Positions 1 to 64,000 of a stretch of 64,000 nucleotides of DNA are shown here, in pieces. Each line of letters starts with the position of its first letter. Position 1 is the stretch's first letter. Both the position numbers and the translations under genes were made by a program. The stretch is from assembly GCF_002007645.1 (NCBI RefSeq), contig NZ_CP019791.1:1860001-1924000 (forward strand). Direction: 5' to 3'. Source of the stretch: Anaerohalosphaera lusitana (GTDB lineage: Bacteria > Planctomycetota > Phycisphaerae > Sedimentisphaerales > Anaerohalosphaeraceae). The notes below the pieces were generated by a model. The model saw nothing but the letters and a program-made list of their open reading frames with translations. It did no database searches and was not told where the DNA came from.

Positions 1-58
1 GGGCTCGCCGGCCGGTTTTGTTTGGTGGTTGTGTTGGTGTTGGTTATTCTGTTTTTGT

Positions 59-1186
59 TTAGTTCAGTTCAATTTTTGAGGCCTTGAATGTTGTGGGGGC
101 CCGGGGTTCGTCTGCTGCTGCGTGGATGCGGTTTGTCGGGGTTGCGAGGCAGCCCTGTGCGATGGCGTCGTTGTGGATGTACTGCAGGATGGTGGGCCAG
201 TGGAGCAGGGGTTTGATGGGTTTGCCTGCGGGGTCGTCGTAGACCAGTCTTGCGATCTTGTTCCAGCCGAGCCAGTTGGTTTTGATCTCGATGTCGACTT
301 TGAAGCCGTTGGCGACAAGTGAGTCGATGGTCGGGGCCGGGTAGGATACGGGTTCGGGGTCGCCGCATACGCCTGGGACGAGTGCGGGTGATACGTAGCC
401 GTCATCGACGCCGATGTCCATGTTGCGGCGGATGGTGTCGCAGGCCAGGTAGCCCTTGTACCATTTGTTTTTGACGCTTTCGGAGGCATCGTGGGCGACT
501 TTGCTGGACTGGACGTCGAGGAATTGCAGTTCGCGGTTGAGTGCGTAGGTGACTGCGTCGTCGAAGGAGCGTGTTTTGTCCTGGAGCGCGATCGCGCCGA
601 TGCGTGTGCCGAGGAGGTTCGAGTAGGTGTCTTCCCATGAGAAGGCGGACTGGAACTCGGAGAAGAATACGAGGCTCTTGAACTTGAACCATGTGAGGAC
701 CTCGTGCCAGTTGACCATGTTGTAGGCCATGTACTGGCTGAAGTCGAGGGATATCTCGTCGATGATGCGTTCTTTTTCGGCGGGTGAGAGGGTGTCCCAG
801 TTTTCGGGGTATTCGAGGTTTACGTAGTGGCGGGTCGGTTCGACGTTCATTTTGAATTTGAAGCGGGTGTCGCCGTCGGTGAGGTGGTCGTGGATCTCGT
901 CGTGGAGCCAGCGTGTGTGATCAACCGCGATGCGGAGGTGTGCTGTATCGATGTGGCCGCCTCGTGCGGTGTAGAGTATCCCGTTGTGCTCGCCGAACGG
1001 CAGGGCTCGTGAGTGGCTGCCGAGGTCGTCGAGCTCGATGAACTTTGTGCCTGCGACGTCTGCTGCGACGTTGCCGTAGCGTGGGCGCGGTTTGCCTGTG
1101 AGTGAGCAGCCCGAGGCGAGGAGGGCGATGCTGAGGATCGTGAGTATTGTTGGTACGACGAGGGTTTTGCGACTTGATCTGTTCAT
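59..1186 (-). CDS. Putative lipoprotein, possibly DUF4056-like; paralogue of the next gene
   Basis: A 375-residue protein with a lipoprotein signal: basic start, hydrophobic stretch, then a lipobox ending at Cys27 (LLASGC). It is therefore probably anchored in a membrane on the outside of the cytoplasm. Motifs shared with its upstream neighbour at 1566-2693 include GGHIDTAHLR, WHEVLTWF, SAFSWEDTYSNLLGTRI and NMDIGVDDGYVSPALVPGVC. The conserved His, Glu and Asp residues suggest an enzyme or metal site, but I cannot assign a reaction. The motifs recall the DUF4056 family from memory; a profile search was not possible. The ATG is preceded by AGGA. The two copies lie head-to-tail about 380 bases apart and clearly arose by duplication. 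Confidence 0.8.
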   Translation of the reverse strand: MNRSSRKTLVVPTILTILSIALLASGCSLTGKPRPRYGNVAADVAGTKFIELDDLGSHSRALPFGEHNGILYTARGGHIDTAHLRIAVDHTRWLHDEIHDHLTDGDTRFKFKMNVEPTRHYVNLEYPENWDTLSPAEKERIIDEISLDFSQYMAYNMVNWHEVLTWFKFKSLVFFSEFQSAFSWEDTYSNLLGTRIGAIALQDKTRSFDDAVTYALNRELQFLDVQSSKVAHDASESVKNKWYKGYLACDTIRRNMDIGVDDGYVSPALVPGVCGDPEPVSYPAPTIDSLVANGFKVDIEIKTNWLGWNKIARLVYDDPAGKPIKPLLHWPTILQYIHNDAIAQGCLATPTNRIHAAADEPRAPTTFKASKIELN

Positions 1187-1565
1187 ACATTTGTCCTGTA
1201 AAACACTTGTTTATTGCGAAAATGACGTAATTCAACGTACTGCGGGCGCGCACTATGGTCGGGAGAAGTGTCGATGCAGGTTTAGCGTTAATTAGTGCTC
1301 TTTGGAGTACCGTTTCCAGTTGGGGTGTTTTACGGGTGGGGCGAAGAGCTGGTTCGGGAGAAATTGTTCAGGGAGGTGGATTTCTGAGGAGAACGGGATC
1401 CTATTGCAGATGAGAGGCTAAAATGGCGGGTGTATGGTTAAAAGCAGTCTTGAAACTTCTTCTAGTTGAGTATGACTTTGGTGGTATGCCTGCGGTGGAG
1501 GCGGGGAGCGGGTGCAGATCGGGTGCGGTCAGTGTGCTTGCCGAAAATTCGGCTGGGTTGTCTTC
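1187..1565. other. Intergenic region between the two paralogous lipoproteins
   Basis: No gene is supported here. It holds the 5' region of the downstream lipoprotein gene and the 3' end of the upstream copy, both read on the minus strand. I see no convincing hairpin terminator or consensus promoter. Confidence 0.5.
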
Positions 1566-2693
1566 TTACTGGATGGTCGTTGGGCTGGTTTTTGTGGTGT
1601 CGGCTGCAGTCGATCGCTCTGGGTTGGAGTTTGTTGATCCGTTTGACGGCCTGGTGTTGTAGCCTCTGGAGATGGCTTCCTGTTCGATGTGGCGCATCAT
1701 GACTGGGAGCTGGGTTATCAGGTCTATTCGGCCGGTTTCGGGGTTTTGTTTGACGACTTTGAGGATGCGGCCCATTTCCATGATGTTTGACTGGACCTCG
1801 AGGTCGATGGCGAAGCCGTTGCGGGTGAGGCTGTCGAGTGTAGGGGCGGGGTAGGAGAGGGGTTGGGCATTTTCGCATACGCCGGGGACGAGGGTGGGTG
1901 TGACGTAGCCGTCGTCGAGGCCGATGTCCATGTTGCGTTCCCGCATGTCGACGAGTACCGCGCCGACGTACCATTCGCCGCGCATTTTTGCTGCGGCCTG
2001 GCGTGCGAATTTGCGGGACTTGATGCCGAGGTGCTCCATTTCTTTTTCGAGTTCAAGGGTTACGGCCTTGTCGAAATGGCTCTCATCGGCTTTGATGGCA
2101 GCGGCGCTGATGCGGGTTCCGAGCAGGTTTGAGTATGAGTCTTCCCACGAGAATGCGGAGGGGAACTCGGGCAGAACGCCCATGCCCTTGAAGTTGAACC
2201 AAGTTAATACTTCGTGCCAGGTGACCATTGTGAAGGTCAGGTACTGGCCGAGGTCGAGTGCGATCTGGTCGGTGATCTGTTTTTTGCGTTCGGCGGAGAG
2301 ATCGTCCCAGTTGGGAGGGTAGTCGAGTTTGACGTAGTATCTGGTGGGCTCTACGTTCATTGTGAAGGTGAAGCTGTCGTCGCCGTCGGTGAGGCAGCTT
2401 TGTACTTTGTCGTGGAGGTATTTTGTGTATTCGGCGGAGATGCGGAGATGTGCGATGTCGATGTGTCCGCCGCGGCAGGTGTAAGCGATGCCGTTGCCTT
2501 CGCCCAGGAATATGCCGTGTGAGTGATTGCCAAGACTTTTCATGTCGAGGAAGTTGGTGCCTATGGTATCGGTGGCGTAGCTGCCCAGGCGGGGTCGGGG
2601 TTCGTTGGTGAGGGAGCAGCCGGTGGTTAGAGTGGTCAGAAATACGGCTGCGATCGAGACGATAATTCGGACGGTCAGTTTTGATGTGTTCAT
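1566..2693 (-). CDS. Putative lipoprotein, possibly DUF4056-like; paralogue of the preceding gene
   Basis: Start chosen at the ATG at 2693, which has AGGA upstream and opens a clean lipoprotein signal ending at Cys26 (TTLTTGC). An upstream in-frame ATG at 2729 would add a non-signal extension. The mature part aligns along its whole length with the 59-1186 protein, sharing GGHIDIAHLR, WHEVLTWF, SAFSWEDSYSNLLGTRI and NMDIGLDDGYVTPTLVPGVC. The C-terminal 30 or so residues are Ser/Thr/Asn-rich and unlike the paralogue. Function is unknown. The pattern of invariant His/Glu/Asp residues suggests both copies kept the same biochemical core. Confidence 0.8.
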   Translation of the reverse strand: MNTSKLTVRIIVSIAAVFLTTLTTGCSLTNEPRPRLGSYATDTIGTNFLDMKSLGNHSHGIFLGEGNGIAYTCRGGHIDIAHLRISAEYTKYLHDKVQSCLTDGDDSFTFTMNVEPTRYYVKLDYPPNWDDLSAERKKQITDQIALDLGQYLTFTMVTWHEVLTWFNFKGMGVLPEFPSAFSWEDSYSNLLGTRISAAAIKADESHFDKAVTLELEKEMEHLGIKSRKFARQAAAKMRGEWYVGAVLVDMRERNMDIGLDDGYVTPTLVPGVCENAQPLSYPAPTLDSLTRNGFAIDLEVQSNIMEMGRILKVVKQNPETGRIDLITQLPVMMRHIEQEAISRGYNTRPSNGSTNSNPERSTAADTTKTSPTTIQ

Positions 2694-2877
2694 GGTCGTT
2701 ATCCTGTGAATGTTCGGAAAAGTTGTCATGAATAATTATTTTATCTAAAAGGCGGCGAAAAGTAAGGATATTGTTAGAATTTTGTTTTCGGGTACATTTA
2801 AGGTACATGATGCGTGGTGAGGGGTGGGTGTGCAATGGTGAAAAAGTAAATTCTGGTCTGAGTAGTAATCTGAGGGT

Positions 2878-4815
2878 ATGTGTTTGAACAGGGGCGAGCG
2901 GGTGTGGTATGATAATGGGATGGTTAAGAATGGACGAAAACGGAATAACGGTGTGGAAATGCTGCCTACGAATCGCGAAGAGATGCGGCGGCGGGGGTGG
3001 GATGAATGTGACGTAATCCTTGTAACGGGCGATGCTTACGTGGATCATCCGTCGTTCGGGGTTGCGTTGATCGGGCGGTGGCTGGAGCATAAGGGGTATC
3101 GTGTTGGGGTGATCGCTCAGCCGGACTGGAGGGGGGCGGAAGATTTTCAGGTTTTGGGGCGTCCAAGATTGTTCTGGGGGATTACCTCGGGATGCATAGA
3201 CTCGCGGTTGAATGATTACGCTTCTATGGGCGGTAAGCGGCGGGAGGATGTTTACAGCCCGGGCGGTAAGACGGGGTTGCGGCCCAAGAGGGGGCTGCTG
3301 ACGTATGCGGCGAGGGCGCGGGAGGCGCATAAGGGTGTGCCGATCGTGATAGGGGGGCTGGAGGCGAGTCTGCGGCGGCTGGTGCATTACGATTATGTGG
3401 AGGATAAGATAAAGCGGTCGGTGCTGATCGATGCGAAGGCGGATATTCTGGTGCACGGGATGGGGGAGAGGCAGATTCTGGAGATCGCGCGGCGACTGGA
3501 TGCGGGGGAGACGGTGGATGATCTGACGGATATTGCGGGGACGGCGTACCGGGTGGTGCGGGATGTGAAGGTGCCGGAGGATGCGGTACGGCTGCCGGGC
3601 CGTGAGGAGCAGGAGGCGGATCGGTCGCTGTTCATGAAGGCGCAGCAGATGTATCAGCGGCAGGCGTATCCGGGGGGGAAGTGCGTGGTGCAGGACCAGG
3701 GGCCGGAGACGGTGGTTGTGAATCCGCCGGCGGAGCCTTTGACAACGGAGGAGATGGACGAACTTTATTCGCTGGCGTACAGTAGGCGGTACCATGACAA
3801 GTACGAGGCGGCGGGGGGAGTGCCTGCGCTGGAGCCGGTGCAGTTTTCGATCACGACTCATCGCGGGTGCTTTGGCGGGTGTTCGTTCTGCTCGATATAT
3901 TTTCACCAGGGTAAGGAGATCGCGTCGCGGTCGGTGGAGTCGGTGATCGCGGAGGCGGAGTCGTTTTTGGGGCATCCGGATTTTCGCGGGACGATACAGG
4001 ATATGGGCGGGCCGAGCGCGAATATGTACGGGATGCGTTGCGCGAAGGCGGGGAGGTGTTCGCGGCAGAGCTGCGTGATGCCGAGCAGGTGTAAGAATCT
4101 GCGGCTGGACTATGGGCCGTTGATCGAGTTGATGAAGCGGGTGAAGGATTGGCAGAGGAGGCAGAAACGGAAGGTGAACGTGTTCGTGGCGAGCGGGGTG
4201 AGGCATGATCTTGCGGTGGAGAGCAGGGAGTATATGGAGCTGCTGGCTGGGGAGTTTACGGGCGGGCAGTTGAAGGTTGCGCCGGAGCATTACGATAAGG
4301 ACGTTTTGCGGCGGATGGGTAAGCCGGGTTTTGAGGCGTTCGAGCGGTTCGAGAAGATGTTTTACGAGGCGAGCGAGAAGGCGGGCAAGAAGCAGTTTCT
4401 TGTGCCTTACTTTATCGCTTCGCATCCGGGGTGCGGGCCGAGGGAGCAGTTGGAGCTGACGGAGTATCTGGTGGGTCGGAACTGGCGACCGAGACAGGTG
4501 CAGGATTTTGTGCCGGTGCCGTTGGCGCTGTCGACGGCGATGTATGTGAGCGGGCAGGATGAGAAGGGCAGGCGGATATTTGTTGCGAAGGGTAAGCGGG
4601 ATAAGCAGCTTCAGCTTGCGATGCTGCAGTATTATCAGCGGCGGAACTGGCGGGTGCTGGCGAACTATCTGCGGTCGAAGAAGCGGGGGGATCTGCTGGC
4701 GAAGATCGAGGGCGTGCAGGTGGAGATGGACAAGCGTTCGCGTGGACGGCGAGGAGGAGGAGGCGCGGCGGGCCGGCGGAGGTCGTCGCGGAAGGGCGGT
4801 GGGCGTAGGCGGTGA
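2878..4815 (+). CDS. ygiQ: YgiQ family radical SAM protein
   Basis: A full-length YgiQ-type protein. Homology begins at [20 protein letters not shown] and continues through [13 protein letters not shown], the usual N-terminal signature. The radical SAM cluster motif CxxxCxxC is Cys331, Cys335 and Cys338 ([10 protein letters not shown]), which should bind a 4Fe-4S cluster and S-adenosylmethionine. The C-terminus is a basic Gly/Arg tail. The substrate of this family is not established. The start is uncertain: ATGs at 2878, 2920 and 2959 are all in frame, and 2959 sits exactly where family similarity begins. Codon use on this strand is strikingly G-rich. Confidence 0.93.
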
Positions 4816-4834
4816 TGCTTGCGTTTTTTATTCA

Positions 4835-4866
4835 CCACGAAGGGCACGAAGGAGCACGAAGAAGGT
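4835..4866 (+). repeat. CACGAAGG short tandem repeat
   Basis: Three degenerate tandem units of CACGAAGG with 1-3 base linkers follow the end of the radical SAM gene. Comparable CACGAAGGGCACGAAGG strings are familiar from memory in noncoding DNA of several environmental bacterial groups. No function is evident. Confidence 0.6.
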
Positions 4867-4880
4867 ATAGGGGTAAGAAG

Positions 4881-4940
4881 AATATGGAGTCGCTTCGCGA
4901 TGGCTTTTTTATGCTGGGTCCGCCTGCGGCGGATGACAAA
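4881..4940 (+). repeat. Dispersed composite repeat, copy 1 (mini-terminator plus palindrome)
   Basis: Bases 4881-4920 match 5001-5040 at all but two positions. The first half forms GTCGC-TTC-GCGAT (one G-T pair) followed by GGC and six T, which resembles a small rho-independent terminator for the radical SAM gene. The second half is CTGGG, then the palindrome TCCGCC-TGC-GGCGGA at 4919-4933, then TGACAA. Confidence 0.7.
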
Positions 4941-5000
4941 GAGGGCGTTTGGTTCAACAGGAAGGAGGACGAAGAGGGGAACAGGGGAAGGACAGACAAA

Positions 5001-5064
5001 AATATGGAGTCGCTTCGCGACGGCTTTTTTATGCTGGATCCCGGATCGGGGTCCGGGATGACAA
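5001..5064 (+). repeat. Dispersed composite repeat, copy 2 (mini-terminator plus palindrome)
   Basis: The first 40 bases repeat 4881-4920. The hairpin GTCGC-TTC-GCGAC is perfect here and is followed by GGC and six T at 5025-5030. The second palindrome differs from copy 1: ATCCCGGA-(6)-TCCGGGAT at 5038-5059, again flanked by CTGG and GACAA. The flanks are conserved while the stem changes with compensating arms. Confidence 0.7.
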
Positions 5065-5174
5065 CCGCTAAGATTTGCGTTTTATTTTGTAAGGGCTTAG
5101 GCTGTTAGCAATGACCGGGTTGGATGTTTGTGTTGTATGTGTGATCAGTTTTGCTTTTTGGAGTTTTTGGTTAT

Positions 5175-6062
5175 ATGCCGGTTTGGGTTTTGTTCAGTCT
5201 GGTTGCGATGGTGGGGAACGTTGCGAAGGTGCTGGTGGTCAAGCGGTTCTGTCAGGACGTGGACTCGCGGCTGGTGGTGCTTAGCGGGCGGGTTGTGTCG
5301 GCGGCGGTTTTGATGCCTGTGCTGGTGTGGCGGTTCGGGGGTGTGCCGACGGATGCGGGGTTCTGGGGGACGATAGCGGTGACGGCGGTGTTTACGGCGG
5401 TTGCGAGTGTGCTGTTGACGGAGGCGGTGAAGAAGGGGCCCTTGGCGGTGGTGATGCCTGTGCAGGCGGCGGTGCCGGTGTTCGCGATGGGGGCGCTGGT
5501 GGTGATATATCATGAGCTGCCCGGCTGGGATGCGGTGGTGCTGATCGGGGTGAGCATGGCGGCGATCGCGTATACGCTTTGGGCGAGTTATGCGGACAAG
5601 CGGGCGGCGGGTGATCGGCGGATGGTGTTCGCGGTGTATTCGGTGATCGCGGCGGGGATTTTTGGGGTGTGCACGATACTGGATCGGGTGGCGATCTCGC
5701 AGGTGGCGGACGGGGCGCTGGCGTATTCGGCCTGCTGGAACCTGGTTAGTGCGGGGATCATGGCGGGGGAGACGGTGCGTGCGAGGGTGCGTGTTCGCGG
5801 GATGGGACGTAAGAACGCGGCGGCGGTGGGGATGTATGCGGGTGCGGTGCTGGTTGCGTTTTATGCGCAGCAGTACGCGGTGCAGCGGTCGCTGGAGATT
5901 GCCGGGGCGGTGGTGAACGTCAAGAGCGTGGTGATGCTGCATCTGCCGGTGGTGATACTGGCGGGGGTGCTGTTTTTCGGTGAGCGGGTGAGCAGGCGGG
6001 TGCTGGTCGGCGGGCTGGTCGCGGTGGCGGCGGGGATTTGGCTGGTGCGGGTGATTGTGTGA
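5175..6062 (+). CDS. EamA/DMT-type inner membrane transporter
   Basis: About 295 residues, almost entirely hydrophobic, with roughly ten predicted membrane segments in two repeated halves, as expected for the drug/metabolite transporter (EamA) fold. Features include an early VKRFC segment, TEAVKKGPLAVVMPVQAAVP in the first half and FFGERVSRRVLVGG near the end, matching the family's usual FLGE(R/x)-type final repeat. I chose the ATG at 5175, with GGAG 11 bases upstream, over a TTG at 5151. The substrate cannot be told. The gene stops within about ten bases of a degraded Rhs remnant on the opposite strand, so its 3' flank has been rearranged. Confidence 0.8.
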   Translation: MPVWVLFSLVAMVGNVAKVLVVKRFCQDVDSRLVVLSGRVVSAAVLMPVLVWRFGGVPTDAGFWGTIAVTAVFTAVASVLLTEAVKKGPLAVVMPVQAAVPVFAMGALVVIYHELPGWDAVVLIGVSMAAIAYTLWASYADKRAAGDRRMVFAVYSVIAAGIFGVCTILDRVAISQVADGALAYSACWNLVSAGIMAGETVRARVRVRGMGRKNAAAVGMYAGAVLVAFYAQQYAVQRSLEIAGAVVNVKSVVMLHLPVVILAGVLFFGERVSRRVLVGGLVAVAAGIWLVRVIV

Positions 6063-6069
6063 GGGGTGC

Positions 6070-6280
6070 TTTTGTCGTCGAGTACCTGCCAGCGGTCGTT
6101 GTAGTAATAGCGGACGCCGGGCAGGGCTGAGCTGTCGTCGTACTTCTGCACATAGATGCGACGGCCAAGCGCATCGTAGGTGTATTCGACGACAGGCCAG
6201 CAGCCGATTCCGCCGTCGGACTTTTCGATGCTGACAAGCCGGTTTTCGTAGTCGTAGTGGTAGATATAAGCGTCCTCGTC
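6070..6280 (-). pseudogene. Rhs core remnant (YD-repeat fragment)
   Basis: Read on the minus strand from 6280, this translates to YD-repeat core: EDAYIYHYDYENRLVSIEKS, then EYTYDALGRRIYVQKYDD and RYYYNDRWQVLDDK, before running into the end of the transporter gene. It has no start codon, no upstream Rhs part and no C-terminal domain, so it is a fragment. It begins at the same GACGAGGACG sequence as the second remnant at 7002. Its last residues are the part that would normally precede the NQVFAKCDIYGNYIDE region that opens the surviving Rhs tip at 8488. Confidence 0.75.
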
Positions 6281-6363
6281 AATTACAGTTAGCCAAATCA
6301 GAAGTTTAGCCAGTACTCATGACCGTTCTAGGCCAAAGCATCTTAAATAGCTAATGAATATTT

Positions 6364-6579
6364 TTAAGCAAATAGATGCGCGAATCCTTTTTCAATGGCC
6401 CCATACCACACATAAATTGTGTATGCAACAAAGCCAATTAGAATGCCGACTTTACGAAAAATCTTTTGATGGCTTGAAAATAAGTTATCCAGCAGATGCC
6501 CTACCCAAAAGCCCGCACATGGGAATATGACCCACCCGCACCAGAAGAATAATACAATAGTGAATCGCAATAAACTCAT
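6364..6579 (-). CDS. Small two-helix membrane protein, putative Rhs immunity protein (copy 2)
   Basis: Seventy-one residues with two hydrophobic segments separated by a basic loop. It is clearly paralogous to the 77-residue protein at 7021-7254: both share WVxFPCxGFWxGHxLDNLF, then a basic stretch and IGFVAYxxYVWY. It starts 100 bases after the stop of a displaced Rhs toxin tail, just as the other copy follows the full toxin domain. A small gene immediately behind a polymorphic toxin C-terminus is the usual place for its immunity gene, so that role is inferred. The DNA is AT-rich compared with the flanking genes. Confidence 0.6.
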   Translation of the reverse strand: MSLLRFTIVLFFWCGWVIFPCAGFWVGHLLDNLFSSHQKIFRKVGILIGFVAYTIYVWYGAIEKGFAHLFA

Positions 6580-6679
6580 ATTAAAAGTCCTACCAGGGTA
6601 ATCAAGTTTTATTAATATATAGTCAACAGCACATACCCAATGTTGAACAAGCTCTCATGTTATCAATTAATATCTAGGT

Positions 6680-7002
6680 TTATGGATTTTCTTTACAACC
6701 GTTGCCATTGTTAATAGGTCGTTTGTTGATGTACTCTTTAAAACAACCTCCGCCACTACTTGGCCATTTGCCAGAGTCACCATCTAATAACATGGCCCAG
6801 TATGCAGGCCACTTGTCGTGTTTTTTGTGCCCACCACTGTGTGAGCACCTCATAGCGTCGTGTGCATCTGCACTTAGATGCGACGGCCAGGCGCATCGTA
6901 GGTGTATTCGACGACGGGCCAGTAGCCGGTGCCGCCGTTGGACTTTTCGATGCTGACAAGCCGGTTTTCGTAGTCGTAGTGGTAGATGTAAGCGTCCTCG
7001 TC
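6680..7002 (-). pseudogene. Rhs core fragment joined to a displaced toxin tail
   Basis: Two pieces, read on the minus strand. From 7002 to about 6867 is a YD-repeat fragment (EDAYIYHYDYENRLVSIEKS ... EYTYDAPGRRI) ending in a stop. From 6872 to 6680, in another frame, is a 193-base copy of the last part of the toxin domain at 7322-7514, beginning ADAHDAMRCSHSGGHKKHDK and ending NNGNGCKENP. It differs from the intact tail at 8 of 63 residues and has no indels. The junction lies in the six bases TGCAGA, which occur both in the core (6145-6150) and in the toxin (7509-7514). Confidence 0.75.
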
Positions 7003-7020
7003 TTCGTTAAAAGGAGTTGT

Positions 7021-7254
7021 TTACGGAAATAGATGCGAGAAGCCCATTTTGATAATTGAATACCATACATAACTTGCGTATGCAACAAAGCCAATTACAA
7101 TGCCGATTGAACGAAAAAGTTTTCTGCGGCTTGTAAATAAGTTGTCCAGTCGATGCCCCAACCAAAATCCTATACATGGGAAGACAACCCATCCGTACCA
7201 TAAGAATAATATTAAAGTATATTGTAATAAAAATTTCAAAATTAAAACCTCCAC
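7021..7254 (-). CDS. Small two-helix membrane protein, putative Rhs immunity protein (copy 1)
   Basis: Seventy-seven residues. An N-terminal hydrophobic segment (LLQYTLILFLWYGWVVFPCI), a short basic stretch (SRRKLFRS) and a second hydrophobic segment (IGIVIGFVAYASYVWYSII) suggest an integral inner-membrane protein. The gene starts 67 bases after the stop of the intact Rhs C-terminal domain and is AT-rich. A close paralogue lies at 6364-6579 behind the displaced copy of the same toxin tail. Immunity function is an inference from position and co-duplication. I do not recognise the family. Confidence 0.65.
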   Translation of the reverse strand: MEVLILKFLLQYTLILFLWYGWVVFPCIGFWLGHRLDNLFTSRRKLFRSIGIVIGFVAYASYVWYSIIKMGFSHLFP

Positions 7255-7321
7255 CAGAAATATTCACCGCAACATACATGATATCAACCGAGTTCTTAGA
7301 GCACCACTTAAGGTTTAGCTT

Positions 7322-8488
7322 TTATGGATTTTGTTCACAGCCGTTGCCATTATTAATAGGCCGTTTACTGATATAATCTTTAAAACAACCTCCATCGCTG
7401 CTCGGCCATTTACCAGAGTCACCATCTAACAACATGGCCCAGTCTGCAGGCCACTTGTCGTGTTTTTTGTGCCCACCACTGTGTGAGCACCTCGTAGCGT
7501 TGTGTGCATCTGCAGTGCCTGCGCCCGTTCCGTGGGTGATGAGGTCACCATTATGATCATAAGTGCACTGCTGAGACGGACAGCCTTTCGAACGCATATC
7601 CCAATTTGCTCCGGGATGATATTTACCTAGATAAGCTATATAGTAAAGTTGCTCGATTACCGTCCAGCCTTCGGGTGGAACAGGATATTGTTGTCCTGCT
7701 CCAAAGCCGCCTGGGATTGTACATATCTTTAATTCGCATGGACATGGAAGATCGTTAAGTTCTTCAAAATCAGGATGGGGGCCATCAAGCCAATCTTTAA
7801 ACTTGTTATACGCCTCTGAACATTTATCCCAGCAATCCAGATATTCTCCTCCATCTGAAGTACATGTCTCCATGCATGGCATACGTGAACAAACAGTCTC
7901 ATTACTCCCAGAAGAGCCGCCTGGGAATGCCACATGAACCAGTCCCGAAGGATCAACAGAAATAACAGGCCATGATTTTACATACTGGTAAACATTATTG
8001 CTGTCTTTGTATTGTGATCTGGGGTTGAAGTAGCGAGTGGAATTAGCAGCCGGATCCATCCCCCACGGATCCTGCTGTAAAAAGCGGCCCATTTGCGGGT
8101 CGTAGTAGCGGTGGCGGTAGTACATAAGTTCCAAGTTGCCGTTGTCGAGGGTGTCCAGTCTTCGGCCTGTGAAGGTGTAGGCGTTGCCGACGGAGCTGGA
8201 TCGTGCTTTTGTGTCGTCCGTGGTGAGCCAGTTGCCGTCTGCGCCCTTGTCGGTGTAGAAGGTTGTGCGGCCGTAGGCGTTGTACTCGCAGCGTTCGGCT
8301 ATCTCGGCTGTGGCCTTGTTGACGATCGCGACGGGGCTGTAGAGGTGGTCGTGCAGGTAGAAGTTCATGCTGCCTGTCGCTCCGGAGTAGCTGTAGATGA
8401 CCTCGTCGATGTAGTTGCCGTAGATGTCACATTTTGCGAAAACCTGATTTTTGTCTGTGCGGTAAGTCATTGCGGAAATATTGTACAT
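7322..8488 (-). CDS. Truncated Rhs protein: C-terminal core tip plus unknown toxin-like domain
   Basis: Residues 10-182 are the end of an Rhs core: IYGNYIDEV, CEYNAYGRTTFY, the hallmark MYYRHRYYDPQMGRFLQQDP, and a terminal DPSGL with Asp179. Residues 183-388 are a different, Cys-rich domain (about 18 Cys) with CTYDHNGDLITHGTGAGTAD and a His/Lys-rich HSGGHKKHDKW. Base composition becomes more AT-rich at the boundary. In Rhs systems the core is constant and the C-terminus is a swappable effector, so the latter is a candidate toxin of unknown activity. The core lacks its N-terminal shell and there is no secretion signal, so the gene is an orphan tip. Start at 8488 or 8470. Confidence 0.8.
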   Translation of the reverse strand: MYNISAMTYRTDKNQVFAKCDIYGNYIDEVIYSYSGATGSMNFYLHDHLYSPVAIVNKATAEIAERCEYNAYGRTTFYTDKGADGNWLTTDDTKARSSSVGNAYTFTGRRLDTLDNGNLELMYYRHRYYDPQMGRFLQQDPWGMDPAANSTRYFNPRSQYKDSNNVYQYVKSWPVISVDPSGLVHVAFPGGSSGSNETVCSRMPCMETCTSDGGEYLDCWDKCSEAYNKFKDWLDGPHPDFEELNDLPCPCELKICTIPGGFGAGQQYPVPPEGWTVIEQLYYIAYLGKYHPGANWDMRSKGCPSQQCTYDHNGDLITHGTGAGTADAHNATRCSHSGGHKKHDKWPADWAMLLDGDSGKWPSSDGGCFKDYISKRPINNGNGCEQNP

Positions 8489-8530
8489 GCTTTATTTGTA
8501 AAGTCAAGGTGTATCGGTTGGGATTAAAGG

Positions 8531-8558
8531 TTGCGTGTTTGGGTGTGTGGGGGATAAT
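8531..8558 (+). promoter_or_regulatory. Sigma70-like promoter for the DsrE-like gene
   Basis: TTGCGT at 8531-8536, a 16-base spacer and GATAAT at 8553-8558. A GAGG ribosome site lies at 8578, seven bases before the TTG start at 8589. Confidence 0.55.
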
Positions 8559-8588
8559 ATTTGGGTGAGGAGATTTTGAGGCTTTTAT

Positions 8589-9071
8589 TTGAAAGGGATT
8601 GTTTTGGGTTATCTTAGAGATACGGTTCTGGTTGGTTTGTGTATTGGGGCGATTGGGTTTGTTGGCAGCGGATGCGCGGGGCCGGGGGGTTCGGAGTCGG
8701 CTGGGCGGGATGATGCTTCGGCTGGGCCGCGGGCGGATAGTCTTGCGGTGCTTTGGACGAGCGGGGATCCGGCGGTGGCGGAGAAGGTGTGTTTTATGTA
8801 TACGCATAATGCGAAGAAGGCTGGGTGGTTCGATCGGGTGGTGCTGATCGTTTGGGGGCCGTCGGCGAAGCTGCTGAGTGAGGATGAGCGGCTGCAGGAG
8901 TATGTTGAGCGGATGCTGGCTGACGGCGTGGAGGTGAAGGCGTGCAAGGCGTGTGCGGATTCGTATGGGGTTTCGGATCGGCTGGCGGAGCTTGGGATCG
9001 AGGTGAAATATATGGGACGGCCCTTGACGCGGATGCTCAAGGCGGACGGCTGGGAGGTTTTGACGTTTTGA
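8589..9071 (+). CDS. DsrE-family-like lipoprotein
   Basis: 160 residues beginning with a TTG codon preceded by GAGG. A hydrophobic leader ends at Cys29 (FVGSGC), which suggests a lipoprotein. The mature region has the DsrE/DsrF-like pattern: a first strand LAVLWTSGDPAVAEKVCF, a helix, a strand VVLIVWGPSAKLLSED, then VKACKACADSYGVSDRLAELGIEVKYMG. Cys residues in KACKAC sit where sulfur-relay members carry their reactive cysteine. The physiological role is unknown. It is followed after 44 bases by the DUF456-like gene, probably in one transcript. Confidence 0.7.
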   Translation: MKGIVLGYLRDTVLVGLCIGAIGFVGSGCAGPGGSESAGRDDASAGPRADSLAVLWTSGDPAVAEKVCFMYTHNAKKAGWFDRVVLIVWGPSAKLLSEDERLQEYVERMLADGVEVKACKACADSYGVSDRLAELGIEVKYMGRPLTRMLKADGWEVLTF

Positions 9072-9115
9072 TTAGTTTGACAGCTTGTGTTTAACTACGC
9101 GCGGGAGGATCTGGG

Positions 9116-9631
9116 ATGCTTTATGTTTATGTGTTTTTGTTGGTGATATTGAATGCGTTCTGGTTGATGTTTACGTTTCTGGCGCTGCCTGGGAACTGGC
9201 TGGTGGTGCTTTCGACTTGGGGGTTTGCGTGGTGGACGTGGGAGGAGCGTGTGTTTTCGGTTGCGACGCTGGTGGTGATAACGGTGCTTGCGGTGATCGG
9301 GGAGATAATCGAGTTTTTTGCGGGGATGGGCGGTGCGAAGAAGGCGGGTGCATCGTGGCTGGGGGCGGTGGGAGCGATAATCGGGATGGTTTTCGGTGCG
9401 GTGTTCGGGACGGTGCTGCTGGGCGTGCCTTTTGTGGGGACGCTGGCGGGGGCGTGCGTCGGTGCGGGGATCGGTGCGTGGGGGCTGGAGATGATGCGGG
9501 GGAAAGAGTTCGAGGAGTCGTTCCGGTTTGGGCTTGGTGCGGGGATCGGGACGCTGATAGGGACGGGGAGTAAGTTCGTGCTTGGGGTGGTGATATGGAT
9601 CATTGTGGCGGTTGCGGGGTTTGTTCCTTGA
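9116..9631 (+). CDS. DUF456-like membrane protein
   Basis: 171 residues with a strong GGAGG ribosome site 8-12 bases before the ATG. The protein is a chain of hydrophobic segments: an N-terminal pair around FTFLALPGNWLVVL, then VVITVLAVIGEIIEFFAG, a Gly-rich segment GAVGAIIGMVFGAVFGTVLL, another Gly-rich segment, and a final VVIWIIVAVAGFV. LPGNW followed by GE(I/x)xEFFAG and paired glycine-rich helices is the DUF456 pattern. The molecular function is not known. Confidence 0.8.
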   Translation: MLYVYVFLLVILNAFWLMFTFLALPGNWLVVLSTWGFAWWTWEERVFSVATLVVITVLAVIGEIIEFFAGMGGAKKAGASWLGAVGAIIGMVFGAVFGTVLLGVPFVGTLAGACVGAGIGAWGLEMMRGKEFEESFRFGLGAGIGTLIGTGSKFVLGVVIWIIVAVAGFVP

Positions 9632-9736
9632 TGCGGCTGGCGTTGTGTGGGGACTCGCATTTTTGCGCCATGGTTGTTTTGACGAACATGTCGGGGTATC
9701 GGTGTTCCGATTGTGCATGTGTACTCGTAGTGTTCT

Positions 9737-9767
9737 CTGGGCCCCGGCTCTTGCGGCCGGGGTGACA
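9737..9767 (+). repeat. CTGG-palindrome-TGACA repeat, copy 3
   Basis: CTGG is followed by the stem CCCCGGC (9742-9748), a seven-base loop, GCCGGGG (9756-9762) and TGACA. The flanks match the repeats at 4914-4940 and 5034-5064, but the stem sequence is different. Confidence 0.6.
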
Positions 9768-9790
9768 TTCTTTTGTCGCGACTGCTGATT

Positions 9791-9820
9791 TATGCTGGGT
9801 CCGCCTGCGGCGGATGGCAA
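9791..9820 (+). repeat. CTGG-palindrome repeat, copy 4
   Basis: TATGCTGGG followed by TCCGCC-TGC-GGCGGA at 9800-9814 and TGGCAA. The 24 bases from TATGCTGG onward are the same as copy 1 near 4910-4934, about 4.9 kb away. Confidence 0.65.
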
Positions 9821-9991
9821 TCTTGGGTGCCGCTCGTGTTTTTTGCGGTGTTGGTGTGATATCTGGGGGGCTTTGGTTGATGACTAGCGATTCGGTATAG
9901 AACATCATTTTGTGTTTTTGCGTATATTTTGTTAGTATAGCGTTAAGTTCTTTCAGGATTTTGCGACAATAGATTTTGAAAGGAGCATGAA

Positions 9992-10639
9992 ATGAATGCC
10001 AGAGTTACAGTCAGGATGGTTATCCTGGCGGTTCTGAGCATCACCTTGACGGCCTGTAAGCAAGAGGCTCCACCTGAAGCTAGTGCGAAAAGCGCTGAAC
10101 CGTCCGGACAAGCGGTAAATGTTAATCCAGGCAGGGAGATGGCGGAGGATTTTGCTCTGCTGGATGAGGAGGGCAGAAAGGTAAGGTTGTCGGATCTGCG
10201 GGGGAAGATCGTGGTGCTGGAATGGACGAATTACGATTGTCCGTTCGTGCAGAGGCATTACGAGGCGGATACGATGGAGGGGCTGGAGGCGAAGTATGGG
10301 GATCATGTCGTCTGGCTGGCGATCAACAGCACACACTATTCGGATACGGCAGGGAACAAGGCGTGGGTTGAGGAGCAGGGGCTTGCGTATCCGGTTCTCG
10401 ATGATCATGAGGGAGAGGTTGCGCGGGCTTACGGTGCGAGGACGACGCCTCATATGTTCGTGATCGATCGAGAGGGGTATGTTGTGTATGAAGGCGCGAT
10501 CGACAACGATCCTACGGGTCGGGGTGCGGATGAGCCTGTTAATTATGTGGACGAGGCGTTGAAGCGGCTTGTGCTGCGGAAGGATGTGGAGGTGAGTGAG
10601 ACGAAGCCCTACGGGTGCTCGGTGAAGCTGGCTCAGTGA
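9992..10639 (+). CDS. Redoxin (thioredoxin-fold) lipoprotein
   Basis: 215 residues with AAAGGAG before the ATG and a lipoprotein signal ending at Cys22 (ITLTACK). The mature protein is an AhpC/TSA-type redoxin domain: DFALLDEEGRKVRLSDLRGK, VVLEWTNYDCPFVQRHYEAD with a single active-site Cys83, then TTPHMFVIDREGYVVYEGAI. The site is CPFV, not CxxC, so it resembles a one-cysteine peroxiredoxin-like member. The C-terminal KPYGCSVK Cys might act as a resolving residue. It probably reduces peroxides or disulfides in the cell envelope; the substrate is unknown. Confidence 0.85.
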   Translation: MNARVTVRMVILAVLSITLTACKQEAPPEASAKSAEPSGQAVNVNPGREMAEDFALLDEEGRKVRLSDLRGKIVVLEWTNYDCPFVQRHYEADTMEGLEAKYGDHVVWLAINSTHYSDTAGNKAWVEEQGLAYPVLDDHEGEVARAYGARTTPHMFVIDREGYVVYEGAIDNDPTGRGADEPVNYVDEALKRLVLRKDVEVSETKPYGCSVKLAQ

Positions 10640-10669
10640 TGCGGGGTGAGCAGGGCAAGTGCTCGGCAA

Positions 10670-10840
10670 CTAGTCAGGCAAGGGGCTCGCCACGAAAGAA
10701 TGTGGAAAAAGGCAAGTTGGGCCGCCGCAGAATTTAACAGCCACGCCTCCGACGTACTGTCCGTTGGGTCCATTCTCGGCGAACTGTGAAATTATGCGGC
10801 TTGGGAGTGCGCCTACAGAACGCTTCCATCCTTTGTTATG
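10670..10840 (-). pseudogene. Short coding-like remnant without start codon
   Basis: On the minus strand a frame of about 55 codons reads like real protein: RIISQFAENGPNGQYVGGVA, then VKFCGGPTC, ending at a TAG at 10670-10672. No start codon or ribosome site is present, because it emerges directly from a hairpin with a T tract. I do not recognise the family. It may be the 3' end of a lost gene, or chance. Confidence 0.3.
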
Positions 10841-10874
10841 AAAAAAATGGGACGGGTCTTTGCGGCTCGTCCCA
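10841..10874 (-). terminator. Hairpin with T tract on the minus strand
   Basis: A nine-pair stem (TGGGACGGG / CTCGTCCCA, one G-T pair) at 10848-10874, with seven A at 10841-10847 that become a T tract when read on the minus strand. No intact minus-strand gene lies upstream of it, so it may be a leftover. Confidence 0.5.
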
Positions 10875-10954
10875 TAATCATGCGCATTGGGGTGGTTGAA
10901 TGGGGAGGGGAATAATTCTGCGGTTGATTTCTTAATAAGAGCTTAATAATTTCT

Positions 10955-10982
10955 TTGTGAATATGGCTGTGCGCTGTATATT
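10955..10982 (+). promoter_or_regulatory. Sigma70-like promoter for the 11103 gene
   Basis: TTGTGA at 10955-10960, a 16-base spacer and TATATT at 10977-10982. The predicted transcript has a leader of about 115 bases containing a seven-pair stem-loop at 11007-11027. Confidence 0.5.
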
Positions 10983-11102
10983 TATTATATTGTCAGTAGA
11001 AGGGATTGCGAAAGTCAGGTTTTCGCATGCCATATTTCTGGGGTGAGCTTTGAGAATGATTTTCGATTTATTTGGTGTTCCAGTCAGGAGGGAAAGTCAG
11101 AA

Positions 11103-11726
11103 ATGGTTCACTTGAACGGTGATGTGATCAGTTATATGAAACTTTTCATGAAGCAGGTGCGTGAGGAGCTTGGCGTCGGCGGTACGATGAAGCTGTCGGT
11201 GCGCGAATATGAGCAGGCAGCAAAGCCCGAGAAGGTGAAACGGGAGCTGGTGAACGGTACGCAGGCGGATCTGCAGAGGCTGATCGAGGAGAAGAACGAT
11301 TTTTATGCGGATATACTGAGGGCGAATGCGTGGCCCACGGGGTTTGCGGATGTGCGGGCGATGGAGGAGTATAAGGAGTCGCTGGCGGCATATGGATCGG
11401 GGCAGGTTGATGGTGGTTCGTTCGGGCTGTCGACTGACGGGCAGGCGGCTGCGAGTGCGCTTTTGAATCGGATCAAGGATCTGAACAAGTATGAGAAGGT
11501 CGAGGGGGATGCGGTGAAGGGTGTGAAGGTGGATGTGGCGGCTTTTTACAAAGAGCTGGAAAAAATGTTTTATGATCAATTTCAAGTTAAGGACGGTGGG
11601 GAGGCAGCCGAAATGAGTACTAAGACGGCAGCGGCGATCGGCGAAGCAAAGGCTGACGCGAATAAGCTGCAGTCAGGATTGAGCCCCGAAAGTGCTCTGA
11701 TCCTTCTCCAGGACAGGGCATATTAA
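11103..11726 (+). CDS. Unknown helical protein, single-gene transcription unit
   Basis: I chose the ATG at 11103, which has AGGAGG about 11 bases upstream, over a GTG at 11043. The protein is about 207 residues, has no signal peptide or membrane segment, and is rich in charged helix-forming stretches such as LQRLIEEKNDFYADILRANA and AFYKELEKMFYDQF. It ends in a separate Ala-rich segment (STKTAAAIGEAKADANKLQS). I do not recognise the family. It has its own promoter and a strong terminator, which indicates a monocistronic, probably well expressed gene. Nothing in the neighbourhood suggests a pathway. Confidence 0.7.
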   Translation: MVHLNGDVISYMKLFMKQVREELGVGGTMKLSVREYEQAAKPEKVKRELVNGTQADLQRLIEEKNDFYADILRANAWPTGFADVRAMEEYKESLAAYGSGQVDGGSFGLSTDGQAAASALLNRIKDLNKYEKVEGDAVKGVKVDVAAFYKELEKMFYDQFQVKDGGEAAEMSTKTAAAIGEAKADANKLQSGLSPESALILLQDRAY

Positions 11727-11738
11727 CCGCCTCCGCTT

Positions 11739-11777
11739 GGCTGGCCGGGAACCCGCACCCGGTCAGCCTCCTTTTTT
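11739..11777 (+). terminator. Rho-independent terminator after the 11103 gene
   Basis: An eleven-pair stem GGCTGGCCGGG / CCCGGTCAGCC (one G-T pair, eight-base loop) followed by TCC and six T at 11772-11777. It lies 12 bases after the stop codon. Confidence 0.85.
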
Positions 11778-11812
11778 GCGCTTATGTCTGTGGGATGGCT
11801 GTACGCGCCGTT

Positions 11813-14800
11813 TCATCCTGTGTCTTCGAGCCAGTTTTCGGCGAGGATGGTTAGGTCGGCAATGTCTATTGTGCTGTCGTTGTTGAAGTCGGCGCGGGGG
11901 TTGAAGTTGGGCTGGTCGGGGGAGAGGGTCCAGGTGTTTGAGAGGGCAGCGAGGTCGGAGAGGTTTACGCCGTCGGGGCAGGTTATATCGGCTGCGGCGA
12001 ATTCCCACCAGAGGCGTGGGTATGCGGTGCCGTCTGTGCACATGCGCCAGATGTCTTCGGTGCCGTTTGCGGTTTCGCCGACGAAGTCCCAGCCTGCGTT
12101 GGTGAAGGTGGCGAGCGTTTGCATTTGGGTGGTGGTAAGGCCGGTGACATTTTCTATTGTTCCGGGCCAGTCTGAGTCCGTGAGGTACCCTGTATCTGTT
12201 TGGGCAGTTTCTGTATTCCAGAAGCAATTCCTGATTACTGCCTCTAGTTCGATGTTGATTCCTGTCACAGCGCAGGCATGATAGTAGTCATCTGTGGTTA
12301 CTGAGCCAACTGCATAGCATAGTTCAACGATACCTCCTCGGTTTTCCCCGCAAAGGCCTCCAACGGAACCTTGTTCTCCGGTTACATCCCCTGTAGCGTA
12401 AGAGTTTGATGTGCGGCCTTCATTTAGCCCACAGAGTCCGCCGAGAAATCGATGGGCGGTTACAGAGCCAGAAGCATAGCAACTGACTATAATTGAATCA
12501 GCATAGTTATTGCCACATAAGCCGCCAACAAATGAGTTGCCTATAACTGAACCTGCGGCAAAGCTTTTTTCCAGTATTCCTAAGTTAGCTCCGCACAGAC
12601 CGCCTACGATATCGCTTGGTGCTTCGATGCTGCCAGTGGCATAGCTTCTTGTAATACGTCCGTCGTTCCTACCACATAAGCCACCAATATTGCCACCATC
12701 ACTAAATGAAAGTATCCGGCTGTTAGAGTGGCTGTTGTCAATGCTTTGGGTATTAAACCCGCACAAGCCACCAACATTTACCAGTCCTTTACATATGCCT
12801 TCCGACCAGCAATTATTAAGTGAGCCACTGTTTATTCCGCAAATTCCTCCGACCGATTCGCCGCCAGTAATCTCGCATTCGGCGCTGCTTGAGTAAATAG
12901 TCCCGTTGTTCTTACCCGCCAGACCTCCTGCAAAATCAAGAGTGCAGTATATGTCGGCAGAGATTGAAACGGCTTCAATAAGTCCATCATTAATTCCGCA
13001 TAATCCTCCTATTGGGCCACGTCCAGTGACATCAAAACTCTCCAATTGCACATTTGTCACTTCACCTTCAGATCCTATGGCACCTATCAAGGCCATCAGA
13101 GGGTTGTCTGAGGAAATGGTGAAATAGCTAATATAGTGGTTTCTACCGTCAATACTCCCATTGAACGGAATGCCGTCAAATTGTTCCGTACCGTTATCGG
13201 TGTCTGGAGCGATAACAGGTTCGGAGTATATTTTGTCGAAGCCCATGAATACGTCGTTAGTCATTATGTAATGTGCGGACAAATCTTGATTAACACTCTC
13301 GAGGTCAGTGCGACAAGCTATCTCAAATGGGTTTGATGGCGATCCATCAGCAGAACTACCGGCCGAAACGTAAATGTCGATGGGTACGGAGGTGTGTACA
13401 TAACCGCCAGTGAAGACGGAGAGAGAGGTAACCTTATCTGCGGGTATGGTGAAACTGTTAACGTAGACAAGTTCGCCGGTTGCAAAACCTGCCGACATGA
13501 GTGCGTTTTGTGCTGAAGAGATGCTTTTACCCGTTAGATATGGGACCTGTGCTGTGTCTGCATGCTGCCATACGAGCTTGGGGTAATCATTGACAGGCAT
13601 ATACCAGCCTGGCGTTCCTGAACTCAAATCATTTACTACCCAGCCATCATCGATAAATGTGGAAGGAATTTGCATTTGAGCAGTTGTCTTTGCTAGTCCG
13701 CCTGCACTGGTTTGGATTTCCGAACTTTCCAAGTTCCAGAAGCTACGTTTTATACCACCAAAAATATTTTTCCCGATGAGGCCACCTAAATTGATGTTAC
13801 CTGATACTTTTCCAGTAGAATAGCAGTTTTCTATAAAGCCTCTTTCGTTCTTTCCAACGAGTCCACCTGTATTCTCATTTCCGGTTGGATTTCCGCTTGC
13901 GTAACAACGTGTGATAGAGGCTTTGAAGTTGATGCCACACAGACCGCCAACTGAGTTGGCGCCGCTGGCTTCTCCTGTCGCATAGCAGTCGGAAATACTG
14001 CCTAGGAAGTTACCGCCGCATAATCCACCCACTTCGTTCCCAGTTCCCAAGGCATTGCCAGTGGCAAAACTCTTATTGATAGTGCCTGTGTTTGCGGCGC
14101 ATAGACCACCAACTGCGGAACCACCGTTTGTGGTTCCGTTAGCATAGGAGAATTTGATAGTACCCAGGTTACCACTGCATAGACCACCCGCAGAGCTGTT
14201 TGAAAAAGTATTGCAATTCGCATGGCTGAATTCAATTCTACCTATATTTTGAGCACAGAGCCCTCCTACATAACTAAAGCCACTGACTGTTATATCCGTT
14301 GCAGTGCATGACAGTATTTTACCATAATTCTCAGCACAAAGGCCAGCAACTATATTTGGTCCAAAAGTTGCATCATTTTGTAATCTCAGGCCGACGAATG
14401 AATTTGTCACATGACAGTTTATTATTTGTCCGTTCTCGTTAATTGAACATAGGCTCGCCCAATGTACAGAATGACCCAAACCTGTGACCGTGAAACCGGT
14501 CAGATGAATATTCTTTATGGCTGAAGCTTCGCCCTCCATGCAGCCAAACAAAGCGAGGTAGTCCCTGTCTATTTCATCGCTGTTTATGGTCAGGTTGGAA
14601 ATTGAATGAGCATTGCCGTCGAAGACTCCGGTGAACGAGGTGCCTTGAAAATGGTTCGCAGTGTCAATATCCGGTGCGATTACGGCGGTGTTGTAGGTTT
14701 TGTCCGAGAGGTCAATATCTGTTTCGAGGCGGGTGTGGTCGTCCCAGTAGTTAGGGTCGGCGGCGAATTCGTCGAAGTGGGCTCTGGTCTGGATGAGCCA

Positions 14801-14899
14801 GGGGTCGGATTCTGTGCCTGTGCCCGGCAGGGCCGCGAGGGTTGTTGCGGTCAGGGCGGCGGTTAGCAGGGCTGTGAATGTGTTTTTGAGAATATTCAT
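11813..14899 (-). CDS. Secreted GLUG-repeat protein with central PASTA-like domain and dockerin-like C-terminus
   Basis: The start at 14899 has AGAGGA upstream and opens a signal peptide (MNILKNTFTALLTAALTATT). The protein has two similar blocks. Each begins with a GTGTESDPWLIQT- or GSPSNPFEIA-type lead and then carries many GLUG units (VGGLCGxN spaced about 25-30 residues), which should form a beta-helix or solenoid. Between the blocks is a PASTA-like segment, VPYLTGKSISSAQNALMSAG, with a following TIPADKVTSLSVFTGG. The C-terminus (ADFNNDSTIDIADLTILAEN, then WL) is a dockerin-like calcium-loop segment. Probably an extracellular binding or adhesion protein. The middle is more AT-rich than both ends. 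Confidence 0.85.
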   Translation of the reverse strand: MNILKNTFTALLTAALTATTLAALPGTGTESDPWLIQTRAHFDEFAADPNYWDDHTRLETDIDLSDKTYNTAVIAPDIDTANHFQGTSFTGVFDGNAHSISNLTINSDEIDRDYLALFGCMEGEASAIKNIHLTGFTVTGLGHSVHWASLCSINENGQIINCHVTNSFVGLRLQNDATFGPNIVAGLCAENYGKILSCTATDITVSGFSYVGGLCAQNIGRIEFSHANCNTFSNSSAGGLCSGNLGTIKFSYANGTTNGGSAVGGLCAANTGTINKSFATGNALGTGNEVGGLCGGNFLGSISDCYATGEASGANSVGGLCGINFKASITRCYASGNPTGNENTGGLVGKNERGFIENCYSTGKVSGNINLGGLIGKNIFGGIKRSFWNLESSEIQTSAGGLAKTTAQMQIPSTFIDDGWVVNDLSSGTPGWYMPVNDYPKLVWQHADTAQVPYLTGKSISSAQNALMSAGFATGELVYVNSFTIPADKVTSLSVFTGGYVHTSVPIDIYVSAGSSADGSPSNPFEIACRTDLESVNQDLSAHYIMTNDVFMGFDKIYSEPVIAPDTDNGTEQFDGIPFNGSIDGRNHYISYFTISSDNPLMALIGAIGSEGEVTNVQLESFDVTGRGPIGGLCGINDGLIEAVSISADIYCTLDFAGGLAGKNNGTIYSSSAECEITGGESVGGICGINSGSLNNCWSEGICKGLVNVGGLCGFNTQSIDNSHSNSRILSFSDGGNIGGLCGRNDGRITRSYATGSIEAPSDIVGGLCGANLGILEKSFAAGSVIGNSFVGGLCGNNYADSIIVSCYASGSVTAHRFLGGLCGLNEGRTSNSYATGDVTGEQGSVGGLCGENRGGIVELCYAVGSVTTDDYYHACAVTGINIELEAVIRNCFWNTETAQTDTGYLTDSDWPGTIENVTGLTTTQMQTLATFTNAGWDFVGETANGTEDIWRMCTDGTAYPRLWWEFAAADITCPDGVNLSDLAALSNTWTLSPDQPNFNPRADFNNDSTIDIADLTILAENWLEDTG

Positions 14900-14951
14900 C
14901 TGTTCCTCTGAGTGCGGTTTAATAGCCAGGATTTTGGGTATTTCGTTCATA

Positions 14952-14978
14952 ATTATCATGTTTTGGCGGGAAAGTCAA
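14952..14978 (-). promoter_or_regulatory. Sigma70-like promoter for the GLUG protein gene
   Basis: On the minus strand TTGACT (14973-14978), a 15-base spacer and GATAAT (14952-14957). Transcription would start near 14945, downstream of the ATG at 14959, which supports translation starting at 14899. The spacer is short, so confidence is moderate. Confidence 0.4.
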
Positions 14979-15069
14979 TTGAGAAATGGGTATTTGGGTG
15001 CCGGATTTGCGGGTGAGAGGGGTTAATTAGTTATTGGCCGGTTAGTTTTGGGAAATTTTGCGGGGATCG

Positions 15070-15097
15070 TTGACAGGTTTTTTGCGAGCGGGATAAT
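15070..15097 (+). promoter_or_regulatory. Strong sigma70-like promoter for the di-heme protein gene
   Basis: A perfect TTGACA at 15070-15075, a 16-base spacer and GATAAT at 15092-15097. The leader to the ATG at 15190 is about 85 bases. Confidence 0.7.
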
Positions 15098-15189
15098 TGG
15101 AAGAGTTGGGGGCTTATTCTGCCTTTGGGGGTTGGATCTTATTTGGTCCCGCGATTGATATTGACGCTATGTTTATGGGGGACAGAACG

Positions 15190-16605
15190 ATGCGGAAATC
15201 ATTTTTTGCTGTAATGACGTTGTGTGTGCTGGTGTGTGCGGTTGTTTTTGCGGCCGAGCATGAGGGGGAGAAGATGACGGCGGAGGATCTGCCTAGACAG
15301 ACTTATATGCCGGTGGTGCTGGAGCAGGATTTCGAGGAGATCATGGCCAGCGACAAGGCTGAGAAGGACGAGGTGATGCAAAGGCAGATGAGGCTGCTGC
15401 GTCGGAGGTATGACCTCAGTGATATGCCGGCGGAGGGGGTTATGATGTCGGGCGGTCGAAAGGCTGTGCAGAAGGGCGTGCGGGTTAAGCTGCCGGAAGG
15501 GGTTGGATCATGGCAGGAACTTGCGGAGATGTCGCCCGAGGAGATCAAGGAGAAGGGGTTGTGGCCGAGGGGCTTTTTGCCTTTGCCTCATGCGAAACAT
15601 TCGACGGGCGGGCAGGTGTTCCCGCAGGATCAGATCGACGAGATAATGCGGCTGGAGGATCGGTCGCTGCTGCGGTTCGATGTGGAGTTCGATCTGCCTG
15701 ATCACTTTACGCCGGAGTTTCCGCCGCCGATATTCTTGACGACTCGGCCGGACCTGGGGGATGTGTCGCAGGGGAAGGTGCTGTCGATCAAGAACTATTA
15801 TGACATAATGCTGGGCAAGCTGACGCCCGTGCAGATGGAGGGGCTGCGATTGCTGCTGACGCCTTTCCCGCAGCAGCAGTTCAATGCGACGTATGATCGA
15901 AAAGTCGAGGAGCCGAGCCTGGGAGTGTCGTGCCTGGACTGCCATGTGAACGGGCACACGAATGCGACTTTCCATCTGAACCCGGATACCCGGCCGCAGG
16001 AGGCGAGGTTCAGGATCGATACGGTGAGTCTGCGGGGGATGTATAACCAGCAGATATTCGGGTCGAAGCGGTCGCTACGGTCGGTTGAGGACTTTACGGA
16101 GTTCGAGCAGCGGACGGCGTATTTTGACGGGGATCATGTGACCGCGGCGAAGAAGGGAGTGCATCTGCCGGACAGGGCGAGCCAGGTTGCGATGATGGCG
16201 CAGATGCAGATAATTTTTGATTTTCCGCCTTCGCCCAAGCTGAACCGGTTCGGCAGGCTGGATCCGGAGAAGGCGACCGAGGAAGAGATGTTCGGGCAGG
16301 AGGTGTTCTTCGGCAAGGGCAAGTGCGCGGAATGTCATATGCCGCCTGCGTACGAAGACGGGAAGATGCATGATCTGAAGGTGGAGCGGTTTTATGAGCC
16401 GCAGATGATCAACGGGCAGTTCATTACGGCTGAGGGGCCGATCAAGACGTTCGCGCTGCGGGGCATCAAGGATTCACCGCCTTACATGCATGACGGGCGA
16501 TGTCTGACGCTGGAGGATACGGTCGAGTTTTTCAACCTGGTGACGGATCTGAAGCTGACGGAGAAAGAGAAGAAGGCGCTGGTTGCGTTTATGCGGCAGT
16601 TGTGA
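15190..16605 (+). CDS. Di-heme cytochrome c peroxidase-like exported protein
   Basis: Start at 15190, eight bases after GGGGGA and opening a signal peptide (MRKSFFAVMTLCVLVCAVVF). The mature protein has two covalent heme sites, CLDCH (Cys248-His252) and CAECH (Cys379-His383). Near the end is SPPYMHDGRCLTLEDTVEFF, the typical C-terminal signature of the bacterial di-heme peroxidase/MauG family. The location is periplasmic by inference. The N-terminal 200 residues (many acidic and basic stretches) are longer than in classical peroxidases, so it may be a specialised member instead of a hydrogen peroxide scavenger. It converges on the outer-membrane protein gene with only three bases between stops. 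Confidence 0.85.
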   Translation: MRKSFFAVMTLCVLVCAVVFAAEHEGEKMTAEDLPRQTYMPVVLEQDFEEIMASDKAEKDEVMQRQMRLLRRRYDLSDMPAEGVMMSGGRKAVQKGVRVKLPEGVGSWQELAEMSPEEIKEKGLWPRGFLPLPHAKHSTGGQVFPQDQIDEIMRLEDRSLLRFDVEFDLPDHFTPEFPPPIFLTTRPDLGDVSQGKVLSIKNYYDIMLGKLTPVQMEGLRLLLTPFPQQQFNATYDRKVEEPSLGVSCLDCHVNGHTNATFHLNPDTRPQEARFRIDTVSLRGMYNQQIFGSKRSLRSVEDFTEFEQRTAYFDGDHVTAAKKGVHLPDRASQVAMMAQMQIIFDFPPSPKLNRFGRLDPEKATEEEMFGQEVFFGKGKCAECHMPPAYEDGKMHDLKVERFYEPQMINGQFITAEGPIKTFALRGIKDSPPYMHDGRCLTLEDTVEFFNLVTDLKLTEKEKKALVAFMRQL

Positions 16606-16608
16606 TCA

Positions 16609-17460
16609 TCAAAACAGAAATCTTGTTCCGACTATGAAGCGTGTTCCCTGTTCGAGTTGGGAGCCTTCCTGGTCCTGCCAGACGGGAAACTGCACGAGGG
16701 CCTCGAATATGAACGACGACTTGGTGAACTTGATGCCGGGCGAGACGAAAAACAACGATTCGCCGGTATTGTCAACGGTTCGGCCGCTGAGCGAGTCGCG
16801 TGTGTTGTGCTCGTAATTGAGCTCGAGTACGGGGGCAATGGTAGTGTCGGCTTCTTCGGTCAGGTTGAATTGATGAGCGAAGGCCAGATCGAGGGAGATT
16901 TTGTCGCCGGGGTCGAGGCCGTTCCTGCCTTCGTCCGCAAAGCCGTTCCATTTGTATGTGGCGTTGAAATCTGATTGCCAGGGGCCGCTGCGCCAGGAGG
17001 CGAAAAAGCCGGGCTGGAGGTCCCATGTCTCTGATCCGAAATCGTCGTCTCCGGTGGGTAGTTCCAGGCCGAGGGTGCCTGCCAGGCCGAAGATGTAGTC
17101 GCGTGTGTTGAGGCGGTAGAGTTTGTACTTGGCGAGGAGCAGGAGGTCGCCGAAGCCTGCATCGCGGCTGGTTTCACCCATTTCCATTGTGCGCTGCTTG
17201 ATCGCCTGACGTGCTATCAGCGTCAGGTCGGGCGTGAATCCATATGCAATGACGGTGGGAAATGCGTACGTGTACATTTCGCGGTCCATTGCGGTGGGGT
17301 CGTCTTCTTTTTCCATGTAGCGGAACTGGTTTCGCAGGATCCAGCGGTCCTCGGGCGGGGTCAGGCCCGCATCGATGCTGATCCCTGCGGCGAAAACGGA
17401 CTGTGCGAGACATGCAAATGAGAATGCGACGAGAAGGATTCTGGGTGAAAATCGGTTCAT
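16609..17460 (-). CDS. Outer-membrane beta-barrel protein, phenol-degradation MetA-like transporter family
   Basis: 283 residues with a signal peptide (ILLVAFSFACLAQSVFA) and an alternating polar/aromatic pattern throughout, ending in ...VGTRFLF with a terminal Phe, as in outer-membrane barrels. Recognisable stretches are TPDLTLIARQAIKQRT, GFGDLLLLAKYKLYR, LGLELPTGDDDFGSETWDLQ and FVSPGIKFTKSSFIFEALVQ, the pattern seen in MetA/transporter-type outer-membrane proteins. It is preceded 15 bases upstream by an HMA-domain lipoprotein in the same orientation, probably one operon, so a metal- or redox-related role is possible but unproven. Confidence 0.75.
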   Translation of the reverse strand: MNRFSPRILLVAFSFACLAQSVFAAGISIDAGLTPPEDRWILRNQFRYMEKEDDPTAMDREMYTYAFPTVIAYGFTPDLTLIARQAIKQRTMEMGETSRDAGFGDLLLLAKYKLYRLNTRDYIFGLAGTLGLELPTGDDDFGSETWDLQPGFFASWRSGPWQSDFNATYKWNGFADEGRNGLDPGDKISLDLAFAHQFNLTEEADTTIAPVLELNYEHNTRDSLSGRTVDNTGESLFFVSPGIKFTKSSFIFEALVQFPVWQDQEGSQLEQGTRFIVGTRFLF

Positions 17461-17475
17461 GATTGGTTGCCTTTC

Positions 17476-17811
17476 TTATTGCAGGCGTTTGCCGGGGGTG
17501 AAGTTAGCACGTTCTATTGCGTCGTGAACCGCTTCGTCGGTTACTTCTGTGCCGGGTTTTGGGGTTACGACAAGCCGCTGTTTCTGCCAGTTGGCTTTTG
17601 CGTCTTCAACTTCGGGGATCTTTTTGAGCAGTTTTTCGACACCACCCTGACAGCCGGGACAATCCATGCCGAAAACCTCGTAAACCTGGGCGTTGGGGGC
17701 GAATGATTCTTCCAGTTTAGTGGTTTCGGGGGCTACCTGTTCAGATTCTGTGCAGCCCAGAGCCGTAAAGATGATGGTTAGTGTCAGTAATATAGTAAAA
17801 ATGCGGGTCAT
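17476..17811 (-). CDS. Heavy-metal-associated (HMA) domain lipoprotein
   Basis: 111 residues. The lipoprotein signal ends at Cys20 (IIFTALGC). After a short linker comes an HMA domain with the metal-binding motif GMDCPGCQGGVEKLLKKIPE (Cys51 and Cys54), followed by the ADAKANWQKQRLVVTPKPG strand pattern. It should bind a soft metal such as copper outside the cytoplasm. Being a lipoprotein instead of part of a P-type ATPase is less common. It leads a two-gene operon with the outer-membrane protein and has a good promoter upstream. Confidence 0.85.
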   Translation of the reverse strand: MTRIFTILLTLTIIFTALGCTESEQVAPETTKLEESFAPNAQVYEVFGMDCPGCQGGVEKLLKKIPEVEDAKANWQKQRLVVTPKPGTEVTDEAVHDAIERANFTPGKRLQ

Positions 17812-17855
17812 TTGACTATCTCCAAAAAGGCCAGTAAAGTAATAGGAATAATGGG

Positions 17856-17884
17856 ATAATACGAAAACGAAGAGCCTTTTTCAA
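17856..17884 (-). promoter_or_regulatory. Sigma70-like promoter for the HMA lipoprotein operon
   Basis: On the minus strand TTGAAA (17879-17884), a 17-base spacer and TATTAT (17856-17861). It lies about 45 bases before the ATG. Confidence 0.65.
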
Positions 17885-17958
17885 GTGGGTACTTTGGTAA
17901 AATTCGGCAAAATGGCGGCCTGCGGGCCGAATCGACTATTCGGTGGGGTTTTGGAGTT

Positions 17959-20361
17959 CTAAAGCTTGAATTCGAGGGTTTGGCCGGCGTTCAGTTTTTT
18001 CATTTTGCCGCGGAAATCGAGGTTTACGGGGCCGGGGCAGTCGCAGAGTTTGGTTATGGTGAGTTTGTGGGTTTCGACTTTTACGAAGAGGGGGTGGCCT
18101 CGGTAGACCATGCGGAGTTCGAGTTTTGCGAGGTGTTCGGGCAGGCAGGGATTGAGGACGAGGGTGTCGTCGCGGGTGTCCATGCCTGTGTAGGCTTTTT
18201 GCACGAGGGCGACGGTTCCGGCCATTGCACCGAGGTGGATGCCTTCGGGGGTTGTGCCGCCCTGTATGTCGGCGATGTCGGACTGAAGGGCCTTTTTGAA
18301 GAGGTCCCATGAGCCTTCGCGGTCGGAGCGTGAGAGGACCCATGAGTGGGCGACCCAGCTCAGGGTGGAGCCGTGTGAGGTTCGATCGATGTAGTAGTTG
18401 ATGTTTCTGGGGATGGTTTCGCGGTCGAATTCGTAGCCGAGCTGGGTGAAGAGGTCGTTGAGCTGTTCGGATGAGAACAGGTAGAAGAGCATGAGGACGT
18501 CGGCCTGTTTTGCGAGCTTATAGCGGTTGGGTGTGTCGTCCTCAGATTCGAGTATGCGGTCGAGGCGCTGGATGTTGCCGTAGCGTTTTTTGTAGCCTTC
18601 CCAGTCGAATTCCTGCAGCTTGTCGTAGCCTTCGAACTGGCTGATGATGCCGTCGCCGTGGAAGACTATGCGCATGCGCTGGGAGATGTGTTTCCAGCGT
18701 TCGGTTTCTTCTTTGGTGATGCCGAGGACGTGGCTGAGTTCTTTTGCGCGGTACTCGGGGAGGAGCTCGTAGAGCTTGAGGGCCTTGTTCATGAGCCAGA
18801 CGACCATGATGTTGGTGTAGGAGTTGTTGTTCAGACCCGGCTCGTCGGTGTCGGGGTAGCCGTCGTGGTATTCGTCGGGGCCCATTACGCGGTGGATCTC
18901 GTAACGCTGGAGGTCTTCGTTCCAGGTTGCCTTGCTGGACCAGAAGCGGGCGATCTCCCAGATCATTTCCGCGCCGTGATTGCAGAGGAAGCTGATGTCG
19001 GCGGTGGCTTCGTAATACTTCCAGACGTTGTATGCGATGGCGGCGTTGACGTGACGCTGGAGGCGGGAGTTGTCGGGTATCCATCGGCCTGACTTGGGGT
19101 TGTAATGTATTTTCTGGCTTTCTTCTCGGCCGTTGCTGCCTGACTGCCAGGGGAACATTGCGCCTTTGTATCCCTGTTCGCGGGCGGCGGCTCGGGCCTC
19201 TTTTAGACGGCGGTAGCGATAGAGCAGAAGGGCACGGCCTATGCTGGGCATTCGGATGTTTAGGAAGGGGAAGATGAACAGTTCGTCCCAGAGGATGTGG
19301 CCTCGGTATGCTTCGCCGTGCCAGCCGCGCGAGGGTACGCCCACGTCGAGGTCGATGCTGTGGCGGGATGTTGTCTGGAGAATGTGGAACGTGTAGAGAT
19401 TGAGAACGGCCTGCATCTGGACCTTTTCTTCTTCGTAGGTGTTCTGCAGGTCGACCTTAATGCGGGACCAGAGGTTTTCCCATGCTAGTTTGTGAGTGTC
19501 GGCGAGCTCGTTGAATGTTTTGGCGTTACGTGCGTCCTTGAGGGCCTCGATGGAGCTGTTTGATATTGCATGGTCACGGGAGGTGTAGAGTGTGACGATC
19601 TTTTCGACGGTCAGCGGCTGGCCTTGTTTTGCGTCTAGCTTGAGGTTCTGGGCGATCTGTGCCTTGTCGCTGTCTGTTGTGCGTTCAGGGTCGAGCAGTT
19701 GGCCGTCGGAGTATACGCGGGTGCGGGCGGCCTGGGATATTTCGATGCGGGACTGGTTGGTTATTACGGTCAGGAGGATGGTATCATTATGAACGTGGGT
19801 TTCCAGGGGATCGAGGTGCTTGTCTTCGAGTTTGCGATAGCGGGGGACGCCGTTGTTGGTTACTGTGCCGTCGAGGGCGGATCGGAACTCTATGGTGCCG
19901 GTGAAGTTCAGGGGAGTGAGTGTGAGCTGTATGGCAGCGAGGTGCGGGAAGCCCATATGGACGAGTCGGCGGCTGTGGTATCTGAGTTTTTTGCCGGTCT
20001 GGTCGGTGAACTCTACTTTGCGGTGGAGGATACCCTCGTGCATGTCGAGGGTCTGTTCGTATGAGTCGAGGGTGACGTTTGCGATGGTGAACCAGTCGCC
20101 GTCGTCAATGCGGAAGTTCAGCGGCAGCCAGTTGGGGATGTTGACGAGATCCTCGTTTTCTATGGCTTGACCTTCGACGTGGGAGGTCAGGCGGTTGTAT
20201 CCGCCGGCGAGATAGGTGCCGGGATAGTGTACGCCGTCGTCCTCTGCCTCGGCTGCTGCGCCTCTTGTTGCGAAGTATCCATTGCCGAGCGTGCAGAGGG
20301 CCTCGCGGAGGCCTTCCTGGTCCGGGTCAAAACCTTTGTATTTGAGGAGCCATTCACTCAT
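17959..20361 (-). CDS. Glycoside hydrolase family 65 disaccharide phosphorylase
   Basis: 800 residues, the normal length for GH65. The N-terminal beta-sandwich opens with the family signature GLREALCTLGNGYFATRG. The (alpha/alpha)6 barrel carries SRGWHGEAYRGHILWDELF and the catalytic acid Glu497 in RVMGPDEYHDGYPD. Further on, SHGSTLSWVAHSWVLSR resembles the phosphate-binding segment, so this is a phosphorylase. Family members split trehalose, maltose or kojibiose with phosphate to beta-glucose-1-phosphate plus glucose; which disaccharide cannot be read from sequence. Its ATG overlaps the stop of the upstream HAD fusion gene by four bases (ATGA). That enzyme contains the beta-phosphoglucomutase needed to use the product. 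Confidence 0.9.
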   Translation of the reverse strand: MSEWLLKYKGFDPDQEGLREALCTLGNGYFATRGAAAEAEDDGVHYPGTYLAGGYNRLTSHVEGQAIENEDLVNIPNWLPLNFRIDDGDWFTIANVTLDSYEQTLDMHEGILHRKVEFTDQTGKKLRYHSRRLVHMGFPHLAAIQLTLTPLNFTGTIEFRSALDGTVTNNGVPRYRKLEDKHLDPLETHVHNDTILLTVITNQSRIEISQAARTRVYSDGQLLDPERTTDSDKAQIAQNLKLDAKQGQPLTVEKIVTLYTSRDHAISNSSIEALKDARNAKTFNELADTHKLAWENLWSRIKVDLQNTYEEEKVQMQAVLNLYTFHILQTTSRHSIDLDVGVPSRGWHGEAYRGHILWDELFIFPFLNIRMPSIGRALLLYRYRRLKEARAAAREQGYKGAMFPWQSGSNGREESQKIHYNPKSGRWIPDNSRLQRHVNAAIAYNVWKYYEATADISFLCNHGAEMIWEIARFWSSKATWNEDLQRYEIHRVMGPDEYHDGYPDTDEPGLNNNSYTNIMVVWLMNKALKLYELLPEYRAKELSHVLGITKEETERWKHISQRMRIVFHGDGIISQFEGYDKLQEFDWEGYKKRYGNIQRLDRILESEDDTPNRYKLAKQADVLMLFYLFSSEQLNDLFTQLGYEFDRETIPRNINYYIDRTSHGSTLSWVAHSWVLSRSDREGSWDLFKKALQSDIADIQGGTTPEGIHLGAMAGTVALVQKAYTGMDTRDDTLVLNPCLPEHLAKLELRMVYRGHPLFVKVETHKLTITKLCDCPGPVNLDFRGKMKKLNAGQTLEFKL

Positions 20362-21932
20362 GCGGTTTGCCTCGCTAGAATCTGTGCAAGTTGTTCGAGG
20401 AATATTCTTGTCTGTTCGGTATCGGTGAGGACGTAGTCGGCTGCGGTGTCTTCGACTTCGTCGCTTACCATAATGCCCACGCCTTTGCTTTTGAGGGCTT
20501 TGAAAGCGTCTTCGTCGGTGAGGTCGTCGCCGATGTAGATGGGCAGAAACTTATCCGGGTCGAGTTCGAGTTTTTCGAGGAGCCAGAGGACCGCGCTGCC
20601 CTTGTCCCATTCGACGTTGGGTCGGAGTTCGAAGATCTTTTTGCCGCCGGTGAGTTTGAGCTGGGGGTAGGAGTCGGCTAGCTCATGGCCTATTTCGAGA
20701 AGGTCGTCAACGCGGTTGTCGGGGACCTGGCGGTAGTGGACGGCGATGGCGAATTTCTTGCGTTCGATGCGTGCGTTGGGGATGGCGTGGAGTTTTTGCT
20801 GCAGGGCCTGGTGTGCGATCTCGAGGTGCGGCAGAGCGTCTTCGCCTTTCTGCAGTTCGATGTGCATGCCGTGAGGGCCCTGTATGTCGAAGCCGTGGCT
20901 GCCCGCGTAGATGAGCTGGTCGAGGTTGACCATGGAGCGGACGTCGGCGAGGTCGCGGCCGGAGACGATGGCGACGGTGCAGTGTTTGTTGAGTTCGATG
21001 AGTGCGTCGGCCATTTCGGGTGAGAGGGTTGCGTCCTCTGGGTGTTCGACGATGGGGGTGAGTGTGCCGTCGTAGTCGAGGAAGACGGCTGGTTTGCGTG
21101 TGCCTGCGCGGTCTGATATTTTCTGAGCGCATTCGGCGGGGTCCATCGGGTCGGCAACTGCGGCGTTCTTTGCAGGAGCTGTGGTCAGCTCGTCGAGGGT
21201 TGTGACGACGATGTCGGCTCCCTGCGAGCTTAGTGAATCGGGGTCCGTGTTTCGGGCGACGCCGATGACGGTTGCGAATTTGCCCTGGGCGCCGGCCTGG
21301 ACACCCGCGATTGCGTCTTCTACGACGATGGATCTGTCGGGTGTGGTGTTTAGTCTTTTTGCGGCTTCGATGAATACATCGGGTTCCGGTTTGCCCTTGA
21401 GGTTCTGTCGTCTGGCGTCATTGCCGTCTACGCTGGTGTCGAAAAGGTCTATGACGCCTGCAGCTTCGAGGACGGGTTTAGAGTTTTTACTGGCGGAGAT
21501 CACGGCGACGGCGATTCCGTTATTGCGGAGAGCGGTGACGAGTTTTTTTGCGTCGGGGTAGACCTTGGCGCCTTCATGCTTGAGGCGGTCAAGGAAGTAG
21601 TCGTTTTTGCGATTGCCCAGCCCGCAGACGGTTTCAGCGGACGGGTCGTCTGAAGGGGAGCCCCACGGTATGTCGATGCGTCTTGACTGCAGGAAGCTTT
21701 TGACGCCGTCGTAGCGGGGTTTGCCGTCGACGTAGGGCAGGTAGTCGTCCTCTATGCTGAAGGGTTTGAACTCTTCGTTATTTTTTTCGGCGCGGTCCTT
21801 GAGGTATTCATCAAAAAGCTGTTTCCAGGCGGAGGCATGGGTTTTTGCTGTTTCCGTGATCACGCCGTCCATGTCGAAGATGACCGCGTCGAACTTGTCG
21901 GCTGTAATGGTCAGCTTGGTTTCGTTACTCAT
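20358..21932 (-). CDS. Fused beta-phosphoglucomutase-like HAD and trehalose-6-phosphate phosphatase-like HAD
   Basis: Two HAD domains in one 524-residue chain. Residues 12-260 are a beta-phosphoglucomutase-type HAD with the nucleophile and acid pair Asp20/Asp22 (FDAVIFDMDGVITET), AVISASKNSKP and GKPEPDVFIEAAKRL. Residues 280-520 are an OtsB-type domain with Asp286/Asp288 (AVFLDYDGTLTPI), VAIVSGRDLADVR and YIGDDLTDEDAFKAL. The first half should turn beta-glucose-1-phosphate from the overlapping GH65 gene into glucose-6-phosphate. The second would dephosphorylate trehalose-6-phosphate or a similar sugar phosphate. No trehalose-6-phosphate synthase (OtsA) is in the window, so the phosphatase's substrate supply is unclear. 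Confidence 0.88.
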   Translation of the reverse strand: MSNETKLTITADKFDAVIFDMDGVITETAKTHASAWKQLFDEYLKDRAEKNNEEFKPFSIEDDYLPYVDGKPRYDGVKSFLQSRRIDIPWGSPSDDPSAETVCGLGNRKNDYFLDRLKHEGAKVYPDAKKLVTALRNNGIAVAVISASKNSKPVLEAAGVIDLFDTSVDGNDARRQNLKGKPEPDVFIEAAKRLNTTPDRSIVVEDAIAGVQAGAQGKFATVIGVARNTDPDSLSSQGADIVVTTLDELTTAPAKNAAVADPMDPAECAQKISDRAGTRKPAVFLDYDGTLTPIVEHPEDATLSPEMADALIELNKHCTVAIVSGRDLADVRSMVNLDQLIYAGSHGFDIQGPHGMHIELQKGEDALPHLEIAHQALQQKLHAIPNARIERKKFAIAVHYRQVPDNRVDDLLEIGHELADSYPQLKLTGGKKIFELRPNVEWDKGSAVLWLLEKLELDPDKFLPIYIGDDLTDEDAFKALKSKGVGIMVSDEVEDTAADYVLTDTEQTRIFLEQLAQILARQTA

Positions 21933-21973
21933 TGATGTTTTACCCTTATTTGATTGCTTTTCGGTGTCAGTTT

Positions 21974-21987
21974 GCGTTCCGGAACGC
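21974..21987. promoter_or_regulatory. Perfect 14-base palindrome at the HAD-GH65 promoter, putative operator
   Basis: GCGTTCCGGAACGC is a perfect palindrome placed just after the -10 box, around the predicted transcription start. LacI-family operators are perfect or near-perfect palindromes with a central CG, so a sugar-responsive repressor is a reasonable guess. No regulator gene lies nearby. Confidence 0.5.
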
Positions 21988-21991
21988 TATC

Positions 21992-22020
21992 AGTATAACA
22001 TCAGATGGCGATTTCATCAA
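21992..22020 (-). promoter_or_regulatory. Sigma70-like promoter for the HAD-GH65 operon
   Basis: On the minus strand TTGATG (22015-22020), a 17-base spacer and TATACT (21992-21997) preceded by TGT, an extended -10. The palindrome at 21974-21987 follows immediately. Confidence 0.7.
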
Positions 22021-22055
22021 GTTTGTATCAGTTATGCGGAATGATAGCGTCTGTT

Positions 22056-24515
22056 TCACTTCTTTTGTGATGCAAAGTTTTTGAGTTCTTCGGCCATGCT
22101 GTGAAGTCTGGTGTCAACCTCGTGGAAAATGGTCCCTTTCTGGTCAGGGGTGCCGGCCTGTTTGCCTGTGAGCAGTTCGAGGGCCTGATCGACTGTGGTG
22201 ACCGGATATATGTGGAACTCGCCTTCTTCGATGGCTTTTCTGACGTCTTTTCGAAGTATGAGATTTTTGACGTTGCTTTGCGGTATGCAGACGCCCTGTG
22301 TGCCGGTGATGCCTTTGGTTTTGCAGACGTCGAAGAAGCCTTCTACTTTTTCGTTTACGCCGCCAATGGCCTGGATCTGGCCGAACTGGTTGATCGAGCC
22401 GGTGATGCCGATATCCTGCCTTATCGGTACTCCGCTGATCGCGGAGAGCAGAGCAAGCAGTTCGGCAGCGGAGGCGGAATCGCCGTCGACGCCGGCATAG
22501 TTTTGTTCGAAGCAGATGGATGCCGATAGTGCAAGCGGTTTGTCCTTGCCGAACATGTTTCGGATGTAGCCGCCCAGTATGAGCACGCCCTTGTCGTGGG
22601 TGCTGCCGGAGAGTTTGGATTCGCGTTCGATGTTTATCAGGCCGTCGGTGCCGAGTCCGACCGAGGCGGTGACGCGTGACGGTTTGCCGAACATGTAATC
22701 GCCCAGGTCGAGGACGCCCAAGCCGTTTACCTGGCCCGGTGCGGTGCCTTCGGTGTCGATGAGTATGCTGCCCTCATCTATCATTTCGCGTATTTTTTCG
22801 GCAATACGGTTGGTGCGGTATACGCGGTTGTCGAGTGCCTTGAGGATGTGGTCTGCCGTGATGGTGTCGGCGTCGTCTTTTTGGGCGAAGTAGTTTGATT
22901 CGCGGAGGATGTCGGCGACTTCGGAGAATTTTGTAACGAGTTTCTGTTTGTCCGAGGCCTGCCTGGAGCCGAAGCGTACGATCTCTTTTGCTGCTTCGTT
23001 GTCTAAGGGGAGGAGTTTTTCGTCGCGAGCCAGTCGTGCGATGAATTGGACGTATTGAAATTGCTGCTTTTTGTCACGGTTCATTTCCGTGCCGAAATCT
23101 GCGCGGATCTTGAAGATTGAAGCGAATTCATCGTCGTAATGGCGGAGCAGTTGGTAGATGAGCGGGCTGCCTACGACGACAACCTTTGCGCTGACGGGTA
23201 TGGGCTGGGGGCGCAGTCCTCCGGTTGAGAAGGGCATGAAAGGGTTCAGGCTTTCGATCTGGAGGGTTCCGCTTTTGAGGACGCGTTTGAGATTTTTGTA
23301 TACGAACGGTTCGGTAAGTGCGTCCTCGATGTTGAATACGACGTAGCCGCCGTTGGCACGGAGTATGCTGCCTGCCTTTATCTGGGTGTGATTGGTGACG
23401 AGTCGGCCTCGTGCGTCGGCGGTTCGTTCGATGTGTCCGAAGAGGTTCTGGTAAGTGGGAGCTTCTTCGATGACGACGGGGGCGGTTTTGGATTTGTGAT
23501 GGTCGACGATGAGGTTGACCTGGTACTCGAGGAAGCGCGGTTGGGCGTCACCTCCGCCGCCCGTTAGACCCTGCATCAGGGCAGCAGTGGGATTTTGCTG
23601 TTTGTTCTGCTGGAACTTTTCGAGATTGTCCAGGATATGATCGGCGACCTGGTCGAGGTAGTTCAGTATTTCGTCATTGTCCTGGTAGCCTGATTTGATG
23701 GCTTCGATCATTGGCTGAACGACGTAGCTTGTGAAGCGTTTCTCGATCTGGCGGACCTCTTCGGTGAGTTCCTGCATGATGTCGCGCTGCTGCTGGATGA
23801 TGCAGTCGGCCTTTTTGGTCAGTTCCTGTTGACCTTCTTCAATGCGGTCCTTTTCTTCCTGGGGGAGTTCGTCATACTGCTCCTGGTTCTCGATGGGTTT
23901 GTCGTCGTGTTTCGGTATGAAGTTTATGCCGCCCTCGGATGTGAGGTTCATCTCGAAGCCGCGTTCTTTTGCGTCATTACGCAGGTCCTCGATCATTTCG
24001 TCGGTTTTTTTCTGGTACTTTGCACTGAGCTGCTGTTTTTCCTTGCTGAAATCTTCCTGACGAAAGGCTTTTGGCAGCGCCTGCTGCAAACGTTCAACGA
24101 GGTTGGACATGTCTTTCTGCAGTTGTTTGCCTTTGCCCGGTTTGAGTTTCATGCATCTCGGCTGGTCGGGGTCCTCGAAATTGTGGACGTATACCCAGTC
24201 CGCGGGGACCTTTGATCCGTCGAGGCGTTTTTTTAGGCTGCGCTTGACGGTGTTCATCTTGCCGGTTCCTGTCAGGCCGGCTACGTAGATGTTGTAGCCG
24301 TCCTGCGGTATGCCCAAGCCGACCTCGATGGCGTTCATGGCCTTGTCCTGGCCGAGGATCTCTTCAAGGGGTTCTACTTCGCTGGTGTTTTTAAATGCGA
24401 AAGTTCCGTCCTTGAAGTCTATGTCGACTTCGTCAGGGGTGAGTTGAACGGGTTCGTTCGCTTTTTTGAGTTTATGAGACTGTGTTTTGCGGGCTTGTTT
24501 AGTCTGCTTGGTCAT
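22056..24515 (-). CDS. Lon-type ATP-dependent protease (LonB-like, AAA plus S16 domains)
   Basis: 819 residues. An N-terminal AAA region carries the Walker A GLTGTGK, a long helical insertion (about residues 130-300) interrupts it, and a peptidase S16 domain follows. The catalytic dyad is Ser680 (GVDGDSASAAELL) and Lys723 (GGVNEKVEGFF), 43 residues apart as in E. coli Lon. GTAPGQVNGLGVLDLGDYMF is typical of this LonB-like cytoplasmic group, and no membrane segment is seen. It degrades damaged or regulatory proteins. The gene starts inside the stop of the upstream Hsp20 gene (ATGA), so the chaperone and protease are translationally coupled, a sensible protein-quality-control pair. Confidence 0.92.
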   Translation of the reverse strand: MTKQTKQARKTQSHKLKKANEPVQLTPDEVDIDFKDGTFAFKNTSEVEPLEEILGQDKAMNAIEVGLGIPQDGYNIYVAGLTGTGKMNTVKRSLKKRLDGSKVPADWVYVHNFEDPDQPRCMKLKPGKGKQLQKDMSNLVERLQQALPKAFRQEDFSKEKQQLSAKYQKKTDEMIEDLRNDAKERGFEMNLTSEGGINFIPKHDDKPIENQEQYDELPQEEKDRIEEGQQELTKKADCIIQQQRDIMQELTEEVRQIEKRFTSYVVQPMIEAIKSGYQDNDEILNYLDQVADHILDNLEKFQQNKQQNPTAALMQGLTGGGGDAQPRFLEYQVNLIVDHHKSKTAPVVIEEAPTYQNLFGHIERTADARGRLVTNHTQIKAGSILRANGGYVVFNIEDALTEPFVYKNLKRVLKSGTLQIESLNPFMPFSTGGLRPQPIPVSAKVVVVGSPLIYQLLRHYDDEFASIFKIRADFGTEMNRDKKQQFQYVQFIARLARDEKLLPLDNEAAKEIVRFGSRQASDKQKLVTKFSEVADILRESNYFAQKDDADTITADHILKALDNRVYRTNRIAEKIREMIDEGSILIDTEGTAPGQVNGLGVLDLGDYMFGKPSRVTASVGLGTDGLINIERESKLSGSTHDKGVLILGGYIRNMFGKDKPLALSASICFEQNYAGVDGDSASAAELLALLSAISGVPIRQDIGITGSINQFGQIQAIGGVNEKVEGFFDVCKTKGITGTQGVCIPQSNVKNLILRKDVRKAIEEGEFHIYPVTTVDQALELLTGKQAGTPDQKGTIFHEVDTRLHSMAEELKNFASQKK

Positions 24516-24943
24516 CGTTTGCTTTCGCCTCCATTTTTACTGATGTTGATCTTTAGTACGCCGTTTTGAAGATCGGCTGTGAGCTTGTCGGGGTCTATTG
24601 GAGTCTGGAACTGTACTGTTCTGGTGAAATCTCCACAGTTTCTCTCTGAGAGATGAATGATGATGTTATTAGATCCAGGCGGGGGTTTAGTGCCTGTTAT
24701 TACCAGTATGTCGTCCTCCAATGAGACCTGTATGTGGTCCTGAGCCACGCCGGGCAGATCGACGAGGATCTGATATTCATTTTCGGTTTCGAGTATGTCC
24801 ATCGGGGGTTCCCAGGTTCCGCAGCCCCAGGGTTTGTGAATGAGTTCATGGAAAAGGGTGTGTATCTGGTGGTGGTGCAGTTGTGTGGTGCGTTCCGCGC
24901 CTGAGTCCCGCAGTGAGTAATGAACGTGTCTGAATCTGTACAT
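24512..24943 (-). CDS. Hsp20/alpha-crystallin family small heat-shock protein
   Basis: 143 residues from the ATG at 24943, which has GGAGG seven bases upstream. The alpha-crystallin domain covers roughly residues 45-138: ETENEYQILVDLPGVAQDHI, VSLEDDILVITGTK and the conserved end LTADLQNGVLKINISK. The N-terminal 40 residues are His-rich. There is no IxI-type tail, so oligomerisation may differ from typical members. It acts as an ATP-independent holdase for unfolding proteins. It is co-transcribed with the downstream Lon protease, overlapping by four bases, and lies divergent from the GlgE operon. Confidence 0.9.
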   Translation of the reverse strand: MYRFRHVHYSLRDSGAERTTQLHHHQIHTLFHELIHKPWGCGTWEPPMDILETENEYQILVDLPGVAQDHIQVSLEDDILVITGTKPPPGSNNIIIHLSERNCGDFTRTVQFQTPIDPDKLTADLQNGVLKINISKNGGESKR

Positions 24944-25061
24944 CAACCGGCCTCCGGTATTTTACCAAAGAATCATTTTCGCTGATCGTGAATATGACCT
25001 GATTTTGCATGTTATTGGTGCATCTGTGAAGAGTGAAATTTGCAATGGAGACAAAATCAGA

Positions 25062-25079
25062 ATTTGCGAAGGCGCAAAT
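25062..25079. promoter_or_regulatory. Inverted repeat, possible operator
   Basis: ATTTGCG-AAGG-CGCAAAT: perfect seven-base arms with a four-base spacer, about 120 bases upstream of the Hsp20 start and 90 bases before the GlgE -10 box. It could bind a dimeric regulator acting in either direction. A further half-like AATTTGC lies at about 25037. Confidence 0.4.
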
Positions 25080-25168
25080 AGGTAATTTCCTTATTTGAGG
25101 CGAGGGGGCTTTGTGTGAGACTGTAACCTGAAACCATTCCATCCTGAATCAGGTGAGATGATGACGAT

Positions 25169-25196
25169 TTGCGATTTTTTCGTATGTGTGTATAAT
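25169..25196 (+). promoter_or_regulatory. Sigma70-like promoter for the GlgE-TreY operon
   Basis: TTGCGA at 25169-25174, a 16-base spacer and a perfect TATAAT at 25191-25196. It is the only clear promoter before the five plus-strand trehalose/glucan genes. Confidence 0.7.
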
Positions 25197-25249
25197 CGTT
25201 GCGCACTAATTGAAATGTTAACGCAACTAAGTTGGATACGGCAACAGAT

Positions 25250-27241
25250 ATGAATTTGATCAATATTGCAGGAAGGAAAAGAGTTGTAATTGAATATGTC
25301 GGCCCGCAGATCGACGGGGGGCAGTTTGCGATAAAGCGGGTTCCGGGTGAGAAGGTTGATGTAGAAGCTCATATATATTGTGATGGTCACGACCAGATTT
25401 CCGCCCTGCTTTATTACAAGCATGAGGAGGACGGCGAATGGCAGGTCGCGAATATGGAGGAGTGCGTCAACGATGAATGGTCGGCGGCATTCAGGGTAGA
25501 AAAGCTCGGTCGCTATGTCTATACGGTTCAGGCGTGGATCGATCACTTCAAGACCTGGCAGCAGGATATATTCAAGAAGTACGAGGCGGGGCAGGCATTG
25601 ACGGTCGATCTGCAGATCGGTGCGGAACTGCTCAAAGACGTTGTTAAAAGGGCTGAGGGTGAAGACAAGGACCGGCTAAGTGAGGCACTGGAGCTGCTGG
25701 AGCACGTGCGTGACATCGACGAGACCGTGCTGAGTGTGACTGATGAAAAGCTGTCGGAGATCGCACAAAAATATCCGCCTAGGAATCATCGTGTCAAATA
25801 TGACCGCGAACTGAAGGTGCTGGTGGATCAGCCCAAGGCACTGTTCAGCAGTTGGTATGAGCTTTTCCCGCGTTCGTGCGGGGAAGGTACGGAGCACGGC
25901 ACGTTTGAAGATTGCGAGAAGATGCTTGGCGATATTGCCGAGCTGGGATTCGATACGGTTTATCTGCCGCCGATCCATCCGATAGGCCTGACGCACCGCA
26001 AGGGCCGGAATAACTCGCTTGTATGCTCAGAGGATGATCCGGGCAGTCCGTGGGCGATCGGGGCGAAGGAAGGGGGGCATAAGGCGATCCACAGGGAGCT
26101 GGGGACGGTGAAATCATTTGAGCGGCTTGTAAAGGCGGCTAAGGAGCACGGGCTGGATGTCGCGATCGATCTGGCTTTTCAGTGTTCGCCTGATCATCCT
26201 TATGTCGAGGAGCATCCGGAATGGTTCAAATGGCGGCCGGACGGGAGCGTTCAGTTCGCTGAGAATCCGCCGAAGAAGTATGAGGATATTCTGCCGATCA
26301 ATTTTGAGACGCAGCAGTGGCGGGATCTCTGGGAGGAACTGAAGAGTGTAATACTTTTCTGGGTCGAGAAGGGTGTTCGGGTGATACGTGTGGATAACCC
26401 GCATACAAAGCCATTCGCGTTCTGGGAGTGGGTGATAGCGGAGGTTCGCAAGGAGCATCCGGACGTGGTATTTCTGGCGGAGGCGTTTACAAGGCCGAAG
26501 ATAATGAAGCGGCTGGCGAAGATCGGGTTCGATCAGTCGTATACGTATTTTACCTGGCGGAACACGAGGTATGAGCTGCAGGAGTATGTGAACGAGCTCA
26601 CTAAGACGGATGTCGCGGAGTACATGAGGCCGAACTTCTGGCCGAACACGCCTGATATTTTGCCGGAGCATCTGCAGTTCGGCGGCAGGGCCGCGTTTAT
26701 TGCGAGAGTTATTCTGGCGGGGACGCTTTCGTCCAATTATGGACTGTACGGGCCTGCGTATGAGCTGTGTGTGTCAGAGGCTGTTCCGGGCAAGGAGGAA
26801 TATCTGCACTCGGAGAAATATGAGATCAAGGACTGGGACAGAGAACGGTCGGGCAATCTAAGGGCGGTGATCAGGCGACTGAACCGGATTCGCAGGGAGA
26901 ACAGATCCTTGCAGCAGACGCGAAATATTGAGTTTCTGCCGACCGAGAACGAGGCTGTTGTCTGTTACGTCAAAACGGATGAGGATGTCGAAAACATTAC
27001 GGTGACGATGGTGAACCTGGATCCGCACTTCAAGCAGAGTACGTGGATACACCTGCCGATAGATGAACTAGGATTGAGCCATGACCAGCCGTATTTGATG
27101 CACGATCTGCTCAGTGACGACAAGTACATCTGGCATGGTGAGAGGAACTATATCGAGCTGGATCCGCATGTGATGCCCGCGCATATCCTCAGAGTGCGTA
27201 AGAGGCTGAAGAGAGAAACCGATTTTGATTATTTTATGTAA
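25250..27241 (+). CDS. glgE: Alpha-1,4-glucan:maltose-1-phosphate maltosyltransferase
   Basis: About 663 residues, the usual GlgE length. The N-terminal domain starts RVVIEYVGPQIDGGQFAIKR, followed by a GH13 barrel with YLPPIHPIG, the nucleophile Asp382 (VIRVDNPHTKPFAFW) and the acid/base Glu411 (VVFLAEAFTRP), 29 residues apart as in characterised GlgE. It adds maltosyl units from maltose-1-phosphate to the non-reducing end of alpha-glucan. A TTG at 25232 is the alternative start, and neither site has a good ribosome binding site. It leads the operon, and the next gene makes its donor, maltose-1-phosphate. Confidence 0.93.
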   Translation: MNLINIAGRKRVVIEYVGPQIDGGQFAIKRVPGEKVDVEAHIYCDGHDQISALLYYKHEEDGEWQVANMEECVNDEWSAAFRVEKLGRYVYTVQAWIDHFKTWQQDIFKKYEAGQALTVDLQIGAELLKDVVKRAEGEDKDRLSEALELLEHVRDIDETVLSVTDEKLSEIAQKYPPRNHRVKYDRELKVLVDQPKALFSSWYELFPRSCGEGTEHGTFEDCEKMLGDIAELGFDTVYLPPIHPIGLTHRKGRNNSLVCSEDDPGSPWAIGAKEGGHKAIHRELGTVKSFERLVKAAKEHGLDVAIDLAFQCSPDHPYVEEHPEWFKWRPDGSVQFAENPPKKYEDILPINFETQQWRDLWEELKSVILFWVEKGVRVIRVDNPHTKPFAFWEWVIAEVRKEHPDVVFLAEAFTRPKIMKRLAKIGFDQSYTYFTWRNTRYELQEYVNELTKTDVAEYMRPNFWPNTPDILPEHLQFGGRAAFIARVILAGTLSSNYGLYGPAYELCVSEAVPGKEEYLHSEKYEIKDWDRERSGNLRAVIRRLNRIRRENRSLQQTRNIEFLPTENEAVVCYVKTDEDVENITVTMVNLDPHFKQSTWIHLPIDELGLSHDQPYLMHDLLSDDKYIWHGERNYIELDPHVMPAHILRVRKRLKRETDFDYFM

Positions 27242-27247
27242 TGAGTT

Positions 27248-30200
27248 ATGCCTGAGAAACAGCAAAGTGAAAATATTGGTGAACAGCCTTTGTGGTACAA
27301 GGATGCGGTGATCTATGAGCTGCATATAAAGTCATTTTATGACCATGACGATGATGGGATCGGTGACTTCAAGGGGCTGATAAAGAAACTCGATTACCTG
27401 ACCGGTCTGGGGGTGACCGCAATATGGTTGCTGCCGTTTTATCCTTCGCCTTTGATGGACGATGGGTATGACATCAGTGACTATAACAGTATCAATCCTG
27501 ATTACGGCAGCATGCGCGATTTCAAGCAGTTGCTGCGTGAGGCGCACAAGCGGGGTATCCGTGTAATAACCGAGCTGGTGATCAATCATACGTCGGATCA
27601 GCATAAGTGGTTTCAACGGGCCAGGCGTGCAAAGCCCGGCAGTGTGTATCGCGATTTTTATGTTTGGAGCGATACGCCTGAGAAATATCAGGATGTGCGG
27701 ATAATATTTACGGATTTCGAAAGCTCGAACTGGAGCTGGGATCCGGTGGCGGGTGCATATTATTGGCACAGATTTTACAAGCATCAGCCCGATCTGAATT
27801 ATGACAATCCGCGAGTGCAGAAGGAAATACTCAAGGCGGTCGATTACTGGCTGGGGATGGGCGTCGACGGGCTGCGGCTGGATGCGATACCGTATTTGTT
27901 CGAGCGGGAGGGGACGAACTGCGAGAATCTGCCCGAGACGCACGAGTTTTTGAAGAAACTGAGGACACATGTTGATTCGAAATTTAAGGACAAGATGCTG
28001 CTGGCAGAGGCGAACCAGTGGCCCGATGATGCATCGAAGTATTTCGGGGACGGTGATGAGTGTCACATGGCGTTTCATTTTCCAGTGATGCCGAGATTGT
28101 TCATGGCGGTACGGAGTGAGGACCGGTTTTCGATAATCGATATGCTCGATCAGAGCATGGACATACCGGACAACTGTCAATGGGCGATGTTCCTGCGAAA
28201 TCATGACGAGCTGACGCTGGAGATGGTCACTGACGAGGAGCGTGACTATATGTACAAGGCGTATGCGCAGGATCCGCGTGCGAGGGTGAACGTGGGGATC
28301 AGACGCAGGCTCGCACCGCTGCTGGAGAATAACCGGCGGAAGATAGAATTGCTGAACAGCCTGCTGCTTTCGCTGCCAGGCACGCCGATCATCTATTACG
28401 GCGATGAGATCGGGATGGGGGACAATTATTATCTCGGTGACCGGGACGGGGTTCGCACGCCGATGCAGTGGAGCCCGGACCGCAATGCCGGGTTCTCGAA
28501 GGCTAATCCGCACAAGCTGTATCTGCCTGCGATCATCGAGTCCGAATATCACTATACGACGGTGAACGTGGAGAGTCAGAGCAAGAATCCGTCTTCGCTG
28601 CTGTGGTTCATGCGCAAGATGATCGCGGTTCGCAAGCGGTACAAGGCATTCGGGCGGGGCAGCTTTAAGTTTGTCAATTCGGACAATCCGAAGGTGCTGA
28701 CGTTCATGCGGGAGTATGATGATGAGACTCTATTTGTGGTGGCGAATCTGTCACGGCATTGTCAGGTGACTAATATCGATCTGGCCGAGTACGAAAATTA
28801 CACGATGGAAGAGGTGTTCAGTGGTAATAAGTTCCCGGATATCAATGAGGACGATTATACACTGACCATAACGCCGCATACGTTCTACTGGTTCAGTCTT
28901 TCAAAACCGGCTGAAGGCGAGGATCTGACCGAAGGGGAAAAGACTCATGTAGAGCTTAATACTACCTGGGGCAAGATGTTCGACGGCGGTATCGATGAGA
29001 AGCTTTCGCCTGTTCTGACGAGGTATATCAAGCGGTGCAGATGGTTCGGCGCGAAGGGCAAGACAATACGCAGGATAAATCTGCGCGACAGCGTGAATCT
29101 GCAGACGGAAGACGGCCGGATCTATATGCTGTTTTTGGATGTCGTCTTCAGGGACCAGCCCAAGCAGACATATTTCCTGCCGGTGGGCTTTGCTACCGAC
29201 CAGCTTGCCCATGAGATACAGACGGAATATCCTGGGCATGTCATAACCGGGTTGAGTCTGAAGAAGACGGAGGGGTGGCTTTATGAGGCAGTGGTGAGTG
29301 AAGGGTTTCAGCGTGCGATGCTGGCGATGCTGGGCGGCAGGAGAAATAAGGCTACCAAGGGACGTCTTCGTTTTGAGCGCAGCAGGAAGTTCAAGGAGCT
29401 GATGAAGGATAGAGAGCTGCCATTGCCTTCGGAGCTGATCAAGGCGGAGCAGAGCAACAGTTCGATTATTTATGACGATGCGTTTTTCATGAAGCTTTAC
29501 AGACGGATCGAGGAGGGGCTCAATCCGGATGTGGAGCTTTCATGGTATCTGACGGAAAAGACGGATTATAAGAATCTTCCCGCGTTTGCCGGTTCTTACG
29601 AGTGGCAGAAAACGACGCGGGACTGGGCAAGTCTGGGTGTGCTGCTTGAGTATGTGCACAGTGAAAATGATGCGTGGACGTATTCACTGGACGCTGCGGG
29701 CAGATATTTCAGCTATGTGACGACCAATCGTGAAAAGAATGGTGAGATACCCGAGTGTCCCGCGAGCATACATGATGTTGAGTACGGCGAGATACCGGAT
29801 GTGATGAGGGAATCAATCGGCAGTCTTTATCTTGAGAACGTATGGCTGCTGGGTAAGCGTATCGGTGAGATGCACCTTGCGTTGGCGAGCCTTACTGACA
29901 ATAAGGATGTCAGGCCGGAGTCGTATTCGCTGCTGTACCAGAAGTCCCTGTATCAGAGTATTCGCAGTCTGACGATCAAGGTGTTCGATGACCTGACTAG
30001 TCACAGAAAAGGCGCGGATGAGCAGATGCAGAAGAAGATAGATGAGATCATTGGCAGCAAGCGATCGATACTGAGTTTTTTCAGGCGGCTGTCTGAGAAG
30101 AAGATATCCGCGAAGAAGATCCGTGTGCACGGCGATCTTCATCTGGGGCAGGTGCTGTATACGGGTAAGGATTTTGTGGTTATCGACTTCGAGGGTGAGC

Positions 30201-30574
30201 CTGCCAGGACGATCAGTGAGCGGCGTTTAAAAAGGTCCGCCCTGCGAGATGTCGCGGGCATGATACGCTCGTTCCATTATTCGATATACGGCTCGATATT
30301 CCTGCGGCTGGAGCGGCAGGGACTTGATATCGATGAGCTCAAACCATGGGTTGAACTGTGGTATCATTATGTAAGCGGTACCTTCTTGCAGAGCTATCGT
30401 GAGACGGTTGCGGGTTCGGATATTCTGCCCGGCGATGAAGATGATTTCAGATTGCTGCTCGATGTGTTCCTGTTGGAGAAAGCGGTTTACGAGCTTGGTT
30501 ATGAGATCAATAACAGGCCCGACTGGCTGACCATACCGGTTAGAGGCATCGGGCATCTTTTGGAGAATAAGTAA
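27248..30574 (+). CDS. treS: Fused trehalose synthase (maltose glucosyltransferase) and maltokinase
   Basis: 1108 residues. Residues 1-560 are TreS (GH13): WYKDAVIYELHIKSFYDHDD, catalytic Asp212 (GLRLDAIPYLFE), Glu254 (LLAEANQWP) and Asp320 (FLRNHDELTLEM). It interconverts trehalose and maltose. Residues of about 580-1108 are a Pep2/Mak maltokinase with VHGDLHLGQVLY (Asp963) and DFVVIDFEGEPART; it phosphorylates maltose at C1 with ATP. The fusion channels trehalose to maltose-1-phosphate for GlgE, whose gene ends six bases upstream. Such TreS-Pep2 fusions are known in bacteria with the GlgE pathway. Confidence 0.93.
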   Translation: MPEKQQSENIGEQPLWYKDAVIYELHIKSFYDHDDDGIGDFKGLIKKLDYLTGLGVTAIWLLPFYPSPLMDDGYDISDYNSINPDYGSMRDFKQLLREAHKRGIRVITELVINHTSDQHKWFQRARRAKPGSVYRDFYVWSDTPEKYQDVRIIFTDFESSNWSWDPVAGAYYWHRFYKHQPDLNYDNPRVQKEILKAVDYWLGMGVDGLRLDAIPYLFEREGTNCENLPETHEFLKKLRTHVDSKFKDKMLLAEANQWPDDASKYFGDGDECHMAFHFPVMPRLFMAVRSEDRFSIIDMLDQSMDIPDNCQWAMFLRNHDELTLEMVTDEERDYMYKAYAQDPRARVNVGIRRRLAPLLENNRRKIELLNSLLLSLPGTPIIYYGDEIGMGDNYYLGDRDGVRTPMQWSPDRNAGFSKANPHKLYLPAIIESEYHYTTVNVESQSKNPSSLLWFMRKMIAVRKRYKAFGRGSFKFVNSDNPKVLTFMREYDDETLFVVANLSRHCQVTNIDLAEYENYTMEEVFSGNKFPDINEDDYTLTITPHTFYWFSLSKPAEGEDLTEGEKTHVELNTTWGKMFDGGIDEKLSPVLTRYIKRCRWFGAKGKTIRRINLRDSVNLQTEDGRIYMLFLDVVFRDQPKQTYFLPVGFATDQLAHEIQTEYPGHVITGLSLKKTEGWLYEAVVSEGFQRAMLAMLGGRRNKATKGRLRFERSRKFKELMKDRELPLPSELIKAEQSNSSIIYDDAFFMKLYRRIEEGLNPDVELSWYLTEKTDYKNLPAFAGSYEWQKTTRDWASLGVLLEYVHSENDAWTYSLDAAGRYFSYVTTNREKNGEIPECPASIHDVEYGEIPDVMRESIGSLYLENVWLLGKRIGEMHLALASLTDNKDVRPESYSLLYQKSLYQSIRSLTIKVFDDLTSHRKGADEQMQKKIDEIIGSKRSILSFFRRLSEKKISAKKIRVHGDLHLGQVLYTGKDFVVIDFEGEPARTISERRLKRSALRDVAGMIRSFHYSIYGSIFLRLERQGLDIDELKPWVELWYHYVSGTFLQSYRETVAGSDILPGDEDDFRLLLDVFLLEKAVYELGYEINNRPDWLTIPVRGIGHLLENK

Positions 30575-30597
30575 GTTGAATTGAATGCGGAGTAATT

Positions 30598-32523
30598 ATG
30601 AGTAAGCAGCAAAGCAATACAAATACGCATTTCAGTCTTTTGACGGAACAGGATATTTACCTGTTCAGGGAAGGTAACCACTTCAGGCTCTATGAGAAGC
30701 TTGGAGCGCATATTGTTGAAAACAACGGAGTCAAAGGCGTTTATTTCGCTGTGTGGGCTCCGAATGCGAAGTCAGTTTCGGTCATCGGTGATTTCAATGA
30801 CTGGGATAACGATGTTAATTCGATGAACTGTCGCTGGGATGGTTCGGGTATATGGGAGGCATTCGTGCCCGAAATCGGTGACGGCGCGGTTTACAAATAT
30901 CATATCGTCAGTCATCATAAAGACTACACGGTGGACAAGGGCGATCCATTTGCTTTCTACTGGGAGCAGCCGCCGAGGACCGCTTCGGTGGTGAAGGATT
31001 TAAACTATAAATGGAAGGATTCAGCCTGGAAGAAACGTCTGGCTGAGCGGAACTGCGGCAAGAGCCCGATGTCCGTGTATGAGGTGCATCTGGGTTCGTG
31101 GAAGCACAAGGACGGCGGGTTTCTCAGTTATGCGGAGATGGCCGACGAACTGGTCAAGTATGTCAAAGAGACCGGCTTTACGCATGTCGAATTCCTGCCC
31201 GTGATGGAGCATCCATTCTATGGGTCCTGGGGGTATCAGACGCTGGGTTATTTCGCTCCGTCGTGCCGATTCGGTGAGTGTGAGGGATTCATGGAGCTTG
31301 TTGACAAACTGCACCAGAATGAGATCGGCGTGATACTTGACTGGGTGCCGTCACATTTCCCAAATGATGAACATGGGCTGGTTTACTTTGACGGCACGCA
31401 CCTGTATGAGCATTCCGATCCGAAGAAGGGGTTTCATCCGGACTGGAAGAGCTGCATATTCAACTACGGCAGGAAAGAGGTTCGCTCGTTTCTGATCAGC
31501 AGTGCGTTCTTCTGGCTGGATAAGTATCATGCGGATGGTCTGCGAGTGGATGCGGTTGCCTCGATGCTTTATTTGGACTATTCGCGAAATGAAGGCGAGT
31601 GGATCCCGAATGAAAATGGCGGCAGGGAGAATCTGGAAGCGATAGACTTTCTGCGACGGATGAACGAGATGATCAGCGAAGAGTTCCCGGATGCGACGAC
31701 GATAGCGGAGGAGTCTACTTCGTGGCCCATGGTCACCGGGTCGGTAGATACAGGCGGGCTCGGGTTCGACATGAAGTGGAACATGGGCTGGATGCATGAC
31801 ACGCTGGACTATATGAGAAACGATCCGGTGCATCGCAAGTTCCACCAGGACAAGCTCAGCTTCTCGATATGGTATGCGTTCACTGAGCGATTCGTACTGC
31901 CTTTGTCGCATGACGAGGTAGTGCACGGCAAGGGCTCCATATTCAATAAGATGCCCGGCGATGAGTGGCAGAAGTTTGCGAATCTGCGTCTGCTGTATGG
32001 CTATATGTTTACGCATCCGGGTAAGAAGCTGCTGTTCATGGGCAGTGAGTTCGGCCAGCCTTCGGAGTGGAACCATGACTGGCAGCTCGACTGGGGGCTG
32101 CTGGACAAAGATTATCATGCGAAGATGAAGCTGTGGACGGGCAACCTGAACTGGCTTTACAAGAGTCAGGCAGCGCTGCACCAGCGGGATTTCCATACTG
32201 AAGGATTCGAATGGATAGATTTTCACGATATGGAGCAGAGCGTGATCAGCTATCTGCGATACGCCGATGACAAGGATGACTGCCTCGCGGTGGTGTGTAA
32301 TTTCACTCCGGTGCCGCGATATAATTATCGAATTGGTGTGCCGAAGGACGGGTTCTGGAAAGAGGTAATGAACAGCGACGCCAAGGAGTTCGGCGGCAGC
32401 GGACAGGGCAATATGGGAGGTGTCGAGGCCTCACCGGCTGCGTTCGGGGGCAGGTTCGATCATTCGCTTTCGATCACATTGCCGCCTTTGGGCATCGTAG
32501 CGTTCAAAAGAGGTGAGAAATGA
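30598..32523 (+). CDS. glgB: 1,4-alpha-glucan branching enzyme
   Basis: 641 residues with GGAG five bases before the ATG. An N-terminal CBM48-type module (VYFAVWAPNAKSVSVIGDFN) is followed by the GH13 barrel: HLGSWKHKDGGFLSYAEMAD, EFLPVMEHPFYGSWGYQTLG, nucleophile Asp318 (GLRVDAVASMLYLDYSR), acid/base Glu371 (TIAEESTSWPMVTG) and LPLSHDEVVHGKGS. Spacing of the two catalytic residues (53) equals that in E. coli GlgB. It makes alpha-1,6 branches in the glucan that GlgE elongates. It overlaps the next gene by four bases (ATGA). Confidence 0.95.
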   Translation: MSKQQSNTNTHFSLLTEQDIYLFREGNHFRLYEKLGAHIVENNGVKGVYFAVWAPNAKSVSVIGDFNDWDNDVNSMNCRWDGSGIWEAFVPEIGDGAVYKYHIVSHHKDYTVDKGDPFAFYWEQPPRTASVVKDLNYKWKDSAWKKRLAERNCGKSPMSVYEVHLGSWKHKDGGFLSYAEMADELVKYVKETGFTHVEFLPVMEHPFYGSWGYQTLGYFAPSCRFGECEGFMELVDKLHQNEIGVILDWVPSHFPNDEHGLVYFDGTHLYEHSDPKKGFHPDWKSCIFNYGRKEVRSFLISSAFFWLDKYHADGLRVDAVASMLYLDYSRNEGEWIPNENGGRENLEAIDFLRRMNEMISEEFPDATTIAEESTSWPMVTGSVDTGGLGFDMKWNMGWMHDTLDYMRNDPVHRKFHQDKLSFSIWYAFTERFVLPLSHDEVVHGKGSIFNKMPGDEWQKFANLRLLYGYMFTHPGKKLLFMGSEFGQPSEWNHDWQLDWGLLDKDYHAKMKLWTGNLNWLYKSQAALHQRDFHTEGFEWIDFHDMEQSVISYLRYADDKDDCLAVVCNFTPVPRYNYRIGVPKDGFWKEVMNSDAKEFGGSGQGNMGGVEASPAAFGGRFDHSLSITLPPLGIVAFKRGEK

Positions 32524-34343
32524 TCCCAGGTGCTGATCTGAGGTCAGACGGAAGCTGTCTGTTCACCGTATGGGCTCCTTTTGCGAAACAGATGCAGGTG
32601 CGTCTGCTCGGTGATGATGAACGTGTGCTTGATATGTACAGGATCGAGAAGGGTTACTGGCAGATCGAGGCGAACGACGTTAAGGCCGGCACACGGTATC
32701 TGTACCGGATAGACGGTGAGGAGGAAAGGCCGGACCCTGCGTCTAATTTTCAGCCCGACGGGGTGCACGAAGCGTCGGCGGTAGTGGATCATGCAGCGTT
32801 TCACTGGAGCGATCAGAACTGGCGAAATTATGATCTGGCAGATTATATAGTCTACGAGCTGCACACGGGCTGTTTTACGCCTGAGGGCACATTCGAGGCG
32901 ATAATAGAGAAGATGCGGTATCTGCGAGATCTGGGCATAACAGCGATCGAGCTGATGCCGGTGGCGCAGTTTCCCGGCGAGCGGAACTGGGGCTATGACG
33001 GGGTTTTTCCTTACGCAGTGCAGAATTCGTACGGCGGGCCGGACAAGCTCAAGCGGCTGGTAGACGCTGCGCATGATCACGGCCTGGCGGTGGTGCTGGA
33101 CGTTGTTTACAATCATCTTGGGCCCGAAGGCAATTATCTTCGGGATTTCGGGCCTTACTTTACGGATCGGCATGTGACGCCCTGGGGTGATGCTGTCAAT
33201 CTCGATCAGGCGTACAGCGACGAGGTGCGGGACTATTTTATCGAGAATGCTTTGTACTGGCTGCATTTCTATCATATGGATGCCTTGCGACTGGATGCTC
33301 TGCATGCGATCTTCGATATGTCGGCGACGCATTTTGTGGAGGAGCTGACGAAGAGGGTGGATCGCTATGCGGAATCGGCGGACCGGAGAGTTCACTTGAT
33401 CGGTGAGAGTGCGCTGAACAATGCGAGACTCTTAAGGCCCAGGAGCGAAGGGGGATATGGGCTGGATGCGCAGTGGTCCGATGATTTTCATCACAGTGTC
33501 CATGCGCTGATGACGGAGGAGGAGTTCGGATATTACCAGGATTACGGCAGGGTGGAGGATCTGGCGAAAGCGTTTGATGAAGGTTACGTCTACACGGGTC
33601 AATACTCGAAATTCCGTAAGCGCAAGTTCGGTAATCATTCCGGCGACAGGCCTGCCGAGCAATTCGTGGTGTGCACGCAGAATCACGATCAGGTGGGCAA
33701 CCGCGTTCACGGAGAACGGCTGATCGATCTGACGGATTTTGAGTCGGCAAAGCTGGCTGCAGGGGTGCTGATGCTTTCGCCGTTCGTGCCGATGCTGTTC
33801 ATGGGACAGGAGTATGGCGAGGAATCGCCGTTCCAGTATTTTGTCAGTCACTCGGACGAAAAGCTGGTCGAAGCGGTGCGAAAGGGGCGCAAGGAAGAAT
33901 TCAGCACGTTCAAGCAGGCACAGGGTGTGCCGGACCCACAAGCGGTCGAGACGTTCGAGCGGAGCAAGCTGAATTGGGAGAAGCCTGAGCAGGGCGAGCA
34001 TAAGACGATGCTCTCGCTTTACAAGAAGTTCGCGGAGATTCGCCGGACGATCCCAGCATGGGTGGACAGGAGCACCCAGAATGTGACTTCAATGAAGGAC
34101 AAGCAGATTTTGATCTGGCATCGTGAAGGCGATGCCTGCGAAGGGCGGTATCTTTGTGTGATGAATTTCAGTAAACATGAGCAGAAGGTGAGGCTGTTTG
34201 AGGATGGCGAGCGATGGCGGAAGATTGTCTGTTCAGGTGAGAACGCATGGGGAGGTCCGGGCAGCGAGCTTGGTGAGATATGTGAGGGCAGAGGTGAGCT
34301 AACTTTGCCTGAGAGATGTTTTGCATTTTTTGAGATGATCTAA
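32520..34343 (+). CDS. treZ: Malto-oligosyltrehalose trehalohydrolase
   Basis: 607 residues. An N-terminal CBM48-like domain (LFTVWAPFAKQMQVRL) precedes the GH13 barrel with DYIVYELHTGCFTPEGTF, ELMPVAQFPGERNWGYDGVF, nucleophile Asp259 (DALRLDALHAIFD), acid/base Glu296 (HLIGESALNNARLL) and TQNHDQVGNRVHGERL. These are diagnostic for TreZ, which releases trehalose from maltooligosyl-trehalose. Translation is coupled to GlgB through an ATGA overlap. Its partner TreY, which makes the substrate, follows after 20 bases. Confidence 0.93.
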   Translation: MIPGADLRSDGSCLFTVWAPFAKQMQVRLLGDDERVLDMYRIEKGYWQIEANDVKAGTRYLYRIDGEEERPDPASNFQPDGVHEASAVVDHAAFHWSDQNWRNYDLADYIVYELHTGCFTPEGTFEAIIEKMRYLRDLGITAIELMPVAQFPGERNWGYDGVFPYAVQNSYGGPDKLKRLVDAAHDHGLAVVLDVVYNHLGPEGNYLRDFGPYFTDRHVTPWGDAVNLDQAYSDEVRDYFIENALYWLHFYHMDALRLDALHAIFDMSATHFVEELTKRVDRYAESADRRVHLIGESALNNARLLRPRSEGGYGLDAQWSDDFHHSVHALMTEEEFGYYQDYGRVEDLAKAFDEGYVYTGQYSKFRKRKFGNHSGDRPAEQFVVCTQNHDQVGNRVHGERLIDLTDFESAKLAAGVLMLSPFVPMLFMGQEYGEESPFQYFVSHSDEKLVEAVRKGRKEEFSTFKQAQGVPDPQAVETFERSKLNWEKPEQGEHKTMLSLYKKFAEIRRTIPAWVDRSTQNVTSMKDKQILIWHREGDACEGRYLCVMNFSKHEQKVRLFEDGERWRKIVCSGENAWGGPGSELGEICEGRGELTLPERCFAFFEMI

Positions 34344-34363
34344 TATAACCAGCGGCGGGAACT

Positions 34364-37081
34364 ATGAACAGCAAGCGAATACCGGGGACGACTTACAGGC
34401 TGCAGTTGAACGAGGACTTTGGATTTGAACAGGCCCGTCGTCTTGTTCCATATCTCAAAAGGCTGGGCATTACGCACATATATGCTTCGCCAATATTTAA
34501 GGCCAATCCGGGCAGCGGGCACGGCTATGATGTGACCGATCCGAACCAGATCAATCCTGAGCTTGGCGGGTGGGATGAGTTTGTAAAGCTGATGGAGGTC
34601 TGCAAGGCGGATGGCATCGGTTGGGTGCAGGATATTGTGCCTAACCATATGGCGTATTCGATGCATAATTCGATGATGATGAGTGTGCTCGAACACGGGC
34701 GGGCAAGTGCATATTCGCATATGTTCGATATTGACTGGGAGCACCCGGATGAGGAATTGGCGGGAAAAGTGATGGCGCCGTTTCTGGGTAAGAAGCTTGA
34801 AGAAACAGTCGCGAACGAGGAAGTCGCGATGGTGGCCGACGAGCTGGGACTGGGTGTTAAATACTACGAGCAGAGATTCCCGCTCAATGCAGGTTCGTAC
34901 AGCGAGGTGCTTCATGAGGCGATCCATGGCGAGGAGCCGCAGCAAGAGGCGCTAGGCAGTATATGTGTTCGGCTTGCGGATATAAAAGAGATGCGACGGG
35001 AGGAGGTTGAAGAAGCTTTTGAAGGCGTCAAGCAGGCACTGTTCTATGCGTACAGTGAGAACAAAGAGGTAAGAGCGCTGGTCGATGCCGCTATGGACAA
35101 GTACAACAAAGGTGGAAGGCTGCTGGACCTGCTTGGTAAGCAGTATTACGTTTTGACCCACTGGCAGGAGGCCACCAGGCGGATCAATTACAGGCGGTTC
35201 TTTTACATAAACGGACTCATATGCATGGCGGCTGAGCGGGAGGAGGTGTTTGATAGGACGCACAAGCTTATACTGGACTGTGTCAAGCATGGCTATTTTG
35301 ATGGGTTGAGGGTGGATCACGTGGACGGGTTGAGTCGGCCCGGTGAGTATCTGAAGCGGTTACGTGATGCTGCGCCGGAAGCCTATATTGTCATTGAGAA
35401 GATAATGGAAAAGGACGAGCCTTTGATGCAGAGCTGGCCTGTAGAGGGAACGACCGGCTATGATTTCGGGGCGATGGTTGACTCGGTTATGTGTGACAAC
35501 CAGAAGGCGGATGCGTTTGATCGGTTCTATAAGGAGCTTGCGGGGGAGTTTGGTGATTATCAGCGGGTGCTGTATGACAAGAAAAAGGAAGTGCTCGGTA
35601 CGCATATGGCGGGTGATGCGGCGAATCTTGTGCGAATGCTGAAGGGGGATGAGTTTGCGGGCGAGGACGACGATGAGCTGTGCGAGGCGGCTGTCTCGCT
35701 GGCGGCTGCGTGTGGGATCTACAGGACGTATCTGGGTGAAGGTGAACGGCGGTCTTTTGACGTAGAATGTGTCGAGCGGGCGGTCGAGGGTGCCTGCGAA
35801 TATGAGCAGAGGCTGGCGGATGTGATAAGACGGCTGGGCGATATGCTCCTGAAATGCCATGAACAGGGCAGTGGGTCCTGTGAGTTTGCTCTTCGGTTTC
35901 AGCAGCTCAGCGCACCGGCGATGGCGAAGGGTTTTGAGGATACCCTGCTCTATATTTACAACAGGCATATTGCTCTTAATGAGGTGGGCGGTTCGCCTGA
36001 TCAGTTCGGGATCCCGGCGGATGAATTTCAAAAACATATGGCGGAGCGAGTCAATATCTGGCCCAACGCAATGAACGGGACAAGTACGCATGATTCAAAG
36101 CGGGGCGAGGACGTAAGGGCTCGGTTGAATGTGCTCTCGGAGATGGGTGAAGCGTGGTTTGAGAATGTACGAAAATGGCGGGTGTTGAACGAGGGATTGA
36201 AGACTTCGTTGGACGGGCAGCAGTGTCCGGATGCGAACGACGAATATCTGATATATCAGACGATGGTCGGAGCACTGCCGTTCGAGCCCAGTGAGCAGTG
36301 GGATTTTCGCGACCGGTTGAAGGAGTATGCGGTAAAAGCCTTGCGGGAGGCGAAGGTGCATACTAGCTGGCTTGCAGTGAATGCGGAATACGAAGAGAGT
36401 GTAACAGGGTTTATTGACGGCTTGTTCGATGAGGGAAGCGAGTTCTGGGGCGATTTTGCAGAATACACTGAGAAGGTTTCGAGGTATGGTGTGATAAAGT
36501 CACTGGCCGGCGTTGTGGTGAAGATGACATGTCCCGGCGTGCCGGATATTTATCAGGGCAGCGAGCTGTGGAACCTGAGTCTGGTCGATCCTGACAATCG
36601 GCGAGCGGTTGACTATGCAATGCGCGAACGTATGTTCGAGCGGCTGGATACCGAGTATTCGCTGGGCAACAATTATTCACTTGCGGAGCTGCTTGCCGAA
36701 CCTGCGGACGGTATGGTGAAGATGTTCGTTGTGCATCGATTACTGGAACAGCGTCAGCAGCAGAAGGAGCTTTATCGAACGGGGACGTATATCCCGCTTG
36801 AGATAGAGGGTGATGATGTGGGCAGGCTGATCGCTTACGCGCGAGAAAACGATGGACGAGCTGTCATTGTTTTGGTTCCGCGGTTGTGTTACGGTTTAAC
36901 GAGTTTGCCTGAGCGCGGCATCGATGCCGACAAGGTTGACGGCATGCAAATCGTTTTACCGCAATCGCTTAGAGGTGACTACAGATGTTTGTTCAGTGGC
37001 AGGCACGAAGTGGTCGGGGATCGGGTTAGTGCAGCTAAAATGTTTAGCGAATTTCCGATAGCTGTGCTGGAGCGGCGCTGA
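34364..37081 (+). CDS. treY: Malto-oligosyltrehalose synthase
   Basis: 905 residues, at the long end of TreY. The start PGTTYRLQLNEDFGFEQARR and GITHIYASPIFKANPGSGHG are the classical TreY N-terminus. GH13 catalytic residues are Asp318 (GLRVDHVDGLSRPG) and Glu345 (AYIVIEKIMEKDE); the late motifs SKRGEDVRARLNVLSE and PGVPDIYQGSELWNLSLVDP are also typical. It converts the reducing end of a glucan chain into a trehalose linkage, which TreZ then cuts. Last gene of the plus-strand operon; it ends ten bases from the convergent MalQ gene. Confidence 0.95.
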   Translation: MNSKRIPGTTYRLQLNEDFGFEQARRLVPYLKRLGITHIYASPIFKANPGSGHGYDVTDPNQINPELGGWDEFVKLMEVCKADGIGWVQDIVPNHMAYSMHNSMMMSVLEHGRASAYSHMFDIDWEHPDEELAGKVMAPFLGKKLEETVANEEVAMVADELGLGVKYYEQRFPLNAGSYSEVLHEAIHGEEPQQEALGSICVRLADIKEMRREEVEEAFEGVKQALFYAYSENKEVRALVDAAMDKYNKGGRLLDLLGKQYYVLTHWQEATRRINYRRFFYINGLICMAAEREEVFDRTHKLILDCVKHGYFDGLRVDHVDGLSRPGEYLKRLRDAAPEAYIVIEKIMEKDEPLMQSWPVEGTTGYDFGAMVDSVMCDNQKADAFDRFYKELAGEFGDYQRVLYDKKKEVLGTHMAGDAANLVRMLKGDEFAGEDDDELCEAAVSLAAACGIYRTYLGEGERRSFDVECVERAVEGACEYEQRLADVIRRLGDMLLKCHEQGSGSCEFALRFQQLSAPAMAKGFEDTLLYIYNRHIALNEVGGSPDQFGIPADEFQKHMAERVNIWPNAMNGTSTHDSKRGEDVRARLNVLSEMGEAWFENVRKWRVLNEGLKTSLDGQQCPDANDEYLIYQTMVGALPFEPSEQWDFRDRLKEYAVKALREAKVHTSWLAVNAEYEESVTGFIDGLFDEGSEFWGDFAEYTEKVSRYGVIKSLAGVVVKMTCPGVPDIYQGSELWNLSLVDPDNRRAVDYAMRERMFERLDTEYSLGNNYSLAELLAEPADGMVKMFVVHRLLEQRQQQKELYRTGTYIPLEIEGDDVGRLIAYARENDGRAVIVLVPRLCYGLTSLPERGIDADKVDGMQIVLPQSLRGDYRCLFSGRHEVVGDRVSAAKMFSEFPIAVLERR

Positions 37082-37090
37082 TAGACGCGT

Positions 37091-38581
37091 TCAGCATCGG
37101 CCGAAGATTCGGGTCAGGCGGTGGAGTTTTTCGGTCAGTGCAGGGGTGATCTTCCTTGCGGGCAATCGCCATTTCCAGTTGCCTTCGGGTCGGGCGGGGC
37201 AGTTCATTCGTTGGTCAGCATCCAGGCCGAGCACGTCCTGCATAGGAGTTATGGCGATCTTGCTCGTCGAGGCCATCGCCAGACGAATCATCTGCCAGTG
37301 TACGTTGCGGGCATTGATCTTTGTGCCTGCATAATCGCTGAGTAGCTTTTTCTGGTATTCCTGCAGCTCCGTATTGAACCACCCGACGGTGGTGTTGTTA
37401 TCATGTGTCCCGGTGTATACTACGGAATTACGGGTGTGGTTGTGGGGCATGTGCAGGTTGTCGCCGTCCTCGGAGTCGAATGCGAACTGGATAACCTTCA
37501 TGCAGGGGAAGTTATAATCGTTTATGAGTTCGCGCACCTCGGCTGTGATATATCCCAGATCTTCGGCGATAAGGGCGGCCTGCGGTATCTGGCGGAACAG
37601 TTCGTCGAAAAAGTGGTTTGCAGGCCCGGGCGTCCACTGGCCATTGATGGCGGTTTTCGCGTTGGCCTTCACTTCCCAGAACGCTTCCAGCCCGCGGAAA
37701 TGGTCTATTCGCAGCATGTCGAAAAGCGATAGATTGTACTTTATACGCCGCATCCACCAGTCATAGCGTGTTTTGCGCAGTGTGTCCCAGTTGTAAACGG
37801 GATTGCCCCAGAGCTGGCCCGTTTCGGAGAAGTAATCAGGCGGCACGCCCGCGATCATTTCGGGTTTGCGGTCCTTTCGAAGCTTGAAAACCTCGGGGTG
37901 TGCCCATACATCGGCGCTGTCGTATGTGACATAGATAGGCAGATCACCGAATATCTGTATGCCCTGATCGTTGCAGTACGTTTTGAGTTGGTCATACTGA
38001 TGAGCGAAGATGTACTGCAGAAAACACTCTTTACGTAACTGTTGAGCGTGTTCTTTTTTGGCCTTGTTCATCGCACCCGAGCGGCGGTTCCGGATGGGCG
38101 CGGGCCAGGCGTTGAATTTCTTCTTGCCGTATTCCTGTTTGAGTGTCATAAATAGTGCGAAATCCTCGAGCCAGTAGGAGTTGCTCTGGACGAACTCTTC
38201 GAAATCTGCATCCGGCGTGAATCGCTCGAAGGCAGCATCAAAGAGTCTGGTCTTGTACCCGAGTATTGCCTCGTAATCGACAGCAGTTTTGGAGAAGTCC
38301 GGCACAGGGGTCAAGTCTGAGCGGTTGAGCAGCCCTTGCCGGTACAGCAGTTCCGGGCTGATAAGCAGGGGGTTGCCCGCGAAAGCTGAGAAACCGCTGT
38401 ATGGAGAATTGCCCATTTCAGGTGACGTGTAATTCAGGGGGAGTATCTGCCAGTAGTTCTGCCCAGATTCGCGGAGGAAGTCGACAAATTTATAGGCAGC
38501 AGGGCCGAAGTCGCCAATGCCGAATCGACCAGGCAATGAAGTTATGTGCATTAAAATTCCGCTTGCGCGTTTTTTCAGCAT
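37091..38581 (-). CDS. malQ: 4-alpha-glucanotransferase (amylomaltase)
   Basis: 496 residues, standard length for GH77. The N-terminus is SGILMHITSLPGRFGIGDFG. The catalytic nucleophile is Asp293 (DMLRIDHFRGLEAFWEV) and the acid/base Glu340 (AALIAEDLGYIT); these numbers equal those of Thermus MalQ. TGTHDNNTTVGW supplies the third acidic residue. It transfers maltodextrin segments between glucans and so can feed or trim substrates for TreY and GlgE. AGAGG precedes the ATG. It lies 15 bases after the GH57-type gene in the same direction, so the two form an operon convergent with GlgE-TreY. Confidence 0.95.
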   Translation of the reverse strand: MLKKRASGILMHITSLPGRFGIGDFGPAAYKFVDFLRESGQNYWQILPLNYTSPEMGNSPYSGFSAFAGNPLLISPELLYRQGLLNRSDLTPVPDFSKTAVDYEAILGYKTRLFDAAFERFTPDADFEEFVQSNSYWLEDFALFMTLKQEYGKKKFNAWPAPIRNRRSGAMNKAKKEHAQQLRKECFLQYIFAHQYDQLKTYCNDQGIQIFGDLPIYVTYDSADVWAHPEVFKLRKDRKPEMIAGVPPDYFSETGQLWGNPVYNWDTLRKTRYDWWMRRIKYNLSLFDMLRIDHFRGLEAFWEVKANAKTAINGQWTPGPANHFFDELFRQIPQAALIAEDLGYITAEVRELINDYNFPCMKVIQFAFDSEDGDNLHMPHNHTRNSVVYTGTHDNNTTVGWFNTELQEYQKKLLSDYAGTKINARNVHWQMIRLAMASTSKIAITPMQDVLGLDADQRMNCPARPEGNWKWRLPARKITPALTEKLHRLTRIFGRC

Positions 38582-38596
38582 GAGACAAACCTCTCA

Positions 38597-41026
38597 TTAT
38601 GGCAGACTTAGTTCCAGGTGCTGTGCAAGTTTTGTGAAGCTTTCAACCCACTGTTTTGCGTTCTCATCACCTTTTTCGGCTTTTTCCTGCATTTCTGGGT
38701 AAGTTGTTCTGACCTGTTCAAAGAAGATGTTTTGAGGATTTTGTAGGTCGATGCTTCCTGTGGTCGGCTTCAATGCCGCAAGCAATTCCGTTGTAAGTTT
38801 AAGGTCTTCGATATTGTCCGGATTTTCACGGAAATCGTCCATGAGCCTGTTGATCTTACGACTGGTTTCAAACCCGAGAACCTCATCCTGAAGTTTGAGT
38901 GACAATCTCTTAGATTGATCCACCAGATTTTTGAGCCATTTAATGTCGATCTGATCCTGCTGCAGTTCTCTTATTATATCTGTGTTAATGATAAACGCCG
39001 CCGGTGCAGCAAGCGAAGTCGGCAAAGGCATATTCATATTTCTCAGCATCTGCATGATGGCGAAATGGTATTCGTAAATGTGCCTGAATGAGTTTTCGAT
39101 CTCGTCGAAGGTGGTTGCGAGTATCTCATTGACGATCCTTCGCTGTTCATCCTTAAACAGATGCTTCAACGAATAGTTCCGACCTTCCGGCCAGACGTTC
39201 ATGAGCCTGAAGACCTCTACGTTTTCGCCTCGGTGGAAAGTCTTTATCAATTTGTCGGTGGTTTGCTGGAACCGTTTACCCCCCATTCTGGGGCCCACTG
39301 TTGCCAGCAGATTCTGACCTCCCAGATATAATCCGATCATGTCCAGGTCGGTTGTTTCCAGGGTAATTTGCGATTTGATGTGGATCCTTCCAACCGACAG
39401 GACCTGAATGCCTGCTTCAATCCGTGAGAAATCCTTGATCTTCGCTGAATAGCAGAAAACCGGAAATTCGCCCTTTTCTTCTTCTTCAAAGACCGAGCTC
39501 AGAGCGAAATGGGCCCCTACACGTACAAGATCGATCTTACTTGGCTTGACGTATTGCTCATAGACTTCACTGCCGTTTTCGAACAGATCTTCGTTAGAAG
39601 GCGCATCCTCCAAAAACTTCATAAATTCTGCTTCAAGGTCCTCACCAGAGATTTCATGGCAGAGCTGAATACAGCGTGCGGCGTATTGCATGATCTGGAC
39701 GGTCTCGATGCCGCCTATGTGGTCGAAGAACCAGCCGCAGCTTGTGTACATCAGCATGGCGTTTCGCTGCATTTCAAGCAGCTTCATAAAAGTAACTTTA
39801 TCATCATCTGTGAGTTCCTGGTTCGTATGATCCTCGATGAAGCTGGTGATGTTCTCTGGAGAACGATCCAGTATTACTGAGATATAATCCCCACGCACGG
39901 ACCAAGGATCGGATGTGAATTCTGACATGCGTTGTTCGTATATTTTGTTCATAGAATCGCGAAGCCAGTCGAGCGCATTTCGCAGGGGCTCTCGCCATTG
40001 CTGTTGTCCGCTCTTCGACTGGTCGCCTGCACAGCCGCAGTTGCTCCGCCATCTTTCCACGCCGTGAACGCAGCTCCAGGAGCTGTCCTCCCATATCTCG
40101 ACTTCATGGCGTGGCGGACACTTATCCAGGAATTCGGCATAAATGGTGAGTTCGGCATCATCGTGATGTGAGATGTGGTGGAAACAGTACGCCAGTGCCA
40201 TATCGCCATGCCTGTGATGGTGTCCAAATGATTCTCCGTCAGTGGCTATGTGGACGATTTTGCACTGCTCGTTTTCTTCTGGGAAGGAGTTAGTGAGCCG
40301 GTTCGCCAGATTTTCGCCGCTGTGCAGCAGTCCGCCGTATGCTATGTCATGAGAGGCAGGCCCGTTGTAGAAGAAAATTGCTATCTCTCTTCCGGAGGGC
40401 AGCTTGCAAGTGTAGGGCACAGTCGTGTCGAGCGTTGAATCATTTACTTCTTCCCACTCTTCTTCTCCCAGCGGTCGCACCTTTTTGGCCTGTCGCGGAG
40501 CGAGAATGGTGAACTTTATGCCGTTGTCAACAAGGGTCTCAAGTGTCGGTGTGTCTACAGCGGTCTCGGGCAGCCACATGCCTTCCGGTTCGCGGTTAAA
40601 TCGGCTCTTGAAGTCGTAAATTCCCCACTGCACCTGGGTCTGCCGGTCACGGTCGTTTGCCAGCGGAAGGATCATGTGATTGTATGCCTGTGCGATGGCA
40701 GATCCATGGCCGGAGAATTTCTTGACGCTGTTTTTGTCCGCTTCGAGAATGCGGCCGTACACGTCCGGCGCCTTCTCTTCCAGCCAGCTAAGAAGTGTCG
40801 GGCCGAAATTGAAGCTCATGTTTTCGTAATTATTGACGATGTCTACGACTTTGCGGTCGTTGCCCAGTATTCGAGAGGCCGCGTTCTGGCGATAGCACTC
40901 TTCGGTTATTCGCTCATTCCAGTCGTGGTGCGGGTGTGCCGAATCCTGCATTTCAACGTCTTCCAGCCAGGGATTCTCTCTTGGGGGCTGGTAGAAGTGG
41001 CCGTGTATGCAAATGTATTTAGTCAT
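38597..41026 (-). CDS. GH57-like protein with DUF3536 domain
   Basis: 809 residues from the ATG at 41026 (GGAG 12 bases upstream; a second ATG at 41044 is in frame). The N-terminal half is a GH57-type barrel: YICIHGHFYQPPRENPWLED, nucleophile candidate Glu154 (PEGMWLPETAVD) and acid candidate Asp263 (IATDGESFGHHHRHGD). The C-terminal half is the DUF3536-type helical region (VRGDYISVILDRSPENITSF). GH57 enzymes are amylases, branching enzymes or glucanotransferases; the exact activity here is unknown. It heads an operon with MalQ beside the GlgE/Tre genes, so an alpha-glucan substrate is likely. Confidence 0.88.
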   Translation of the reverse strand: MTKYICIHGHFYQPPRENPWLEDVEMQDSAHPHHDWNERITEECYRQNAASRILGNDRKVVDIVNNYENMSFNFGPTLLSWLEEKAPDVYGRILEADKNSVKKFSGHGSAIAQAYNHMILPLANDRDRQTQVQWGIYDFKSRFNREPEGMWLPETAVDTPTLETLVDNGIKFTILAPRQAKKVRPLGEEEWEEVNDSTLDTTVPYTCKLPSGREIAIFFYNGPASHDIAYGGLLHSGENLANRLTNSFPEENEQCKIVHIATDGESFGHHHRHGDMALAYCFHHISHHDDAELTIYAEFLDKCPPRHEVEIWEDSSWSCVHGVERWRSNCGCAGDQSKSGQQQWREPLRNALDWLRDSMNKIYEQRMSEFTSDPWSVRGDYISVILDRSPENITSFIEDHTNQELTDDDKVTFMKLLEMQRNAMLMYTSCGWFFDHIGGIETVQIMQYAARCIQLCHEISGEDLEAEFMKFLEDAPSNEDLFENGSEVYEQYVKPSKIDLVRVGAHFALSSVFEEEEKGEFPVFCYSAKIKDFSRIEAGIQVLSVGRIHIKSQITLETTDLDMIGLYLGGQNLLATVGPRMGGKRFQQTTDKLIKTFHRGENVEVFRLMNVWPEGRNYSLKHLFKDEQRRIVNEILATTFDEIENSFRHIYEYHFAIMQMLRNMNMPLPTSLAAPAAFIINTDIIRELQQDQIDIKWLKNLVDQSKRLSLKLQDEVLGFETSRKINRLMDDFRENPDNIEDLKLTTELLAALKPTTGSIDLQNPQNIFFEQVRTTYPEMQEKAEKGDENAKQWVESFTKLAQHLELSLP

Positions 41027-41346
41027 AAGATTACAAATCTCCATTAAACCCTCAGTTGTCGGCTTTTTTTACGATCAGTATTATTCTAACAGAAGAAATG
41101 GGAAACCTTAATACTGAAATCTGTTGATGGCAGCATTTTGCGAGCCTGGCAATATAGTGTCCCAAAATCTTCAATTTTGCTTAAAAGTCCTGTAACAAAT
41201 CGACTTTACTGTCGTCTAACTTATGATGAGAGTGGTTAAGTCCCGGCTTAGGACAGATTTCTTGACTTTCTTTTTCTTATATTGTAACTTATTTTTCTCG
41301 TCAGTAAGGTGGGTGAAAGCTGTCGGAGTCTCAAGCGGAGAAACGG
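41027..41346. other. Divergent intergenic region between the GH57 gene and the MoxR operon
   Basis: About 320 AT-rich bases without a gene. The only clear signal is a plus-strand promoter near 41262-41290. No convincing minus-strand promoter for the GH57 gene was found. Confidence 0.5.
41262..41290 (+). promoter_or_regulatory. Putative sigma70 promoter for the MoxR-VWA operon
   Basis: TTGACT at 41262-41267, a 17-base spacer and TAACTT at 41285-41290. The -35 is good and the -10 weak (three of six). It lies about 55 bases before the first ATG of the operon. Confidence 0.45.
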
Positions 41347-42759
41347 ATGCCTGTTTGTGATAATTTTTTGGGTCGTCTTCGGCTCAAAGCCGCTGCGTTG
41401 ATCGTGTTAAGAGATATTTCTCGGGTGACGATCTGGTGGGGCTTTGTGCTGGGGTTTGTCATTCTGGTATTGCGTGCACTGGCATTTGTTCCGTACCAGG
41501 CGGGTTTCTGGCTGCTTGGGTCCGGCGTATTGCTGTGGGGCGCGGCCGCTTTTATCAGTTTTCGTAAGGTGCCATCGCTGGAGTCCGTGCGCGCATTGGT
41601 TGACAAGCATAGCGGTTGCGGTGGGCTGCTGATAGCGTCGGATCAGATGGAGCTTGGCAAGTGGGCCGATTCCATGCCTGAACCGAAGCTGGTACTCTTC
41701 AAATGGCGGTGCAGGCGGGAAATGGTCCTGCTGTTTTCAGCAGTTGTATTCCTGGGGGCCTGTCTTGCTGTCCCGCAGAGATACATCAATGTAAGTACCG
41801 TTAAGAGACTCAATGTCGATGCGGATGTGGACAGGATGAGTAAGCAGATCGACACTCTGGAAGAGGAAGACGTGATCGCCGATTCCGAGGCTGCTGAGCT
41901 GCGTAAAAAACTCAAGCAGATACGCGATGAAGCAAGAGGGGATGACCCGGTGAAAACGTGGGCAGCTCTCGATCACATGCAGAAAAGCCTTAAAAATGCG
42001 GCACAGGAGCAGGCTATGGCGGATGTTTCAAATACTGAAAAAGCAGCCAAGGCCGAGGCGCTTGCCAAAGCGATGGAAGAAAACTCGGGGCAGATGGGGG
42101 AAAAACTCACCGACGAAGCAGCCGCGGAACTGAAAGAGACGATCGAGAAAATGGCTGCGAATAACAGTGCGTTGAAAAACGCAATGAGCGACAGCCTAAA
42201 AGAAGCCCTGGCATCGGGTACAGCCAAAGAAGGCGGCCAACTGAGCAAAGAGCAGCTTGAACAGCTTCGCAAGGCCCTGCAGGGTGCTCAGAACCAGATG
42301 GCCGGCAGGCTTGGCAAACTGCAGGACGCGAAGCTCATCGACGGCAAGATGGTCAAAAAGGCCAAAGAAGGCACGCAGATAGATCCCGCAGCTCTGGCAG
42401 CGTTTCTGGCTGAAAATGCCGACGGAATGGGCGTCAGTGCCGCGATGAAGGCCTATATGCCGGGAAAAGGCGGAGTGAGTTTTGGTAGAGGTGACGCCGC
42501 TATGACCTGGAAGGACAAGAGCAGCGAGACGGGTACTAAATTCGAGGAGCAGATCCTGCCGCCCGGTTCGGTTGAGGCGATGAAGGACAGTAAAATGGTA
42601 GGCGTCAGTGTGTCCGATCCGTCGGATACCGAAGAAGTTGAAAAGAACGTGGGTGGATTCATTGATGCGCAGGGTGGGACCGGACAGGCGACGAAACGAA
42701 AGATACTGCCGAGACACAAAAAGGCCGTACAGAAATACTTTGAACGCGAAGATCAGTAA
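41347..42759 (+). CDS. Membrane-anchored coiled-coil protein, first gene of the MoxR operon
   Basis: 470 residues with GGAG before the ATG. Three hydrophobic segments lie near residues 28-48, 52-72 and 126-143, followed by a long charged region (about 160-345) rich in Ala, Glu and Lys that should form coiled coils (DVDRMSKQIDTLEEEDVIAD, LRKKLKQIRDEARGDD). The C-terminal part is Gly-rich and less structured. It resembles the large uncharacterised membrane protein that often begins planctomycete MoxR/DUF58/VWA operons. A scaffold for the membrane complex is a guess. The next gene follows after 26 bases. Confidence 0.7.
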   Translation: MPVCDNFLGRLRLKAAALIVLRDISRVTIWWGFVLGFVILVLRALAFVPYQAGFWLLGSGVLLWGAAAFISFRKVPSLESVRALVDKHSGCGGLLIASDQMELGKWADSMPEPKLVLFKWRCRREMVLLFSAVVFLGACLAVPQRYINVSTVKRLNVDADVDRMSKQIDTLEEEDVIADSEAAELRKKLKQIRDEARGDDPVKTWAALDHMQKSLKNAAQEQAMADVSNTEKAAKAEALAKAMEENSGQMGEKLTDEAAAELKETIEKMAANNSALKNAMSDSLKEALASGTAKEGGQLSKEQLEQLRKALQGAQNQMAGRLGKLQDAKLIDGKMVKKAKEGTQIDPAALAAFLAENADGMGVSAAMKAYMPGKGGVSFGRGDAAMTWKDKSSETGTKFEEQILPPGSVEAMKDSKMVGVSVSDPSDTEEVEKNVGGFIDAQGGTGQATKRKILPRHKKAVQKYFEREDQ

Positions 42760-42785
42760 ATTTATTCCCGGAAATGAGGAAGAGC

Positions 42786-43844
42786 ATGGAATCAGAGAAG
42801 AAACTGGATGAAATGATCGACCCGGCGAAGCTCAAAGAGGCTGCTTCGATAGCGGAAGGTGTGCTGGGCCAGCTTGACAGCATACTGCTCGGCAGGCCCG
42901 AGCTTCACAAAATGGTGCTGGTTGGCATACTGAGCCAGGGTCACATCCTGCTCGAGGGTGTGCCGGGCGTTGGTAAGACGGCACTTGTAAAATCGCTGGG
43001 TGAGCTTTTGAACCTGGGTTTCAACCGCGTGCAGTTTACGCCCGATCTGATGCCCGGAGACATCGTCGGTACGCATATATTGCAGGAGAAGGACAGCGGC
43101 AAGCGTGAGATGACGTTCGAGCCCGGTCCCGTCTTTACGAACATTCTGCTTGCCGACGAGATAAACCGTGCATCGCCTAAAACACAGTCCGCACTGCTGG
43201 AGGCGATGCAGGAACGGTGCGTGACGCTGCTGGGTAAGACACGTGAGCTGCCCAGGCCGTTTTTCGTGCTGGCCTCGCAGAACCCGATCGAGCTGGAAGG
43301 TACATATCCGCTGCCCGAGGCTCAGTTGGACAGATTTATGTTCAAGCTCAACGTCAGCGGTGCGGATGCGGATGTCCTGGAAGAGATCATCACGACCAGA
43401 CGCCGCGGCGAGCCGCCAATGCCTGATAAGAAGCTGGAAAAGGCCGATCTCGACATGCTGTTCGAAGTTATGGATGCGGTTTTCCTTCCCAAAGCGGTCG
43501 CGGGTTACATATCCCGGCTCGTGGCGGCCACACATCCCGAGAATGGTTCGCCTGCCAAAAGCGTCAAGGAATACGTATCATACGGTGCCAGCCCGCGTGC
43601 AGCCATCTCCATTGCTGAGGCGTCCAGGGCACATGCGATGATTTCCGGCAGGCCGACGGTCGGTTTTGACGATGTAAAGGCGGTCGCCGAGCACGTTCTC
43701 AATCATCGGATGATCCTCACGTACAAAGCGAGATTCGACGGGCTCAAAACATTCGATGTCATCAACGATATACTGGAAAATGTCAGTGATACCGGAGTTG
43801 AGCTCGGCCGTGACATTGAGATTGCGGAGGAGAGCGATGCATAG
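42786..43844 (+). CDS. MoxR-type AAA+ ATPase
   Basis: About 352 residues. GAGGAAG sits just upstream of the ATG at 42786; an ATG at 42774 is possible but includes that site. Walker A is EGVPGVGKTALVKSLG (Lys64), then FNRVQFTPDLMPGDIVGTHI, Walker B ILLADEINRASPKTQSALLE and sensor I FVLASQNPIELEGTYPLPEA, all typical of MoxR. MoxR ATPases act as chaperones that mature or load metals into partner complexes, usually with DUF58 and VWA proteins, as encoded here downstream. The stop overlaps the next gene's start. Confidence 0.93.
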   Translation: MESEKKLDEMIDPAKLKEAASIAEGVLGQLDSILLGRPELHKMVLVGILSQGHILLEGVPGVGKTALVKSLGELLNLGFNRVQFTPDLMPGDIVGTHILQEKDSGKREMTFEPGPVFTNILLADEINRASPKTQSALLEAMQERCVTLLGKTRELPRPFFVLASQNPIELEGTYPLPEAQLDRFMFKLNVSGADADVLEEIITTRRRGEPPMPDKKLEKADLDMLFEVMDAVFLPKAVAGYISRLVAATHPENGSPAKSVKEYVSYGASPRAAISIAEASRAHAMISGRPTVGFDDVKAVAEHVLNHRMILTYKARFDGLKTFDVINDILENVSDTGVELGRDIEIAEESDA

Positions 43845-45678
43845 AGCTATTTTGCGAGGCAGGTCGGCATTTCGCATGTCTTCTCTCGTGTGGATCATGG
43901 TGCTGGCGTTTTTTGTCGCAGTTTCGGGTGAATCGCTGGCTCGGACGTTCGGCGATATTCGTGTCGTCGCACAGGACAATCCGCAGAATACGGGGACGAC
44001 GCACGGCTACCTGCAGTATGAATTCCTTGTGACGAATTCTTCTTCTTCGCAGACGCATGAGGTGACTCTCGAGCTGCCCGGCAACAGTTACCGTTTCGGC
44101 GGTGATGCGCTCGAGTCGATCACGAGAACCAGGAAGATCGCGGCTGGGGATTCAGTCATCATGCAGCTTCTCCAGCCGCCGGTGCCGGGCTCCGGTGATG
44201 GGTTGGCGGTTTATATCAACGGCGCCAGACAAAAAGAGATGGTCAGTTTCAGTTTCCGCAGTGACCACGGACAGAATTTCTATATGCACAGCGGCTCCGG
44301 AATTGTTTTGCGTGTAAGCCGAGATGTAAATCAGGGTGAGCTGGATTCGCTGATCGAAAAGGTATGGGGCAGCTCAAGCCATGGTTACAGGTCCACACCG
44401 ACAGTAAAGACGAACAAAACGTTCAAGCCGGTTTCAGAATGGCCCCGCAATTGGCTGGCGTATTCGGCTTATGACAGCATTGTGGTTGAGGCCGATGAGC
44501 TTGACAGGGCGGGCTCGGCAGTCAAACAGGCTGTCGCCGATTATGTCCGCGCGGGAGGCTCTTTGACAGTGCTGGGCCAATCGAAGCCCGATCCGGCATG
44601 GGGATTCGCAGAAAGTTCTAGGGAGGAGCTTCTGCAGGACGGAGCCAGAGTAAGTTACGTCGGTTTCGGCTCGATAGCAATGCTTACGGATGATAATGCT
44701 TTCACATCTTCAGACAACCAAACGCTCATAAGAACCTTGAAAGATGAGGTGTGGGATAAGTCAAAACCAAAGCTGATCGCCGATTCGGTCCAGCAAGCTA
44801 ACAACTCATTTGCAGTGATCGAGGATATGAGTATCCCCGTGAGGGGTTTGTTTGGCCTTATTCTATTGTTCGCGGTGGTGATGGGACCGGCAAATCTGTT
44901 TATCCTGTCGCGCAAGAAAAGAAGGATATATATGCTTTGGACCGTGCCTCTGATCTCGATTGCGGCGAGTCTGGCGGTAGTGTTTTACGCGACCTTCGCG
45001 GAGGGCTGGAGAGGATTTGCCCGGCATGGGGCTGTTACATATCTCGATCAGTCAGCTCAGCGGGCCAGCACAGTGGGAATTGCCGCTTATTATTCGCCCA
45101 TGACGCCAAGCGGTGGACTGCACTTCGATTTTGAGACGGCGGTTCTGCCCGTAGGATTGAACCGGCAGCATTCGAGTGCAGGCAGCATGAGAACCATTGA
45201 CTGGACGAATGACCAGCACCTCAAGAGCGGTTGGATATTCGCCAGGGTGCCGGCACATTTCCAGCTTCGAAGGGTCGGCCCGAGTCGGCTGCGGATGAAT
45301 TTCGAGCGAAAAGATGACAAATTACACGCAGGAAATGGCCTGGGGAAGGATATTCACAAGCTGTGGTATGCGGACGATGCGGGTGATATTTTTGTCGCTG
45401 CCGACATCGTCGCAGGCCAGGAGGAGGTGATGATGCGGGATCCGAACATGTCGGTAGCGAGTGCCGATTCCGATGCATTCCGCAAGGTACATGAGCGGCG
45501 ATGGAACAATGCAACGACTTCGGTAATCACCAGTCCGGCCAGTTATCTCGAGCCGAACAGCTATATGGCGATAATACGCAAGCCTGTGTTTGTTGAGCCC
45601 GCACTTACGAACCTCAAAGAGAACAATCATATGGAGGTTATAATCGGCAGCGTGAAAGGTGGACGTAATGGAAGTTAG
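43837..45678 (+). CDS. Exported or membrane protein of the MoxR operon, unknown function
   Basis: 613 residues starting at 43837, inside the MoxR stop, with GGAGGAGAG directly upstream. A signal peptide or anchor (SSLVWIMVLAFFVAVSGESL) precedes a beta-rich extracytoplasmic region. Around AYDSIVVEADELDRAG and VADYVRAGGSLTVLG it resembles the class I glutamine-amidotransferase-like fold found in large VWA-operon proteins. Two membrane helices near residues 335-388 (FGLILLFAVVMGPANLFIL and the following) divide it from a C-terminal beta-rich domain. I cannot name a family. It overlaps the ABC ATPase gene by 11 bases. Confidence 0.7.
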   Translation: MHRAILRGRSAFRMSSLVWIMVLAFFVAVSGESLARTFGDIRVVAQDNPQNTGTTHGYLQYEFLVTNSSSSQTHEVTLELPGNSYRFGGDALESITRTRKIAAGDSVIMQLLQPPVPGSGDGLAVYINGARQKEMVSFSFRSDHGQNFYMHSGSGIVLRVSRDVNQGELDSLIEKVWGSSSHGYRSTPTVKTNKTFKPVSEWPRNWLAYSAYDSIVVEADELDRAGSAVKQAVADYVRAGGSLTVLGQSKPDPAWGFAESSREELLQDGARVSYVGFGSIAMLTDDNAFTSSDNQTLIRTLKDEVWDKSKPKLIADSVQQANNSFAVIEDMSIPVRGLFGLILLFAVVMGPANLFILSRKKRRIYMLWTVPLISIAASLAVVFYATFAEGWRGFARHGAVTYLDQSAQRASTVGIAAYYSPMTPSGGLHFDFETAVLPVGLNRQHSSAGSMRTIDWTNDQHLKSGWIFARVPAHFQLRRVGPSRLRMNFERKDDKLHAGNGLGKDIHKLWYADDAGDIFVAADIVAGQEEVMMRDPNMSVASADSDAFRKVHERRWNNATTSVITSPASYLEPNSYMAIIRKPVFVEPALTNLKENNHMEVIIGSVKGGRNGS

Positions 45679-46597
45679 AGTCAAAAACCTCAAGAGATAT
45701 TTCGGCAAGACCAGGGCGGTCGATGACATATCGTTCAGTTTCAGTTCGGGCGAGATAGTCGGTTTTGTCGGCCCCAATGGTGCGGGCAAGACGACGACAA
45801 TGAAGATAATGTGCACCATGGACGAGCCGACCGATGGCGACATTTTTATAGACGATACGAGCGTGGTCCAGTATCCCGAGCTGGCAAGAAGAAAGCTGGG
45901 CTTCATGCCCGACGCACTGCCGACGCATCGCGATGTGAGTGTCGATGATTATCTGGACTTTTTCGCAAGGTCGTTCGGCATAAAGAATCATGTCAGGCGA
46001 AAGGTTGTTGACGATGTTGAGGAATTCACGAATCTGCTCGGCATCCGCGACAAGTTCCTAAAGGACCTTTCCAAGGGCATGAAGCAGCGGGTGAGCCTGG
46101 CGCGTGCGATCATCCACGATCCGCACATCCTGGTGCTCGATGAGCCGGCTGCGGGTCTCGATCCGCGAGCTAGAATAGAACTGCGTGAGCTGCTAAAGGC
46201 TCTCGCACAGCAGAACAAGGCGATACTGGTGAGTTCGCATATACTTTCCGAGCTTGCGGAAATATGCGACAGCACGGTTATTATCGAGAAAGGCAAGCTG
46301 CTGCGGGCCGGCCGGCTCGATTCGTTCGACACTTCCGACCTGCCCATAAAACGCATCTACATGCGTTCGCTGGACCCGGTCGATGAGTTTTACCGAACTT
46401 TGCTTCAACTTCCTAAGGTTCAGCGGGCAAAGGTCGTCGGGTCGGGCGTAGAACTGGATCTTGAAGGCACTGATGAAACGATAAGTGCGACAGTGGCGAA
46501 TCTCGTCGGGCAGGGCTGTAAGATCGTAGAAGTGCGAACGCTCAAGGATAACCTCGAAGACATCTTTATGAACATAACAAAGGGAGAGCTCAACTGA
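45668..46597 (+). CDS. ABC transporter ATP-binding protein
   Basis: 309 residues from the ATG at 45668 (AGGTGG upstream; a GTG at 45659 is in frame). Walker A is GFVGPNGAGKTTTMK (Lys41), the signature LSKGMKQRVSLARAI, Walker B ILVLDEPAAGLDPRA and the H-loop VSSHIL, in the usual order for an ABC-2 type exporter ATPase of the CcmA/NatA group. The C-terminal 90 residues are the extra domain seen in this group. It pairs with the permease that starts at its stop codon (TGATG). The cargo is unknown; being inside a MoxR/VWA operon suggests it serves that envelope complex. Confidence 0.93.
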   Translation: MEVRVKNLKRYFGKTRAVDDISFSFSSGEIVGFVGPNGAGKTTTMKIMCTMDEPTDGDIFIDDTSVVQYPELARRKLGFMPDALPTHRDVSVDDYLDFFARSFGIKNHVRRKVVDDVEEFTNLLGIRDKFLKDLSKGMKQRVSLARAIIHDPHILVLDEPAAGLDPRARIELRELLKALAQQNKAILVSSHILSELAEICDSTVIIEKGKLLRAGRLDSFDTSDLPIKRIYMRSLDPVDEFYRTLLQLPKVQRAKVVGSGVELDLEGTDETISATVANLVGQGCKIVEVRTLKDNLEDIFMNITKGELN

Positions 46598-48138
46598 TGA
46601 AATTGACTGGTTTCATGACATGGGCCGACGATATAATGAACCCGATCGCGGTTAAGGAGATGCGCCAGGCCGTTAAAGGCAGGTCACTGGGCTGGGTTTT
46701 GATGATCTTCATCGCGGTTCAATTGACGGTAGTCGGCGGTGCCGTTCTGCTGGACGAAAGTGCCGCGGAGGATTTCGACACTGGCAGGAACGTTTTCATG
46801 GTGCTGCAGGCGATTCTGCTGGGTACGTGCCTGCTGTTCCTGCCGATATTCACGGCCTTGCGAATCTCATCCGAACGCAGCGACAACAATGTCGACCTGC
46901 TGTATATAACCACGCTCAGGCCGACGCAGATCATATGGGGCAAATTCTTTACCGGGTTGATACTCACGCTGCTGTTCTTTTCCGCGAGCATGCCGTTCAT
47001 GACACTCACGTACCTGCTGCGGGGGCTTGATATGGGTGCGATGTTCTTCACGCTGGGCATGAGCTTTGTCGCAGTAATTGTTTGCATTATGGTTTCGATA
47101 CTTCTTGCATGCCCAGGCGGCGGACTCGTAGGCAGGGGCATTAGATTCCTAATTGGGCTTGGCGCTCTGGCAGCGGCCTTTTTTATGGTTGTGGGTATCA
47201 CGCGAGGATTCATAGACGGATACATGTATTTCGGGTCGTTCTGGGATTTCTGGGGCCCGATACTAACGATGCTGGGCATCACTGCTCTTGGGACGGGTCT
47301 TTTGTTCATACTATCTGCAACGATCATTACGCCGCCATCGGCGAACAAAGCGCTGGGAGGGCGTTTGTATCTGCTGCTGATCTGGCTTGCGACGGGTGCA
47401 CTTGTCTGGCTGTGGTATAGAGAAATAAAAGAAGCGGAGGTGTTTTACGTATGGGGCGTCATGATGGCAATACTGTTCGCAGCAAGTTTGCTCGTTGCGT
47501 CCTGCGAGCGTTTTCACCTCGGCCCGCGGGTGCTCAGAACGATACCTCGCAAAAAGATCTTTCGCCTGCCGACATTCCTCTTTTACAGCGGTGCGAGCAG
47601 AGGGTCAGTTTTTGCTGCGGTTATGATCGGATTGACTTTTCTGGTCGTGCTTATGGTTCCAAGATCACACGGCAGAGGCTGGGACCTGAACTTTTACCGA
47701 GACACTGTCAAGCTTATGTCCATGGTAGGGCTATATACGTTCGCCTACACGATGACGGCGTTGTTCATTAGACGCATATTCTTCAAAGACAACCATTCGC
47801 CCCAGTTGGGACTTGTTATCGCTGTCGGCCTGTTCGTCGTTCTTACGGTAATACCCACGCTTATCGGCCTGATGTTCAAGCCCGAGCACCGAACATCTAT
47901 AGACGCCATGTGGTACATTGCCAATCCGCTCGTGATGGCGACATATTCCGGTTTCTGGACCCGGCTGGCAGGTTCGGCCATAAATTTCTCGGCGATCTGG
48001 TCGATTATCGCACTTGTGATCAACATGCCGTGGATATTCGAAGATATCAAGCGGTTCAAGCCTTTGCGAAAGGTCCAGGCCCAAGAAGCGGTTATAGGCT
48101 TGACGGCAGAAAATACGGGAGAGAGCGATGAAGTCTGA
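46597..48138 (+). CDS. ABC-2 type transporter permease
   Basis: 513 residues. It starts with a cytoplasmic NPIAVKEMRQAVKGRS segment, typical of planctomycete ABC-2 permeases, then about twelve hydrophobic segments, including WVLMIFIAVQLTVVGGAVLL, FLPIFTALRISSE and FTGLILTLLFFSASMPFMTL. LLYITTLRPTQIIWGKF matches the short cytoplasmic coupling segment. It starts one base before the end of the ATPase gene and overlaps the DUF58 gene by 11 bases. The two ABC genes sit in the middle of the operon, not at its edge. Confidence 0.88.
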   Translation: MKLTGFMTWADDIMNPIAVKEMRQAVKGRSLGWVLMIFIAVQLTVVGGAVLLDESAAEDFDTGRNVFMVLQAILLGTCLLFLPIFTALRISSERSDNNVDLLYITTLRPTQIIWGKFFTGLILTLLFFSASMPFMTLTYLLRGLDMGAMFFTLGMSFVAVIVCIMVSILLACPGGGLVGRGIRFLIGLGALAAAFFMVVGITRGFIDGYMYFGSFWDFWGPILTMLGITALGTGLLFILSATIITPPSANKALGGRLYLLLIWLATGALVWLWYREIKEAEVFYVWGVMMAILFAASLLVASCERFHLGPRVLRTIPRKKIFRLPTFLFYSGASRGSVFAAVMIGLTFLVVLMVPRSHGRGWDLNFYRDTVKLMSMVGLYTFAYTMTALFIRRIFFKDNHSPQLGLVIAVGLFVVLTVIPTLIGLMFKPEHRTSIDAMWYIANPLVMATYSGFWTRLAGSAINFSAIWSIIALVINMPWIFEDIKRFKPLRKVQAQEAVIGLTAENTGESDEV

Positions 48139-49000
48139 GTATCGTGATTATCTGCTGCAGGGTCAGCAGGCGGGGCTTCGGTACGCGCTGTTTACGTCCG
48201 GGCGAATATCACAGGGTCTGGCCGGTTCAAACCTTGGCAGCAGGGCGGGCAGCTCGCTCGAATTCATGGAACACCGCAACTACATGCCGGGCGACGATCT
48301 TCGTCACATCGACTGGGGCGTCTTTGCACGGTCGGATCGGCTCTGCACGAAGATGTTTCGCGAAGAGATCAGCCCTCATGTCGAAATAGTGATCGACGGA
48401 TCCCGCTCGATGGGCTTGGCGGGCAGTGAAAAGGCGCGTGCGTGCCTGGGGCTGGCAGGCTTGCTGGCGCAGGCCTCGATCAATTCACAGTTCACTTTCT
48501 CTGCTTGGCAGACCGGTGATTTCTGCGAAAAAATTGTTAACGGCTCTGAGAGTCCCGCAGCATGGGACGGCCTGGAACTGGAGAGCATCGTTTCGCCCGG
48601 CGAGGCGTTCAAACGTTACCCGCCGCACTTTCGGCCCAGAAGCATCCGGGTCCTGATAAGCGATCTGTTCTGGGTTGGTGATCCCAGGCAGTCCCTTATG
48701 TCTCTGGCAGCCAATGCGAGCGACGTTGTAATACTTCAGCTCGTGGCTCGCCGTGACGTCGAGCCAGGCGATCAGGGCAGTCTGCGGCTGATCGATTCCG
48801 AAACCGGACAGGTACGAGAGCTCTTCGTCGACGACGCGGCAATGCAGAGATACGAACAGAATTTTTCCCGGCACCAGCAGAACTGGCGCAGGGCATGCAC
48901 GGAATTCGGCGGCCGCATGGTCACCCTGGTCGCAGAAGATGTCGTCAAGGACTGGCACCTTCCCGAGCTGATAGAGTCTGAAATACTGGGGGTGGCATGA
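48128..49000 (+). CDS. DUF58 domain protein
   Basis: 290 residues with GGGAGAG just before the ATG. The DUF58 signature is SSLEFMEHRNYMPGDDLRHI followed by DWGVFARSDRLCTKMFREE. After it comes a VWA-like fold beginning VEIVIDGSRSMG, where the DxSxS metal site is kept. DUF58 proteins are cytoplasmic or peripheral partners of MoxR ATPases and BatA-like proteins in many bacteria, with no settled activity. The gene overlaps both neighbours (11 bases upstream, 4 bases downstream). Confidence 0.92.
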   Translation: MKSEYRDYLLQGQQAGLRYALFTSGRISQGLAGSNLGSRAGSSLEFMEHRNYMPGDDLRHIDWGVFARSDRLCTKMFREEISPHVEIVIDGSRSMGLAGSEKARACLGLAGLLAQASINSQFTFSAWQTGDFCEKIVNGSESPAAWDGLELESIVSPGEAFKRYPPHFRPRSIRVLISDLFWVGDPRQSLMSLAANASDVVILQLVARRDVEPGDQGSLRLIDSETGQVRELFVDDAAMQRYEQNFSRHQQNWRRACTEFGGRMVTLVAEDVVKDWHLPELIESEILGVA

Positions 49001-50763
49001 ACGGATTGTTCGCTTCACCGTTTGCATTTATCGCGTTGGCGTCGCTGCCTGTGCTGGCGGCTATTTACCTTTTCCGCAATCGCTTCCAGTCGCACGAGGT
49101 TTCGAGCCTCATGTTCTGGGAGGACCGCACGCGCGTGAGCTCGGGCGGCCTGCAGCTCGAAAAGATCAAGACGCCTTTGCTTTTCCTGATAGAGCTGCTT
49201 GTCCTTTTGATGCTCGTGGTTGCGGCGGCAGGGCCGCTGCTGCGTTCCAGCCGCGATACACGGGTGCTGGCGGTGGTACTTGACGATTCGTTCAGTATGC
49301 TTGCAGGCCAGGATGAAACAGCGAGAGACCGGGCCGCTGAATCACTGCAAGAACTTTTGACCGGGTCGGGCAGGTTCCGTGTCACACTGATAACCGCCGG
49401 CCGTGAACCGCAGGTCCTGGCGAATTCACTCAGTTCAATATCACAGGTCAGAGATTCGCTGGATGATTGGCAGTGCTATTCTACAGCGTCGGATATTCCG
49501 GCAGCGCTGGCACTAGCGTCGGAGCTTGGCGGCAAGACCGCTCGCCTGCTGGTCCTGACTGATCAGCCGCCCAAAGAAGAACTGCAGGACGGTACTGTGG
49601 AATGGCGGGCGTTTGGCAGGGGTATGGGCAATCTTGCGTTCGTTACCGCTGTCCGTGACGGGGACGGCGAGGAACAGAAATGTATGCTCACAGTTGCAAA
49701 TTACTCGGCCGTTAGCAGAACTTTCGATCTGCAAATAGAGTCGACCGATACAGGTGAATCCCTGCTCTCACGCGAAGTGACGGTGCAGGGCGGTGTACGC
49801 AAGCGAATACGCTTCAGTCTGGATGCCAGCCTAGGACCCGTGCGAGCTTTGTTCGATGACGGTGCGTTGGACTTTGACAACGAGGCCCATCTGCTGCCTG
49901 CGGTCGAACGAATGGTCTCGGTTGGCTACAGGATCGAAAATGAGGACCTGGAGCAAATGACGGCAAAGGCGGTCGATTCGACGGCCATGACATCGTCGGC
50001 CGAGATCAACCCCGCGATCCTGTTCACGGATTCGCAGGTCCAGGTCGATCAGCTTCAGGATACCTGGGTTATGCGGTTCGCCGCCGGTGAAGACCCCAAC
50101 GCATACGTCGGTCCTTTCGTGGTCAACAGGGCTCATCCGCTCACTGAAGGCCTTTCGCTCGACGGCGTGATATGGGCGGGCCAGGATGCGGACATCGCAC
50201 TCGATACACCCGTGATCACTGCGGGCAACGTGCCGCTGGTTTACGACAAGCAGCTAACAGCAGGGCAGCATCATATCACGATTAATCTCAATCCAGAGAT
50301 GTCAACTCTTGCCCAGTCACCCGATTGGCCCGTACTGTTCTGGAACCTCATCAACTGGCGAAAGGATCAGCTCCCCGGCCCGGAACGGACCAACACCGGG
50401 CTCGGCTACGAAGTGGCCGTGACGTTTCCGTTCGCCGAGAATGTCGAGGCTGCTAACGTCACTCTGCCGGACGATTCGGTGCAGCAGTTTCCCGTGGCCG
50501 AAAATCGACTCAGCGTACAGACTCGCCTGCCCGGCGTGTATCGCGTCGAGTCCGATCTGCGAAGCTATGCGTTTGCGGCGAATCCCATATCGCCCGCCGA
50601 ATCGGACCTTAGCACGTTGGCTGAGGGTGTCTGGGGCAAATGGCAGGACGCGGAAAAGTTCTGGTGGGAATACCGCAGCATCGACTGGCTGCCTCTGATC
50701 ATCGCACTGGTTCTGCTTTCGATCCATCGAATACTTACCTCAAGAAGCTCGGCGAGGACATAG
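48997..50763 (+). CDS. BatA-like membrane protein with VWA domain
   Basis: 588 residues. The N-terminus is the BatA-type membrane region: FAFIALASLPVLAAIYLFRN, a Glu-rich loop and LLFLIELLVLLMLVVAAAGP. A VWA domain follows with the metal-site motif VVLDDSFSM (Asp96, Ser98, Ser100). The rest is extracytoplasmic beta structure, with a last helix (LPLIIALVLLSIHRILT) near the C-terminus. These proteins form membrane complexes with MoxR and DUF58 partners. It starts inside the DUF58 stop and is followed one base later by the large VWA gene. Confidence 0.9.
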   Translation: MNGLFASPFAFIALASLPVLAAIYLFRNRFQSHEVSSLMFWEDRTRVSSGGLQLEKIKTPLLFLIELLVLLMLVVAAAGPLLRSSRDTRVLAVVLDDSFSMLAGQDETARDRAAESLQELLTGSGRFRVTLITAGREPQVLANSLSSISQVRDSLDDWQCYSTASDIPAALALASELGGKTARLLVLTDQPPKEELQDGTVEWRAFGRGMGNLAFVTAVRDGDGEEQKCMLTVANYSAVSRTFDLQIESTDTGESLLSREVTVQGGVRKRIRFSLDASLGPVRALFDDGALDFDNEAHLLPAVERMVSVGYRIENEDLEQMTAKAVDSTAMTSSAEINPAILFTDSQVQVDQLQDTWVMRFAAGEDPNAYVGPFVVNRAHPLTEGLSLDGVIWAGQDADIALDTPVITAGNVPLVYDKQLTAGQHHITINLNPEMSTLAQSPDWPVLFWNLINWRKDQLPGPERTNTGLGYEVAVTFPFAENVEAANVTLPDDSVQQFPVAENRLSVQTRLPGVYRVESDLRSYAFAANPISPAESDLSTLAEGVWGKWQDAEKFWWEYRSIDWLPLIIALVLLSIHRILTSRSSART

Positions 50764-50764
50764 C

Positions 50765-53587
50765 ATGATATTTCTAAATCCGATATGGCTCCTGCTGGCG
50801 ATACCGTCGGCGGCTCTGCTTTGGTTCTACAAAACATCAAGCAAGCTCATAACCGTGCTGCGGATCCTGAGCGTGGCATTCGTGATACTCGCGATGGCCG
50901 GTCTCGCGGTAGACCTGCCCAGCAAGCGGGGCACCGTCGTAGTCGTCGCGGACCGAAGCGCCTCCATGCCGCCGCAAACTCAACAGCAGCAGGAGGAAGC
51001 GATAGATCTTATACGCGAGGGCATGGGCGACGGCGATGAGCTCGCAGTCGTTTCATTCGGCCAGGACATCGCGATAGATATGGCACCACAGCGGGGCCGG
51101 TTCGGCGGCTTCGTAACCCAGGTCGGCCCTCACGCGTCCAATCTTGCGGACGGCATCTTTACCGCCCTCAGCATGATACCGGCCCAGGCTCCTGGCAGGG
51201 TGGTCGTTCTCTCGGACGGACGGTGGACCGGCTCGGATCCGCTAGATGCCGCTTCACGTGCAGCTACGATGGGCGTTGCGGTCGACTATCGCAAGATGTC
51301 ACGGCCCGCGGCCAACGATCTGGCGATCGAACGCATACAGGCTCCACAGCAGACAACGCCGGGCGAGGCGTTCATGCTGACCGCCTGGTTCCAGTCGCCC
51401 CTGTCGCAAGGTGTGAAGTATGCCCTGAGCAAGAACGGCGAGACTATCGCAGCCAGCGACTACGCAGCCGGCGCGGGCCTCAACCGGCTAACATTTCGCG
51501 ACAAAACCGAAAACCCAGGCACAAACGAATATTACCTCCGCATCGAAGGTGACAACGAGGACCCCGTACCTGAAAACAACACAGCCAGAATGCTAGTCGG
51601 CGTCACCGGCCCCAAATCCGTATTGTGCCTGACCGAGTCCGATGTCGCCGGGTTCGTTAACATGCTCCGGGCCAGCAAGATCGACGTAGAGCCCGCCCAG
51701 CCGGGCCAGGTCAACTTTTCGCTCGAGGGCCTGTCGAATTATTCGTCCCTGATAATCGAAAACACGCCCGCCCAGGGCATAGGTCCTCGCGGCATGGAAA
51801 ACATCGCGGCCTGGGTCAAGCAGACAGGGGCGGGCCTGATGATGACCGGCGGCAAAAGCTCGTACGGGCCGGGCGGCTATTTCAAGTCGCCCATCGAGCC
51901 GATACTGCCCGTTTCAATGGAGCTGCGACGCGAGCATCGCAAGTTCTCGCTCGGCATAGTCGTCGTGCTGGACCGTTCCGGCAGTATGGGCGCACCGGTC
52001 TCAGGCGGCAAGACGAAGATGGACCTTGCCAATCTTGCCACCGCTCAGGTACTCGACCTGCTCGGTCCCGAAGATGAGTTCGGTGTGATCGCGGTCGACA
52101 GCTCCGCCCACACCATCGTCGATATCGCAAAGGTCAAACGAAACAAAGCCTACCGCAACAAGATACTCACGATGGAGTCGATGGGCGGCGGCATATTCAT
52201 CTACGAGGCCCTCACCAACGCTGCGAAGATGGTCAGCGAAGCAACGCCCCTGACCAGGCATATCATACTGTTCGCCGATGCCGCCGACTCCGAACGGCCC
52301 GACGCGTACAAGGAACTGCTCGAAAAATGCGAAAAAGCCGGCATCACCGTCAGCGTGATCGGGCTAGGCAACGAAACCAACATCCACGCGAACCTGCTCA
52401 AAGACATCGCCGAGCGCGGAAACGGCCGATGCTTCTTCACCGAAAGCGCCGAAGAGCTTCCCCGACTGTTCGCCCAGGACACATTCGTTGTCGCTCGCAA
52501 CAGCTTTCTCGACGAGGCCACCGCGGTCGAAACCATGCCCGGCCTGCGAAGCGTTACGAACCGTTCGTTCGACATGAACGCACCGGCAGGCGGATACAAC
52601 CTTTGCTACCTGCGTCCCGAAGCTACGCTCGGAGCCGTCACGCTGGACGAGTACGACGCCCCGTTCATTGCCTCCTGGCAGGTCGGTGTCGGTCGCGGCC
52701 TCGCGTACGCCGGGCAGGTCGACGGCAAATACACGGGCCCGCTCGGCAACTCACCGCAATACGAAGACATGCTCACGAGCCTCGTGCGATGGGTGGCTGG
52801 CGACCCGGGCGATCTCGGTCCTGACATGATGGTGACCCAGGAGATGCAGGGCGCTGAGTGCGTGATAAAGCTGCACCTCGACCCCGCAAAAGCAGAATCC
52901 CTGATCGACGAGCTGCCCACTGTGACAGCTCTTTCGGGTACGCCGGGCTCTTCACCCGCGACCAGTAATTACACTATGCAGTTCGACGACACTTCGACCC
53001 TTTCTCTGCGCGTGCCTATCAGCGGGCTAGAGACAGTTCTTTCAACCGTGAACGTCGCCTCGGCCGGCCCCGTCTCACTGCCGCCCGTCTGCCTGCCGTA
53101 CTCGCCGGAGTTCAAGCCCGTCGAGACCGGCCGTGACGGCGAAGTGCTGGAAAAACTCGCAGCCGCCACACACGGCCAGGCACGCATTGATCTGGGAGGC
53201 ATATGGGACGACATCCCCCGCAAGCCACAGACCGTGCCCGTCGGCAAGTGGCTCCTCTTCGCTGCGATAGTACTCCTGCTGCTGGAGGTGCTCCAGAGAC
53301 GCACGAACCTGCTCACCCGCGCAAAGCCCGCCGTCCCCGCCTTCGCAAAAGAACGCATATCCAGGCTCCAGTCCGCAAGGCTCGAAAAAGCGGCTGCTAA
53401 ACGGGCAAAAAAGGCAGGACGCAAGATCAAGATAGCCGACTCACAGCCTGACGAGAAAACCGAACAGCCTGCTAAAAAGCAAAAGAAAGACAAACGCAAA
53501 AAACAAGAGCCCAAAACCGGCCCCGGCCTCTCCGGCGCCCTCTCAAAAGCAAAAAAATCCGCCGATCAAAGAACCGACAGAAAATGA
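50765..53587 (+). CDS. Large double-VWA membrane protein
   Basis: 940 residues. Two N-terminal helices (LLLAIPSAALLWFY and LRILSVAFVILAMAGLAV) lead into a first VWA-like domain with VVVADRSASM (Asp63). A central glutamine-amidotransferase-like region includes GAGLMMTGGKSSYGPGGYFK. A second VWA domain has VVVLDRSGSMGAPVSGG (Asp403) with an intact metal site, and then come beta-rich modules. A helix (LLFAAIVLLLLEVL) precedes a cytoplasmic Lys/Arg-rich tail. The domain order matches planctomycete VWA/GATase-like proteins of MoxR operons. The coding strand becomes markedly C-rich here, unlike genes further left. Confidence 0.9.
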   Translation: MIFLNPIWLLLAIPSAALLWFYKTSSKLITVLRILSVAFVILAMAGLAVDLPSKRGTVVVVADRSASMPPQTQQQQEEAIDLIREGMGDGDELAVVSFGQDIAIDMAPQRGRFGGFVTQVGPHASNLADGIFTALSMIPAQAPGRVVVLSDGRWTGSDPLDAASRAATMGVAVDYRKMSRPAANDLAIERIQAPQQTTPGEAFMLTAWFQSPLSQGVKYALSKNGETIAASDYAAGAGLNRLTFRDKTENPGTNEYYLRIEGDNEDPVPENNTARMLVGVTGPKSVLCLTESDVAGFVNMLRASKIDVEPAQPGQVNFSLEGLSNYSSLIIENTPAQGIGPRGMENIAAWVKQTGAGLMMTGGKSSYGPGGYFKSPIEPILPVSMELRREHRKFSLGIVVVLDRSGSMGAPVSGGKTKMDLANLATAQVLDLLGPEDEFGVIAVDSSAHTIVDIAKVKRNKAYRNKILTMESMGGGIFIYEALTNAAKMVSEATPLTRHIILFADAADSERPDAYKELLEKCEKAGITVSVIGLGNETNIHANLLKDIAERGNGRCFFTESAEELPRLFAQDTFVVARNSFLDEATAVETMPGLRSVTNRSFDMNAPAGGYNLCYLRPEATLGAVTLDEYDAPFIASWQVGVGRGLAYAGQVDGKYTGPLGNSPQYEDMLTSLVRWVAGDPGDLGPDMMVTQEMQGAECVIKLHLDPAKAESLIDELPTVTALSGTPGSSPATSNYTMQFDDTSTLSLRVPISGLETVLSTVNVASAGPVSLPPVCLPYSPEFKPVETGRDGEVLEKLAAATHGQARIDLGGIWDDIPRKPQTVPVGKWLLFAAIVLLLLEVLQRRTNLLTRAKPAVPAFAKERISRLQSARLEKAAAKRAKKAGRKIKIADSQPDEKTEQPAKKQKKDKRKKQEPKTGPGLSGALSKAKKSADQRTDRK

Positions 53588-53611
53588 TTCAATAATTGTA
53601 CGCTAAACACA

Positions 53612-54961
53612 ATGAGTGACAAACAAAGCAAAACACAAGGCTTCCAGCTCAAATTCAGACACGTGGTGGTTTTCCTGCTGATCTCGGCAGTGGTGCTGTT
53701 TATCTGCTTTCGGCTGAGTCTCAAACGTCGCCTAAACGCTGAGTATGCGCGTATACGGGCACAGGGTTATCCTGTGAACGCGCGGGAGCTGGACGATTTT
53801 TATTCGATCCCGTCAGACGCAAAAAACGGAGCCGAGGTTGTCGAGGATGCGTTGATCAAAAAGGTCACCTGGTCCGGCGACAAGGCGGACAAACTCCCAG
53901 TCAGCGGCTCAGTCAGTTTTGATACGCGTACAGATATTCTAAAGGGCGAATCGCTGAAACTGGTGGCTGAGTATATGGAGGAGAACCGAGAATTCCTGGA
54001 GATGCTCTACGAGCTTCGGGACTACAATTACGCCCGATATGATACGGATCTCTCGCGAGGTTTTGCTGCAACTTTGGAACATTTGAGTCCTCTGAAAAAG
54101 GCTGCCGAGACAGCTATGGAGGAGTCGATATACCGCACCAGCATTGGCGAAACCCACAATGCTATCCGGTCTACGGAAACGATGTTCGCCTTGGGCAGGA
54201 CCCTTTCAAAGGAACCAACTCTAATATCCTATTTGGTGAAGCTTGCAATTGATAGGATGGGCGCGGCATCCCTTGAACGCACCGTAAATATGTGTGAACT
54301 TGATAGGAAGCAATTGGACAGGCTGAATGCCCTTGTGAAAAGTGCTAAAAATTCCAATGTCTTTTCTCGTGCGATCGCGGGTGAGCGTGCCTTCGGCATG
54401 TCGGCCTTTCGTTCGCAGCAGGACATGGTGTCAGTTACAGGAATGCCCGGACCGCTTTATTTGCTCTATGCCGCCTCTGGGCTCAAGGACAAGGATGAGC
54501 TCTTGTATATTGATCTGGTGTCAATGTTTCTCGATGCATCAAAAAAGCCTTTCGTACAAAGAAATACTGCATTCAGAAAAGCAGTAAGGGACACTAAAAA
54601 TGGTGTCAGCGTTTGGAATTTTGGCGCTTATATTATAATGCCAGCTTTGAGTAAAGTTTCCGATTTGTCGCTTGAATACCTGGCACAACTCGATGCGACC
54701 AAGGTAGGTCTTGCGATCGAAAAATACCGCCTGGACAAAGACCGACTGCCGGAAAAACTCGCCGACCTAACCCCGACATATCTCGACGAAGTACCTGTCG
54801 ATCCATTCGACGGCAAGCCAATGAAATACCTCAAGAAGGGCGACACCAATTACGTGGTCTACAGCATAGGCAAAGACGGCACAGACAATGGCGGTACCGA
54901 GCCAAAAGGCGGAGCCCTCAGAAGTATGTACGACGTAACATTCACGGTCGAACGGCCTTGA
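53612..54961 (+). CDS. Membrane-anchored protein with pseudopilin-like C-terminal tail
   Basis: 449 residues. One N-terminal membrane helix (VVVFLLISAVVLFICFRLS) precedes a largely helical body. Near the end, ATKVGLAIEKYRLDKDRLPE, then LTPTYLDEVPVDPFDGKPMK and YVVYSIGKDGTDNGG, follow the C-terminal pattern of type II secretion pseudopilins (GspG-like), although the N-terminus is not a prepilin. No function can be assigned; similar proteins are widespread in planctomycetes from memory. It lies 24 bases after the VWA gene and may close the operon, although its own ribosome site is poor. Confidence 0.65.
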   Translation: MSDKQSKTQGFQLKFRHVVVFLLISAVVLFICFRLSLKRRLNAEYARIRAQGYPVNARELDDFYSIPSDAKNGAEVVEDALIKKVTWSGDKADKLPVSGSVSFDTRTDILKGESLKLVAEYMEENREFLEMLYELRDYNYARYDTDLSRGFAATLEHLSPLKKAAETAMEESIYRTSIGETHNAIRSTETMFALGRTLSKEPTLISYLVKLAIDRMGAASLERTVNMCELDRKQLDRLNALVKSAKNSNVFSRAIAGERAFGMSAFRSQQDMVSVTGMPGPLYLLYAASGLKDKDELLYIDLVSMFLDASKKPFVQRNTAFRKAVRDTKNGVSVWNFGAYIIMPALSKVSDLSLEYLAQLDATKVGLAIEKYRLDKDRLPEKLADLTPTYLDEVPVDPFDGKPMKYLKKGDTNYVVYSIGKDGTDNGGTEPKGGALRSMYDVTFTVERP

Positions 54962-54966
54962 CAGAT

Positions 54967-54999
54967 AAAAAAAGGCGTGACGACCGAAATCGCCACGCC
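54967..54999 (-). terminator. Rho-independent terminator of the 55042 gene
   Basis: Stem GGCGTGaCGA / TCGcCACGCC (54974-54999, one mismatch, six-base loop) next to seven A at 54967-54973, which form a T tract on the minus strand. It sits 43 bases after the protease stop and six bases beyond the convergent gene's stop. Confidence 0.75.
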
Positions 55000-55041
55000 C
55001 TTGCATCCTTTGTTAGCTTTCATGAGCTAACGCTATGCCAA

Positions 55042-58000
55042 CTAAGGCACTGTAATAGAATCCGACGTCTCAACGTTCAGCGTCGCGTTGTAAGTCTTGC
55101 CGCTGACCGTCACGTCCGTCACGGTGAACGTAAACGTTCCGCCGTTCTTGACCTTATCAGCAGTCTCGAAGAACACCGTACCGTCCGCTGCGGTCGTTCC
55201 GCTCACGGTCCCGCTGTACGCGCCTGACCATGTACCGTAAACTGTCGCACCGCTCACGTTGGCACCCGTATCGTCCTTGATGTGAACCGTCGCCTGGCCC
55301 CAGTAATTCGGACCGGCATTACGCGAACCCATAACGATCGAATTGACATACATCTCGACCGTCTGCTGACCCTGCGGCGTAGCAGAAACCTCGCTCGATG
55401 TGCTCGACTCATTGCTGGCTGTATCAACAGCGGTGACAACATAGTAGTATGTCGTGCCGTTCGTCACGGTGTTATCAGTGTAGTCACTGCTCGACACGCC
55501 CTGGGCAACTGCCGCATAACCGCTGCCGCTCGTCGTACTGCGGTAAACAGTATAGCTGTCCAGATCGCTTTCGCTGTTATCCGCCCAGTCCAGATCAACC
55601 GAACCGTCGCCAGCCGTCGCACCAAGACCTGTAGGTGCTGCAGGCGCAGTCGTGTCCGCAGGTGTAGCAGATGCTTCACTGGAAGTATCCGACTCATTGT
55701 CACTCGTATCAACAGCAGTCACAACGTAGTAATAAGTCGTGTCGTTGGTAACCGTGTTGTCGGTGTAATCGCTGGTCGACACGCCAGTTGCAATAGAAGC
55801 ATATCCGCTGCCGCTCGTAGTGCTGCGATAAACGGTATAGCTGGCAAGATCCTGCTCACTGTTATCCGCCCAGTCAAGACTGACCGAACCATCACCTGCC
55901 GTAGCACCAAGACCAGTAGGCGCCGCAGGTGCAGTAGTATCACCTGTGTTAAACGTAACTGTCAAGCTGGGGTGATAGCTGGCAGTAACATGCTCCTTTG
56001 TTGCAAACGCGTTCCAGCCGGTACTACTCTGGGTTGTAGTATCAATATGGAAGGTTGCCGCGCTGTTTGTATTCATTGACTGTGTGAGCAACGTAGTTAC
56101 ATCGATGTTGTATGCCTGTTCAACTGTCAGATTGTTACTGGAGAAAGTGACTTCATTTCCACTGCCGACAGGGCTGTTGTTCCATGTGATGCCCGTCTCG
56201 TCCCACAGATCACCTGAGTCATCCGTCATACGCACACGAATCGTCCTGCTTGTTTGTACACTTGTCGGTGTCAATGTCAAAGTTGCGCTTTGAACATCGC
56301 CACTGCCCTGATTGCTATAGTCGAATCTGACAAACGATTCACGAGTGTACCCCGAATTGAAGTCATATTTGACACCCATGATGGAGTCGAGTCCGAAGTT
56401 GTCACCGGCATAACCTCCATCGCGAATATAACTGTCAGCACTTACTAAGGGTAAAACGCTCAATGTAGCCTCGCCGCCGCTGGTGTTTTCCTTTGACCTG
56501 AAACTCATGTTGCCATCGTTAATATTGCGTGTAATCAATAACGTGACTTCGTTATTCGTGTCTGCTTTGAGGAAATTGAGTAGATCTGCGCCTTCAATGC
56601 TGAATTCAGTTCCCGCCGCGGGTGCGCCGCCGCTCCATGAGAAAGTGCCAACTTGGGTTGTATCCGTATCCTCGGCGAAGTCAGGCGAAAGCGGGGCATT
56701 TGCGCCGGTGATGCCGGACTCCGTCCAGTCGGTACCGAGATTATCACCTGGACGACCGTCGATAATACCCCAGACAGTGATAGTTCCTGAGCTTACATCA
56801 GCGCTGTTAACCGTCAATGTCAGCTTAGCCCTTGCGCCGAGCTCTTTACCGGTAAGGTCAAAATGTATCCACCCGGTACGTGTGTAAGTTGACCCTGCAC
56901 CAGCCGAGCTGCGTTTGACCACGACAGCAGTTGATCCGCCGTAATTGTTGCTGTTGGTGCCTTCGACATAGGTGTCTGCATCAGTAGCGAGCGACCATGT
57001 CGGCGTGACCTCGATCTGCATCATAGCAAGGCCTGTTGCTGTCTGTCCGGTGCTGTCGGCTATTACATAATGAAAATAGTCCATGCCCTCAGTGTCATCC
57101 GGAGCAGTGTAGCTGATCTCGTCTCGGCCGTTCGGACCTGTTCCGGTAGAGATACTGACCGTTCCACCCCTTTCGGAGGTCGATTCGACGCTCAAGATCG
57201 AAAGTGTATCAGCATTCGCATCGAAATCATTAGCTAACACGTCAATCGTGATGCTGCTCTGGGTCTCAACACCATCTGTAACGATGTCAAGAGCTGCGTA
57301 AGGCGGTACGTCCACGCCGGTGTATGCTCCGCCGATGCTGTAAAGTTTCGTGCCGATGTTGCCGTCTCTGTGTGCGAGGTGATCCCGAACACTTGTGCCG
57401 CAGAATCGGGCTATACCATTACCGCACATGATGGTGTTGCCTTCAGGGCTGTTGCCGTCCCAGTCACCTGCACCGAAGTTATGACCGGTTTCATGCCGGC
57501 CTGCTCCCATGTACCAGCCTGTGCTCTTGACCTGAGACACATTATAGGTTCCGGGGCTGTATGCCACTCCGCCGCCGATGTTAGGGCTTGCTAACATAGC
57601 TTTGAAGCAATATGCCATCGCATCCGAGTGATTGTTTGACCATTCATTTGCAAATGGACTCAGCAGGGCGGTACCGCTTATGCCCTGATACGGGCAATGT
57701 GTCTGCGAGCTTCTGATTACCACTCGACCAATACAATTCAGCATCATGTTGTCGCGAAGCTGTATCGCTTTCCATGCGCACATATTCTTCTCTACCTGTT
57801 CCATAGTTGTTGCGAGACTGCTGCCATAGATCGTGCTGAATGCGTCATAATCGACATCAAAACCCATTTCATACTTGTAGACTGTGCTGCCTGCCTGTCC
57901 TGGCGTAACAGTAGAAGCGCTCGGCCAGGCATATGTGGGTGAAGGAACGCTCTTGTTCGTGACAGAACTGCCGAGCGTGCTCCACTTTTCGCCTCTGTCC

Positions 58001-58326
58001 AGATACATGAGCGCCCAGAGATCGCCGTCCGTTTGCAAATAGCCGACCACAAGGGCATCGTCCAGTTCGCTTACATAACCCACATAGGTTCTCACCTCGT
58101 CAGGCGTATAACTGTCATACGTGCCGGACGAGTTCTGTACCAGCACGTTGAAGTTCGGCCCCCGCAGGCTCTCTTTGAACATATTCAACGTATAACTGTT
58201 AGTGCCGTCCGATACCGTTTGAGTGATCGTGTCGGGCACTACGGCCAGACTTGAGCCTGTTACAAATAACATACTTAGTGCGCATAGGATAAGCGCAGTT
58301 GAACTCAGATTAATCCTGTGTGACAT
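55042..58326 (-). CDS. Secreted metzincin-like protease with DNRLRE and FN3 modules
   Basis: 1094 residues with GGAG eight bases before the ATG and a signal peptide (STALILCALSMLFVTGSSLA). The N-terminal 330 residues form a metallopeptidase with the zinc motif HETGHNFGAGD (His278, Glu279, His282, Asp288), the HExxHxxGxxD form of metzincins. Then come an Ig/cadherin-like domain (ADTLSILSVESTSERGGTVS), two DNRLRE modules (ATDADTYVEGTNSNNYGG), two nearly identical FN3 domains and a final beta domain (SGATVYGTWSGAYSGTVSGT). It lacks the dockerin-like tail of its neighbours. It should cut extracellular protein; the other modules probably bind polysaccharide or cell surface. Confidence 0.85.
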   Translation of the reverse strand: MSHRINLSSTALILCALSMLFVTGSSLAVVPDTITQTVSDGTNSYTLNMFKESLRGPNFNVLVQNSSGTYDSYTPDEVRTYVGYVSELDDALVVGYLQTDGDLWALMYLDRGEKWSTLGSSVTNKSVPSPTYAWPSASTVTPGQAGSTVYKYEMGFDVDYDAFSTIYGSSLATTMEQVEKNMCAWKAIQLRDNMMLNCIGRVVIRSSQTHCPYQGISGTALLSPFANEWSNNHSDAMAYCFKAMLASPNIGGGVAYSPGTYNVSQVKSTGWYMGAGRHETGHNFGAGDWDGNSPEGNTIMCGNGIARFCGTSVRDHLAHRDGNIGTKLYSIGGAYTGVDVPPYAALDIVTDGVETQSSITIDVLANDFDANADTLSILSVESTSERGGTVSISTGTGPNGRDEISYTAPDDTEGMDYFHYVIADSTGQTATGLAMMQIEVTPTWSLATDADTYVEGTNSNNYGGSTAVVVKRSSAGAGSTYTRTGWIHFDLTGKELGARAKLTLTVNSADVSSGTITVWGIIDGRPGDNLGTDWTESGITGANAPLSPDFAEDTDTTQVGTFSWSGGAPAAGTEFSIEGADLLNFLKADTNNEVTLLITRNINDGNMSFRSKENTSGGEATLSVLPLVSADSYIRDGGYAGDNFGLDSIMGVKYDFNSGYTRESFVRFDYSNQGSGDVQSATLTLTPTSVQTSRTIRVRMTDDSGDLWDETGITWNNSPVGSGNEVTFSSNNLTVEQAYNIDVTTLLTQSMNTNSAATFHIDTTTQSSTGWNAFATKEHVTASYHPSLTVTFNTGDTTAPAAPTGLGATAGDGSVSLDWADNSEQDLASYTVYRSTTSGSGYASIATGVSTSDYTDNTVTNDTTYYYVVTAVDTSDNESDTSSEASATPADTTAPAAPTGLGATAGDGSVDLDWADNSESDLDSYTVYRSTTSGSGYAAVAQGVSSSDYTDNTVTNGTTYYYVVTAVDTASNESSTSSEVSATPQGQQTVEMYVNSIVMGSRNAGPNYWGQATVHIKDDTGANVSGATVYGTWSGAYSGTVSGTTAADGTVFFETADKVKNGGTFTFTVTDVTVSGKTYNATLNVETSDSITVP
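55375..55944 (-). repeat. Two tandem 285-base FN3 repeats inside the protease gene
   Basis: Copies at 55660-55944 and 55375-55659 encode two FN3 domains of 95 residues each. They share ATAGDGSVxLDWADNSExDL and YTVYRSTTSGSGYA. The exact 95-codon spacing shows a recent in-frame duplication. Confidence 0.85.
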
Positions 58327-58435
58327 GTGTATTCTCCGTTTTTACATGCTTCCCCCGTCTATTTTCATCCTCACATTCGATATTGGCCCGCAGATCGTTC
58401 CACTAAGTCATGTGACGAAAAGACCGCAGGCCGAA

Positions 58436-58516
58436 TTATATGAAGATGCGGATACCCCGCCTTATTGCATCTGCATGCGAAGATGTTTTTGTCAGCAGAA
58501 AAGTCCTTCTGAACAT
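58436..58516 (-). CDS. Possible 26-residue peptide with a perfect Shine-Dalgarno sequence
   Basis: On the minus strand AAGGAGG is followed 11 bases later by an ATG and 26 codons (MFRRTFLLTKTSSHADAIRR, then GIRIFI and stop). The peptide is basic and resembles nothing I know. It lies in the leader of the downstream protease gene. Only the ribosome site supports it. Confidence 0.3.
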   Translation of the reverse strand: MFRRTFLLTKTSSHADAIRRGIRIFI

Positions 58517-58551
58517 TTTTCTGCAAACCTCCTTTTGCGTTTCCTTTAAAG

Positions 58552-58599
58552 CAGGGCAGGAACTGGACGCAGAAACATATTCTGCATCCAGCCGCCCTG
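58552..58599 (-). terminator. Long hairpin after the second metzincin gene
   Basis: CTGGACGCAGAA / TTCTGCATCCAG (one mismatch, five-base loop) inside an outer CAGGGC / GCCCTG pair. No T tract follows on the minus strand, so it may be an RNA-protecting or attenuating structure as readily as a terminator. Confidence 0.5.
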
Positions 58600-58632
58600 A
58601 TTCTCCTGTTCCTGATTAGCCAGGCTATTTAG

Positions 58633-61425
58633 TCAATTGAGCCATTCTTCCGCAAACCATCTCAGGTCATCGAAATCAACTATGTTATCACCGCCGGCCG
58701 GATATATATCGCCTGCACCGCTGCTTTGCCAGTTCCCGATAAGCAGGCTGTAGTCCGCGTAATCGACTCGGCCGTCAAGATTGATATCAGCCACCAGGCC
58801 TGGAGTCGCAGACACTTCAATCGAATAAGCGGATTCGTCGCCGTTACTGTCTACAGCCGTTACAACGTAATAGTACGTCGTCTCATTAACGACCTGATTG
58901 TCCGTGAAGTTCGTTCCCACACTGATGCCCACCAACTCATAAGCTGCATTGCTCCGCTCGGCTCGATAAACCCTGTATTGTGATATAGTCTGATCCTGCG
59001 ATTCGTCCCATTCCAGCTTGACAAATCCATTTCCATTGACTGCGAACAGTCCACCAGGTGCCGATGGGGCAGGGTCACTCATCGTCACATTCAGCCTGGG
59101 ATGCCAGGCTGGATCAGAGTACTCTTTTGTTGCGAACTGATTTACACCGGTCTGTGCCGAAGTTATTGTGTCAAGTCTGAAAGACGCTACTGTGTTCTGA
59201 TTGATGGACTGGTTCAGCAACTGCGTAACATCAACAGTATACGGCTGACCTGCTCTCAATGAAGAGCTGTAGATGTATATAGATCCGCCCGTGGAGGCAG
59301 GGGCGCTGTTCCAGGTAATGCTGCTTTCATCCCAGCCGTCATCAGCATCGTCAAGAAGCTGCAGACGCAGTGTCCTGCTGCCCTGAACCGAGGTTGGCAT
59401 GAGCGTCAAGGTCGCATTTTCTATCGACCCGCTTCCCGCATTAGCATAGTCGAAGGAGAAATAAGAATTTCTGACATAGGTGTCATAGCTGTCCAGTTTG
59501 ACCTTCATACTGTTCTCAGCACCGAAATTGTCATTTGCGTAGGAACCGCCCCGGACATATGTATCCTGTGCAGGCTGCTTTGCTACGCTGAGGGTCGCTC
59601 CAAATCCGCTCTCTCGTGACTTTATAGCAAAGTTGCCGTCGTTCGGATTTCTAGCCAGCAAGAAAGTTACTTCGCCGTTCGTGTTCGCTGCCAGGAACTC
59701 CGCCAGTTCGGGCGTCTGTATGGTGAATGTTTCGCTCGGTGAAATAGCAAATGAACCCACAAGAGTTGTGTTTTCGTCTTCTGCAAAATCGGGCTTAAGC
59801 GGAGCATTGGAACCGGTAATACTGCCCTCGCTCCAGTCTGTTCCAAGCTCGTCACCGGGTCGGCCGTCCTTGACGCCCCACACATTCACAGTTCCACCGG
59901 AGTCTCCGCTGTTGCGTGTGAATGTCAAACGCGCATTGCTTGCAAGCTGCTTGCCGCTTATGTCGAAATGCACCCATCCGGTACGTGTCCAGGACGTAGT
60001 TGCGCCCGCAGTGCTTCGCTTGATCACGATATAGCCCGCACTGCCGAAGTTGTCATTATCGTAGTGGCCTTCAACAAAAGTGTCCGCATCCGTTTCGACC
60101 GTCCACATCGGAGGAATTATGACGTTGAGCTTTACCACAACCAGCCCGCTTGCCTTCTGACCGCTGCTGTCTTCACAGACGTAATAGAACCAGTCAAGAC
60201 CTTCAGCGTTCGCAGGGGCCGTGTAGATCAGTTCGTCACGACCATTCGGTCCGGTACCGCTGGAAATTGTTACAGTCCCGCCGCGATTTGTAGTGCTGTC
60301 TACACTGGCTATAGAAAGGGAATGGCCGTTTCCATCGTGATCATTTGCGATTGGATCAAATGTTATACTCTTGGAAATATTAGGTGTTGATGTCATTTCG
60401 ACAGTATCCAGTGCAGCATAGGGAGGAAGATTCACTGTCGCATAGGTCCCAACAGAATACAATTTGGTGCCTATCCGACTGTCGCGATGGTTTAGCATGT
60501 CCTGCACCCCGGGCCCGCAATACCTGCCTCTCTGATTGCCGCACATCAGAGTGGGCCCTTCGGGGTTGTTTGCTTCATAGTCGGCAATACCCCAATTGTG
60601 TCCGATCTCGTGTCGCCAGGTTGTCACGAATTGACCATTGCTTTTAGTGGAATTGACTGAATAAGACCCTCCAAGATAAGCCACTCCGCCGCCGTAAGAA
60701 GGCAGCATCAGACCGACTTTAAAGCAGTAACCCATATCCTCACTCCATGCTCCCGATATCCTCGTCAGGTTGCTGTTGCCCGCGGACAGATCATACGGAG
60801 TCTGGCTGGCCGAGGCGCGGATGACCACCTTGCCGATCACCGGCTTGAGTATCGCATCCCGCATATGTATCGCCGCCAGCTCTGCCATGCAGTACTCCAC
60901 GTTCTCCATCGTCCTGGAATAACTGGAATTGTATATCTGAGAAAAAGTGGTGTAATCGATATCGATCCCCACCTGGTATTCGTACATTGTGGTCCCCCCG
61001 TGACCCGCACTGACTGTCGGAGTTGTCGGCCACCGGACCGAGAATGACTGCGTCCCATTGCCCCCAACTTTAGTACTGCCTTCATAGTATTCCGTCACAC
61101 CCCGGTCGAAATATACCACACTGCGAAAGACTCCGTTCGACTGCAGATAGCCCGCAACATTCGCAAACGGATCCTCGTCGACCGTGCCGAGATATGTCCG
61201 AACCTCACCTGCATCGTAATCTGCAAACGCCCCCGAATCCTGCTGTATCTTCACGTTGAAATCCGGCCCCCGCAGACTCTCCCTGGTCAATCTCAAGGTA
61301 TACTGCTGACCATCACTGTAAACAACTTGCGTAAAGTTCTCCGGCGTCACCGCATACGAACTCGCTTCAACACCAGTTATCATAATAATTGCACACATCC
61401 AAGTACTGATCACCCTTGTTTTCAT
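58633..61425 (-). CDS. Secreted metzincin-like protease with DNRLRE, FN3 and dockerin-like modules
   Basis: 930 residues from the ATG at 61425 (AAAGGTG upstream; a GTG at 61434 is in frame). Signal peptide STWMCAIIMITGVEASSYAV. The peptidase domain has HEIGHNWGIAD (His272, Glu273, His276, Asp282). It is followed by a cadherin-like domain, two DNRLRE modules (TDADTFVEGHYDNDNFGS), one FN3 domain and a C-terminal dockerin-like pair (VADINLDGRVDYADYSLLIG; NIVDFDDLRWFAEEWLN). Paralogue of the 55042 gene along most of its length; that copy has an extra FN3 domain and no dockerin-like end. Probably exported and attached to the surface or a complex. Confidence 0.85.
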   Translation of the reverse strand: MKTRVISTWMCAIIMITGVEASSYAVTPENFTQVVYSDGQQYTLRLTRESLRGPDFNVKIQQDSGAFADYDAGEVRTYLGTVDEDPFANVAGYLQSNGVFRSVVYFDRGVTEYYEGSTKVGGNGTQSFSVRWPTTPTVSAGHGGTTMYEYQVGIDIDYTTFSQIYNSSYSRTMENVEYCMAELAAIHMRDAILKPVIGKVVIRASASQTPYDLSAGNSNLTRISGAWSEDMGYCFKVGLMLPSYGGGVAYLGGSYSVNSTKSNGQFVTTWRHEIGHNWGIADYEANNPEGPTLMCGNQRGRYCGPGVQDMLNHRDSRIGTKLYSVGTYATVNLPPYAALDTVEMTSTPNISKSITFDPIANDHDGNGHSLSIASVDSTTNRGGTVTISSGTGPNGRDELIYTAPANAEGLDWFYYVCEDSSGQKASGLVVVKLNVIIPPMWTVETDADTFVEGHYDNDNFGSAGYIVIKRSTAGATTSWTRTGWVHFDISGKQLASNARLTFTRNSGDSGGTVNVWGVKDGRPGDELGTDWSEGSITGSNAPLKPDFAEDENTTLVGSFAISPSETFTIQTPELAEFLAANTNGEVTFLLARNPNDGNFAIKSRESGFGATLSVAKQPAQDTYVRGGSYANDNFGAENSMKVKLDSYDTYVRNSYFSFDYANAGSGSIENATLTLMPTSVQGSRTLRLQLLDDADDGWDESSITWNSAPASTGGSIYIYSSSLRAGQPYTVDVTQLLNQSINQNTVASFRLDTITSAQTGVNQFATKEYSDPAWHPRLNVTMSDPAPSAPGGLFAVNGNGFVKLEWDESQDQTISQYRVYRAERSNAAYELVGISVGTNFTDNQVVNETTYYYVVTAVDSNGDESAYSIEVSATPGLVADINLDGRVDYADYSLLIGNWQSSGAGDIYPAGGDNIVDFDDLRWFAEEWLN

Positions 61426-61510
61426 TTTAAGCACCTTTAATGCAAACTACATATCATACGGCATCACATAGATACCGTGGCAAAACCCTGTATTTCGCCA
61501 AAAAAAATCA

Positions 61511-61549
61511 AAAAGAACGGGGCCGCACCCGAACAGATACGGCCCCGTT
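61511..61549 (-). terminator. Rho-independent terminator of the 61587 gene
   Basis: A perfect ten-pair stem AACGGGGCCG / CGGCCCCGTT (61516-61549, 14-base loop) beside AAAA and a further A-rich run at 61500-61514, giving T tracts on the minus strand. It is 38 bases after the stop. Confidence 0.85.
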
Positions 61550-61586
61550 GAAAATCACTGCATCATACTAACTTCGCTTTCCGTCA

Positions 61587-63608
61587 TTACTGAATGCAGT
61601 CCGGGACCAGCCCGCAGTCGAGCCAGTTATTCGCGAACTCTGCGAAGTCATAAAGATTCACTACACAATCCTGTTCGCCGTTAGGACCGCTGATGTCCAT
61701 TGCAGGACGATCGATGCATGTTGCAAGACCGGTATAGTCCTTGTAGACGCTAGCAACTTCTACTTCATTCAGGCCATAGTTGAAGATGCGGACATCATCC
61801 ATAGCACCGGGGAACGGATCGGAATTGATGCCCTTTGCACCGATCACGATGGGAGCGTCAGTCGCGTTATCAAGCTGTGCATACGTCGTGGAACCTTCGA
61901 GTGCTCCGTTAACATAGATCCTGAAGTAATCTCCGTCGAACGTTGCACAAACGTGCGTCCATTCATTCGCCGGTACCAGACCGTTAGTTGACAGGTACGA
62001 ACCTGCGTTGTAGAACCACAGACCCGCATTATCACCAGACTTGCCGCGGAGCACGAAGAACCATCTGTCCGTGTCAACGCCATAACCGTCAGCCTTTGAG
62101 ATGATACCGCTGCCGTATGTGGCAGGACCAGTTCCGTCCCATTTGATCCATGCACTTACGCTGATCTGACCGGTAAACGCTGAAGGATCCCATGTCCCTG
62201 CATTCGCCCAACTGTCGGAACCGATCTCAACACCGCCGCCGGCAGTGCCGTCAAACTGTTCTACAAAAACAGGCGCGCTGTTCGGATCAGCATTGTGTCC
62301 GCCGATAACATCAACATACTGATCATTTACATAGTCGCCCTGATCGAGCGTCCACCTGGCCAGTTCCTGCTTATAGCCGATGGTTATATCGTTACTAGGT
62401 GTGCTGCCGCCGTTGCTTGTGATCGTAACAACACAGTTGTAAACGCCTTCATCCGTAGCTTCAAATGGCGAGATCGTCAGTGTAGGCCCAGTCTCTACTT
62501 CTTCGGTGCCGTTCTTATACCACTGGAACTCGAGTCCGGTAGCGTCCATCGTGAATGGATTGTACGCGTCAATGGTGTACTCGAGCGTTTCGCCCAGTTC
62601 AGCGATGACGATCTGCTCGTCAGGCTGAGATACGATCACGGGAACCGAAGGCACCGTCGTGAACGACCATGTCTTGCCTGTTACAACAGTGCTGTCGAGC
62701 ATCACCTCATCGACACGCCAGTAGTAAGTCGTATCACGGCTGAAATCGGCAGAGTCATAGCTGGCAGTTGCGTCCGTGTTGTCAACCTGCACAGGAGTAA
62801 CGCCTGCGAAGTTTGGATCGTCGGTCTGCAGGTATACATTGTGATAATCGATGTCAGGATGAGCCTGCGAAGGATTAGCAGGATCCAGACCCGTGCTCCA
62901 GTAGAGAACCTGATCCTCGAAAATGCCCGTTGCGCCGGCTTCAGGAGTTGGATCCCATGCCGCAGGTGCAAGCGTCATTTCCAGTGTCGCAGCGCCGCCG
63001 TTTGCATTCTCTCGAGATCTGAGCTCGAAGTTCTGATCGTTCACGTTTCGGGTGACGATGATCGTCACTTCGCCGTTTGTGTCAGCGTTCAGAAATTCTA
63101 CCAGTTCCAGTGTCTGTACCGTCTTCGCATCGCCGGCGGCCCAGTCCGAAACATCGATCGTGCCCAGAACAGTGGTGTTCTCGTCTTCAGCAAAATCCGG
63201 CGTCAGCGGAGCGTTGCTGCCGCTGATAGTCATTTCTTCCCAGTCCGTGCCGTAAGTGTCGCCGGGCTGGCCGTCAATGACACCCCAGAAAGTCAGTGTG
63301 CCGCTCGATACTGAATTGCTGCTTTCGTCGCGCGTGACCGTAAGAATTGCATCACTTGCGATCGGCGGCATGGAAGCCAGATCGAAATGGATCCAGGTCG
63401 TGCGTGTCCATGCTGACGATGCCCCAGCCGAACTGCGCTTGACTACCAAAGCCTCTTTATCGCCGTGGTTGTCGCCATCACCTTCTACATATGTGTCTGC
63501 GTCGGTCGTCGTAACTGCTGCATGACCGACACCCGTTGTCAACCCAATGCAGGCTAGAACAACAAGCCATACAAAGCAGCGTTTAAAGTTTTTACTTTTG
63601 ACGTTCAT
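61587..63608 (-). CDS. Secreted DNRLRE / Ig-like / LamG protein with dockerin-like C-terminus
   Basis: 673 residues with GGAGG nine bases before the ATG and a signal peptide (FVWLVVLACIGLTTGVGHA). Domain order: DNRLRE (TTDADTYVEGDGDNHGDKEA), an FN3-like linker (ATGIFEDQVLYWSTGLDPAN), an Ig-like domain (FQWYKNGTEEVETGPTLTIS, CVVTITSNGG), then a LamG/concanavalin-like domain (ISVSAWIKWDG, PGAMDDVRIFNYGL). The end is a dockerin-like segment (CVVNLYDFAEFANNWLDCGL). No catalytic site is seen. It is likely a carbohydrate- or surface-binding protein exported with its protease neighbours. Confidence 0.85.
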   Translation of the reverse strand: MNVKSKNFKRCFVWLVVLACIGLTTGVGHAAVTTTDADTYVEGDGDNHGDKEALVVKRSSAGASSAWTRTTWIHFDLASMPPIASDAILTVTRDESSNSVSSGTLTFWGVIDGQPGDTYGTDWEEMTISGSNAPLTPDFAEDENTTVLGTIDVSDWAAGDAKTVQTLELVEFLNADTNGEVTIIVTRNVNDQNFELRSRENANGGAATLEMTLAPAAWDPTPEAGATGIFEDQVLYWSTGLDPANPSQAHPDIDYHNVYLQTDDPNFAGVTPVQVDNTDATASYDSADFSRDTTYYWRVDEVMLDSTVVTGKTWSFTTVPSVPVIVSQPDEQIVIAELGETLEYTIDAYNPFTMDATGLEFQWYKNGTEEVETGPTLTISPFEATDEGVYNCVVTITSNGGSTPSNDITIGYKQELARWTLDQGDYVNDQYVDVIGGHNADPNSAPVFVEQFDGTAGGGVEIGSDSWANAGTWDPSAFTGQISVSAWIKWDGTGPATYGSGIISKADGYGVDTDRWFFVLRGKSGDNAGLWFYNAGSYLSTNGLVPANEWTHVCATFDGDYFRIYVNGALEGSTTYAQLDNATDAPIVIGAKGINSDPFPGAMDDVRIFNYGLNEVEVASVYKDYTGLATCIDRPAMDISGPNGEQDCVVNLYDFAEFANNWLDCGLVPDCIQ

Positions 63609-63645
63609 CTTATGTAACCTCCAATAAGAGTTTAGCTGGATTTAA

Positions 63646-64000
63646 TTACTGACAGTCAGGCGCCAGACCGCATTCGAGCCATCCGGACATGAATTCGACC
63701 AGGTCGTCGATCTCGACTATGCAGTCGCCGTCGAAGTCCATAGGGTTAGATTCGAAGCAGATGGATTCTCCAGAGCCGGTGGTGTAAAGCGTTGCGATCT
63801 CCAGATCCGTCAGAGCATAGTTATAGATGCGGAAATCGTCCATGTATCCGGTGTATGTGGTGCTGTCACCGGAACCGATCCAGAACATATCGGGTGCTTC
63901 AAGTGCCTTGGTCAGGCCAGTACCTTCGTGCCATTTCTGCCCGTTGAGCCAGATGCTCATGGTTCCCGCAGTTACGTCCTTGATGAACACGGCATGGTTC
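63646..64000 (-). CDS. LamG-domain protein, C-terminal part (runs off the window)
   Basis: The frame is open to the right edge, so this is a partial gene of at least 117 codons. It holds the end of a LamG/concanavalin-like domain (AVFIKDVTAGTMSIWLNGQK, GYMDDFRIYNYALTDLEIAT) and a dockerin-like tail (FDGDCIVEIDDLVEFMSGWL, then ECGLAPDC). The tail matches that of the neighbour at 61587 (WL.CGL.PDC). The gene stops 38 bases before the next start on the same strand. Confidence 0.8.
   Translation of the reverse strand, partial: NHAVFIKDVTAGTMSIWLNGQKWHEGTGLTKALEAPDMFWIGSGDSTTYTGYMDDFRIYNYALTDLEIATLYTTGSGESICFESNPMDFDGDCIVEIDDLVEFMSGWLECGLAPDCQ

Follow-up and report, generated by a model that had tools for sequence, protein, structure and literature searches.

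A divergent AMOP domain in the apparent exchangeable C-terminal slot of an orphan Rhs cassette from Anaerohalosphaera lusitana

What is the domain that follows the core of a short Rhs gene in Anaerohalosphaera lusitana, and what might it do there? The gene lies in a 64,000-nucleotide stretch of genomic DNA (the window), where the ORF list gives a 388-aa open reading frame at positions 7322-8488 of the minus strand. Residues 94-183 of this frame match the Rhs-associated core model TIGR03696 (Rhs_assc_core) with 51.5 bits (cut-off 32.5), and the short, truncated core (7943-8488, minus strand) ends in the motif DPSGL, behind which stand 206 further residues (7322-7942, minus strand). The gene has neither a signal peptide nor a long YD-repeat delivery part upstream; it is a short core alone, unlike a full-length Rhs carrier equipped for secretion, and may therefore be silent as it stands; its layout suggests that it can be an orphan cassette rather than a complete Rhs toxin.

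A preliminary description of this DNA had presented the tail as a candidate toxin of no known family, with about 18 cysteines and a base composition that turns AT-rich exactly at its boundary with the core. A tail of about 206 residues with the motifs quoted there does follow DPSGL in the 388-aa frame, but the cysteines number 13. The compositional shift is also real (GC falls from 0.53 in the core to 0.47 in the tail, and third-position GC from 0.70 to 0.38), but it sets in about 27 codons upstream of DPSGL (the 78-nt bin at 7946-8023 has a GC content of 0.37) and not at the boundary itself.

Searched alone as a single sequence against Pfam (up to E 5), NCBIfam and PHROGs, the tail gave no match. 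Elsewhere in the genome, at 652.4 kb, another Rhs tail is 55% identical to the window tail over 40 residues and scores 52.9 bits against the Pfam AMOP model, for which the cut-off is 25. We compared the window tail with a bacterial AMOP family drawn from planctomycete genomes, GTDB contigs (searched with a three-row alignment), a Gloeothece plasmid and phage-like contigs, from which two weak AMOP matches (L011, and G518 on L045) were excluded; of the 13 members scanned, 12 match PF03782. A profile built from all 13 (A3) aligns with the window tail at an hhalign probability of 98.9% (P 2.2e-17), and when compared with the PDB it picks up human isthmin-1 (E 2.1e-20). The tail was also modelled with AlphaFold2 (pLDDT 70, pTM 0.68, with low pLDDT in CT residues 1-14, CT denoting tail numbering). 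In a Foldseek search of the PDB the model matched the TSR-AMOP structure of human ISM1 (9c6t) at E 2.9e-5, with no other match below 0.001; superposed on the AMOP domain of 9c6t it gives Z 8.8 and an rmsd of 3.2 over 131 residues. A fold search of viral models with the tail gave nothing under E 1. Because profile match, fold match and a paralogue in its own genome agree, we regard the tail as a divergent AMOP domain (PF03782) and not as a new fold. By profile comparison and predicted fold, this domain is the last ~150 residues of the tail (CT residues 57-206 plus the stop codon, 7322-7774, minus strand); the linker and N-terminal Cys-rich part before it (CT residues 1-56, 7775-7942, minus strand) lie outside the sequence profile match. 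The tail thus has a known family after all, and the match is in part to the kind of non-toxin domain that would speak against a toxin, since AMOP is known from extracellular proteins of animals.

Bacterial AMOP domains and those of isthmin-1/2, MUC4, SUSD2 and Mesh have in common the motifs CPC, RS, Q-x-C-x-Y, GxGT, HxxxD and Y...RPxN and a C-terminal Cys. Set against the eight-Cys AMOP pattern (PMC9818725), the window tail keeps CPC, the first Cys of QQC and the C-terminal Cys; the second Cys of its CCY motif is replaced by Thr, the Cys before R117 is absent, and a long insert follows the CPC motif. A tree of 19 AMOP domains had support too poor to place isthmin or to test the Rhs-linked forms as one clade.

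Seven residues (H109, R117, Q125, D145, H158, D162 and Y190 in CT numbering) are invariant in 14 of 14 bacterial and phage AMOP domains in the conservation table; on the minus strand of the window the codons of five of them are at 7616-7618 (H109), 7508-7510 (D145), 7469-7471 (H158), 7457-7459 (D162) and 7373-7375 (Y190). Human ISM1 retains R117, H158, D162 and Y190 but has K, H and N at positions 109, 125 and 145, so that the bacterial domain differs from that of isthmin both in standing on an Rhs core and in having H109, Q125 and D145. The invariant set could be an active or metal site that was partly lost in isthmin, or it could be a mixture of structural and functional residues. One explanation makes an enzyme of bacterial AMOP, either a hydrolase or a metal-dependent protein acting on lipid, peptidoglycan or glycan, whose predicted active site would comprise H109, R117, D145, H158, D162 and Y190 and would be partly lost in animal isthmin. 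The full conservation of the seven residues in bacteria and phages together with the ISM1 differences at 109, 125 and 145 favors this idea, as does the presence of phospholipase-like tails in the same Rhs slot elsewhere in the genome (below); the fold, on the other hand, matches no enzyme, and the retention of H158, D162, R117 and Y190 in ISM1 means that some or all of the set may have a structural role. On balance we consider an enzyme a tentative proposal, somewhat doubtful as it stands.

Is the AMOP domain found behind Rhs cores elsewhere? Besides the window and the 652-kb locus of the same genome, an Rhs core followed by an AMOP tail is present in further Planctomycetota (L038, L010, L043 and L005), and also in Puniceicoccaceae (L030; Verrucomicrobiota) and Lentisphaerota (L031). 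The tail of L031 has an in-frame stop shortly upstream of its RPP motif, and that of G024 (L005/L054) is interrupted by a frame change; both sequences were left as they are. The domain thus recurs behind Rhs cores in at least three phyla, as the preliminary description had proposed looking for, and the absence of any link to polymorphic toxin cores elsewhere, which it had named as a ground for abandoning a toxin, is not what is found. AMOP domains also occur apart from Rhs, in large secreted proteins of Phycisphaerae (L032, L033), another planctomycete (L055) and Gloeothece (L039), and in small secreted proteins or lipoproteins of Bacteroidia, Saprospiraceae and a cyanobacterium; at five loci (L033, L034, L036, L049 and L051) AMOP has neither Rhs nor an obvious partner gene.

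These forms bear on a second explanation, that bacterial AMOP is, as in animals, a non-toxic binding or adhesion domain, which on Rhs and other secreted proteins would attach to a ligand on a surface or to a partner cell, and that the membrane protein encoded downstream of it (below) is its anchor, receptor or recognition partner. The standalone secreted and lipoprotein AMOPs of Bacteroidia, Saprospiraceae and cyanobacteria and the secreted multidomain ones of Phycisphaerae are in keeping with such a role, and so is the literature on animals, in which a review assigns AMOP to adhesion outside the cell; the roles given there, adhesion or signalling, amount to extracellular binding (PMC9818725). 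The animal roles, and the AMOP genes that have no Rhs or partner, likewise count against an effector. A pure binding domain is harder to reconcile with a position exactly after DPxGL, in a slot that holds phospholipase-like effectors in this genome, with the duplication of the orphan cassette along with its partner gene, and with seven invariant residues, among which His, Asp and Arg account for five, which is more than a disulphide scaffold seems to need; we judge it unlikely, though it deserves to be kept in mind.

The slot itself can be described from the rest of the genome, which has 18 Rhs-core matches, mostly short cores with different tails, most of which have a gene close behind them. 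In nucleotide sequence the window core shares 67-77% identity with parts of several of these other short cores, and the window tail, like theirs, is a variable C-terminal domain placed directly after DPxGL. Two of the other tails resemble lipid-degrading enzymes: one (region G000:C1:1647131, L016) scores over the cut-off for a Tle1-like phospholipase, the other (region G000:C1:291776, L027) is phospholipase A2-like but below cut-off, and each has an exported or membrane protein gene downstream. Because the shared short cores carry such phospholipase-like tails, AMOP occupies a slot that elsewhere in this genome holds effector-like domains. The 652-kb AMOP tail belongs to a tandem pair of short Rhs cassettes with unrelated tails and with partner genes (G000:C1:646500-656500, L056), an array that adjoins clpB-like and alkaline-phosphatase-like genes. 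The sole long Rhs ORF seen in the genome is a 2595-aa open frame (region G000:C1:1639977, L015), and blastn showed no similarity between its core and the short one in the window; the two may therefore not recombine.

Downstream of the AMOP tail the window holds an array of related pieces, all on the minus strand. A 77-aa ORF (7021-7254) begins with a GTG start 67 nt past the rhs stop codon and encodes a small protein with two predicted TM segments (ORF list and TM count), a candidate immunity protein. It is followed by the Rhs YD-repeat/core fragment of a second module (6862-7015), recognized by repeat comparison at 6862-7002 and by three-frame translation and out of frame with the AMOP tail after it; by a truncated second copy of that tail (6680-6877, its last ~63 residues), 86% identical to the first in amino acid sequence and, over the repeat at 6679-6872, 90% in nucleotide sequence; by a 71-aa paralogue of the candidate immunity protein (6364-6579), 63% identical to the 77-aa protein, the underlying repeat (6363-6574 versus 7020-7231) being 76% identical in nucleotide sequence; and, at the end of the array, by a further Rhs YD-repeat fragment (6060-6300), seen in the repeat at 6140-6280 and in three-frame translation. 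The second copies of the tail and the small ORF and the extra Rhs-core fragments had not been noticed in the preliminary description. Judged from this arrangement, the context has the layout of an orphan Rhs-CT/immunity module array.

The duplicated copies allow selection to be estimated. Between the two copies of the tail end in the window dN/dS is 0.17, and between the 77-aa ORF and its 71-aa paralogue it is 0.39. Both genes of the module are coding and under purifying selection, the tail being more constrained than its partner, and the small gene 67 nt downstream of the tail is accordingly a real coding gene. A core that has lost its delivery part and a second module that is truncated and out of frame could be taken to mean that the whole locus has decayed and that its broken rhs gene and fragments no longer serve any function. 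The two dN/dS values, the intact first module and the fact that short-core cassettes are the common form in this genome make a remnant quite improbable.

The 77-aa protein matches no Pfam family, and no relatives of it beyond the two window copies were found in 248 genomes of the class. What kind of partner do other AMOP genes have? Where an AMOP gene has a close neighbour downstream (13 loci), that neighbour always encodes a membrane or exported protein: eight of these partners are polytopic, those of L030 and L031 are lipoproteins, and the rest are single-anchor or signal-bearing. Polytopic partners are more frequent here than beside the other Rhs tails of this genome (8 of 13 versus 1 of 11, Fisher p 0.013), a comparison that sets many genomes against one and uses hand classification and TM counts from a simple hydropathy rule. 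A membrane location by itself is not peculiar to AMOP, because most other Rhs tails here have exported partners too. The AMOP partner proteins are mostly unrelated to one another, and this point and the lack of relatives of the 77-aa protein elsewhere can be held against an effector; mutual unrelatedness of partner families is, however, usual for immunity proteins. The lipoprotein partners of L030 and L031 are homologous (108 of 192 residues identical), the AMOP parts of these loci being more alike. Two Phycisphaerae species (L032, L042) have AMOP genes with a common membrane partner that carries a zinc-ribbon motif, CxxCGYDL...RCPECG. Colicin-like pore formation, which polytopic partners might suggest, was given little weight since the tail has no long hydrophobic hairpin.

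With even confidence for and against, we propose that the tail is a disulphide-rich, exchangeable, envelope-acting Rhs effector domain with a membrane-bound immunity partner. The 388-aa gene would be an orphan rhs-CT cassette: its short core would provide homology for recombination, and behind the core come the AMOP tail and the gene for a membrane protein. The tail would become joined to a full-length secreted Rhs protein or similar carrier and be released outside the cytoplasm, where it would act on the envelope of the target cell; and a membrane-anchored partner, most likely the 77-aa protein as immunity protein, would neutralise it. What is observed in favor of such an effector is AMOP homology, the position at DPSGL, gene order, a constrained duplication, recurrence behind Rhs cores and membrane or exported partners; what we infer is that the tail is toxic and its partner protective, where the tail acts, that it recombines into a carrier, and that the invariant His/Asp/Arg residues might be catalytic. 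The earlier suggestion of a swappable C-terminal effector gains support from the DPxGL position, the many different tails, the small membrane gene and the duplicated orphan module. The three main proposals overlap, an enzyme being a sharper version of the envelope effector, and their likelihoods are not to be summed.

The arrangement resembles the orphan rhs-CT/rhsI and cdiA-CT/cdiI modules, with the same truncated core with DPxGL, variable tail, small downstream gene and tandem fragments, and in CDI and Rhs systems orphan CT/immunity modules so arranged work as toxin/immunity pairs (PMC3150448). Unlike those modules, the window array combines a Cys-rich AMOP tail with a membrane partner and has no full-length Rhs gene beside it, and its toxicity and immunity are putative. 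A polymorphic-toxin survey (PMC3482391) describes immunity proteins with two TM helices, as well as secreted or transmembrane ones matched to surface-acting toxins; among them Imm17 is, like the 77-aa protein, a small two-TM protein beside a CT gene, but the 77-aa protein has no Pfam match. In the first 300,000 characters of that survey no mention of AMOP was found, and a full-text literature search for AMOP with Rhs, polymorphic toxins or Planctomycetes gave no relevant paper. As far as these sequences can be read, a domain so far described in secreted and surface proteins of animals such as isthmin and MUC4 is here bacterial and in an exchangeable Rhs effector slot.

MUC4, isthmin and SUSD2 are animal proteins studied in medicine, and the molecular activity of the AMOP domain that they carry is poorly understood. 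Its bacterial form, an exchangeable Rhs tail with partner genes, offers a simple microbial system for testing that activity, in which the invariant set gives specific residues for mutation. It also prompts one to ask if a further signalling domain of animals, after the reported case of the teneurins, has its origin in bacterial conflict systems. Tox-GHH of the teneurins is a different domain that is likewise common to bacterial Rhs C-termini and animal extracellular signalling proteins, and its animal form is inactive, according to the same survey (PMC3482391). It is conceivable, but rather unlikely in our estimation, that AMOP arose as (or still is) a bacterial-conflict envelope effector with a conserved, polar active site, from which the AMOP domains of isthmin, MUC4 and related animal proteins were derived with partial loss of that site, a parallel to teneurins and Tox-GHH.

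AMOP also occurs on mobile DNA. One query of INPHARED phage records returned no AMOP, and no description of a phage AMOP was found in the literature searched, but two phage-like IMG/VR contigs (L049:3743-4414, G600, and L051:3698-4393, G599) each encode an AMOP protein of ~200 aa with no Rhs part; both proteins score above the Pfam cut-off, keep all of the invariant residues and have an N-terminal extension that looks helical. A search of plasmids found AMOP in Gloeothece only, where the conjugative plasmid pP742402 of Gloeothece citriformis (L039:2627-5077) encodes a 615-aa secreted protein with a C-terminal AMOP domain, followed by the gene for a 168-aa polytopic membrane protein.

Follow-up and report, generated by a model that had tools for sequence, protein, structure and literature searches.

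Dockerin-related C-terminal tails on about one hundred proteins of Anaerohalosphaera lusitana include a four-cysteine, single-repeat form

Results

About 100 proteins of the Anaerohalosphaera lusitana genome were found to carry dockerin-related modules, which consist of one or two EF-hand-type loop-helix repeats and end in W-L. Four of these proteins are encoded in the window, by which we mean the whole 64,000-nucleotide stretch of DNA that was analysed (contig NZ_CP019791.1, positions 1,860,001 to 1,924,000). A form with one repeat and four cysteines occurs almost exclusively in a single planctomycete order. Judged from sequence, the tails would best be read as an anchoring module that depends on calcium and attaches to something other than a recognisable cohesin, a reading to which we give an even chance.

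Two kinds of WL tail in the window

A preliminary description of the window had proposed that the proteins 11813, 58633, 61587 and 63646 end in an acidic loop followed by a hydrophobic helix with WL. This was borne out, as all four C-termini, which lie on the minus strand at the ORFs so named, contain dockerin-type loop-helix repeats (Table 1). Two kinds of tail were distinguished: 11813 and 58633 end in two repeats, and 61587 and 63646 end in one repeat with four cysteines. The CGLxPDC end that had been noticed in the latter two is indeed common to both, with the full ends being CGLVPDCIQ in 61587 and CGLAPDCQ in 63646, and the two tails are 48% identical.

The proteins ahead of the tails are varied. 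The 11813 protein contains GLUG repeats and a PASTA match under its cut-off, and the structure model of the Laminin_G_3 region of 61587 reached a Z of about 17 to solved lectin-like domains. The 63646 ORF crosses the window edge; together with the neighbouring DNA it comprises 585 codons from stop to stop and has a signal-peptide-like start. In 55042, the 883-residue part that is paralogous to 58633 is followed by another copy of a roughly 90-residue unit and then by a different C-terminal stretch, which replaces the tail.

Table 1. Positions in the window of the tails, the domains preceding them and the related ORFs
Feature	Positions	Strand	Remarks
Two-repeat WL dockerin-like tail of 11813 protein	11816..11980	-	Dockerin_1 E 0.00075 (protein scan), 23.5 bits (six-frame)
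ORF 55042, untailed tandem paralogue of 58633	55042..58326	-	49% identical over 883 residues
Whole ORF 58633	58633..61434	-	Reprolysin_5 match under cut-off, Big_9, CBM96; tailed tandem paralogue of 55042
Two-repeat WL dockerin-like tail of 58633 protein	58636..58797	-	Dockerin_1 match under cut-off
Whole ORF 61587	61587..63608	-	Signal-peptide-like start, CBM96, Ig-like stretch (under cut-off), LamG, four-cysteine tail
Four-cysteine single-repeat dockerin-like tail of 61587 protein	61590..61733	-	Residues 626-673; GPNGE insertion in EF-hand-type loop; loop and helix predicted
Laminin_G_3 (concanavalin-like) domain directly preceding the four-cysteine tail of 61587	61752..62180	-	93.9 bits, cut-off 27.6
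Four-cysteine single-repeat dockerin-like tail of 63646 protein	63649..63783	-	
Laminin_G_3 domain, C-terminal part, directly preceding the tail of 63646	63793..63969	-	37.2 bits, cut-off 27.6

Both kinds of tail are related to dockerins

The dockerin-like nature suggested for these tails was confirmed by profile comparisons, in which Dockerin_1 (PF00404) was the family matching the tails of 11813 and 58633, and the profile of the four-cysteine tails matched solved dockerins. Against the gathering cut-off of 22.9 bits, 11813 scored 20.1 bits in the protein scan and 23.5 bits in the six-frame genome search; 58633 scored 14.9 bits in the protein scan, and in the same scan 61587 and 63646 had no Dockerin_1 match. 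Across the genome, 26 of the 81 places found by the six-frame Dockerin_1 search were over the cut-off, 8 of them only together with their neighbours, and 12 of the 29 two-repeat proteins matched at E <= 1e-3. The four-cysteine tails stayed below the Pfam dockerin cut-off (best E 0.015 among 22). Their profile (A2) nevertheless matched whole solved dockerin chains when both repeats were taken together (2y3n_B, E 2e-6; 6kg9_A, E 3.1e-6), the best single stretch of 2y3n_B giving 0.0079, and it matched the two-repeat proteins with 96.6% probability (E 6.6e-10, 27 columns).

The 48-residue tail of 61587 was modelled with a mean pLDDT of 82.4 and a pTM of 0.60. A fold search with this tail alone returned eight matches, all with E >= 4.5 and none with Z >= 2, which argues neither for nor against a dockerin fold. 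When LamG and the tail were searched together, lectin-like domains took up the results, and they aligned to residues 1-176 of the 215.

The tails resemble type I dockerins (PF00404) in the EF-hand-type loop-helix repeat with the ligand pattern D-x-N-x-D-x-x-V-D-x-x-D, in their exported multidomain carriers and in their mostly C-terminal placement. The two tandem repeats of a type I dockerin are present in 11813 and 58633, whereas the 34 four-cysteine tails, including those of 61587 and 63646, have one each. The four-cysteine form further differs from type I dockerins in that a cysteine replaces the loop glycine at position 6, in a GPxGE loop insertion (6 of 34 tails), in a closing loop of the CGLxPDC type, and in being found mostly in genomes without a detected cohesin.

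The repeats are concentrated at C-termini throughout the genome

The C-terminus described as recurrent in the window was found to recur genome-wide, with a repeat lying at most 75 residues from the C-terminus in 98 of the 102 closed ORFs around profile matches. Random placement within proteins was not observed: 126 of the 137 repeats in these 102 ORFs end at most 60 residues from the C-terminus, where 13.3 would be expected under uniform placement. The 98 ORFs comprise 34 with four-cysteine, 29 with two-repeat and 35 with one-repeat tails. A 21-residue score matrix, which replaced a regex version that had left 16 of 124 loci unclassified, identified 165 repeat copies in the ORFs of the 124 fetched loci and none after shuffling. 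Some of these repeats had also served to seed the matrix, and the 124 loci were picked by profile matches, which biases the count of 165 upwards; neither the shuffled zero nor the positions are subject to this.

Four of the 102 closed ORFs were scored without a repeat in the last 75 residues (L102, L103, L187 and L212), of which L102 and L103 do show WL tails in the right frame (loci L014 and L022), so that L187 and L212 remain. Another 22 loci extend more than 150 residues beyond the match, 19 with a repeat that is internal or near the N-terminus and three without (L099, L100 and L121). As L145 lies within the ORF of L146, the 19 repeat-bearing loci represent 18 further ORFs; L099 and L100 fall inside an ORF that is seen whole in L101. 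The locus set is not exhaustive, as two places (near 1,639,800 and 1,646,900) marked by the GC-type dockerin model lie outside the 125 clusters.

Calcium-ligand positions and paired cysteines are conserved in the four-cysteine form

The predicted calcium-ligand positions 1, 3, 5, 9 and 12 are conserved as in type I dockerins, and the tails would be expected to bind calcium. Among the 34 four-cysteine tails, position 5 is D in 33, position 9 is D or N in 32 and position 12 is D in all 34. In the 28 tails that remain when the six with a loop insertion are left out, position 1 is D in 28 and position 3 is N or D in 27; position 1 is also invariant in a gapped alignment of 22 tails.

At the level of sequence, the four cysteines were shown to behave as two pairs. 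In the 93 parsed tails (of 102 ORFs), C3 and C4 agree in 90, and C1 and C2, with C1 loosely defined, in 75. The C1-C2 pair occurs without C3-C4 in 12 tails, and C3-C4 without C1-C2 in two (L109 and L158, the latter with C-P-C); L119, which lies outside this count, ends in CGLVPHC without C1-C2. The strict four-cysteine pattern was found in 30 of 71 parsed loci (79 named), and the rest had two cysteines or another spacing.

The exposed helix positions 7, 11, 15, 18 and 19 are variable (2.6-3.1 bits in the four-cysteine set), so that no invariant docking face is visible except the W-L-x-C end. The positions that are conserved, namely the calcium ligands, core hydrophobics and cysteines, are also those expected if the tail is a structural cap. 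As the main rival explanation, such a plug, stabilised by calcium and disulfides, would guard the C-terminal end of the beta-sandwich ahead of it, in most cases LamG, against extracellular unfolding and proteolysis and would have no partner protein, in accordance with the 75 of 78 genomes of the order without a co-occurring cohesin. We regard the cap as possible but doubtful.

The tails are carried by diverse, apparently exported proteins

By a crude rule, signal-peptide-like starts were present in 34 of 34 four-cysteine, 29 of 29 two-repeat and 32 of 35 one-repeat ORFs, compared with 7 of 24 control ORFs of the window. Most four-cysteine proteins (30 of 34) have a Laminin_G_3 match, which again fits a cap, and GH43, GH2, NAGLU or beta-helix domains are present in individual members of this group. 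The set of two-repeat proteins includes subtilase, M12-like and GH18 proteins and others. However, these repeats are found on a wide range of unrelated proteins, and some copies are internal or lie behind an N-terminal hydrophobic segment. The tandem paralogues 58633 and 55042 differ in the presence of the tail, which means that a close paralogue manages without the proposed plug. In addition, characterised dockerins are docking modules, as in the assembly of cellulose-digesting complexes. That so many unrelated exported proteins carry the module suggests a destination common to them.

A destination could also be specified by a C-terminal signal for sorting that secretion or anchoring machinery (sortase, exosortase or type IX-like) recognises, and both the strong C-terminal bias of the repeats and two exosortase genes in the genome are in line with this. 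Substrates of exosortases and sortases, however, have a C-terminal hydrophobic helix followed by basic residues (PEP-CTERM, LPXTG). None of the 98 tails has a hydrophobic 18-residue stretch (mean KD >= 1.6) in its last 45 residues, and their net charge averages -6.9 (-13 to -1), so a sortase-type tag, which the preliminary description had considered, is contradicted by the sequence. The 19 loci with internal or near-N-terminal repeats also speak against this explanation, which we consider very improbable.

Instead, under the anchoring reading, the exported module would fold around calcium and two disulfides, of which C1-C2 would close the calcium loop and C3-C4 would close the end. It would then give the proteins a common handle for anchoring or docking to a shared partner on the envelope or in the extracellular matrix, one that Pfam does not recognise as a cohesin and that may be either a cohesin with strong divergence or a receptor of another family. 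More tentatively, and with the chances somewhat against it, the order may own a docking system in which a half-dockerin with a single EF hand and a disulfide staple, found in numerous copies in many genomes of the order, binds a surface receptor replacing cohesin, and much of the secretome would thus be held on the cell or in the matrix.

Tails are widespread in an order with few detected cohesins

The four-cysteine form was matched in 46 genomes of the order and in 1 of 202 other genomes of the class. Tails and dockerins were found in all 78 genomes of the order, with at least 93 tails in the richest genome, a number that includes tails without all cysteines. Pfam cohesins were detected in 3 of these 78 genomes (G000, G035 and G041) and in 28 of 199 genomes of the phylum, which led us to reject cohesin as the general partner. 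A profile built from the genome's own cohesins also gave three of the 78 genomes, G000, G041 and, marginally, G026 (E 0.0097), and missed G035. G026 was rejected as a cohesin genome, since its ORF, read by eye, resembles a GLUG-repeat protein ending in WL repeats. A co-occurring partner family is thus, for cohesin, largely absent, although there may be a cohesin that has diverged beyond both profiles.

The cohesins found by the search of this genome are the two in a single subtilase-cohesin-dockerin-cohesin protein, which has a counterpart in G041. The tails might bind these two cohesins and form a small cellulosome-like or planctosome-like complex, as would be in keeping with the Coh2-Doc1-Coh1 protein and 13 dockerin proteins published for Limihaloglobus sulfuriphilus, according to the parts of that report consulted (PMC11557425). 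We consider this unlikely, since two cohesins would face about 100 tails, and tails occur without a detected cohesin in 75 of the 78 genomes. Moreover, the protein ends in a WL tail of its own and its internal dockerin is of another sequence type, so it resembles one more client of the partner to which the WL tails attach. The earlier suggestion of a docking tag for a shared scaffold is supported in its relation to dockerins, and a cohesin scaffold is made less probable by the single such protein in the genome and by cohesins in 3 of 78 genomes in the order.

Comparison with other docking systems

Disulfide-stapled docking modules of about 40 residues are known from anaerobic fungi, whose CBM10-like dockerins bind a scaffold unrelated to bacterial cohesins. 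The tails are likewise short and would be disulfide-stapled; to our knowledge, the fungal modules have no calcium-loop repeat, and none of 22 tails matched the fungal dockerin/CBM10 family at E <= 0.1 (Pfam-A). A cellulosome-type scaffoldin is represented in this genome by the one protein with two cohesins, and none was detected in 75 of the 78 genomes of the order.

Planctomycetes frequently have dockerin domains, and the literature examined, in the parts consulted, either gives a proposed cohesin partner or discusses none. In the planctosome of Nemodlikiaceae, dockerins on M12B-like peptidases are accompanied by a small cohesin protein (PMC6461901). This proposal and that for L. sulfuriphilus (PMC11557425) likewise concern planctomycete dockerins but, as far as the consulted parts go, rest on cohesin-dockerin pairing; here, 75 of 78 genomes have tails without a detected cohesin. 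The same parts do not describe the four-cysteine single-repeat form, nor do those of the open-licence literature on planctomycete and shortened dockerins. A higher proportion of Dockerin_1 in huge proteins of Planctomycetota was reported in the consulted part of a study that concerns domain frequency and whose main text does not mention cohesin (PMC11573180), and the words dockerin and cohesin are absent from the main text of genomic studies on the phylum or class (PMC11131199, PMC11266412). A single-binding mode was proposed, in the part of the report consulted, for the Group 2 truncated dockerins of Ruminococcus flavefaciens FD-1 (PMC2930009), which differ in belonging to a cohesin-based cellulosome; the word cysteine is absent from the main text.

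The module described here is compact, with about 40 residues, is cysteine-stapled and of dockerin type, and is carried by dozens of proteins in organisms mostly without a detectable cohesin. If the tail binds a new receptor, it would belong to a new docking pair and would explain enzyme retention by these anaerobic polymer degraders; if it is a cap, its annotation as a dockerin is misleading when cellulosomes are predicted from these genomes.

The GC-type dockerin (NF041540) is similar in being a C-terminal variant that has expanded in planctomycetes of this class in which no cohesin was detected. Read from four of seven loci, it differs in having two repeats, with one cysteine before and another close to the very end, and in having F at the place of the W in the tails here. 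Six of 22 four-cysteine tails matched NF041540, weakly, at E <= 0.1 (best 6.8e-4), and the 61587 tail scored 14.4 bits, below the curated cut-off of 29. NF041540 itself was over its cut-off at four places of this genome.

Census and position of the tails

A WL-type C-terminus had been proposed as common to four proteins of the window (minus-strand ORFs 11813, 58633, 61587 and 63646), two of them with CGLxPDC, and all four C-termini were found. ORF 63646, cut by the window edge, has a frame of 585 codons and a signal-peptide-like start when the neighbouring DNA is included. The two-repeat tail of 11813 scored 20.1 bits against Dockerin_1 (cut-off 22.9) in the protein scan and 23.5 bits in a six-frame search, and the two-repeat tail of 58633 scored 14.9 bits, below the cut-off. 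61587 and 63646, whose tails combine one repeat with four cysteines, C1 to C4 (four-Cys tails), were not matched by Dockerin_1 in the protein scan.

The window covers bases 1860001-1924000 of the genome. The genome, a single contig of 4,250,973 bases (99.96% complete), contained 81 Dockerin_1 places at E <= 10, of which 26 were marked above the cut-off, and 84 places at E <= 1 for a profile made from the two CGLxPDC tails. These merged into 125 clusters, one of which shares the cohesin ORF with another, so that 124 loci were studied, a set that is not exhaustive, as two further matches of the GC-type dockerin model fall outside the clusters. The ORF closed soon after the match at 102 of the 124 loci, and 98 of these carried a repeat in their last 75 residues: 34 had a single repeat and four cysteines, 35 a single repeat, and 29 two. 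The module is strongly, though not strictly, C-terminal, because 126 of 137 repeats ended within 60 residues of the C-terminus, where uniform placement would give 13.3, yet 19 of the 22 remaining loci (18 further ORFs) held a repeat elsewhere. In three of those 19 (L104, L170 and L203), the dockerin-type repeats follow closely after a hydrophobic segment at the N-terminus. Long ORFs at L101, L140 and L217, with open frames of 1051, 3523 and 3735 residues, have near-terminal or internal WL repeats. The tail genes were clustered, with 57 of the 98 within 8 kb of another (random expectation 30, maximum 49 in 1000 trials).

Positions of features discussed in the text (G000:C1, contig of the genome studied)
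Feature	Position	Strand	Description
Cohesin protein	G000:C1:2212744-2218629 (locus L063:1245-7130)	-	Subtilase, TIG, cohesin, internal dockerin, cohesin, WL two-repeat tail
Tandem paralogues	window 55042-58326 and 58633-61434	-	Weak M12-type metallopeptidase matches; 49% identical over 883 residues
GC-type dockerin model matches	G000:C1 near 1639731-1639865 and 1646885-1647019		Outside the 125 clusters
Long ORF locus L101	G000:C1:970796-974641		
Exosortase (EpsH-type) matches	G000:C1:3473449-3474231 and 3181527-3182282		Strong matches
Ten scanned ORFs	window 22056-54961		Lon-like protease, alpha-amylase with maltokinase cap, GH77, GH57 with DUF3536, BatA- and VWA-type genes; four ORFs without Pfam match at 1e-5

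The four-Cys tail is a dockerin-related repeat

Alignment of 22 four-Cys tails, with eight invariant columns, gave the consensus C1-x(5-10)-D-x-N-x-D-C2-x-V-D-x-x-D-F-A-x-F-A-x-x-W-L-x-C3-[GN]-x-x-P-x-C4. Positions 1, 3, 5, 9 and 12 of dockerin loops are calcium-binding, and these were conserved: among the 34 four-Cys tails, position 5 was D in 33, position 9 D or N in 32 and position 12 D in 34. A GPxGE-type insertion lies within the loop of six of the 34, including 61587; in the 28 others, position 1 was always D and position 3 was N or D in 27. Judged from these ligand positions, the tail would bind calcium. The exposed positions of the helix were variable.

C2 occupies the site of a glycine in dockerins. 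Among 93 parsed tails, presence agreed between C1 and C2 in 75 and between C3 and C4 in 90, with C1-C2 lacking C3-C4 in 12 and the reverse in two, counts that rest on a loose definition of C1 and on non-independent paralogues. We infer that the cysteines would form disulfides, since this co-variation is the pattern expected from two, C1-C2 and C3-C4.

The 22-tail profile matched whole two-repeat chains of solved dockerins (2y3n_B, 2e-6; 6kg9_A, 3.1e-6; best single stretch of 2y3n_B, 0.0079), followed by calmodulin-type EF-hand proteins from 2.9e-3. In a profile-profile comparison with two-repeat proteins of the same genome, the repeat was aligned at 96.6% probability. Scanned singly, six of the 22 tails matched Dockerin_1 (best E 0.015) and six matched the GC-type dockerin NF041540 (best E 6.8e-4), a model above its cut-off at four places in this genome. 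GC-type dockerins represent a sister expansion; the four loci read differ in having two repeats, with one Cys before them and another near the end. Four genomes in the phylum sample, from one other family of the class, each had at least 28 NF041540 matches (135 to 223 candidates at first look), and a cohesin was found in none of the four at E <= 0.001.

AlphaFold2 (42 rows) modelled the Laminin_G_3 (LamG) domain confidently (mean pLDDT 90.9, pTM 0.85) and, after it, an irregular loop and a single helix (residues 194-206), the last five residues being at about 62; modelled alone, the tail again gave this loop and helix, though less confidently. The tail could also be a structural cap, a serious rival reading that we rate below docking or anchoring.

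Tails are carried by diverse exported-type proteins

Signal-peptide-like starts, judged by a crude hydrophobicity rule, were present in 34/34 four-Cys, 29/29 two-repeat and 32/35 one-repeat ORFs, compared with 1/4 ORFs without a repeat and 7/24 other window ORFs. Pfam domains, tallied for the four-Cys and two-repeat sets, included Laminin_G_3 in 30 and Ig_3 in 21 of the 34 four-Cys proteins, and GH43, GH2, NAGLU and beta-helix domains in single proteins (first 25 of 28 families). The 29 two-repeat proteins were mixed, with LamG in six, Reprolysin_5 in five, subtilase in three, and GH18, GH38, alpha-amylase and others in one each (first 25 of 62 families). With the tail on such varied proteins, a common destination for them would be likely. 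Past the part shared by the tandem paralogues, 58633 has the dockerin tail, while in 55042 a unit of about 90 residues (Fn3-like by eye) occurs a second time and another stretch follows, with no tail; the tail looks like an exchangeable module. Ten ORFs at 22056-54961 of the window were also scanned (Table).

The four-Cys form is nearly confined to one order

At E <= 1e-5 the four-Cys profile matched all 78 genomes of the order Sedimentisphaerales, this one included, at 1 to at least 93 places each, counts that take in tails without the full set of cysteines. At E <= 1e-6 it matched 5 of 199 phylum genomes, all five belonging to the order. In a class sample of 248 genomes, matches occurred in 47, of which 46 belong to the order and one to the 202 others; no genome of the order stands among those listed without a match, a listing that leaves out 181 of the genomes lacking one. 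When one genome from each of 84,980 named species was scanned, 128 related stretches came up; 79 loci among them were kept, 30 satisfying the strict four-Cys pattern. All but one of the 79 were labelled Planctomycetota or groups within it, and those named were Sedimentisphaerales and other Phycisphaerae MAGs. From this near confinement, the four-Cys form looks like an order-level invention. The exception, L257 (SLRB01000208.1), comes from a 5.9 kb contig that encodes a four-Cys tail of the LamG kind and whose Bacteroidales label is perhaps a binning error.

Cohesin is probably not the general partner

The genome search found cohesins in one protein (Table). Its internal dockerin differs in sequence type from the WL tails, and G041, another genome of the order, has a counterpart likewise with a WL tail. 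For Limihaloglobus sulfuriphilus, a Coh2-Doc1-Coh1 protein and 13 dockerin proteins have been described (PMC11557425). Cohesin was found in 3 of the 78 genomes of the order (28 of 199 in the phylum); some of the 78 are incomplete, but it was absent in 41 of the 44 with completeness of 90% or more and contamination of 5% or less. Cohesin therefore cannot be the general partner, unless diverged past sequence detection. That the cohesin protein wears a WL tail itself suggests one more client of the tail system, and the tail being a cohesin client is improbable.

In the planctosome proposal, made for another family, peptidases are joined through cohesin-dockerin pairs (PMC6461901). The two systems share an M12-like peptidase with a dockerin tail (here with Reprolysin matches under cut-offs) but mostly not the cohesin scaffold.

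The preliminary description had suggested a docking or sorting tag. On its docking half, a docking or anchoring module whose partner is not a recognisable cohesin is a reading that we hold at about an even chance. Fungal dockerins, which are similar in size, are docking modules stapled by disulfides. Because truncated dockerins are also in print, in Ruminococcus (group 2; PMC2930009) and as a type-II form in Acetivibrio (PMC3413522), the docking idea has parallels. The sorting half fared worse, a sorting signal being very unlikely. Two strong exosortase matches (Table) make it probable that a PEP-CTERM-like sorting route, distinct from the tails, exists in this genome as well.
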